A stretch of 32,071 nt of DNA, taken from positions 1 through 32,071 of the forward strand of contig DATJYL010000168.1 in the NCBI GenBank assembly GCA_035499655.1, written 5' to 3'. The notes under the pieces are model-generated. The model was not told the DNA's origin. It saw only the letters and a list, made by a program, of their open reading frames with translations, and did not search any database. Position 1 is the stretch's first letter. Each line of letters begins with the position of its first letter. The translations under genes were made by a program, and so were the position numbers. The stretch is from Pirellulales bacterium. Lineage in GTDB: Bacteria > Planctomycetota > Planctomycetia > Pirellulales > JADZDJ01. Below are positions 1 through 32,071 of the stretch, piece by piece.

Positions 1-533
1 CCCGGCGCAAACCAGGTGGACGTGTGCGCATGGTCGTCTTCAACGGTTCTACTAGTGACCGCGCCTTCAAACATTACGATCAGCCTTTGCGGAGCTTTCA
101 ATTGGTTGAAGTTTTGCACTGAAAAGCCGTCGGACGCGGGATAAGCCACGTACTCGTTAATGACGTAACTCGTGCCACGATTCCCATTCACGTCGGGCTG
201 GACCCGCGGCAATCCCATGGGATCGTCGGGACACAATCGCATGCTGTCGTCGTTTTCGAGATACGGCGCCAAACTGATGATCCACGAATCCGGAACATCG
301 GCATGGTAAGTGCCGGTGGGATCGCCGTGGTATGTCCAGGGAAAGTGACCATGATGGACATTGATGTACTGCGACAGCGCCAAGCCAATTTGGTGCAGAT
401 GACTCAAGCATTCCGATTCTCTTGCCGCCGCACGGGCGTGTTGCACCGCAGGCAACAACAAGCCAATCAGCAAGCCGATGATGGCCATTACGACCAACAA
501 TTCGACCAACGTAAAAGCATTTCGACTGCGCAT
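1..533 (-). CDS. DUF1559-type prepilin-like protein (3' end outside window)
   Basis: The reading frame starts with ATG at 533, 9 bases after a TGGAGG ribosome binding site, and runs off the left edge after about 177 codons, so the C-terminus is missing. Residues 4-30 form a type IV pilin/type II secretion N-terminus: a short basic leader, then the prepilin-peptidase motif [10 protein letters not shown] and a hydrophobic helix ending in LLLPAVQ. The next stretch ([21 protein letters not shown]) matches the conserved start of the DUF1559 family, which is hugely expanded in planctomycetes. These proteins are exported, cleaved by prepilin peptidase and thought to be pseudopilin-like surface proteins; the exact role is unknown. 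The usual GF cleavage site is AF here. Confidence 0.9.
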
Positions 534-703
534 GGCAAAACCTCCAAACAGCGAATGGCAAAAACCTTCGTCATCGAGCAAGGCGCGGAAAAAACTACGT
601 CCTGAAGTTGAGCGCACGGATAAGCACAGACCGCGCGGAGCTCCGGTCGCTTGGCCGGCACCGCGCAAAAATTGCCCGATCTAATTCGTGCCGCTCAACT
701 GAA

Positions 704-1441
704 TCATCCGCGAAACAGCAATCGCGGCGGAGGCACGTCGGGTGGGAAAGACACAGATGAGAATGTCGGGGAAGATATGTTCACCAACTCAACCATCTCG
801 CTGGAAAAACGAACTTGAACCATGGGTGGCGGGGCCAGCGAGACGACTAAGCCTTGCCAGTTTTCGCCCGCCCCGTGGCACTTCAGCGCTTCCAACAGTG
901 AAACGCCGCTGGTGGGCTGGTTTTCCTTGCATGTTTGCGTGTTGGCGCAGCGCTGGCAAGCACAACACGAGCATTCACAAGCCGCAGGCTTACAACCTGA
1001 ACCCTGGCCGGATTGTTCCTGGCAAACGGCCTGTTCCGGAACAGGGGAAGTGCCAACACTGGGACTTGAGTCTTGTGGGCTGGGATCGTGCGGCCAATAG
1101 GCGGCCCATTCGATGCCCTGGGCACGGGCGGCGGCCAACGCGTAATCGGGCGGAATGACGTGGTTTTCTCGGGCCCAAATCAATCGTTCTTCCAACGTCA
1201 TGCAGCAGCAATTTCGCCAGCATTCCTCGGCCGATTGGCATCCGCAACGGTGATTCATGCAGGGATAAGGCTGTCCGGCAGATTTGCGCGCCGGCAAGGG
1301 CAGCGGAATTCCCAGTGCTAAAACCAGATAGCCAAGTGTTACCGTGCAGCGAGAAACCACTTGCGCACGAGTAATATGCGGACGTAGCCAACGCCGCTTC
1401 CAGAGCCGAGCCAGAAAAGCGTGGAACGAACTTCGTGACAT
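704..1441 (-). CDS. Cys-rich putative metal-binding protein with one N-terminal hydrophobic segment
   Basis: A 245-residue protein starting with ATG at 1441, behind an AGGAGG site at 1453-1458. A basic N-terminus is followed by a hydrophobic segment near residues 33-50, which could be a signal anchor. It has 18 cysteines in two clusters: residues 61-80, including a CCC triplet, and residues 140-171, with CxCxCC and CxxC spacings. Between them lies LEERLIWARENHVIPPDYALA, a short helical segment that I recall from planctomycete hypothetical proteins. The cysteine spacing suggests metal or Fe-S binding, but no family with known function is recognised. It is transcribed divergently from another Cys-rich exported protein at 1623, so the two may be co-regulated, possibly by metal or redox state (inference). 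Confidence 0.75.
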   Translation of the reverse strand: MSRSSFHAFLARLWKRRWLRPHITRAQVVSRCTVTLGYLVLALGIPLPLPARKSAGQPYPCMNHRCGCQSAEECWRNCCCMTLEERLIWARENHVIPPDYALAAARAQGIEWAAYWPHDPSPQDSSPSVGTSPVPEQAVCQEQSGQGSGCKPAACECSCCACQRCANTQTCKENQPTSGVSLLEALKCHGAGENWQGLVVSLAPPPMVQVRFSSEMVELVNISSPTFSSVSFPPDVPPPRLLFRG

Positions 1442-1478
1442 TTTTCACAAAGCCTCCTGTGGCGCATTGTGATGATCG

Positions 1479-1511
1479 CCCCCTAGATGTCAATACCCCC
1501 CGAGATGTGAA
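1479..1511. promoter_or_regulatory. Tandem imperfect direct repeat in the divergent promoter of two Cys-rich genes
   Basis: Two copies of a motif CCCCCyrAGATGTsAA lie at 1479-1493 and 1496-1511, with AGATGT cores at 1485 and 1503, an 18-bp period. On the minus strand the first copy contains TTGACA (1493-1488), placed suitably as a -35 element for the 1441 gene, though the -10 (CACAAT at 1471-1466) is weak. Direct repeats of this kind can be activator or sigma-factor sites. This is sequence pattern only. Confidence 0.4.
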
Positions 1512-1622
1512 CGATAAAAAAAGCTTTTCATCGAATGCCTCATCCCAGTAGGCGCATGTTTGCATCTGGGCTAATTTGATGCGATTGATTCGCTGACGTG
1601 CGGAATGATCAAGGAGAAGTTT

Positions 1623-2036
1623 ATGCCCAGCCATCTTTCCCGCCGCGATTTCCACAAGTTGACCTCTGCCGCGCTGGGGGGCATGGCCGCCGGCACGTGG
1701 ATCGGTTGTCATTCCGAATCTAACACCGCCAAGGCTGCCACACCGGAACTCCACACTTGTCGCGGCTTAAATGCTTGCAAGGGCCAAGGCGCTGACGGCA
1801 AAAATGCCTGCGCCGGTCAGGGCACGTGTGCAGCGGTGCATCACGGGTGCGCCCAGCAAAATGATTGCAAACACCAAGGCGGCTGCGGCGAAACGCCAGG
1901 CATGAACGATTGCAAGACAAAAGGGGGCTGCGAAGTGCCCCTCCAATCCACGATGTGGCAGAAAGCACGCACGCAATTTGAAGAACGAATGAAACAGGCC
2001 GGCAAAGAAGTTGGCGCCGCGCCGCCTGCCATGTGA
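1623..2036 (+). CDS. Small Tat-exported Cys-rich protein with CxxxxxC repeats
   Basis: The ATG at 1623 is chosen because AAGGAG at 1611-1616 sits 6 bases ahead; an earlier ATG at 1605 lacks such a site. The 137-residue product begins with SRRDF (residues 6-10) and an Ala/Gly-rich hydrophobic stretch, a twin-arginine signal. The mature part holds cysteines at 46/52, 63/69, 76/82/88 and 97/103, nearly all with C-x5-C spacing in a repeated C(K/R)GxxACKGQG pattern rich in Asn, Gly and Lys. Export through Tat suggests folding or cofactor binding before transport. The motif resembles Cys-rich bufferin-type copper-binding proteins, but no MNIO (DUF692) maturase gene is nearby, so that is only a resemblance. 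Cys29 follows WIG and could be an unusual lipobox. Confidence 0.75.
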   Translation: MPSHLSRRDFHKLTSAALGGMAAGTWIGCHSESNTAKAATPELHTCRGLNACKGQGADGKNACAGQGTCAAVHHGCAQQNDCKHQGGCGETPGMNDCKTKGGCEVPLQSTMWQKARTQFEERMKQAGKEVGAAPPAM

Positions 2037-2229
2037 GATGGGCTTATTAGTAGAAGCGTGAAGTGCTTGTGCAGCGTGCCACGCTGGTGCACAACTCGGA
2101 CAAACCTCTGGGGCGCTTCTCAGAGCCCAAACTTTCGGGATTCGTCAGAGTTGCCACAACGTGGCACGCCAGCGGCTGGGTTGCCCCCTGGAAACACGGC
2201 CTGCGGGGTAAATTTCGTTTCTAACTGCC

Positions 2230-2517
2230 TTAAAATCCAAACTGGATGCCGAAATGCCGTCCACCGAGCGAAATGAAACCAGCGGGTGGAGCAACGACAA
2301 CCGGCGGTGCACTAACGACCTGCGGAGCGGCAACCACCTGCGGATAGTAAACCACCTCCGGCCGAACGTATCGTACCGGCGGATAGTAGCAACGATCGAC
2401 CACAGCATGGTGATGATCCCAACCAACAAATTGCACCGGCGGCCCCGCTTGGGCAGCACTGGCTCCAGCAACGGTCAGGCCGCCAACCGCGGCAGCAATG
2501 CATAAAAGCCGTCTCAT
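2230..2517 (-). CDS. Small secreted Tyr/Pro/Val-rich protein
   Basis: A 95-residue protein. The ATG at 2517 is preferred over the longer frame because TAAGGAG lies just upstream and because it opens directly into a signal peptide (MRRLLCIAAAVGGLTVAGASAAQA). The mature part has a His-rich patch (WDHHHAVVDRCYY), then low-complexity repeats of Tyr, Pro and Val, ending in GGRHFGIQFGF. Short secreted proteins of this style are common in planctomycetes and may be envelope-associated. No enzymatic domain is visible and the function is unknown. It is monocistronic as far as can be seen. Confidence 0.7.
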   Translation of the reverse strand: MRRLLCIAAAVGGLTVAGASAAQAGPPVQFVGWDHHHAVVDRCYYPPVRYVRPEVVYYPQVVAAPQVVSAPPVVVAPPAGFISLGGRHFGIQFGF

Positions 2518-2760
2518 AGCAGACTCCTTAATCTGAAAGGTATAGATAGCTAGGCAGGCGTTGGGCCTTGTTTCAATCTTGGAAATAATTTGGTCAATCC
2601 ACCGGGATGACATTGCACCGGGCGTGCCGAATGGCTGAAAATAGCGCAAACCTCAAAAAAATGGGCTTTGGCGTCTTCGATTTGAAAGATTTTCCGATAG
2701 CAGTTGCATGAACTGCCATCGGGTTGACAACATTTCTGTCGCACGCCTGATTGCGCTGGC

Positions 2761-3060
2761 ATGCCGTATTCACTTGTTAGAGACGCATCACTGGTGGATC
2801 AAGACACTCGCATGACATCCAATTCCGACCCGACTAAAATTCAGAAAACGGTGTTGGTGATTTTGACGGTGGGGCTGCTTGGATGGGGAAGTTTCCATGC
2901 CGTGGGCGCCTACTTTGGCGGTTTTGGCGGAGAAAACCTACAGCACGATTTTCGCCGCTCGTTGGTAGTATTGGCCTGTATGACCGCCTTTCTTGCCCTG
3001 TGGTGGTGGTTAATCCTTACGCGAAAACCACGCGGTTCTCGAACCGAACGTCGGCTCTGA
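2761..3060 (+). CDS. Small predicted two-helix membrane protein
   Basis: A 99-residue frame with two hydrophobic segments, about residues 30-50 (VLVILTVGLLGWGSFHAVGA) and 67-86 (SLVVLACMTAFLALWWWLIL), and a basic C-terminal tail. The start is uncertain: ATG at 2761 or ATG at 2812, neither with a strong ribosome binding site. The shorter form would still keep both helices. It lies ahead of the decarboxylase gene in the same direction with a 156-base gap, so co-transcription is possible but not shown. No family is recognised. Confidence 0.55.
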   Translation: MPYSLVRDASLVDQDTRMTSNSDPTKIQKTVLVILTVGLLGWGSFHAVGAYFGGFGGENLQHDFRRSLVVLACMTAFLALWWWLILTRKPRGSRTERRL

Positions 3061-3216
3061 ACGAAGAAATGTCATGGCAACCGCCGACGCGGTCAAAATC
3101 TGAAATTGCCGCTGGCGCGCGAATGCGGCAATAATGGCGGCACACGCCTGCCAAACGGAAAGTTCCTCCATGCAAACGGGCATGATGGAGGAACATCTGC
3201 GGTTCGAGGATTTCCA

Positions 3217-4893
3217 ATGTCGAAAAAAACTGAGGCTCTGGCTGAGGGCCAGTCGATTGCCGGCTTATCGATCGGCGCATACCTTATTCGCCGACTGCAA
3301 GACTACGGCGTACGCCACGTGTTCGGCATTCCGGGCGATTACGTACTGGGCTTTTACAAAATGCTCAGCGAAAGTCCCATTCAAACCATCGGCTGCACGC
3401 GCGAAGATTGCGCCGGCTTTGCAGCCGATGCTTACGCCCGGGTAAACGGCATGGGGGCCGTGTGTGTCACGTACTGCGTGGGGGGATTAAGTTTGTGCAA
3501 CTCGATCGCCGGCGCTTATGCCGAAAAATCGCCGGTGGTGGTCATCAGCGGCGCTCCCGGATTGCACGAACGGGTCAACAATCCGCTGTTGCACCACAAG
3601 GTGCGAGATTTTCACACTCAATCTGAAGTGTTTGAAAAGCTGTGTATCGCGGGAGCGGAGCTGGACGATGCCAACGAAGCGTTTCGCGAAATCGACCGGG
3701 TGCTTGATGCCGCTGCTCGCCACAAACGGCCCGTTTATTTGGAATTGCCTCGCGACATGGTCAATGTCGTTCCAGAAAAGCCGTATCCCTTCCGCCAATT
3801 GGAAGCCACGCTCGAGCCGGAAGCATTGAGCGAATCGATCGAAGAAGCTGCCCGTTGGATTTCCAATTGTCAGAGGGCCGTGATCATTACCGGCGTGGAA
3901 ATTCACCGTTTCGGTCTGCAAGACGACGTGTTGGCGCTAGCCGAAGCATCGAACATCGCGATTGCGGCCACGATATTGGGCAAAAGCGTGATCAGCGAAG
4001 TTCATCCGCTGTACGTCGGCTTGTACGAGGGGGCGTTGGGGCGCGAGGAAGTTACGCGCTTCGTGGAGGAAAGCGATTGTGTGATCTTGCTGGGGACATT
4101 CATGACCGACATCAACTTGGGGATTTACACCGCCAACTTGGACCCGGCGAAGTGCATTTACGCCACGAGCGAGCAGTTGCGGATTCGTCATCACCACTTC
4201 CACGGCGTGCCATTGGGCGATTTTATTCGAGCCTTGGCGGCACGGCGACCCACTCCGCCGGCGCGGACACTGCCGACCCCGCCTCAACGTAACGGCGAAA
4301 AATTTGTCCCCCGTCGCGAGGCCCCGGTTACCATACGTCGCTTGACCGCCCGACTGAACGAAATGCTGAACGATCAGACGGTGGTCATTGCCGACATTGG
4401 CGATTCTTTATTTGCCGCCACGGAGCTTGTGGTGCGGGAGCGAACCGAATTCATTTCCCCCGCATATTACACCTCGATGGGCTTTTCCGTGCCGGCCGCG
4501 GTGGGTGTGCATGCCGCACGGTCCGATCGACGAGCAGTCGTCATTGTGGGCGACGGCGCGTTTCAAATGACCGGCATGGAGCTCTCGACGCTGGTGCGGC
4601 ACCGGTTTCCCACCGTTATCGTTCTGTTGGATAACGGCGGCTATGGCACCGAGCGGTTTTTGCATCCGCAGTGCAATTTCAACGACGTTCATCCCTGGCG
4701 CTACCACAAATTACCCGAAGTGCTTGGCGGCGGCACGGGCTATGACATCCGCACTGAGGGAGAATTGGACGAGGCATTGAAGCGCGCCTGGGCCGATACC
4801 AGCGGGCCCAGCTTGCTGCAAGTCCACATTAGTCCGGACGACATCAGCACGGCGCTGCGCCGACTTTCCGAACGCTTAAGCAAGCGAGTGTGA
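3217..4893 (+). CDS. Thiamine-diphosphate-dependent 2-oxoacid decarboxylase (indolepyruvate/pyruvate decarboxylase type)
   Basis: A 558-residue enzyme; ATG at 3217 is chosen because GAGGA precedes it and the conserved N-terminus follows. The frame is open further upstream but without similarity. Visible landmarks: FGIPGDY (residues 36-42, Asp41), catalytic ThDP Glu63 in [14 protein letters not shown], the twin histidines at 126-127 ([10 protein letters not shown]) typical of decarboxylases rather than acetolactate synthases, the GDG ThDP-Mg motif near residue 445 with DN about 28 residues later, and GYGTERF carrying the C-terminal acidic residue seen in indolepyruvate decarboxylases. This set predicts cytoplasmic non-oxidative decarboxylation of a 2-oxo acid to an aldehyde. 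The substrate (indolepyruvate, phenylpyruvate, branched-chain oxoacid or pyruvate) cannot be told from sequence. It converges on the rhamnulokinase gene. Confidence 0.88.
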
Positions 4894-4956
4894 ATTCGGC
4901 CGGCGGTTTTCAAAAGCAAAATTCTTCCGTATGCGCCGTCGATCAGCTCGATCGAT

Positions 4957-6450
4957 TCACTTTTCGGCAAGTTTCAAGAACCGCGCGTACACTTCCTTCC
5001 ATAGGGAACCGTTTTGCGGGGTATATTCTTCCACTTGGAAACTGCGCCGCACGATTTCGCGCGCTTGGGCAATTGAGCTAATCTCAGCGGCGGCAATGGC
5101 CTGCATCAGGGCGTTGCCAATGGCGGTGGCTTCGACGGGGCCGGCCACGACGCGGCGTTGGCAAGCATCGGCAGTCATTTGGCAAAGTTGCCGATTTTGG
5201 GATCCCCCGCCGACAATGTGAACAACTTCTATGGGTCCGCCGATCAATTCCTCCAACGACTCCAACGTTCGCCGGTATTGCAAAGCCAAGCTTTCCAACG
5301 CACAACGAATGACCGCTCCCTCATCGGCCGGCACGGTTTGTTTGGTGCGGCGGCAGAACGTGCGAATGGCTTCCGGCATATCGGCGGGCGCCAAAAACGA
5401 TGGATCGTCCGGTTGAATGAAGGCGGCTAACGGCGCGGCGGCTGCAGCGGCCTGCGTTAAATGCTCCCAGGAATAAGTCGTTCCGGCCAGGCTCCATACC
5501 CGGCGACATTCCTGCACGAGCCATAGACCGACAATGTTTTTCAACAAGCGCGTTGTGCCGCCCACGCCTCCTTCGTTGGTAAAGTTTAGGGCCAGGCATT
5601 TTTCGTTGATTACGGGCCGGGGCACTTCCACGCCCATCAAACTCCAGGTACCAGAACTGATGTAGCACCAATTGGGCCGAACTCCCGGTTGGCTGGCCGC
5701 GGGCACCGCCATCACGGCACTGGCAGTATCGTGCGTTCCCGGCGCGACAACTTGCACTTTGGTCAGCCCCGTGGCTGTCGCGACTTGCGGCAAGAGCGGC
5801 CCGAGCTTGGCGCCGGGTTGAATCACCGTTCCCAGAATTCGCGTGGGCAATTTCAATTGTTCCAACAATTCCGTGGCCCAGCGTCCCTGCGTGGGATTAA
5901 AAAACTGAGTGGTGGTGGCATCGGTCATTTCGTTGGCTTTGACGCCGGTCAGTAACCAGTGAAACAAATCGGGCATCATCAAGAACGATTCGGCTACATC
6001 CAACTGGGGCGAATTCTGAATTTTCATCGCCAGCAGTTGGTACAGCGTGTTGAGTTGCATGAACTGGAGCCCGGTTTGAGCGAATATTTCGTCGCGCGGC
6101 ACTGTGCTGAAAGCGCGTTCCAGCATGCCATCGGTTCGGGAGTCGCGATAATGGACCGGGTTGCCGAGTAGTTCGTCGCCGCGTCCCAACAATCCGAAAT
6201 CGACGCCCCAGGTGTCGACGGCCATGCTGGCGATGCGTTCACCATATTTGGCTTTGGCGGCGCGCAAGCCTGTGAGGATGTGCTGCCACAGTCCCAGCAA
6301 GTCCCAATACATTCGGCCCGCCGCGGTGACCGGGCCATTTTCAAAGCGATAAATTTCTTCCAGAGTGAGCCGCTGGCCATCGAATAAGGCCGCCAAATGG
6401 CGACCGCTGGAAGCACCTAAATCGATGGGGACATAGCAGGTGGATGGCAT
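4957..6450 (-). CDS. rhaB: Rhamnulokinase
   Basis: A 497-residue FGGY-type sugar kinase, phosphorylating L-rhamnulose to L-rhamnulose 1-phosphate in L-rhamnose catabolism. ATG at 6450 is chosen because it opens directly into the first ATPase segment, VPIDLGASSGRHLAALFDG; the frame is open 53 codons upstream without conserved sequence, and there is no strong Shine-Dalgarno sequence. Other landmarks: DTWGVDFGLLGRGDELLGNPVHYRDSRTD (sugar-binding region typical of RhaB), APGTHDTASAV, YISSGTWSLMGVE, and the C-terminal adenosine motif VVHIVGGGSQNRQLCQMTADA. Rhamnose isomerase and aldolase genes are not in the window. In planctomycetes rhamnose and fucose breakdown often involves a bacterial microcompartment; no shell gene is seen here. 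Confidence 0.93.
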   Translation of the reverse strand: MPSTCYVPIDLGASSGRHLAALFDGQRLTLEEIYRFENGPVTAAGRMYWDLLGLWQHILTGLRAAKAKYGERIASMAVDTWGVDFGLLGRGDELLGNPVHYRDSRTDGMLERAFSTVPRDEIFAQTGLQFMQLNTLYQLLAMKIQNSPQLDVAESFLMMPDLFHWLLTGVKANEMTDATTTQFFNPTQGRWATELLEQLKLPTRILGTVIQPGAKLGPLLPQVATATGLTKVQVVAPGTHDTASAVMAVPAASQPGVRPNWCYISSGTWSLMGVEVPRPVINEKCLALNFTNEGGVGGTTRLLKNIVGLWLVQECRRVWSLAGTTYSWEHLTQAAAAAAPLAAFIQPDDPSFLAPADMPEAIRTFCRRTKQTVPADEGAVIRCALESLALQYRRTLESLEELIGGPIEVVHIVGGGSQNRQLCQMTADACQRRVVAGPVEATAIGNALMQAIAAAEISSIAQAREIVRRSFQVEEYTPQNGSLWKEVYARFLKLAEK

Positions 6451-6650
6451 AAGGGGTGAGCTTTTAAGAGATTGGGTGACGAATGTCTGCTTCTGCCATG
6501 CCGCATCGTGTCGCGCCGGCCAGGGAACGTCAAGCCATTGAAACACTCGATCTTGTAAGGATTTATGGCTTAGATTACCCCGATCTTGCCTGGGGAATAA
6601 TCCGCACAAACGGCTAGAAAGTACGGAAAAATAGCGGAAATAGCCGATAG

Positions 6651-6679
6651 TTGACTTTGGTGAGCAACATTAGTATGAT
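6651..6679 (+). promoter_or_regulatory. Sigma-70-like promoter of cysH
   Basis: TTGACT at 6651-6656 and TATGAT at 6674-6679 are separated by exactly 17 bases, each one mismatch from the housekeeping consensus. Transcription would start near 6686, leaving a leader of about 50 bases before the cysH ATG at 6739. Confidence 0.65.
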
Positions 6680-6738
6680 TTGGCGGTTCGCGGCCGATCC
6701 GCAATCGCCGGGACCGCAACTTAACCCGGTGATCTACC

Positions 6739-7566
6739 ATGACTTTCGCTACGATACCGTACATGTCTGAACCGTTTGGCACCGTGCCGATTACCTCGGC
6801 GAAGCCGGTTCTTGCAGAATCGGCAGCCTCGCCGTCGATGTCCGCTTTGGAGAATCAACCCTTGGCGGCGACACCCGAACTGCTGGCTTTTTTGGCGGCC
6901 GAAAGCGAAAAGCTGGAGTCGGCCACGCCGCAGGAAATTGTCCGCTGGGCCGTCGAGCATTATTTTCCCAAGCTGACCATGGCCACGGCATTTGGGCCCG
7001 AGGGGTGCGCCATCATTCACATGCTGGCCCAGATCGAGCCGCGGGTACACGTGTTCAATTTGGAAACCGGTTACCAATTTAAGGAAACGCTGGAGCTGCG
7101 CGAAAAAATCAAGCAGCGTTATGGCATCGAAGTGGAATACAAGCGGCCTGACACCACGGTCGAAGTGTATGAAGCGTTGCACGGTGGCCCGCTGTACAAA
7201 ACCAATCCCGACCAGTGCTGCGCCGACCGCAAAGTTAAAGTGTTGAAAGAGGCGGCCCAAGGCTGGCAGGCCTGGATGAGCGGCATCCGCCGCGATCAAA
7301 GCCCGGACCGGGCCAAAGCGCCGATCGTGGGCTGGGACAAAAAGTTCAGTCTCGTGAAAATCAGCCCGCTGGCAAATTGGACCAAGAAAGACATTTGGAA
7401 ACTGATCACCGACGAGAACGTGCCGTACAATCCGCTGCACGACCAGGGTTATCCAAGCATCGGCTGCTGGCCTTGCACGCGGGCCGTGATGTTCGGCGAA
7501 GACGAACGAGCCGGCCGGTGGAGCGGTTTCCAAAAAACCGAGTGCGGTCTACATACCAGTGAGTAG
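6739..7566 (+). CDS. cysH: Assimilatory adenylyl-sulfate (APS/PAPS) reductase with [4Fe-4S] cysteines
   Basis: A 275-residue enzyme that reduces activated sulfate to sulfite with thioredoxin or glutathione as donor. Landmarks: TAFGPEGC (residues 83-90, the SSFGAE-like nucleotide site), FNLETGYQFKET, the cysteine pair 160-161 (QCCADRK) and the pair 243/246 (GCWPCT), which together bind a [4Fe-4S] cluster in APS-type reductases, and catalytic Cys269 in KTECGLH at the C-terminus. Presence of all four cluster cysteines favours APS as substrate and fits the sat gene at 13156 with no APS kinase in view. The N-terminal 40 residues are poorly conserved and the start could be ATG 6763. An Rrf2 regulator follows 113 bases downstream. 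Confidence 0.93.
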   Translation: MTFATIPYMSEPFGTVPITSAKPVLAESAASPSMSALENQPLAATPELLAFLAAESEKLESATPQEIVRWAVEHYFPKLTMATAFGPEGCAIIHMLAQIEPRVHVFNLETGYQFKETLELREKIKQRYGIEVEYKRPDTTVEVYEALHGGPLYKTNPDQCCADRKVKVLKEAAQGWQAWMSGIRRDQSPDRAKAPIVGWDKKFSLVKISPLANWTKKDIWKLITDENVPYNPLHDQGYPSIGCWPCTRAVMFGEDERAGRWSGFQKTECGLHTSE

Positions 7567-7586
7567 GAAACATCAATTTGATTGAG

Positions 7587-7659
7587 CCGCAGAGACGCAG
7601 GGCAAACAAAACTGAATGATTGATCTTTTTGCTTTCTCTGCGACTCAGCGTCTCTGCGG
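7587..7659. repeat. Inverted repeat between cysH and the Rrf2 gene
   Basis: Perfect 12-bp arms CCGCAGAGACGC (7587-7598) and GCGTCTCTGCGG (7648-7659) face each other across 49 bases. The second arm is followed 20 bases later by the Rrf2 start codon. Sequences of the form GCCGCAGAGACGCAGAGA occur as dispersed repeats in many bacterial genomes, so this may be a small repetitive element; an operator or attenuator role is possible. Confidence 0.55.
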
Positions 7660-7679
7660 TGAAAAATGAATTTTACTTT

Positions 7680-8105
7680 ATGAAATTTTCCGCCAAAACC
7701 GAATACGCTTGCCTGGCCGTGCTGGAACTGGCCCGGGCTTATGAAACCGGAGAGCCGGTGCGCATTCGCAGCATTGCCGAGGAGCACGGCATTCCGTCGC
7801 GCTTCCTGGTGCAAATTCTGTTGCAACTGAAAGGCGCCGGACTGGTCAATAGCACCCGCGGCGCGGCGGGCGGGTATCAGCTTGTGCGGGCGCCGGAGGA
7901 AATCACGCTGGAAGAAGTGATGGCCGTGGCCGACGGAAAGGAGAAGTTGCCCAATCCCGCGGCCGCCAAGTCGCCGACTCGCCGGGCACTGCTGAAAGCC
8001 TGGCGCGACGTGGCTATTTCCCGCCAGGAAATGCTCCGCGACATCAGCTTTGCCGATCTCGTGCAGCGGGCCAGCGGCGAAGTGGAACAGATGTATCATA
8101 TCTGA
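7680..8105 (+). CDS. Rrf2-family transcriptional regulator
   Basis: A 141-residue protein beginning at ATG 7680; the MKFSAKTEYAC opening is the canonical Rrf2 N-terminus, so the 20 upstream in-frame codons are excluded. The winged helix covers residues 1-80, with IRSIAEEHGIPSRFLVQILLQLKGAGLVNSTRGAAGGYQLVRAP matching the recognition helix and the GGY wing. The only cysteine is Cys11, so the three-Cys Fe-S cluster of IscR/NsrR types is absent; this is more like CymR, which senses cysteine status through CysK. Its place directly behind cysH makes it a likely regulator of sulfate assimilation (inference). The C-terminal half is a charged dimerisation helix region. Confidence 0.88.
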   Translation: MKFSAKTEYACLAVLELARAYETGEPVRIRSIAEEHGIPSRFLVQILLQLKGAGLVNSTRGAAGGYQLVRAPEEITLEEVMAVADGKEKLPNPAAAKSPTRRALLKAWRDVAISRQEMLRDISFADLVQRASGEVEQMYHI

Positions 8106-8437
8106 AGGGGCGCGGATCGAGGGACGAGTGCGGGGCGAAATCTACGGAGTTTTGTGCGCAAATCACGAAACTCGATTTTTCCTGCAAAAGTCGGCGAGTT
8201 TACGTTCGTTTCCGACCGTTTCTTACCGGATTGTGAATTTAGGCAAGCGGTTTTTCTCGACAAATCCGCCTGCGAGTCGTTGGCTTTTGCACGAGCCGCG
8301 CACAAAAGTCTGCCGGCGAAGAGACGGCGGGCGGGCAGACTGTCGCCATTGCGGCCCAGGGGTTGCAACCCCTGGGCTTGCATTGCGGGGTTAAGTTGTC
8401 AAAGAGCGGCGGAGAACTACATAAGTTCCAACGCGGA
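8106..8437. other. Convergent intergenic region
   Basis: 332 bases between the converging Rrf2 and STN-domain genes. Apart from the palindrome at 8354-8377 I see no conserved reading frame or RNA gene; overlapping open frames here show no protein-like composition. Confidence 0.5.
8354..8377. repeat. 24-bp perfect palindrome (REP-like, possible bidirectional terminator)
   Basis: GCCCAGGGGTTG is followed at once by its exact reverse complement. It lies between two converging genes, where a hairpin would serve both transcripts, but there is no T-tract. The GGGGTTGCAACCCC core is typical of dispersed palindromes. Confidence 0.6.
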
Positions 8438-9718
8438 TTATACTGAACGCATGTTCAAAATGCGAGTGGCTTTTGTGCCACGAAAGGTCGTTGGCATCGC
8501 ACCATTGTAATGCGTGCCACCCGCCGTATTAGCCCCGGGCAAAGCCGGGGCTAAGGGGGCGCTACTTGTGGGGGCAGAGCGCGCAATCTTGCTTGAAATT
8601 TGGTCCAAAAGCGTGGCTACCTGTTCATGAACATCATAGGTTTGACAGATAATGAGCAAGCCCTTGTAATAAAGAATGCTGCCTGGCCCCCCTTGCCCAT
8701 CCCAACTGCTCGGCGCAACGGTGGTGGTCATGACGTTGATGAGTTCGTCGGCAGGGCTGTTTGCGACTGCGGGGGTGGGCGATTTATTTCCTTGGCCGGC
8801 GGCTTTAGCGTCGGTCTTGGCTTCCATTCCCGTGTCGGCCTTAGTTGCGCCGGAAGTTTCGCCACTGGCTCGTTTTTCGGCGTGCAACACGAAATTTGAC
8901 ATCACTGGATCGGGCGCCGACAAGATCGCCTGGCAATCGTAAACGCGAGTCACCAGTGTAGAATCCGCCTTTTCTTTGGTGGTGATTTCCATAAAGCCGT
9001 CATGGACCATGTACGTAAGATTCCATTCATGCAGGATTAAGTCCAAAGCGGTTTTTAGCTGGATGTCCTGAACCCTTAGAGTGATTTGCAGCGTACTCTG
9101 GTCTAGGCCCGCACCTTTTAAAGCCCCTGTGTCGAAAATAATCTGAACATGATGTTGGTCGGCGAGAAACTCCATCGCGTCAGACAGTGGTGTACCCTGA
9201 AATTCGATGGTGGTAATATCGTTGAGCGCGGCTTGCATTTCTGCGTCACTGGCCACAGCTTTCGCAGCTTTGGCGGGCTTATCGACATTTTTTTGAGCCG
9301 CGCTCACCTTGGGCGAGTCGCTTGCCAGCATCTTTGAATGATCCGCTTCAAATGGATTGGGGTCGGCCGCGGCGCGGTCGATCATTTTGGGGGCGTGATT
9401 GTCGGGCCAAAGGGCCAGGGCCACTAATACTGCGGCGGCTAAACCGATGACGGAGGCGAGTGTGCAGCGCATGATAAGTCTCCTGTTCCGGGTTTGAGAG
9501 ATGGTGCTAAAACGGGCCGCCAGACCGGCGGCGTCGCCGAATTCTTCCAGAGCCAATTGCACGGCCTGAGTGTGTGAAAAGCCACGATTGATAAGTTCGG
9601 CCAGGCGCGATTCGAAATGATCGCGCAGCTCCTCGCCAATGGCCTGGCGCTGCGCGGAACTGAGCCGCAACAACCGGCCGATGAGCGTCAGGTAGTTTTC
9701 GAATTCGCGGTCGGACAT
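8438..9718 (-). CDS. HAAS-like/STN-domain single-pass membrane protein
   Basis: A 426-residue protein; ATG 9718 is preferred because MSDREFENYLTLIGRLL begins the conserved domain, while ATG 9742 would add eight residues encoded by a repeat array. Residues 1-70 form a HAAS-like helical domain (EELRDHFESRLAELINRGFSHTQAVQLALEEFGD), found in proteins encoded with PadR regulators. Residues 82-104 are a transmembrane helix. An Ala/Lys-rich linker leads to an STN-like (secretin/TonB short N-terminal) domain at about 165-250: IEFQGTPLSDAMEFLADQHHVQIIFDT...LKTALDLILHEWNLTYMVHDGFMEI. Residues 255-395 are of unclear fold. The last 35 or so residues are encoded partly by a REP-like palindrome and look unconserved. 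It follows the padR gene by 24 bases, so the two form an operon. The function is unknown. Confidence 0.8.
   Translation of the reverse strand: MSDREFENYLTLIGRLLRLSSAQRQAIGEELRDHFESRLAELINRGFSHTQAVQLALEEFGDAAGLAARFSTISQTRNRRLIMRCTLASVIGLAAAVLVALALWPDNHAPKMIDRAAADPNPFEADHSKMLASDSPKVSAAQKNVDKPAKAAKAVASDAEMQAALNDITTIEFQGTPLSDAMEFLADQHHVQIIFDTGALKGAGLDQSTLQITLRVQDIQLKTALDLILHEWNLTYMVHDGFMEITTKEKADSTLVTRVYDCQAILSAPDPVMSNFVLHAEKRASGETSGATKADTGMEAKTDAKAAGQGNKSPTPAVANSPADELINVMTTTVAPSSWDGQGGPGSILYYKGLLIICQTYDVHEQVATLLDQISSKIARSAPTSSAPLAPALPGANTAGGTHYNGAMPTTFRGTKATRILNMRSV
8526..8556. repeat. REP-like palindrome (ATTAGCCCCGG type) inside the 3' end of the STN gene
   Basis: GTATTAGCCCCGGGC is followed by AAAGCCGGGGCTAA; AGCCCCGG pairs with CCGGGGCT. 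The same motif recurs at 10284-10393, supporting a dispersed repeat family rather than chance. Confidence 0.65.
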
Positions 9719-9727
9719 AAGGAAGCA

Positions 9728-9801
9728 GTTAGCAATTAGCAACTAGCAATTAGCCGGAGATGTACGGCTAGCTGCTAATTGCTGATTGCTTGTCGCTAAT
9801 G
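9728..9801. repeat. Pair of inverted heptanucleotide tandem arrays at the padR/STN gene junction
   Basis: On the plus strand 9728-9755 reads as four 7-bp units (GTTAGCA, ATTAGCA, ACTAGCA, ATTAGCC). After 11 bases, 9767-9801 reads as five units in the opposite sense (GCTAGCT, GCTAATT, GCTGATT, GCTTGTC, GCTAATG). The arrays encode the last residues of PadR (LATSNQQLAASRTSPANC), supply its TAG stop and fill the gap to the next start codon. The paired arms could also fold as a long imperfect hairpin in the mRNA. Confidence 0.7.
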
Positions 9802-10126
9802 TTGGAAGCAATTGTTTCAGGCACGCAACGTAGCTGTGCCATTCGGTGGCTTGTTGATGCAAACGGCGATTGCCGGCTGCGGTCAGTTCGTACCATTTTC
9901 GCGGCCGGCCAGTTGATTTTTCCCACTTGCTGCGGATGAGCTTGTCCGATTCCAACTTGTGCAACAGCGGATAGAGTGTGCCCGCCTGCAGTTGCACCGC
10001 TTGATTGCTGGCGTCGGCCAAGCGCTTTTGGAGCGAGTAGCCGTACGTCGGACCGTCGGCCAGGACGGACAAAATCATCAAATCCAAACTGCCGCGCAAT
10101 AATTCGCTGCTGAGTTTAATGGGCAT
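9743..10126 (-). CDS. PadR-family transcriptional regulator
   Basis: A 127-residue regulator; ATG 10126 has GGAG 8 bases upstream and begins the conserved sequence, so the 50 upstream codons are excluded. The winged helix is clear: LLRGSLDLMILSVLADGPTYGYSLQKRLADAS, then LQAGTLYPLLHKLESDKLIRSKWEKSTGRPRKWYELTAAGNRRL, with the PadR hallmark Y-G-Y and GTLYPLLHKLE motifs. PadR proteins of this short class usually repress the adjacent gene; here that is the HAAS/STN membrane protein 24 bases downstream. The final residues (about 109-127) are translated from degenerate 7-bp repeats and are probably not part of the ancestral protein. Confidence 0.9.
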   Translation of the reverse strand: MPIKLSSELLRGSLDLMILSVLADGPTYGYSLQKRLADASNQAVQLQAGTLYPLLHKLESDKLIRSKWEKSTGRPRKWYELTAAGNRRLHQQATEWHSYVACLKQLLPTLATSNQQLAASRTSPANC

Positions 10127-10283
10127 ATTTGTCGCTCCGTCGGGTGAAGTGTGGGTGAATGGTTGAAATTGATTCCTGCTAAACCGCGAGCGCGGTGCAA
10201 CGTTCGATAGCGGGCGACATTCGAGGCGATGATCAGTGGCAACCCGATATATAGCGAATCTATACATTGGTGTCAAGCGTTTG

Positions 10284-10393
10284 GTATTAGCCCCGGGCTT
10301 TGCCCGGGGGTGAAGTGCGAGTTGACTGGAAGTGCCGGTTGATGGTCGGTTGGCGGATGGCGCTGCGACCCCCGGGCGGAGCCCGGGGCTAAT
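10284..10393. repeat. Inverted pair of REP-like palindromes
   Basis: A copy at 10284-10310 (GTATTAGCCCCGGGC, TTT, GCCCGGGGGT) faces an inverted copy at 10368-10393 (ACCCCCGGGC, GGA, GCCCGGGGCTAAT). This REP-pair (BIME-like) arrangement lies between the padR promoter side and the fucosidase 3' end; the fucosidase TAG stop (10389-10391) is inside the second copy. Confidence 0.75.
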
Positions 10394-12233
10394 TTGGCGC
10401 CGGGGTGAGGGTGATGTTGCGGAGATTCATCACGGCTCCGCCGGAGGGGACTTTGTCGGCTTTGATGGTGAAGCTGGTATCGCCTGCTTGGGCGATTTCG
10501 AGCGTGCCCAGCTTCATGGTTTGATAATCGCTGTTGTTTTTTGTGGCTTCCACGGTGCCGGAGAGCGCTTGGTCGCCGGTGGAAAAGGAGAAGGTGGCGC
10601 CTGCGCGGTCGGCGCCCATCGAATACAGCAGGGTCACGTCGAACTTGCCCGGCTTGTCGACGGCCACTTTCCAACTGATGACGTCTCGGGTGGAAGTCCA
10701 GCGGGCAATGTTGGGGACGTCGTCGCCCTGGATGGCGGCGCCGCCGGTGATGTCGGCATCGGCGGGCAGCAGCCGGATGGTTCCGTCGTCGGCCTGCTTG
10801 GGAATGGGCATGGTGGCCAACTGGAGCGGGCCGTGCGGATTGAGAACGATGACCGTGGCGTCGGCGTTGGGGGCTTCGGTGGGAAGTTGGATGGTGATGC
10901 CATTGTCGGCGGCGCTGACCGGCAGTGGCTTATCGGGCAGGATGAGCAGCGCGGCGGTCGCTTGGGAATTGAGCAGCGGCACTTGGAGCTTGCCGTCGGA
11001 CGGCCAATCGAACACGTGCAGATACAGCGTGCCATCTTTCTGTGTGCAGCGGCCCCAGGCCAATTGCTTGGGAAACGGACCGGCGGAAGTGCCGTAGATG
11101 GCCTCGCCATTGACGCGGAGCCATTGGCCGATTTCGCGCAAGCGCTGCGCTTCGGGCTCGGGAATTTCGCCCTCGGCCGTGGGACCGACGTTGAGCAGGT
11201 AATTGCCTCCTTTGCTGGCGATGTCGATCAGATTGCGCAGCAGGCGGCGCGTGGATTTGAAATTGGTGTCGTACGATTTGTAACCCCAGGTGTCGTTGAT
11301 GGTCATGCAAGTTTCCCAATCGCGGTTGGGGTAACCGCGGGCCGGAATGGCTTGCTCGGGCGTTTCGGTATCGCCACGAAAACCGCCGCCGAGGCGATTA
11401 TTGGTGATAATGCCCGGCTGCAGCTTGAGTAAATCGTGCAGTGCGCCGGCGCGTTCGGGAGTCATTTGGCGGGCGGTATCCCACCACAGCACGGCGACGG
11501 GGCCGTAGTTACTAAGAATTTCTTTCACTTGCGGCATGGCGATGGTTTGGAGGTAATTATCGAAATCGCCTTGCTGGGCTGGGTCCCACCAATCGTGCTC
11601 GCGGTTGCCGCGCTTGATGATGGCGCCGCCGGGGTGGTTCCAATCTTGGGATTGCGAATAGTAAAAGCCGAGCTTCATGCCTTGCTTTTGGCAGGCCTGG
11701 GATAGCTCCTTGAGCACATCGCGCTTGAAGGGGGTGGCATCGACAATGTTGAACGGCGAGGCTTCGGACTTGAACATGGCGAAGCCGTCGTGATGCTTGG
11801 ACGTGATGACGATGTATTTCATGCCGGCGTCTTTGGCCAGGGCGACCCAGGCGTCGGCATCGAACTTGACGGGATTGAATTGGGCCGCGTATTTAGCGTA
11901 CTCGGCCATGGGAATTTCGCCGTTGTTTTGAATCCACTCGCCGATGGAGCCAATCCGCTTGCCGTTGTAGGTGCCGGCGGGGACGGAGTAGATGCCCCAG
12001 TGGATGAACATGCCGAAGCGCGCTTCGCGCCACCATTGCATGCGGGCGTCGCGCTGGGCTTTGGTTTCGGTGTCGGCGGGTTCGGGTTTGGCGCTGTCGG
12101 ATTTTGGCGCGTCGGTTTTGGGCGCGTCAGTGGAATCGGCAGCGCGGATCGACAATCGGTCCAAGGTTAGAGCAAACACGAAAACTGCCAGCCCTAAAAC
12201 GGCGATGTTTTCCAGCCTTCGATACCGCTGCAT
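10389..12233 (-). CDS. Exported GH29 alpha-L-fucosidase
   Basis: A 614-residue glycoside hydrolase starting at ATG 12233, preceded by AAGGA. Residues 1-32 are a signal peptide or anchor (NIAVLGLAVFVFALTLDRL), so it acts outside the cytoplasm. The GH29 barrel follows: WWREARFGMFIHWGIYSVPAG, YAAQFNPVKFDADAWVALAKDAGMKYIVITSKHHDGFAMF, FYYSQSQDWNHPGG, and LWWDTARQM, whose Asp at about residue 252 fits the nucleophile position. INDTWGYK and LLNVGPTAEGEIP are further family hallmarks. After about residue 390 comes a beta-rich C-terminal part, and the last 120 residues look like a carbohydrate-binding-type beta domain. It would release alpha-L-fucose from glycans. Linkage specificity cannot be read. 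Confidence 0.93.
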   Translation of the reverse strand: MQRYRRLENIAVLGLAVFVFALTLDRLSIRAADSTDAPKTDAPKSDSAKPEPADTETKAQRDARMQWWREARFGMFIHWGIYSVPAGTYNGKRIGSIGEWIQNNGEIPMAEYAKYAAQFNPVKFDADAWVALAKDAGMKYIVITSKHHDGFAMFKSEASPFNIVDATPFKRDVLKELSQACQKQGMKLGFYYSQSQDWNHPGGAIIKRGNREHDWWDPAQQGDFDNYLQTIAMPQVKEILSNYGPVAVLWWDTARQMTPERAGALHDLLKLQPGIITNNRLGGGFRGDTETPEQAIPARGYPNRDWETCMTINDTWGYKSYDTNFKSTRRLLRNLIDIASKGGNYLLNVGPTAEGEIPEPEAQRLREIGQWLRVNGEAIYGTSAGPFPKQLAWGRCTQKDGTLYLHVFDWPSDGKLQVPLLNSQATAALLILPDKPLPVSAADNGITIQLPTEAPNADATVIVLNPHGPLQLATMPIPKQADDGTIRLLPADADITGGAAIQGDDVPNIARWTSTRDVISWKVAVDKPGKFDVTLLYSMGADRAGATFSFSTGDQALSGTVEATKNNSDYQTMKLGTLEIAQAGDTSFTIKADKVPSGGAVMNLRNITLTPAPN

Positions 12234-12637
12234 GGTAATTTCCTTGGCTTTTAATAGATGCGGAGAATCGATGGAAACCAATGGCGGCGAAAATTACACC
12301 GCGCGCTTCCCCCTAGATAAATCTAATCTTAACAAATGACGCCGCCGGCTGCACTTGTTTTGGGAAAATGGTCCATGCTTTGCGGCGTCACGGTCCGATC
12401 GCTGCCGCTGCGGGAAGGATGATGGAAAATCGACTGGGTCCGCGGTGGCGGAGTTTTGCGGCGTCGGAAAGATCGTATTTGCGGCCACAAACGATAGGAA
12501 GCTACCGCTGGGCAAGCCCAGCGGCTAATATCGATAGCGGGTTCATTTGGTTTGATGCTTTTTAGCGTGCTTGTTTTTCTTTTCCAGCCTGGCGTCCGGA
12601 GCTAATCCAATTTTTTTCCATTTGAGAGGGTATTGCC
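12234..12637. other. Divergent intergenic region between fucosidase and VOC genes
   Basis: 404 bases that should hold promoters for both neighbours. I see one REP-like palindrome (12505-12530) but no clear -35/-10 pair, RNA gene or conserved reading frame. Confidence 0.5.
12505..12530. repeat. REP-like palindrome (CCGCTGGGC type)
   Basis: CCGCTGGGC (12505-12513), AA, GCCCAGCGG (12516-12524), followed by CTAATA. The trailing CTAAT is shared with the CCCCGGGC-type palindromes at 8526 and 10368, suggesting variants of one family. Confidence 0.65.
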
Positions 12638-13009
12638 ATGTCTCAAAATACGATTTGCTGGACGGACATTCCCGTGACGAATTTGGACCGCGCCATCAAG
12701 TTTTATTCCGCCGTGCTGAAAGGGGAAGTGAAAAAGGAATCGATGGGTCCGGGGTCTGAATTCGGATTGTTGCCGCATTACGACAGCAATGTTTCGGGTT
12801 GTTTGACCGCGGCGAAGGACAACCAGCCGTCGCAAACCGGGCCGCTGGTTTATTTGAGCGTCGATGGGCGGATTGACGACGCCATTGTGCAAGCGCGCGA
12901 ACACGGCGGGAAAATTGTGAAGGAGAAAGAGCAGATTGGCCCGTATGGCTTCCGGGCAGTGATTGTGGATTGCGAAGGGAACCGAGTGGCGCTGCACTCG
13001 ATGAAGTGA
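12638..13009 (+). CDS. VOC (glyoxalase/bleomycin resistance) superfamily protein
   Basis: A 123-residue single-domain protein starting at ATG 12638 with GAGAGGG upstream. It shows the VOC pattern: ICWTDIPVTNLDRAIKFYSAVLKGE at the N-terminus and ARVHGG-like REHGGKIVKEKEQIGPYGFRAVIVDCEGNRVALHSMK at the C-terminus, the beta-alpha-beta-beta-beta modules of this fold. Members bind metals and act as dioxygenases, lyases or resistance proteins; the short PhnB/YdcJ-like form here gives no substrate hint. It stands alone, followed by two repeat elements and the convergent sat gene. Confidence 0.85.
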   Translation: MSQNTICWTDIPVTNLDRAIKFYSAVLKGEVKKESMGPGSEFGLLPHYDSNVSGCLTAAKDNQPSQTGPLVYLSVDGRIDDAIVQAREHGGKIVKEKEQIGPYGFRAVIVDCEGNRVALHSMK

Positions 13010-13017
13010 TGATCGGA

Positions 13018-13043
13018 CATGCCCACGTCGAACCGTGGGCATG
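13018..13043. repeat. Palindromic repeat (CATGCCCACG type)
   Basis: CATGCCCACG (13018-13027), six bases, CGTGGGCATG (13034-13043): a perfect 10-bp stem directly behind the VOC stop codon. It could terminate VOC transcription although no T-tract follows. Confidence 0.6.
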
Positions 13044-13123
13044 GCACCCGGCACCCGGCGCAAACAATCCGGCGATGGCATCGCCGGCTTTATGGGCGGA
13101 CATATCCGGGCACCCTCACCCTG

Positions 13124-13144
13124 CCCTCTCCCAAAGGGAGAGGG
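13124..13144. repeat. CCCTCTCCC/GGGAGAGGG hairpin, possible terminator
   Basis: CCCTCTCCC (13124-13132), AAA, GGGAGAGGG (13136-13144). It lies 12 bases beyond the sat stop codon and after the VOC gene, so it is shared by converging transcripts. This sequence is a widespread dispersed repeat in bacteria. Confidence 0.6.
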
Positions 13145-13155
13145 TTTGTACATTA

Positions 13156-14418
13156 CTAGGCTTTGCCGGCCATGGCTTCGGCGAGGATTTTGCTGGTGCT
13201 GGGGCGCATGATGCGCGGATCGACCTGCTCGCCCTTGAGGAGCGTGTTGCGGACATCTTTGCCGGAGATGAAGACCGGCTTTTCGTCCTTGTGGCTGTCC
13301 ATGAGATCAACGCGGCCGACGGAATCGTAATAGGCGGCGAAGCCGACTTTGACCGGCTTGATTTTCAGGTCGCCCTTGAGGTTGCTGAAGATTTCCTGGG
13401 CGTCGAAATCACCCCAGATGGGTTTGCCATCGTGATAGGGAGCATCGGCGTGCTTGCGGCCGATGACGATGTCGGTGAAGCCGAAGTTCTGCCGATAAAT
13501 GGCGTGCATGACGGCCTCTTTGGGACCGCCGTAGAACATTTTGATATCCAGGCCGAGGAGGATCACACGGTCGGGCACGCTTTCTTTGCGCGGAGCCCAA
13601 AGGGATTGGTCGCTGTCGCCTTCGCCGAGGCTGCGCTGATCGATGAGGGCCTCGTAGGTGTGCATGCGGACGTCGGCGTAGACATCGTCACCTTTGGTTT
13701 CGCCGATGAGCGGATTTAGCACCGCGCCGGCGTTGTGGCCATCGCGCAGCAGTTTTTCCAGGCCGTACACGAGCGCGTATTCGTGTGCGCGGTGAAGCGG
13801 ATTGCGGGTTTGAAAGGCGACCACGCGGTTCCAGCCCTTGGTGGCCAACAGCTTGCGAACTTCGCGCGGCGGCAGCACGTACTTGCCGAACTTGGGATTT
13901 TTGGGCTGCGGCAACGTGCGGATTTTTCCGCCCAGCAAATGCGTTTTGTCGGCATCGCCTTTGAGGACCATGTCGGCGCCGGGATGATCGTTGCGGTCGG
14001 TCAGATACACCGATTTGAGGTACCGCGGCTTGTCCCACTCGAAAATGTCGGTAATGTCGAGCGTAGCCACAATGTCGCCGGCCGAATTGGTGAGCGCGAC
14101 TTTTTGTCCCTTCTTGAGTGTGGCGGCCAGTTCTTTGGTGAGCGGCAGCGACAGTGGAATGGTCCAGGCGTACAGCTTGCCATTGTGCTCGATGACCGAT
14201 TCGTCCAGCACGCGGTTGAAGGTGGAGGAATCCATGGGGCCAGTGGTCGGACTGAGCGTGCCGTCGCCCCAGCGGTAGACAGTGGACAGATCAGCATCGG
14301 AAACGGGGACTTTGGGCAGCTTGGCGGCTTCGGCCTTGAAGGCGGCGGCCTCGTCGGCGGGCACAGTCAGGTTTACGGGTTCGGTCAGTCCGCCGTGGGG
14401 AGGAAGCAGGTCGGGCAT
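13156..14418 (-). CDS. sat: Sulfate adenylyltransferase (ATP sulfurylase), single-chain type
   Basis: A 420-residue enzyme that makes APS from sulfate and ATP, the first step of sulfate assimilation. ATG 14418 is chosen because GAAGGAAC precedes it and the conserved opening [14 protein letters not shown] follows; upstream codons are unconserved. Landmarks: [24 protein letters not shown], the ATP/sulfate motif [12 protein letters not shown] near residue 203 (QxRNP and HxxH), [17 protein letters not shown], and [14 protein letters not shown]. It ends in a PUA-independent tail, [22 protein letters not shown]. No APS kinase domain is fused. It is the homomeric Sat form, not CysDN, and pairs functionally with cysH at 6739, though the two are not one operon. 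Confidence 0.95.
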
Positions 14419-14712
14419 GGTTCGGTGTTCCTTCCAGAGTGAAACAGGTGGGATTCGCCTAGCGTGAAACCAAACAGTATAGGGATGTTGCGCGCAGGCG
14501 CAAAGATGTGCTAGCAATTCGAGACGATTCAATGAGCCGCCTGCATGATGGCAGACGCTTTCCGCGGCATTGGTAGGTGGAATTGACCTGTGCCAGAAGC
14601 AGCATTTTTGGTACTAACTGCCGGGCGGAAATGGTTTTTGCGGGGGTCCGCGCGCGCTGGGAGTTCCGACCGATTTTGTGGCTAAGTGTTTTCGCAGCAA
14701 GGAAGCTGTATT

Positions 14713-17229
14713 ATGAAAAGCTGGATGTTGCGCTTGTCGGCGCTGGCTGTGGTGGCGGGGGTAGGAACGGTGGGCATGATGTGGGCCCAACATCGTTGGG
14801 CGACGCAAGATGCGCCGCCGCCCGATTGGTCGCAACCACCGGTGAACGCGGAGGCGGTGGCGGCGCTGGACGGCAATCATACTGGCGACGATCGGTATTC
14901 GCGGCCGATTGAAGGGGGTTCCGCCGATGCGTTGTCGCCGCGCGCGACAGAACGTACGGCCACTGCGGAAAATCGAGCGCCGGTCGATCCGTTTCAAAAC
15001 ATCTCAACAACAGGGGGCGGCGAGGATCGATCGCGCGCAAACGGCCTGCGCAACGACAGCAGTGTAAACCATCCGGCCATTACCGATGAAAACGTAACGC
15101 CTGCCGGGGGCGACGGTAGCGCCGGCAGTCGAGGAACTTCTGCTGAGCCGCGACGGCTGGCCGCAGATCCCGGCGCCGCGCCGCTGGCGTCGGAATCAAC
15201 AACAACTCGCCGGGGAGGCGGGGACGATATTCCGTCGCCCAACGAAGTTGGGATTCCCGATGCGCGAAGCAACATGCCCGCGGAAGATGGCAACAATTCC
15301 GGAACGGCGAATCGGGCGAGCCTGGAGGCGAACAATCCGCCGCGCTATGTGGACAGCGCAACGCGCAAGGCGGGCGGAATTGCCGCGGCCACGGGCTCGC
15401 TGGAAAGCGTGAACGACGACCATCAAAGTGCGCCGGCAACGGCTCCTGCGGGCATTCCAGCCGGCGCTGGAAACCGCTACGGCGACGCCACGACGAGCGC
15501 CGGCGATTACCGCCGCTTGCCTGGAAATGGCGATTTGAAAAACATTGCTCCACCGGCGATTGATAACGCCGATGCAGCATTAGCGCGGACCATGCCTGGT
15601 GGGCCTGCGGCGGAAAACGGGATGCCGGCGGGTGGAATGCCCGATCGCGGTGTGCCAGCAGCAGGAATGGCGGGAGTGGGAATGGGCGGAGCAGGAACGC
15701 CGGGCAGTGGCGGATTCGGAAACGGAGCGCAGATGGCCAGCACGTCGAGCGTGGCAAATTTGTCGCAGGGGAGCGGGTTTCCGTCCACAATGGGTGGAGT
15801 GGTCGCCGCTTCGAACAGCGCCAACGTCGAAGGGTTTGGCAAGCCTGGCGATAAAAAACTGGAAGGGGCCCAAACGCCGAGTGTGACGATCCAAAAAACC
15901 GCTCCCACGGAAATTCAAGTGGGCAAAGAGGCGACCTTCGAAATTGTGGTGCGCAACACCGGTCCAGTGCAGGCCGACGATGTGCAGGTGACCGACGTGG
16001 TACCGCAAGGGACGCGGCTAATCAGCACGACGCCGCACACCAACATTGGCCCACGAGGGGAAATTGTGTGGCCGGCGGGTGATTTGAAACCCGGCGAAGA
16101 AGCCAAACTGCAAGTGCAAGTGATGCCGCTGCAGGAAGGGGAAATCGGCAGCACCGCGGTGGTGCAATTTCGATCGGAGGCTTCGGTGCGAACCATTGCG
16201 ACCAAGCCCGACCTAGTATTGGAACTTAGCGCTCCGGCGCAAGTGATGATTGGCGAAGATGAGAAAATGCAAATAAAAATCAGCAATCCAGGAACCGGAG
16301 CGGCGAGCAAAGTGGTATTGTCGGCGCGGATACCGCCTAATTTCCAGCATCCGGCGGGAAACGATTTGGAGTTTGAAATCGGACAGTTTCGACCGGGAGA
16401 AACTCGCGATTTAGATCTGGTGTTGCATGCCGTGCAAGCAGGGCCGAGTGTGATTACTTTGACCGCGCAGGGGGACGCCAATTTGCACGTGGAGAAGACC
16501 GCCAATGTGGAAGTGATTGCTCCGCGGTTGGAAGTGAAGTTGGCCGGGCCGGGGATGCGGTACTTAGATCGCCAGGCCAAATACACCGTGACGGTGGGCA
16601 ATCCGGGAACGGCGCCGGCGCGGAACATCACGCTGGTCACGCATTTACCTAAGGGATTGCAATTTGTCGAAGCCTCCGATTCCGGGCAGTACGACGCGGG
16701 CAGCGACACGGTGGCGTGGGGGTTGGATGAATTGCCGCCGGGGCAATCGGGCAATGTTACGTTGACCACCACGGCCAAAGAAGCGGGCGATCAAAAACTG
16801 CGCAGCGAGGTGAAGGCGACGGGTGGGTTAAGCGACGCCAGCGAGCAAGTGACGGTGGTCGAAGGGGTGGCAGCGGTCAACTTCACGGTGGCTCACTTGG
16901 AAGACCCGGTGGAAGTGGGGGGACAAACCACGTACGAAATACACATTGTGAATCAGGGTTCGAAAGCGGCCAATCGCTTACAAGTCATGGCGGTGCTGCC
17001 GCCGGAGATCAAACCGGTGAGCGGCGATGGCCCATCGAAGCAAACCATCGACGGACAGCGGATTGTCTTCGAACCGCTGGACCGTTTAGCGCCCAAGGCC
17101 GACGCCACTTATCGGGTGGTGGGACAGTGCTTGGCGCCGGGCGATCTGCGCGTGCAGGTGCTGCTGCAAACCGACGACATGTCGAAGCCGGTGGTCAAAG
17201 AAGACAGCACGCGGGTGTACAAGGATTAG
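14713..17229 (+). CDS. Large exported protein with disordered N-terminal half and four DUF11-like repeats
   Basis: An 838-residue protein; ATG 14713 follows AAGGA and opens a signal peptide (MKSWMLRLSALAVVAGVG). Residues 30-385 are low-complexity, rich in Gly, Ala, Asn, Pro and Arg, including a GMPAGGMPDRGVPAAGMAG-like run, and are probably disordered. From about residue 389 come four beta-sandwich repeats of about 110 residues, each opening with a pattern such as VTIQKTAPTEIQVGKEATF or LEVKLAGPGMRYLDRQAKY, followed by VxNxG and LPxGxxF/L (DUF11/CARDB-like). Such repeats are common in planctomycete surface proteins. It probably acts in the periplasm or at the cell surface as an adhesive or structural protein. 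It converges on the polysaccharide export gene 44 bases away. Confidence 0.85.
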   Translation: MKSWMLRLSALAVVAGVGTVGMMWAQHRWATQDAPPPDWSQPPVNAEAVAALDGNHTGDDRYSRPIEGGSADALSPRATERTATAENRAPVDPFQNISTTGGGEDRSRANGLRNDSSVNHPAITDENVTPAGGDGSAGSRGTSAEPRRLAADPGAAPLASESTTTRRGGGDDIPSPNEVGIPDARSNMPAEDGNNSGTANRASLEANNPPRYVDSATRKAGGIAAATGSLESVNDDHQSAPATAPAGIPAGAGNRYGDATTSAGDYRRLPGNGDLKNIAPPAIDNADAALARTMPGGPAAENGMPAGGMPDRGVPAAGMAGVGMGGAGTPGSGGFGNGAQMASTSSVANLSQGSGFPSTMGGVVAASNSANVEGFGKPGDKKLEGAQTPSVTIQKTAPTEIQVGKEATFEIVVRNTGPVQADDVQVTDVVPQGTRLISTTPHTNIGPRGEIVWPAGDLKPGEEAKLQVQVMPLQEGEIGSTAVVQFRSEASVRTIATKPDLVLELSAPAQVMIGEDEKMQIKISNPGTGAASKVVLSARIPPNFQHPAGNDLEFEIGQFRPGETRDLDLVLHAVQAGPSVITLTAQGDANLHVEKTANVEVIAPRLEVKLAGPGMRYLDRQAKYTVTVGNPGTAPARNITLVTHLPKGLQFVEASDSGQYDAGSDTVAWGLDELPPGQSGNVTLTTTAKEAGDQKLRSEVKATGGLSDASEQVTVVEGVAAVNFTVAHLEDPVEVGGQTTYEIHIVNQGSKAANRLQVMAVLPPEIKPVSGDGPSKQTIDGQRIVFEPLDRLAPKADATYRVVGQCLAPGDLRVQVLLQTDDMSKPVVKEDSTRVYKD

Positions 17230-17232
17230 CAG

Positions 17233-17247
17233 GCGGCTGGCAGCCGC
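17233..17247. terminator. Short GC hairpin between converging genes
   Basis: GCGGCT (17233-17238), GGC, AGCCGC (17242-17247), just after the DUF11-protein stop codon and 27 bases from the end of the converging export gene. There is no T-run, so termination is only suggested by position. Confidence 0.3.
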
Positions 17248-17273
17248 GCTGCCAATCGTTAATTGTGCGGTGA

Positions 17274-18659
17274 TTATGGATTGACGACGGCGGCGCCGGC
17301 ACTGAAATCGTAGAAGGTGCTAAACGGCAGCACGGAATACAGGCCGCGGGTGAAATACAAGTTCACCAAATCGTCGACCATCAAGATCGGGCTTTTCGGC
17401 ACCATGACAATGTCGCTGTCGTCGAGCCAGATTTCGCCGCAGGGACAAGGCTGATGATTGAAGAGCATCGTGCTTTGCATGTGGACGACCGTGGCCATCA
17501 GCCGCCAATCGTCGCCACGGCGAAAGATGGCAATCTCCCTTAAATTGGCCCCGATTTTCCAACTGCCCGCCAAGCTGATGGCCTGCATCAGCGTGGTGGG
17601 GCCTTCCATCGAGTAGCGCCCGGGGGTGTTCACTTCGCCAAATATGTACACATAGCGGGGAGCCCTCTGGGTGAGAATGGGCGTCACTTCAATTCCCTCG
17701 ATCCCCAGTTGATCTTTGTAGCGCAAATCGATTTCCTGCTTCAGCTCGTCAAGCGTGAGCCCTTGGGCCGGAATGTTGTTCAAGCCCGGCAGATCGATGG
17801 TGCCCTGGGGCGTGACTTTCGCCGGCCGGCCCTGGCCGCCGGAACCCGCCCGTGCATCAACCGTATTCCGCAGGTCGTCTAGTTTGGTATTCACTTTGAT
17901 CGGCGTCACGGTGATGGACGGCAGCTTGTAATACTTCGAATACAGGTTGTCCAGCTTTTCACGCAACTCCTGCACCGTGAGCTGGGCGGCACGCACCTCG
18001 CCCAACAAGCGTAGGGTAACGGTGCCATCGGGCTGAATGACCAATTCGCGGTTCAAGTTGGGATCGGTAAACGAATCGACCTGAATGACGTCGCCGACGT
18101 TCAAGCGATAAGGGTCGGTTTGGACGTCTCGAGTGATGCGGTAAATGCACTCGAGTTGATCATCCACTCGCAAGCGATAGATGGGCACATGGGGTTCGCG
18201 CCAATGGCCGACATACTCGCCCTGAGCATAGGCCTGCCAATCGATGGGCCCCATGGCTTTCCAGCCGCGGGTTTTACAGCAGCAGCCGTAGGGGCCGTTC
18301 ATGGCGCAATCGACGCCCATGATCGGACAGGGCGCGGCCGGGCCGAGCGCTTGGCAGAGTTGGATGAGGGGGTCGGAGTGAGGCGCGCGAGAGGGATGCA
18401 AATTGAAAACCCAATTCTCAATTAGAGGCGAACAGGCATTTGGCGAGGGGTTGCGTCGTAAATCGCCATTGGAAATTCCGCCTGTGGATTGCGACCAAAT
18501 TGAGATGTCACTGGAGCCGACGCGGTGCGGATTTGCTTCCATTCCCATCGAACTGATTAACCAAGCCAACACGCAGGCGGCGGCCAAGCGAGCCAAGTAA
18601 GCGGGCAGCCGCGAGGTTGAAGTCGTTCTATTGAAACGGATTGGTTCGATGAGTTTCAT
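17274..18659 (-). CDS. Polysaccharide biosynthesis/export protein (Wza-like, planctomycete form)
   Basis: A 461-residue protein starting at ATG 18659, with GAGGAG 9 bases upstream. A hydrophobic segment at about residues 24-40 suggests export. A Cys cluster (VDCAMNGPYGCCCKTRG) and the planctomycete-style WQAYAQGEYVGHWREPHVPIYRLRVDDQLE segment precede the poly-export domain: YRLNVGDVIQVDSFTDPNLNRELVIQPDGTVTLRLLGEVRAAQLTVQELREKLDNLYS. A second beta-rich region and an SLBB-like domain follow (YVYIFGEVNTPGRYSMEGPTTLMQAISLAGSWKIGANL). By family it would form an outer-membrane or periplasmic conduit for exopolysaccharide. It lies 82 bases behind the TPR lipoprotein gene in one probable operon. Wzc kinase and glycosyltransferase genes are not in the window. 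Confidence 0.88.
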   Translation of the reverse strand: MKLIEPIRFNRTTSTSRLPAYLARLAAACVLAWLISSMGMEANPHRVGSSDISIWSQSTGGISNGDLRRNPSPNACSPLIENWVFNLHPSRAPHSDPLIQLCQALGPAAPCPIMGVDCAMNGPYGCCCKTRGWKAMGPIDWQAYAQGEYVGHWREPHVPIYRLRVDDQLECIYRITRDVQTDPYRLNVGDVIQVDSFTDPNLNRELVIQPDGTVTLRLLGEVRAAQLTVQELREKLDNLYSKYYKLPSITVTPIKVNTKLDDLRNTVDARAGSGGQGRPAKVTPQGTIDLPGLNNIPAQGLTLDELKQEIDLRYKDQLGIEGIEVTPILTQRAPRYVYIFGEVNTPGRYSMEGPTTLMQAISLAGSWKIGANLREIAIFRRGDDWRLMATVVHMQSTMLFNHQPCPCGEIWLDDSDIVMVPKSPILMVDDLVNLYFTRGLYSVLPFSTFYDFSAGAAVVNP

Positions 18660-18741
18660 TACTTTGTACTCCTCAACTGCTCACCAGACTCACTCAAACG
18701 GACTGACTTGAAACGGCTTGATGGATTGGTTGAAGCAGTCC

Positions 18742-20346
18742 TTATTTCGTCCAGGGCCAAAAGCCTCCCTTGGCTTGCGGCTTGGAAGCCGTGACCGGGA
18801 CCGCGGCTGAATCTGAAGGTGAATTTGACGAGGCCGATGTATTGGACGACATCACGCTGGACAAGGCTGGTGTGGACGAGGTGTCGTGGGGGCCGCCTGC
18901 AGCCGGAGTGGGCGAATTATCGGCCACCAGCGAACTAGTGGCGGCAAACGCAGTTGGGTCGAGCCACTGAACGGGATATTTGGTTCCGGCGCTGGCGTAG
19001 CCGGCGGTTTGCAGCCGGTTCGCGGCGACTTGCGCTTGCTGGCGGGCATCTGCGGCCTTGGCGGGCTCGCCCAATTGGTCGCAGACGGCGGCCAAATTTT
19101 TCCATTCGGTGGGTCCGCCCGACATTGCCACGGCCTGTTCCAGGGTGGAGCGGGCTTCGTTGAGTTTTCCGAAATGCGCCAACAGCACGCCGAGTTCGTT
19201 GGCGGCCATGAAATTTTTGGGTTCGACCAATAAGGCGGTTTGATGAAAGACGACGGCTTTGGCCTCGGCAATTTGCACGCGCGGGCCGTGCATTTCGGCC
19301 GGAGCGGTGCAGATTTTTCCCAGTCCGAGCAAAGCCAAGGAGGCCACCGGTTGGTCAGCACCAGCGGCGGCCAACTGCTCCTGCGCATAAGAGAGATACA
19401 TCCGCTGCGCTTCCAGGGCCGTGATGTTGGACCAGGGCTGCTCTTTCAAGACCGGCGTGTGATGGGCGTCAATGATCAGACGGAAGTTGAGATCGGTTTC
19501 GAGTTGTTCATCGCGGGGGACAAAGTCGTCAACTTCTTGCATGGCGCGCAAACCTGCGCTAAGCGCCCGCACATGGGCATCGGTATTTCGCTGTGCGTCC
19601 ATGGCGGCGGCCAAGATTCGCAAAGATTCGATGAATTGCATTCGTGCGGAATACATTGCCCCACGTTCGGCCAGGCTGAATCCGCGGCGGGCGGCTTCTT
19701 CGGCTCGCCCGCTAATGGCGGCCATTTCCGGCGAAGGGGCGGTGGGCCCCCAGGGCAACATCGTGCTGGTCGCGGTAGGCTGGTTTGAAGTGTTGGGCTG
19801 TTCCGACGTGGGCGGCTGAGCGGGGTTTAATGTCGGCGCGATCGTGACGTAAAGGTGATGAGACGAAGGGTCATCGACAGGGGCAGTCGGAGATTCCTGC
19901 ATGGCCGACTTCTGTTTGCTATTTTCGGCGGCGTCGACATGGGGATCGTCCGAATCGCCATGTTTTGGATCGAGCGTTACTGAAATATCAACGGACTTGA
20001 CGGTTTCCGGCGTAGACTCCGGCGAGGGCGTTATGCTGGACTCGACATCGACCTGGTAAGCCGAGACGCGAACGGCGCGTTGGGAACCGCTTGGCCCAGC
20101 GAGCACAGCGGGCGGACAAGCCGGGGCTTTGCTCAACGGCGCAACGGCGACCGGCGCCAGTAAGCCCGGCGCACCTGACGATTGGGACATTGCACCCGAG
20201 GGCATTGTTCCCGAGGCATTACCGGTCGCGGAGGATGTGCGTTGGCAGCCGCATAATAGGGCTACGGTGAGCAGAAGCAATCGGAGCAAAGTGCGCGCGT
20301 CGAGGGCGCAAGGAACACGTTCCATCGTTCGTCCGTGAGGTAACAT
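18742..20346 (-). CDS. TPR-containing lipoprotein
   Basis: Up to 534 residues; the start is ATG 20346 or ATG 20325, neither with a strong ribosome site. A hydrophobic stretch LLRLLLLTVALLCGC ends in a lipobox (L-C-G-Cys34), predicting a lipid-anchored exported protein. Residues 40-190 are Ser/Thr/Pro-rich and probably disordered. From about 200 on the sequence is helical, with TPR-like units such as VVFHQTALLVEPKNFMAANELGVLLAHFGKLNEARSTLEQAVAMSGGPTEWKNLAAVCDQLGEPAKAADARQQ. The C-terminus is again Ser/Thr/Pro-rich, ending in FWPWTK. It precedes the Wza-like gene, a pairing also expected in planctomycete polysaccharide loci, and may be an assembly or scaffold protein for export. Confidence 0.8.
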   Translation of the reverse strand: MLPHGRTMERVPCALDARTLLRLLLLTVALLCGCQRTSSATGNASGTMPSGAMSQSSGAPGLLAPVAVAPLSKAPACPPAVLAGPSGSQRAVRVSAYQVDVESSITPSPESTPETVKSVDISVTLDPKHGDSDDPHVDAAENSKQKSAMQESPTAPVDDPSSHHLYVTIAPTLNPAQPPTSEQPNTSNQPTATSTMLPWGPTAPSPEMAAISGRAEEAARRGFSLAERGAMYSARMQFIESLRILAAAMDAQRNTDAHVRALSAGLRAMQEVDDFVPRDEQLETDLNFRLIIDAHHTPVLKEQPWSNITALEAQRMYLSYAQEQLAAAGADQPVASLALLGLGKICTAPAEMHGPRVQIAEAKAVVFHQTALLVEPKNFMAANELGVLLAHFGKLNEARSTLEQAVAMSGGPTEWKNLAAVCDQLGEPAKAADARQQAQVAANRLQTAGYASAGTKYPVQWLDPTAFAATSSLVADNSPTPAAGGPHDTSSTPALSSVMSSNTSASSNSPSDSAAVPVTASKPQAKGGFWPWTK

Positions 20347-20665
20347 CCGTGTTTATGGGTCAATGCGCAGCAAACGTGACGGTGGTAAAGCGCCTAATCC
20401 ACCGTTTGCCGTCTTCCGTCGTCCAGCCAGGGTCATTTAATGGCTAAGACCTTCATGGTCCGCAGCCGAAAGTGAATCGTGGAAATGGCTTTATTTCACG
20501 AATCGACCGACGGTAGCGGTTGGATTGAGCAATCCAGCGGAATCGCGCCAGGTGGAACGTACGGGCTCCCGGACAGCCGACACAGTCCGATTTGCTTATG
20601 ATCGAAGGATCGCAGACAGGACGTGAACGGATGGTTTTGCCCAAAGGGAACAGGAGGCATAAACC
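20347..20665. other. Intergenic leader region of the TPR/export operon
   Basis: 319 bases with no convincing gene. An imperfect inverted repeat pairs GCAAACGTGACGGTGG (20370-20385) with CCACCGTTTGC (20399-20409), 24 bases upstream of the ATG at 20346, so it could form a leader hairpin in the mRNA. A 6-bp palindrome GGATTGAGCAATCC lies at 20522-20535. No clear -35/-10 pair was found. Confidence 0.45.
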
Positions 20666-21556
20666 TTACTGTTTTACAGCCGGGGCGAGTTTTCCGGCCG
20701 CATTTAAACCGGCGGCGGTCCAGGCCTGGGTAAGCCGTTCGCCGGCGGTGCGGACAATTTGTTCCCGCTTCATCCCCTTCACGTGCTGCGAGGCCACCGC
20801 CGGCGTAATGGGTCCGTCATAACCCAGCTCAGCCAACTGCACCAACACGGGGGGCAGTTCGATGGCGCCGGTTTCTGCCACCATCAGCCGATCGTTTTTA
20901 TCGCAATCGGGAGCGGGCTTGTCGGCTGGCGCGTCGGAGACAATCACGTTTATGATTTTATCGGCCCCCAGTTTGTGAATATCAGAAAAACTGCCGCCGG
21001 CGACATGTAATTCGAACAAATCGGCGACAATACCAACATTGCCCGCGCGAATCATTCCCACCAAGGTGACCAGGGCATCGAAGGAGTGAATGAATTGAAA
21101 AGCGCGATCCTTGCGTAAATCGGGGTCGGAGTAGAATTCCAAGCCCAATTTCATGTGCCGGGGGGCTAAGAGCTCTCCGATTTCGGCGAGACGGCGGCGG
21201 TGAAATTCGAAGTTTTCGTGATAGGGGCGCAAATCGTTTGCCGGCGCCACGGTGGTTATGGCGCGTGACAGGCCCAACTCGGCGGCCAACGAGAGCAGTT
21301 CCTCGGCGGCGGCACGGCTGGATTGATAAGCTTCGTCGTCTTCGTCCCACACCAAGGGCAAACGAAACGTTCCCAGCTTCAGGCGGGCACTGTCGATCAG
21401 CCGCCTCGCATGGGGCAAACCATAGGTTTTTACGGATTGTTGAAACTCGGTTAGGTCGAGATCGATGCCTTTGAAACCGTAAGACAACGACAGTTCGATG
21501 ATTTCGCTTTGCCGACCGGTAATGCACAACGCGGCCGGACTCAAATTCCGAAACAT
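20666..21556 (-). CDS. Sugar phosphate isomerase/epimerase-type TIM-barrel protein
   Basis: A 296-residue protein; ATG 21556 follows GAGG and starts the conserved part (MFRNLSPAALCITGRQSEIIELSLSYGFKGIDLDLTEF), which is the opening of xylose-isomerase-like TIM barrels. Further blocks: GTFRLPLVWDEDDEAYQSSRAAAEELLSLAAELGLSRAITTVAPAN, MKLGLEFYSDPDLRK (catalytic-type Glu), VGIVADLFELHVAGG, and ELPPVLVQLAELGYDGPITPAV, matching the sequence of barrel strands. The family holds isomerases, epimerases and endonuclease IV-like proteins that use a metal. The substrate is unknown. There is no signal peptide, so it is cytoplasmic. It may belong to sugar or uronate catabolism given its pectinesterase neighbour. 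Confidence 0.82.
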   Translation of the reverse strand: MFRNLSPAALCITGRQSEIIELSLSYGFKGIDLDLTEFQQSVKTYGLPHARRLIDSARLKLGTFRLPLVWDEDDEAYQSSRAAAEELLSLAAELGLSRAITTVAPANDLRPYHENFEFHRRRLAEIGELLAPRHMKLGLEFYSDPDLRKDRAFQFIHSFDALVTLVGMIRAGNVGIVADLFELHVAGGSFSDIHKLGADKIINVIVSDAPADKPAPDCDKNDRLMVAETGAIELPPVLVQLAELGYDGPITPAVASQHVKGMKREQIVRTAGERLTQAWTAAGLNAAGKLAPAVKQ

Positions 21557-22225
21557 GCAACTTGCCTCTTTAAGATTCCAGTACACCCCTGAGGTAGCAA
21601 AGGCCTTGAACTCATGGCGGCCCACCGCGGCGTTTGCCAGGAAGCAACTGATTATCGCAAAACGTTGGCCAAAATTGAAGGGGCACTCTTGAGCGGGTGG
21701 TGGGACAATTTTAAGCAGTGAGGCAATTGCTGCCGCCTAAACGCGGCAATGTGCCGATTGTCCCAGGACGTAATCTGCGGCAGTAGAGCCTAACCGTGGC
21801 ACCGAACATCCATGTATTGCAGCCGCCCACTTTGTCGTACACGCCGGTAAGTCCCCGAGTTTCGTTCAATTTTGCGGTTGGTTTGGGGCTGGACCTCGTT
21901 GCCGCGGTAGTCGTCATGGCCGTGGGCGAACAGCGGCGTCGCGAGCACCTTGCCCGTGAATCGTCTCAGCGAGCCAGCATTACCAACGGCAGCAGCCGAA
22001 CGTTACACGCCGTGGGCGCAACGAACGGTGAAGGAGGAGAGCACAATGATAGTTTGGATGTGGACTTGGCGCGCACCCATATCGTGCAGCACCCTAAGTA
22101 ATTTGTGAATTTACGCCCGGACGCGCAGACCATTTGAATGGCAGGCCGTGTGGAAGTTTGGGCGCAAACTACTTCAGCTAAAATGTGATCGTTCCAGCAA
22201 GCCGCTGCATCGGCATCGGCGCCTT
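21557..22225. other. Decayed non-coding region
   Basis: About 670 bases without an intact gene. It holds a small inverted-repeat element (21701-21765). On the minus strand, broken protein-like stretches appear in shifting frames (for example LTGVYDKVGGCNTWMFGATVRLYC), suggesting remnants of a former gene, but I cannot assign them. Together with the GH29-like fragment at 22226 the region looks like a gene graveyard. Confidence 0.45.
21701..21765. repeat. Inverted-repeat element with GGTGGTGGGACAA end
   Basis: TGGGACAAT (21701-21709) faces ATTGTCCCA (21757-21765), and the interior holds a second stem (TTGCTGCCGC with GCGGCAA). The left end, GGGTGGTGGGACAA, matches the left arm of the element at 23719-23798, so the two probably belong to one repeat family. 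Confidence 0.55.
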
Positions 22226-22340
22226 TCAAGCCCGGCTTTTCCCTGCGGGCATGGCCAAGAGTCCCCTGTGCATACACACGCCGAACTTCGCATCCTGCCA
22301 CCTCTGCATGTCCGCGGGTTTAAGCAGCAGCGGCTTGAAG
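22226..22340 (-). pseudogene. GH29 fucosidase-like N-terminal remnant
   Basis: Just after the pectinesterase stop codon, a different minus frame reads KPADMQRWQDAKFGVCMHRG then LLAMPAGKS before a TGA at 22226. This resembles the GH29 signature WxxAKFGxFIHWGLYSxPAG seen intact in the fucosidase at 10389, but with the substitutions F to C, I to M and W to R at conserved positions, and no start codon of its own. The downstream sequence is not recognisable. I read it as a decayed fragment; a chance match cannot be excluded. Confidence 0.45.
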
Positions 22341-22349
22341 CTGTAATGA

Positions 22350-23351
22350 TCACTGCATAACTGGGTTCCAATGATCGGAGCCGCCCAGAATTTTTTCAAT
22401 GGTGTACTCCGCCGCTTCTGCGTCCGTAAGTTGTTTGGTCCAGGCGGCGCGCTTTTCTGGGTTGGCGCCCGGGCCTGTGCTTTGATACTCGGCGTAGCGG
22501 GCGGTTTTTTCGTTCTCGGCGCGGCCCCAATTATTCCAACCCTCGGGCTTAATATGGTCGTCCATTTGACAGTGGATATAAGCCACGCTTGCATACGGTC
22601 GCCAAGGCCGGCCGAGATCGGCAAACTTGTTTGGTTTTTTTGGCGGCTCCGAAGTTGTCGTGTCGCCCTCGGGGGGCGTCCAAGGAATGTTGTCCCCCGT
22701 GAGCTGGCAATTTATAAAGACAAAGCCGTACAGATGATCTTGCGGGGTGCTGGCCGCGGTAACGTGTCCACCATTGCGGCTGTGGATTTCGCAGCGATCG
22801 AACACGGCGGTGGCAGAGCCATAAATAAAATCCACCCGGCCTGCGATATAACAGTTTTGGAAATACTGCCGTCCGCTGTTCACCATCAGCGTATCTTGCC
22901 AACCCACAATGCGGCAGTTTTTGAAAACCGCGCGATCCGCATCGACCCGCAGCGCCAACGCCTGCCCATGGTCGCCCGACGTGTTTTGAAAAGTGAGATT
23001 TTCGGCGGTAAAGCCATCGCCCAGAATCTGCACGCCGGGATTGAATCCGTCGGCGCCCGGGGCGATGGGATCTTTCACGTTGTGCGGCCAAGTGAGCAGC
23101 GTGGTGGCAGCATCTTCCCCCACAAATCCAAAGTTCGGTTTATCCTTTGGAACAATCATTTGCCCTTCATACGTGCCGGGCTTGATACGAATTACAGTGC
23201 GATCCGCTGTATTTTCGGGCGCCGCGGCCACGGCTTCCTGCGGAGTCTTAAAATCGCCGCTGCCGTCGCTGGCAACGCTGAACGTTTTCGTCGCTGCCTG
23301 GGCAGGGAAGGCGGACAACAGCACTATCACGATGGTGATACTAGATTTCAT
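22350..23351 (-). CDS. Secreted pectinesterase (CE8)
   Basis: A 333-residue enzyme starting at ATG 23351, chosen because it opens a signal peptide (MKSSITIVIVLLSAFPAQA); an upstream in-frame ATG at 23414 would bury that peptide. There is no clear Shine-Dalgarno sequence. It removes methyl esters from pectin. The right-handed beta-helix hallmarks are all present: GDGFTAENLTFQNTSGDHGQALALRV (Gln130), GWQDTLMV (Gln152-Asp153), YIAGRVDFIYGSATAVF (Asp174, nucleophile) and LGRPWRPYASVAYIHC (Arg248, Trp250). Length is normal for a single-domain bacterial enzyme. It lies 49 bases behind a small secreted protein gene, probably one transcription unit with a palindromic site in front. Confidence 0.93.
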   Translation of the reverse strand: MKSSITIVIVLLSAFPAQAATKTFSVASDGSGDFKTPQEAVAAAPENTADRTVIRIKPGTYEGQMIVPKDKPNFGFVGEDAATTLLTWPHNVKDPIAPGADGFNPGVQILGDGFTAENLTFQNTSGDHGQALALRVDADRAVFKNCRIVGWQDTLMVNSGRQYFQNCYIAGRVDFIYGSATAVFDRCEIHSRNGGHVTAASTPQDHLYGFVFINCQLTGDNIPWTPPEGDTTTSEPPKKPNKFADLGRPWRPYASVAYIHCQMDDHIKPEGWNNWGRAENEKTARYAEYQSTGPGANPEKRAAWTKQLTDAEAAEYTIEKILGGSDHWNPVMQ

Positions 23352-23400
23352 GAATCGAATGCATTTTTTGCCGCGCGGAATTGGATACCAAGCAGCAATT

Positions 23401-23619
23401 CTAATCGCCTTCATGTGTAGTCGCAGCGTCTGGCCCATGCGGAAGTTTAATGTATGGCGCCAATTTGGGAATGGTTTTGGCGAGGTCTTCGGCGACAAGC
23501 TGGCCAATCATCTTAGGGGATAGGCCATCCGCAGCCCGCACCAGTAGACTGGGGAACGCAACGGCAAATAACGCCGCGATAGTTGCCGCACAGAATCTAG
23601 AACCCGTACCTTTTCGCAT
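23401..23619 (-). CDS. Small secreted protein of unknown function upstream of pectinesterase
   Basis: A 72-residue product starting at ATG 23619 with GGAGCG 7 bases upstream; an in-frame ATG at 23658 lies inside the 28-bp palindrome and is disfavoured. Residues 1-29 form a signal peptide (RFCAATIAALFAVAFPSLLVRA). The mature part is short: DGLSPKMIGQLVAEDLAKTIPKLAPYIKL followed by a polar tail. It may be the remnant of a larger protein or a genuine small exported protein. No family is recognised; linkage to pectinesterase is by position only. Confidence 0.5.
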   Translation of the reverse strand: MRKGTGSRFCAATIAALFAVAFPSLLVRAADGLSPKMIGQLVAEDLAKTIPKLAPYIKLPHGPDAATTHEGD

Positions 23620-23640
23620 GCGACGCGCTCCAGTTGAATT

Positions 23641-23668
23641 TGAAACTGACATGATCATGTCAGTTTCA
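23641..23668. promoter_or_regulatory. 28-bp perfect palindrome, candidate operator of the pectinesterase unit
   Basis: The half-site TGAAACTGACATGA is followed immediately by its exact reverse complement, with a TGATCA centre. It ends 21 bases before the ATG at 23619. The AT-rich, zero-spacer design differs from the GC-rich REP-like elements nearby and suits a dimeric or tetrameric repressor. As RNA it could also form a 5'-leader hairpin. Confidence 0.6.
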
Positions 23669-23718
23669 GGTTAGCACGCTGACGAGCTGGAAGGAATTCA
23701 GAGGCACATAAGCTGTCG

Positions 23719-23798
23719 GGTGGTGGGACAAGTTGAAATTCCGACAGCCGCTTTTCCCGACTGACACAGTCGGGCTATGTTCAAATTGGCCCACCACC
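23719..23798. repeat. 80-bp nested inverted-repeat element (MITE/REP-like)
   Basis: The outer arms GGTGGTGGGACAAGTTGAA (23719-23737) and TTCAAATTGGCCCACCACC (23780-23798) are complementary at 17 of 19 positions. An inner stem CCCGACT (23756-23762) pairs with AGTCGGG (23768-23774). The left arm recurs in part at 21697-21710, which supports a dispersed family. Confidence 0.65.
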
Positions 23799-23897
23799 AG
23801 CTGTCTAAATGTTAGTGCAAATGAGACCCGGAATTGCTAAGATAAAGATTCCGAACCAATCAAGGACGATACATCCTTAATCTGGTCAATTCCAACC

Positions 23898-24674
23898 GTG
23901 GCCCTTGACATCGTTCCACTTTGGGCGGTATTTGTCGGCTCGCTGGCAACTGCACTTTTGGGTGCGGAATTGGGGCACCGGCTAGGGGGGATTCGCCATC
24001 GCAGCGCCGAACACGAGAAAGAGCCCACCGTTGGCGGCATTGTCGCCGCAGAGCTTGGGTTGCTGGCATTCCTATTGGCCTTCACGTTCGGATTAGCTGC
24101 TTCGCGCTTTGAATCCCGGCGCGGAACCCTGTTGGACGAAGCCAACGCGATCGGAACAACATTTTTGCGCGCAAAAATGTTGCCCGAGCCAGAACAATCC
24201 GAAATTCGGCAACTGCTGCGCGAGTATGTCGACGTGCGGCTGGCCGCGGTGCAAGAAGGCCAGTTGGAATCCGGGATTCGCCGCTCGACGGAAATCCAAG
24301 ATGAACTGTGGAAACAAGCCACCTTCGTGGCCGAGAAAGACACGCGGTCAATTCCGACCGGTTTATTCATTCAGTCGCTCAATGACTTGATCGATCTGCA
24401 TTCGAAGCGGCTGATGATTGGAATTCGTAGCCGAATTCCCATTACCGTTTGGTTGGTTCTGTCTACGGTTGCGATTCTCTCTTTCGGTTCCTTGGGCTAT
24501 CACAGCGGGCTAAGCGGCGCGCGCCGTTCGCCGGTTGTATTATCGTTGGCGCTAACATTTGCCATTGTCATCTGGATGGTCGTGGACCTTGATCGTCCCC
24601 AAGAAGGATTTTTGCGCGTCAGCCAACAGCCGATGATCGAATTGCGCAGCTCGATGGCCGAGCCGAAACCGTAG
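23898..24674 (+). CDS. Bestrophin-like/DUF4239-type membrane protein
   Basis: A 258-residue protein. The start is taken as GTG 23898, since no ATG lies between it and the upstream in-frame stop; no clear ribosome site is seen. Four hydrophobic segments are visible: about 6-24, 46-68, 180-200 and 212-230. The second is followed by the signature FTFGLAASRFESRRGTLLDEANAIGTTFLRAKMLP, typical of DUF4239 proteins, and a long charged helical loop (EIRQLLREYVDVRL) sits in the middle. Family function is not established; it is placed near bestrophin-like channels by fold prediction in databases. It stands alone between a repeat element and a converging gene 4 bases away. Confidence 0.82.
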   Translation: MALDIVPLWAVFVGSLATALLGAELGHRLGGIRHRSAEHEKEPTVGGIVAAELGLLAFLLAFTFGLAASRFESRRGTLLDEANAIGTTFLRAKMLPEPEQSEIRQLLREYVDVRLAAVQEGQLESGIRRSTEIQDELWKQATFVAEKDTRSIPTGLFIQSLNDLIDLHSKRLMIGIRSRIPITVWLVLSTVAILSFGSLGYHSGLSGARRSPVVLSLALTFAIVIWMVVDLDRPQEGFLRVSQQPMIELRSSMAEPKP

Positions 24675-24678
24675 GCGC

Positions 24679-25842
24679 TTAAATCAAGGAGTTCCCGCCG
24701 CGGGCCTCCTTGACCACCATTTGAATAAAATGCATTTTGCGCAGGACCGGCCGCGACATCACAAAGGGATAGAAGTCATGTTGTCCCATGCTGCGCGCCA
24801 GTTCGTTTAAGACAGTCGTGAGCTGGACCCAAGAATTCACCAGCAGCACCACACGCTGCGCATCGGGAGCTTTGGGGTCGTACAAATCGTTGACTGTGAA
24901 CGGTTCCACCGCAGCTTCCACATCTTCGCCGCGCAATCCGTAACCCAGTGCTGTGTCCAGACTGTCGACGACGTGCAGATAGTGCGCCCAAGACTCCGCC
25001 CAATCTTCCCACGGATGGACCGATGCATAAGAACTGATGTGTTGGTTTGCCCAGTCGGCAGGCGGCCCCTGCTGGTAATTCCGTTTCAGTGCCGCCGCAT
25101 AATCTTGGCGCTCATCGCCAAACAGGGTGCGGAATTTTTCCTGCCACGGCGTTCCTGCGATCAGGCGATCCCAATAATAGTGGCCAATTTCATGCCGAAA
25201 ATGTCCCAGCAGCGTGCGGTAAGGCTCGTGCAGTTCGTGCCGAATTTTCTCCCGTTGTGAATCGTCTGCTTCCTCAACATTCAACGTGATCAGGCCATTG
25301 GCGTGTCCGGTAAGCACGCGCGGACCATCTTTGGGCGATCGTAAAAAGTCGAACATGACCCCATGTTCCGGATCCTCGGAAACTTTCGACTTGACAGGCA
25401 AACCCAACATCAGCAATTGCGCTACGAGCCGTCGCTTGGCGTTTTCAATCAGCCGCCACCTACGGCAATTGTCCGGGTCATCGAGTTGTGGAATGGTCCG
25501 ATTGAGTCGGCAGGAAATGCACAACAATTCCGTGTCTTCGATAGGAACCAGCCAATTGCAACCTGCGGGCGAATGGAAATTTTTGCACCGTCGCCACAGC
25601 GGAGCGGGCTTTTTTTGGCCGTGCAGTTTCCAAGTATCTACTGTCGAGCCCTGTTGAAGCGCGCGCACCTGGGCAAGTTCTGGTTCGTAACCGAGCGCCG
25701 CCTTGCATGCTAGGCATTGGCTATTGCGAAAAAACACGGGCCTTCCGCAGCTACAGCGATACGAGTGGCCGCGGCCCGCAGGCTCCTCGCTTCGCCACGC
25801 CTCAGCCAGGCGCTTGGTAATTGCCTCGAAGATGCTGGCCAT
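24679..25842 (-). CDS. Zinc-ribbon putative metallopeptidase (COG4307-like)
   Basis: A 387-residue protein from ATG 25842. The N-terminus holds a zinc ribbon with Cys30, Cys32, Cys43 and Cys46 (CSCGRPVFFRNSQCLAC), and a second Cys set follows near residues 86-112 (RRCKNF...GCNW...LLCISC). The rest matches the conserved putative zinc-binding metallopeptidase family: GHANGLITLNVEEADD, YRTLLGHFRHEIGHYYWDRLI with an HExxH-type HEIGH near residue 218, and WEDWAESWAHYLHVVDSLDTALGYGL, which supplies a possible third ligand. It is cytoplasmic, with no signal peptide. Its substrate is unknown. The 3' end almost touches the converging DUF4239 gene. Confidence 0.87.
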   Translation of the reverse strand: MASIFEAITKRLAEAWRSEEPAGRGHSYRCSCGRPVFFRNSQCLACKAALGYEPELAQVRALQQGSTVDTWKLHGQKKPAPLWRRCKNFHSPAGCNWLVPIEDTELLCISCRLNRTIPQLDDPDNCRRWRLIENAKRRLVAQLLMLGLPVKSKVSEDPEHGVMFDFLRSPKDGPRVLTGHANGLITLNVEEADDSQREKIRHELHEPYRTLLGHFRHEIGHYYWDRLIAGTPWQEKFRTLFGDERQDYAAALKRNYQQGPPADWANQHISSYASVHPWEDWAESWAHYLHVVDSLDTALGYGLRGEDVEAAVEPFTVNDLYDPKAPDAQRVVLLVNSWVQLTTVLNELARSMGQHDFYPFVMSRPVLRKMHFIQMVVKEARGGNSLI

Positions 25843-25960
25843 GCCTGGGAATTCAACTCATGGTAAAGTGCCTGTTGGGGAAAGGATTCTAACCGAGCCA
25901 GGGCGACGGACGTCGCCAGGTCGCAGAAGGGTAGATGCATCGGGCGCTCCAACCCAACAA

Positions 25961-26034
25961 TATCCGCGACAGGATTTGAACCTGTAACCTTCGGCTCCGG
26001 AGGCCGACGCTCTATCCAGTTGAGCTACGCGGAC
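25961..26034 (-). tRNA. tRNA-Arg (anticodon CCG)
   Basis: A 74-nt cloverleaf on the minus strand. The acceptor arm pairs GTCCGCG with CGCGGAT; the D-arm begins AGCTCAACTGGATAGAGC; the anticodon stem TCGGC/GCCGA encloses loop CTCCGGA with anticodon CCG (reads CGG); the T-arm contains GGTTCAAATCC. The 3' CCA is not encoded. Confidence 0.95.
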
Positions 26035-26156
26035 TAAGATGCCGTGGTGCAACTACGAAAAGCACTCGCGACCGCATGTTGGCGATGACAATTTCGTATT
26101 TTACGAAATTCGAGGTCAATTACTAGCGAGCGCTGGAGCGACAGATTCGGCGGAAT

Positions 26157-27335
26157 TTAGAGAGCTTCCACCGCCAGCGCTACGGCCTCGCCGCCACCAA
26201 GGCAAAGCGCGGCGAGTCCGCGCTTTCCGCCGGTGCGATGCAGAGCGGTAAGCAACGTCACTAGAATCCGCGCGCCGCTCGCGCCTATCGGATGCCCCAG
26301 CGCCACCGAGCCGCCGTAAATATTGAGCTTATCGCCGGGAATGTTCAACTCTTTCGCCGCCGCCATCACCACGGCGGCGAAGGCTTCGTTGATTTCAAAC
26401 AAGTCGACGTCGGCCACGGTCCATTTCATCTGCGCCAACAGTTTTTGAATTGCGCCGATGGGCGCAGTCGTAAACCACTCCGGCTCGTGACTGAATGTAG
26501 CCGAACCCACAATACGAACCTGCCGTTTCAACCCCAAACTGCTGCACGCCGCAGCTGATGCCAACAACAGCGCCGCCGCCCCGTCGTTCATGCTGGAAGC
26601 GTTTGCAGCAGTGATCGTCCCCTCGGGACTGAAAGCCGGCCTTAGCGCCCGCAACTTTGCTTCGTCCAAACGTGCCGGCTCTTCATCAACGCTGACGATT
26701 GTGGTTCCCTTCTTCATCGTCACCGGCAAGGGCACAATTTCGTCGTCGAACACACCGTCGGCCATGGCCTGTTGTGCGCGCCGGTAACTGCGGACTGCAA
26801 AATCATCTTGCTCTTGGCGAGTGAAATTGAATTTGGCCGCGCATTGATCGCCGTAAATGCCCATCAACTTGTCGCCATAGGCATCGCGCAATCCGTCGTG
26901 CAGCATCGAATCGATCAGCACGCCATTTCCCAGCCGGTACCCTGCCCGGGCGTGCGGCAACAAATACGGGGCCAAACTCATGCTTTCCATCCCACCGGCT
27001 ACGACAATTTGCGCCTCGCCCAATTGAATGGCCTGCGCCCCCAACATCACCGCCTTCAGACCGGACCCGCAAACTTTGTTGACCGTGGTGGCGCCCACGC
27101 TGGCAGGCAAACCGGCCTTGAGCGCCGCCTGGCGTGCCGGATTTTGGCCCAGGCCGGCGCTGACCACGTTGCCCATGATGACTTCGTCGATTCGGTTCGA
27201 CGGTACGCCTGCCCGCTGCACTACAGCTTCGATGCACACGGCCCCCAATTGCGGCGCCGGCACCGTCGCCAGCGCGCCGCCCAACGCTCCGATGGGAGTG
27301 CGTGCGCGAGCGACAATGAACACTTCGTTGGGCAT
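26157..27335 (-). CDS. Acetyl-CoA acetyltransferase (thiolase)
   Basis: A 392-residue enzyme that condenses two acetyl-CoA to acetoacetyl-CoA or runs the reverse thiolytic step. ATG 27335 is chosen since [20 protein letters not shown] is the canonical start and GGAACG precedes it. The active-site set is complete: Cys89 in [10 protein letters not shown] (acyl acceptor), the His of NEAFAA-context, [10 protein letters not shown] with the catalytic His near residue 348, and the second Cys near residue 378 in [11 protein letters not shown]. The last motif is usually CIGGGMG, so GGGEA is a small deviation. Length is normal. No partner 3-hydroxyacyl-CoA dehydrogenase or transferase gene is adjacent, so the pathway (fatty acid breakdown, ketone bodies or polymer synthesis) is open. 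Confidence 0.94.
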
Positions 27336-27537
27336 AGCGACGTTCCGAATTATGGGGGCCAATCAATTCTATCCGCCAGATGATTACGGCCTAGTGGCGC
27401 GGCATTTGCGCCAACCGCTAGCGACGAACGGATTTCATCGGGTTCTGTGGTGCATTACAATGGCATTCAAATCCATTGTTTCTTTCGCATCACTCTTCCC
27501 ACGCCTGACGGGGCAATGTTTTCAACAGGGGCTACGT

Positions 27538-27852
27538 ATGAAAAGCATTCTCACAATTCTCGTGCTGACTGCGATTTTCGCTGGCGGCGGATTTCTGGTC
27601 GGCTACGCCACCGCAAGCCAGCAACTTGTCCCGCCCGAGCCGAATTGGTCGAACGACATGACCACGGAGCAAAAAGAGCAATCCCTTGAAGCTGGGAGGG
27701 AGCAGATCAAAATCTTGGTGGAAAACAAGCAAGCCCGTGGCGCAGCCGCTGAAAAAGGCGCATTCATCGGAGCGCCTCTCGGATTTGTCGTCGGCTTGGC
27801 AATCACCGCGCTGCGGCGTCGAAACAAAGCGGCTGTGCAGAATCCACCGTAG
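27538..27852 (+). CDS. Small membrane protein with two hydrophobic segments
   Basis: The 104-residue product starts at ATG 27538, where MKSILTILVLTAIFAGGGFLVGYATA forms a signal anchor or signal peptide; CAGGGG upstream may be a weak ribosome site. A charged stretch rich in Glu and Lys (TTEQKEQSLEAGREQIKILVENKQARGAAAEKG) is followed by a second hydrophobic helix at about residues 76-94 (FIGAPLGFVVGLAITAL) and a basic tail. The same frame is open much further upstream only because it lies antisense to the thiolase gene. No family is recognised. Confidence 0.6.
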   Translation: MKSILTILVLTAIFAGGGFLVGYATASQQLVPPEPNWSNDMTTEQKEQSLEAGREQIKILVENKQARGAAAEKGAFIGAPLGFVVGLAITALRRRNKAAVQNPP

Positions 27853-27864
27853 CCGAGGCGAGCA

Positions 27865-28608
27865 TCACGTCATGCTGAAGTGCCGCAGCGAGATTCCAGC
27901 GATAATCAAAATGGCCGACATCATCCACACCGGCGCCATCGATCCGACCGGCGACCCGCCCACGATGGCCAGCACGCTGAGCGGAAGAAAAATCAATCCC
28001 GCCGCAAGAGCAAACCAGCCAATGCCGTGCATCAAGCGAATGGTTCTGCGGTCGCTGGGCCGGCTGCCGACCGCCGGCTCGGCGATGGCTGACAAATCGC
28101 CAATAGCTTTGCCAGTGTTTTGGGAAATCTGTTCGGCAATTTGCTGGGCGTCGGGCCACAGCATTTCCGGAAACACAAACTTCCCCTCGGAAGTGTACAC
28201 GATATATTCTTGCTGCCTTCCGCCGGGCGCGTACATGTTGGTCACCGAAAACGGTTGAACGCCGGCCACTTCGCTCCACGCGAGTTTTGTCCGCCGCATC
28301 CGCCGCAGCGACCACATCGAAAACTGGTGGCCATATATCTGCAGGCCGTCGTCGCTGATCGTGACGTACGCTTGCCAAATGCCGATCCCCACGCTTAAAA
28401 ACCACAAACCGACGAGGCCCAGCGGATCGATGATGACCCAAATGGTCGCGGCAATGGCCCGTGCCAAATCGAACGGCTGTTTTTCCGCGCCGGTGAACAC
28501 CCACGCCAGAAAAATCGCCACGAGCAGCATGCCCATTCCGACGAGGCTCAATAACCAGCCTTTGGATTGGTACGGACGAAATGTCGCTGGTGTCGCCGCG
28601 TCGGACAT
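27865..28608 (-). CDS. Membrane protein with a PH-like central domain
   Basis: A 247-residue protein; ATG 28608 is favoured over the longer frame because GGCGGA precedes it. Hydrophobic helices lie near residues 17-38 and 53-76, then a soluble beta-rich stretch of about 100 residues (YVTISDDGLQIYGHQFSMWSLRRMRRTKLAWSEVAGVQPF...QQEYIVYTSEGKFVFPEMLWPDAQQIAEQISQNTG), which has the look of a bacterial PH domain as in photosystem-assembly-type YcxB/bPH proteins. Two more helices close the protein (about 191-213 and 220-238). The function is unknown. It converges on the small membrane protein gene ending at 27852. Confidence 0.65.
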   Translation of the reverse strand: MSDAATPATFRPYQSKGWLLSLVGMGMLLVAIFLAWVFTGAEKQPFDLARAIAATIWVIIDPLGLVGLWFLSVGIGIWQAYVTISDDGLQIYGHQFSMWSLRRMRRTKLAWSEVAGVQPFSVTNMYAPGGRQQEYIVYTSEGKFVFPEMLWPDAQQIAEQISQNTGKAIGDLSAIAEPAVGSRPSDRRTIRLMHGIGWFALAAGLIFLPLSVLAIVGGSPVGSMAPVWMMSAILIIAGISLRHFSMT

Positions 28609-28764
28609 AAAATCCGCCGATCTATTGGCACGATGTGCTGTTAGCAACGGATTCAGGCTATGGCTCTTGCTCCGAAAAAGTTTACGACATAACACCAACA
28701 CAGCGCCGAACTGTTGCGCAATTAGGCGGCCGCAAGCATTCCAACGGGAAAGTGGCGAGGTTGT

Positions 28765-29067
28765 TTACTGACGAATAGTAACCCATCGCCGCATGCGGCC
28801 CAAAAGTCGACTAACGAGAAATTGCAAAATTCCCGCAACAGTGACCCCAGCGAGCGGCAGTGCCATAACAATTACCCAGGCTGGAACCTCAATGCTGCGT
28901 GTTGCTCCGGCCCGAATTGCCGCAGCGTAGTATTGATAATTCGCTTGAACAATATTCCAATTGACGGACTTTAACCAAATCCATACCCCGAAAGTCACGG
29001 CAGTTGATAGAACGCCGATAGTAAGACCCCATCGCTGTTCTTCAATTTTGGCAAGCAAGCGTTTCAT
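28765..29067 (-). CDS. Small two-helix membrane protein
   Basis: A 100-residue protein from ATG 29067, with AGGA upstream. Hydrophobic segments lie at about residues 13-32 (WGLTIGVLSTAVTFGVWIWL) and 61-85 (VPAWVIVMALPLAGVTVAGILQFLV), with a basic C-terminus (LLGRMRRWVTIRQ). No family is recognised. It sits alone between a tRNA gene and the PH-like protein gene. Confidence 0.55.
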   Translation of the reverse strand: MKRLLAKIEEQRWGLTIGVLSTAVTFGVWIWLKSVNWNIVQANYQYYAAAIRAGATRSIEVPAWVIVMALPLAGVTVAGILQFLVSRLLGRMRRWVTIRQ

Positions 29068-29171
29068 GGATATTTCCTATACCTTTAGAGGTGGCACAAC
29101 ACAACAGAATGTTCGCATGGTCCGTAGCCACTAACAATATCAGTTTCCAGGCCTCAAACATCGTAAAGCAG

Positions 29172-29245
29172 TGGGCGGTACAGGACTCGAACCTGTAACC
29201 TCCTGGGTGTAAACCAGACGCTCTGACCAATTGAGCTAACCGCCC
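29172..29245 (-). tRNA. tRNA-Val (anticodon TAC)
   Basis: A 74-nt cloverleaf on the minus strand. The acceptor arm pairs GGGCGGT with ACCGCCC; the D-arm is AGCTCAATTGGTCAGAGC; the anticodon stem TCTGG/CCAGG encloses loop TTTACAC with anticodon TAC (reads GTA); the T-arm contains GGTTCGAGTCC. The 3' CCA is not encoded. It lies 57 bases downstream of aspS in the same direction. Confidence 0.96.
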
Positions 29246-29302
29246 GACAAACGAACTCGCGTAAAATGTTATGGCTTGGAGGCACGGCGCGCCACCGCCG
29301 AT

Positions 29303-31078
<1,776 letters not shown>

Positions 31079-31084
31079 GCGTTG

Positions 31085-31090
31085 ATCCTT
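31085..31090 (-). promoter_or_regulatory. Ribosome binding site fixing the TTG start of aspS
   Basis: AAGGAT on the minus strand lies 6 bases before the TTG codon at 31078 and supports this rare start. Confidence 0.6.
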
Positions 31091-31165
31091 CCAAAAGACG
31101 GTAAGAAAATCGAACTGGCCATTCTAAATCGACGGGGCGTTTGGCGAAAGGTTCGTTTCCGCCGG

Positions 31166-31181
31166 TAAAGCCGCGGCTTTA
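31166..31181. repeat. 16-bp perfect palindrome overlapping the miaA stop codon
   Basis: TAAAGCCGCGGCTTTA is its own reverse complement, and outer bases GCCGG/CCGG extend the pairing. The miaA TAA stop is part of it. It may be a hairpin between miaA and aspS or another dispersed palindrome. Confidence 0.55.
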
Positions 31182-32071
31182 TGCTGCCGGATTTGCAGCC
31201 AGCGCCATAATCTTCCGAGCCGTTGCCTCAGGATGCAGCGGCTCACTCACGGCAATCCAGCGGCATTCGCTCAAACTGCGAAACCATGTCAGTTGCCGCT
31301 TGGCAAACTGCCGGGTGCGGAGTTTGACGAGTTCGATCGTGGCCGGCAAATCGCGCTGGCCGTGAAGGAATTCTAGCACTTCTTTGTAGCCCACGGCTTG
31401 GCTCGCCGTGCGGCCGAAAGCCGATGGCGATTTTGCCGTCTGGGGACGGCGGCTAAACAGCTCGGCCGCCTGCACCCTGAAGCCTGAACCCTGAATCTGC
31501 CGCACTTCGTCAACGAGGCCCGCTCGGAACATTTCATCAACCCGCTGACGGATTCGCATTTCCAACTGTTCGCGCGGCCAATCGAGGACAAACACACGGC
31601 ACTCGCTGGCTGGTCGGGCTTGATCGAACTGATTTTGCATCTGGCTGATCGGCTGGCCGGTGGTGTGCTGCACTTCCAGCGCGCGAATAATCCGCCGCAC
31701 GTCGTTGGGGTGCAACTTCGCCGCCGCCGGAGCATCGACTGCTTGCAATCGCCGATGCAGCGCTTCGGCGCCCTCGACGCGCGCGATTTCTTCCAATTCG
31801 CGGCGCAGTTTCCAATCGGCCGGCGGGCCGCTGAATAATCCGCGCAAAAGCGCTTTCAAATACAATGCCGTACCGCCGACAAACAGCACTTGCTTGCCGC
31901 GCGCTGCAATGTCGGCTACGGCCCTTTTGGCCGCTTCCAGATACTGAGCGACGCTGAACTCTTCATTCGGATTGAGCACGTCGATCAAATGATGCGGTAC
32001 CCCCTGCCGCTCTTCCGCCGTGGGCTTGGCGGTGCCGATATCCATGCCGCGGTACAGCGCCATCGAATCCA
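31179..32071 (-). CDS. miaA: tRNA dimethylallyltransferase (5' end outside window)
   Basis: The frame enters from the right edge (DSMALYRGMDIGTAKPTAEE, normally preceded by the P-loop region, which is outside the window) and ends at 31179, giving about 297 visible residues. MiaA transfers a dimethylallyl group to A37 of tRNAs reading UNN codons. Landmarks: VPHHLIDVLNPNEEFSVAQY, VGGTALYLKALLRGLFSGPPAD, HPNDVRRIIRALEVQHTTGQPIS, and the C-terminal ELVKLRTRQFAKRQLTWFR, the canonical RQYAKRQ.TWFR motif. Between DEVRQIQ and QAVGYKE, where the family normally has about 10-15 residues, lie about 30, starting with GSGFRVQ encoded by tandem heptanucleotides. The miaA-aspS gap is 100 bases, so they may be co-transcribed. 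Confidence 0.94.
   Translation of the reverse strand, partial: DSMALYRGMDIGTAKPTAEERQGVPHHLIDVLNPNEEFSVAQYLEAAKRAVADIAARGKQVLFVGGTALYLKALLRGLFSGPPADWKLRRELEEIARVEGAEALHRRLQAVDAPAAAKLHPNDVRRIIRALEVQHTTGQPISQMQNQFDQARPASECRVFVLDWPREQLEMRIRQRVDEMFRAGLVDEVRQIQGSGFRVQAAELFSRRPQTAKSPSAFGRTASQAVGYKEVLEFLHGQRDLPATIELVKLRTRQFAKRQLTWFRSLSECRWIAVSEPLHPEATARKIMALAANPAA
31468..31495. repeat. Four tandem heptanucleotide units inside miaA
   Basis: On the coding strand the units are TTCAGGG, TTCAGGC, TTCAGGG and TGCAGGC, 28 bases without interruption. They are translated as part of a loop insertion (QGSGFRVQA). The total is not a multiple of three, so gain or loss of one unit would break the frame. Confidence 0.75.

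Follow-up and report, generated by a model that had tools for sequence, protein, structure and literature searches.

Two neighbouring genes for Cys-rich proteins, ORF A and ORF B, in a 32,071-nucleotide stretch of DNA from a Pirellulales bacterium (called here the window) probably belong to two separate systems. ORF B would be the precursor of a bufferin-like RiPP, and ORF A a member of a different family that would hold or hand over metal at the cell surface. Judging from its relatives and their neighbourhoods, ORF B is most likely matured in trans, by an enzyme whose gene lies on a different contig of this genome.

The two genes are transcribed back to back. ORF A (704-1441, minus strand) codes for 245 amino acids with 18 Cys and ORF B (1623-2036, plus strand) for 137 with 10, against 4.2 and 2.3 expected from the background of four window proteins. 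The 181 bases between them (1442-1622) carry at each end a Shine-Dalgarno-like sequence recognized by eye, AGGAGG before the start of ORF A and AAGGAG before that of ORF B. The divergent Cys-rich pair described in the original prediction is thus confirmed from the sequence. This gap is weakly conserved between the two congeners that have the arrangement, and the coding flanks align well. Rfam found two tRNAs only over the window. Genes for sulfur assimilation are also present in the window, with a PAPS-reductase-type gene beside an Rrf2 regulator at 6739-8105 and an ATP-sulfurylase-like ORF, identified by eye, at 13156-14532.

ORF B starts with a twin-arginine (Tat) signal, SRRDF, with the RR at residues 7-8 and a score of 21.4 bits against TIGR01409 (cut-off 16.7), followed by a possible lipobox ending at Cys29. 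Both this signal and the repeated C-x5-C had been anticipated and were found. Nine core Cys span residues 46-103 and there is in addition a conserved C-terminal segment. Homologues were found in 22 of the 57 genomes of the order, ORF B being the sole member of its family in its own genome, and nine of its ten Cys are kept in at least 26 of 27 aligned sequences. The family can be described as Tat-signal nine-Cys precursors: the 80 named relatives, mostly from Planctomycetota with a few from Verrucomicrobiota, have the RR-x-F motif in 76 cases, and nine Cys are found in 74 of the 75 with a recognisable core. No relative was found in a scan of viral contigs. An AlphaFold model built with 49 relatives (pLDDT 53) was too poor for a fold search. 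The BufA2 profile NF050166 gave ORF B 19.9 bits (cut-off 60) and seven relatives 17-25 bits. When a profile was made from the B relatives, it matched the CxGxNxCKG / NxCxGQGxC core of BufA2-type precursors of Pseudomonas, Asticcacaulis and Thiothrix. DoxX is a component of bufferin clusters, and two B relatives are fused behind a DoxX-like membrane domain (L065:8340-9446 and L066:8414-9607, minus strand), with an internal RR-x-F segment between the two domains. The fusions named in the part of PMC12452194 available to us do not include one with DoxX.

The neighbourhood of the relatives is more telling than the weak NF050166 match, and together they bear out the resemblance to bufferins suggested at first. 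Of the 80 named relatives, 55 have a gene for an MNIO, an iron enzyme, near B; in 48 of them it is the next gene downstream, and DUF2063 is present in 48, the usual order being B, then MNIO, then DUF2063. One such locus (L256) is that of Tautonia sociabilis GM2012, a culturable planctomycete. The missing maturase and partner genes of the original prediction are missing only locally. The window contains no MNIO, but the genome carries exactly one, on contig C79, and it is of the bufferin type (362.7 bits against NF050167, the NCBI bufferin maturase, cut-off 310) with a DUF2063 gene beside it (L102:1174-2058; PF09836, 67.2 bits). No precursor was recognised beside this MNIO, and the short Cys-containing ORFs found there look, by eye, like frames overlapping long genes. 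ORF B and this MNIO lie on separate contigs, which gives no distance between them. The congener G001 is split likewise, with B on contig C39, MNIO and DUF2063 on C125 and no precursor beside that MNIO. The system of ORF B therefore appears to be fully split.

This separation is a general pattern. B stands without an adjacent MNIO in 25 of the 80 named loci (a few of which end at contig ends), and a bufferin-type MNIO above cut-off was found in 22 of these 25 genomes, some of which may hold a second B beside the MNIO. In the order, a high-scoring MNIO is present in 21 of 22 genomes with B and in none of the 35 without it, at a 350-bit line that was drawn after the scores had been seen; seven of the genomes without B have lower-scoring MNIOs. 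With the curated cut-off, in a sample of 294 genomes of the phylum, a bufferin-type MNIO was found in 41 of 45 genomes with B and in 11 of 249 without (Fisher p about 3e-35, which overstates independence since the genomes are related). The four genomes that have B and lack MNIO in this sample come from assemblies that are 68-84% complete. One genome of the order that is 96% complete (G018) has two B genes, one of them a DoxX fusion, and gave no MNIO match. In another genome, G031, a stretch that matches part of an MNIO and contains an in-frame stop lies beside a B gene (C103:9700-9990), probably a decayed copy, and an intact B-MNIO locus is found on contig C306. The MNIOs of the B loci have an EWDA motif in 48 of 55 cases, whereas of four MNIOs paired with BufA2 three have ERDD and the fourth ERDG. 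This position would correspond to Phe250 of FonB and Asp251 of BufB2 in PMC13097082.

These data also bear on a different view of ORF B, as an unmodified Tat-exported protein similar to metallothioneins, binding metal through plain thiols, whose standalone copy has become independent of the MNIO pathway. The lack of an adjacent MNIO in its genus and the frequency of standalone B genes speak for it, and PMC12452194, in the portion available, allows for standalone precursors that stay unmodified. Nevertheless, we consider it quite unlikely given the near-perfect co-occurrence of B and MNIO at the genome level, the MNIO on C79 that has no other recognised precursor, and the nine core Cys of ORF B, which match those of relatives located inside MNIO operons. 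A bufferin-like precursor matured in trans remains the preferred reading. B would be made in the cytoplasm, where the C79 MNIO with its DUF2063 partner would oxidise some of the nine core Cys in trans, probably to thiooxazoles, the products known from characterised bufferins. Once modified, B would be exported by Tat, possibly anchored through the lipobox, and would buffer a thiophilic metal. By analogy with known bufferins we infer that this metal would most likely be copper.

ORF A has a hydrophobic segment near residues 30-48 and the clusters NCCCM and CECSCCAC, as had been noted at the outset. Its conserved part is the motif C-x4-C-x-C-x5-C-x3-CCC at residues 61-80, to which Cys188 can be added, and the C-terminus is Pro-rich. 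Eight of the 18 Cys are kept in at least 35 of 37 aligned sequences, and the other ten, mostly in the middle cluster, are poorly or partly conserved. Conservation of the Cys among homologues had been set beforehand as a test of the original prediction, and it held for nine Cys in B and for eight of 18 in A. Homologues of A were found in 36 of the 57 genomes of the order and, by a profile search, in 33 of the 294 genomes of the phylum. The aligned A sequences contain no segment conserved well enough to scan the named genomes with it. Pfam-A gave no family for ORF A up to an E value of 1, and its one match in NCBIfam had 11 bits for a cut-off of 400. AlphaFold without an alignment gave a model (pLDDT 47) too poor for a fold search.

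The neighbours of A are more informative. A gene for a DUF1559/N-methyl prepilin-like protein is found within 1.5 kb downstream of A in 30 of 36 loci, compared with three of 36 upstream of A and one of 22 B loci. In the window this gene (1..533, minus strand) is truncated by the contig end at base 1, but matches PF07596 and PF07963 above cut-off and is 67% identical to the gene at the same place in G001. In addition, 12 of 36 loci have downstream of A a gene for a secreted protein whose mature form is predicted to begin with His; none has it upstream (0 of 36), nor do the B control loci (0 of 22), as counted with a strict pattern and with signal cleavage predicted by a simple pattern of our own rather than a trained predictor. 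Several A operons encode DUF4198 proteins, and PepSY_TM, CbiQ and YHS genes are also found near A relatives. Secreted DUF4198 proteins are reported to bind Ni through the N-terminal His (PMC12537917). In the genome studied here, homologues of the HG proteins of the congener are located at the end of contig C26 (up to base 39521 of 39526), the first complete one with a predicted cleavage between VWA and HGFNLSV. From the synteny order of these genes we infer that C26 adjoins the start of the window contig C168. Furthermore, in members of the phylum with small genomes (f62), short A-like proteins of about 145-175 amino acids (L277-L289) adjoin secreted AHG/AHTTV proteins, and some of these loci have a gene for CbiQ, an ABC ATPase or a cobyrinate-synthase-like protein. 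A possible assignment of the f62 AHTTV proteins as YcnI-like was dropped since Pfam gave no match.

As the prepilin gene is the most constant neighbour of A, A might help to export or assemble the DUF1559 prepilin-like protein, with the Cys of A forming structural disulphides rather than binding metal. We regard this as somewhat unlikely: the f62 A-like proteins mostly lack an adjoining prepilin gene, yet keep the AHG/AHTTV-type neighbours and in places the CbiQ or YHS genes, and in the order a secreted N-terminal-His protein or DUF4198 often follows A. In the reading that we favour, A would be a Cys-rich protein, either secreted or anchored in the membrane, and its gene opens an apparent operon that also encodes the prepilin-like protein and the secreted proteins with predicted N-terminal His. 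At the cell surface A would most likely help to retain or pass on a transition metal (Ni/Co or Cu). Metal binding by A is suggested solely through these operon partners, most of whose N-terminal-His proteins have no assigned metal-binding family, and they suggest transition metals in general and not one single metal. The metal handling originally proposed thus gains indirect support for A from its partners, and that of B would follow by extension from characterised bufferins; for both, metal binding and the identity of the metal are putative. Several points weigh against the combined explanation: the BufA2 score of B is well under the cut-off, B has neither the Sec signal nor the six or twelve Cys of that family, G018 has B genes and gave no MNIO match, and the partners of A suggest different metals.

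The proposal of A and B as a conserved module is not supported. The divergent arrangement is found only in the two genomes of the genus, none of the 80 named B loci has an A gene within 6 kb, and the presence of A and B is not significantly associated (p about 0.1). The check for a conserved neighbourhood in related genomes thus gave a negative answer, with one independent exception: in G038, which belongs to a different family of the order, contig C5 carries A, MNIO, DUF2063 and B in line on one strand (L109:7550-10928, minus strand), the only linkage of A to a bufferin seen outside the genus. For about 15 lineages, the chance of two such linkages arising independently is about 2e-4, calculated post hoc and under rough assumptions, and this is what speaks for A and B as one functional module with A acting alongside the bufferin. 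The idea is nonetheless improbable in view of the lack of linkage and of association described above, and of the usual partners of A, which are the prepilin and N-terminal-His genes. A and B share a theme and are not a conserved pair, although they may be functionally related in some lineages. A broader scenario, which we put forward as rather speculative and on balance unlikely, would be that planctomycete and verrucomicrobial bufferins form a Tat-dependent branch. Their nine-Cys precursor would be modified in the cytoplasm, perhaps also loaded with metal and folded there, and exported afterwards, and in some lineages the MNIO gene would lie at a separate locus. The A operon would in this scenario be a new module for relaying metal at the surface, cooperating with the bufferin in some lineages.

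The Tat system carries folded proteins. For this reason a Tat-exported branch, if true, would give a natural and testable answer to the question, raised in the part of PMC12452194 available, of what keeps a precursor that has a signal peptide from being exported before modification. Precursors whose genes lie apart from that of the enzyme are missed when only gene clusters are mined. Operons that in several cases also encode a protein of a published Ni-binding family gain, with A, an uncharacterised Cys-rich member. A literature search found no paper on MNIO together with twin-arginine signals; the supplementary data of two surveys, which fell outside the search, may list such sequences.

Compared with known systems, the DUF4198 Ni binders (PMC12537917) share with the A operons their presence in several of them and the predicted N-terminal His of other operon proteins, but A does not belong to this kind of protein, and no metal-binding domain is assigned to most of the partners, which are of HG/PEP-CTERM type. 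The closest system to B is BufA2 or Buf2 (NF050166; Buf_6/12Cys in PMC12452194 and "Cys-Lys" captophorins in PMC13097082, as named in the portions of both available), with which it shares the CxGxNxCKG and NxCxGQGxC core and the Cys-Lys pairs. The B family has also in common with it the order MNIO then DUF2063 in relatives, the predicted export, a lipobox in some members and DoxX in the system. However, the precursors known as BufA2 or Buf_6/12Cys have a Sec signal and six or twelve Cys according to the accessible part of PMC12452194, and none of four BufA2-type precursors that we checked has RR-x-F, while B has a Tat signal, nine core Cys and an extra conserved C-terminal segment, and its score is under the cut-off. 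The MNIO motif is EWDA on the B side and ERDD on that of BufA2, and in the genus of ORF B the precursor is separated from the MNIO. The standalone bufferin precursors of PMC12452194, as far as its available text describes them, resemble ORF B in having no adjacent MNIO but one elsewhere in the genome; here, though, the lone MNIO-DUF2063 pair is also without a recognised precursor. Because of the differences in signal, number of Cys and enzyme motif, ORF B is classified not as a BufA2 but as a bufferin-like precursor of the wider MNIO-DUF2063 class.
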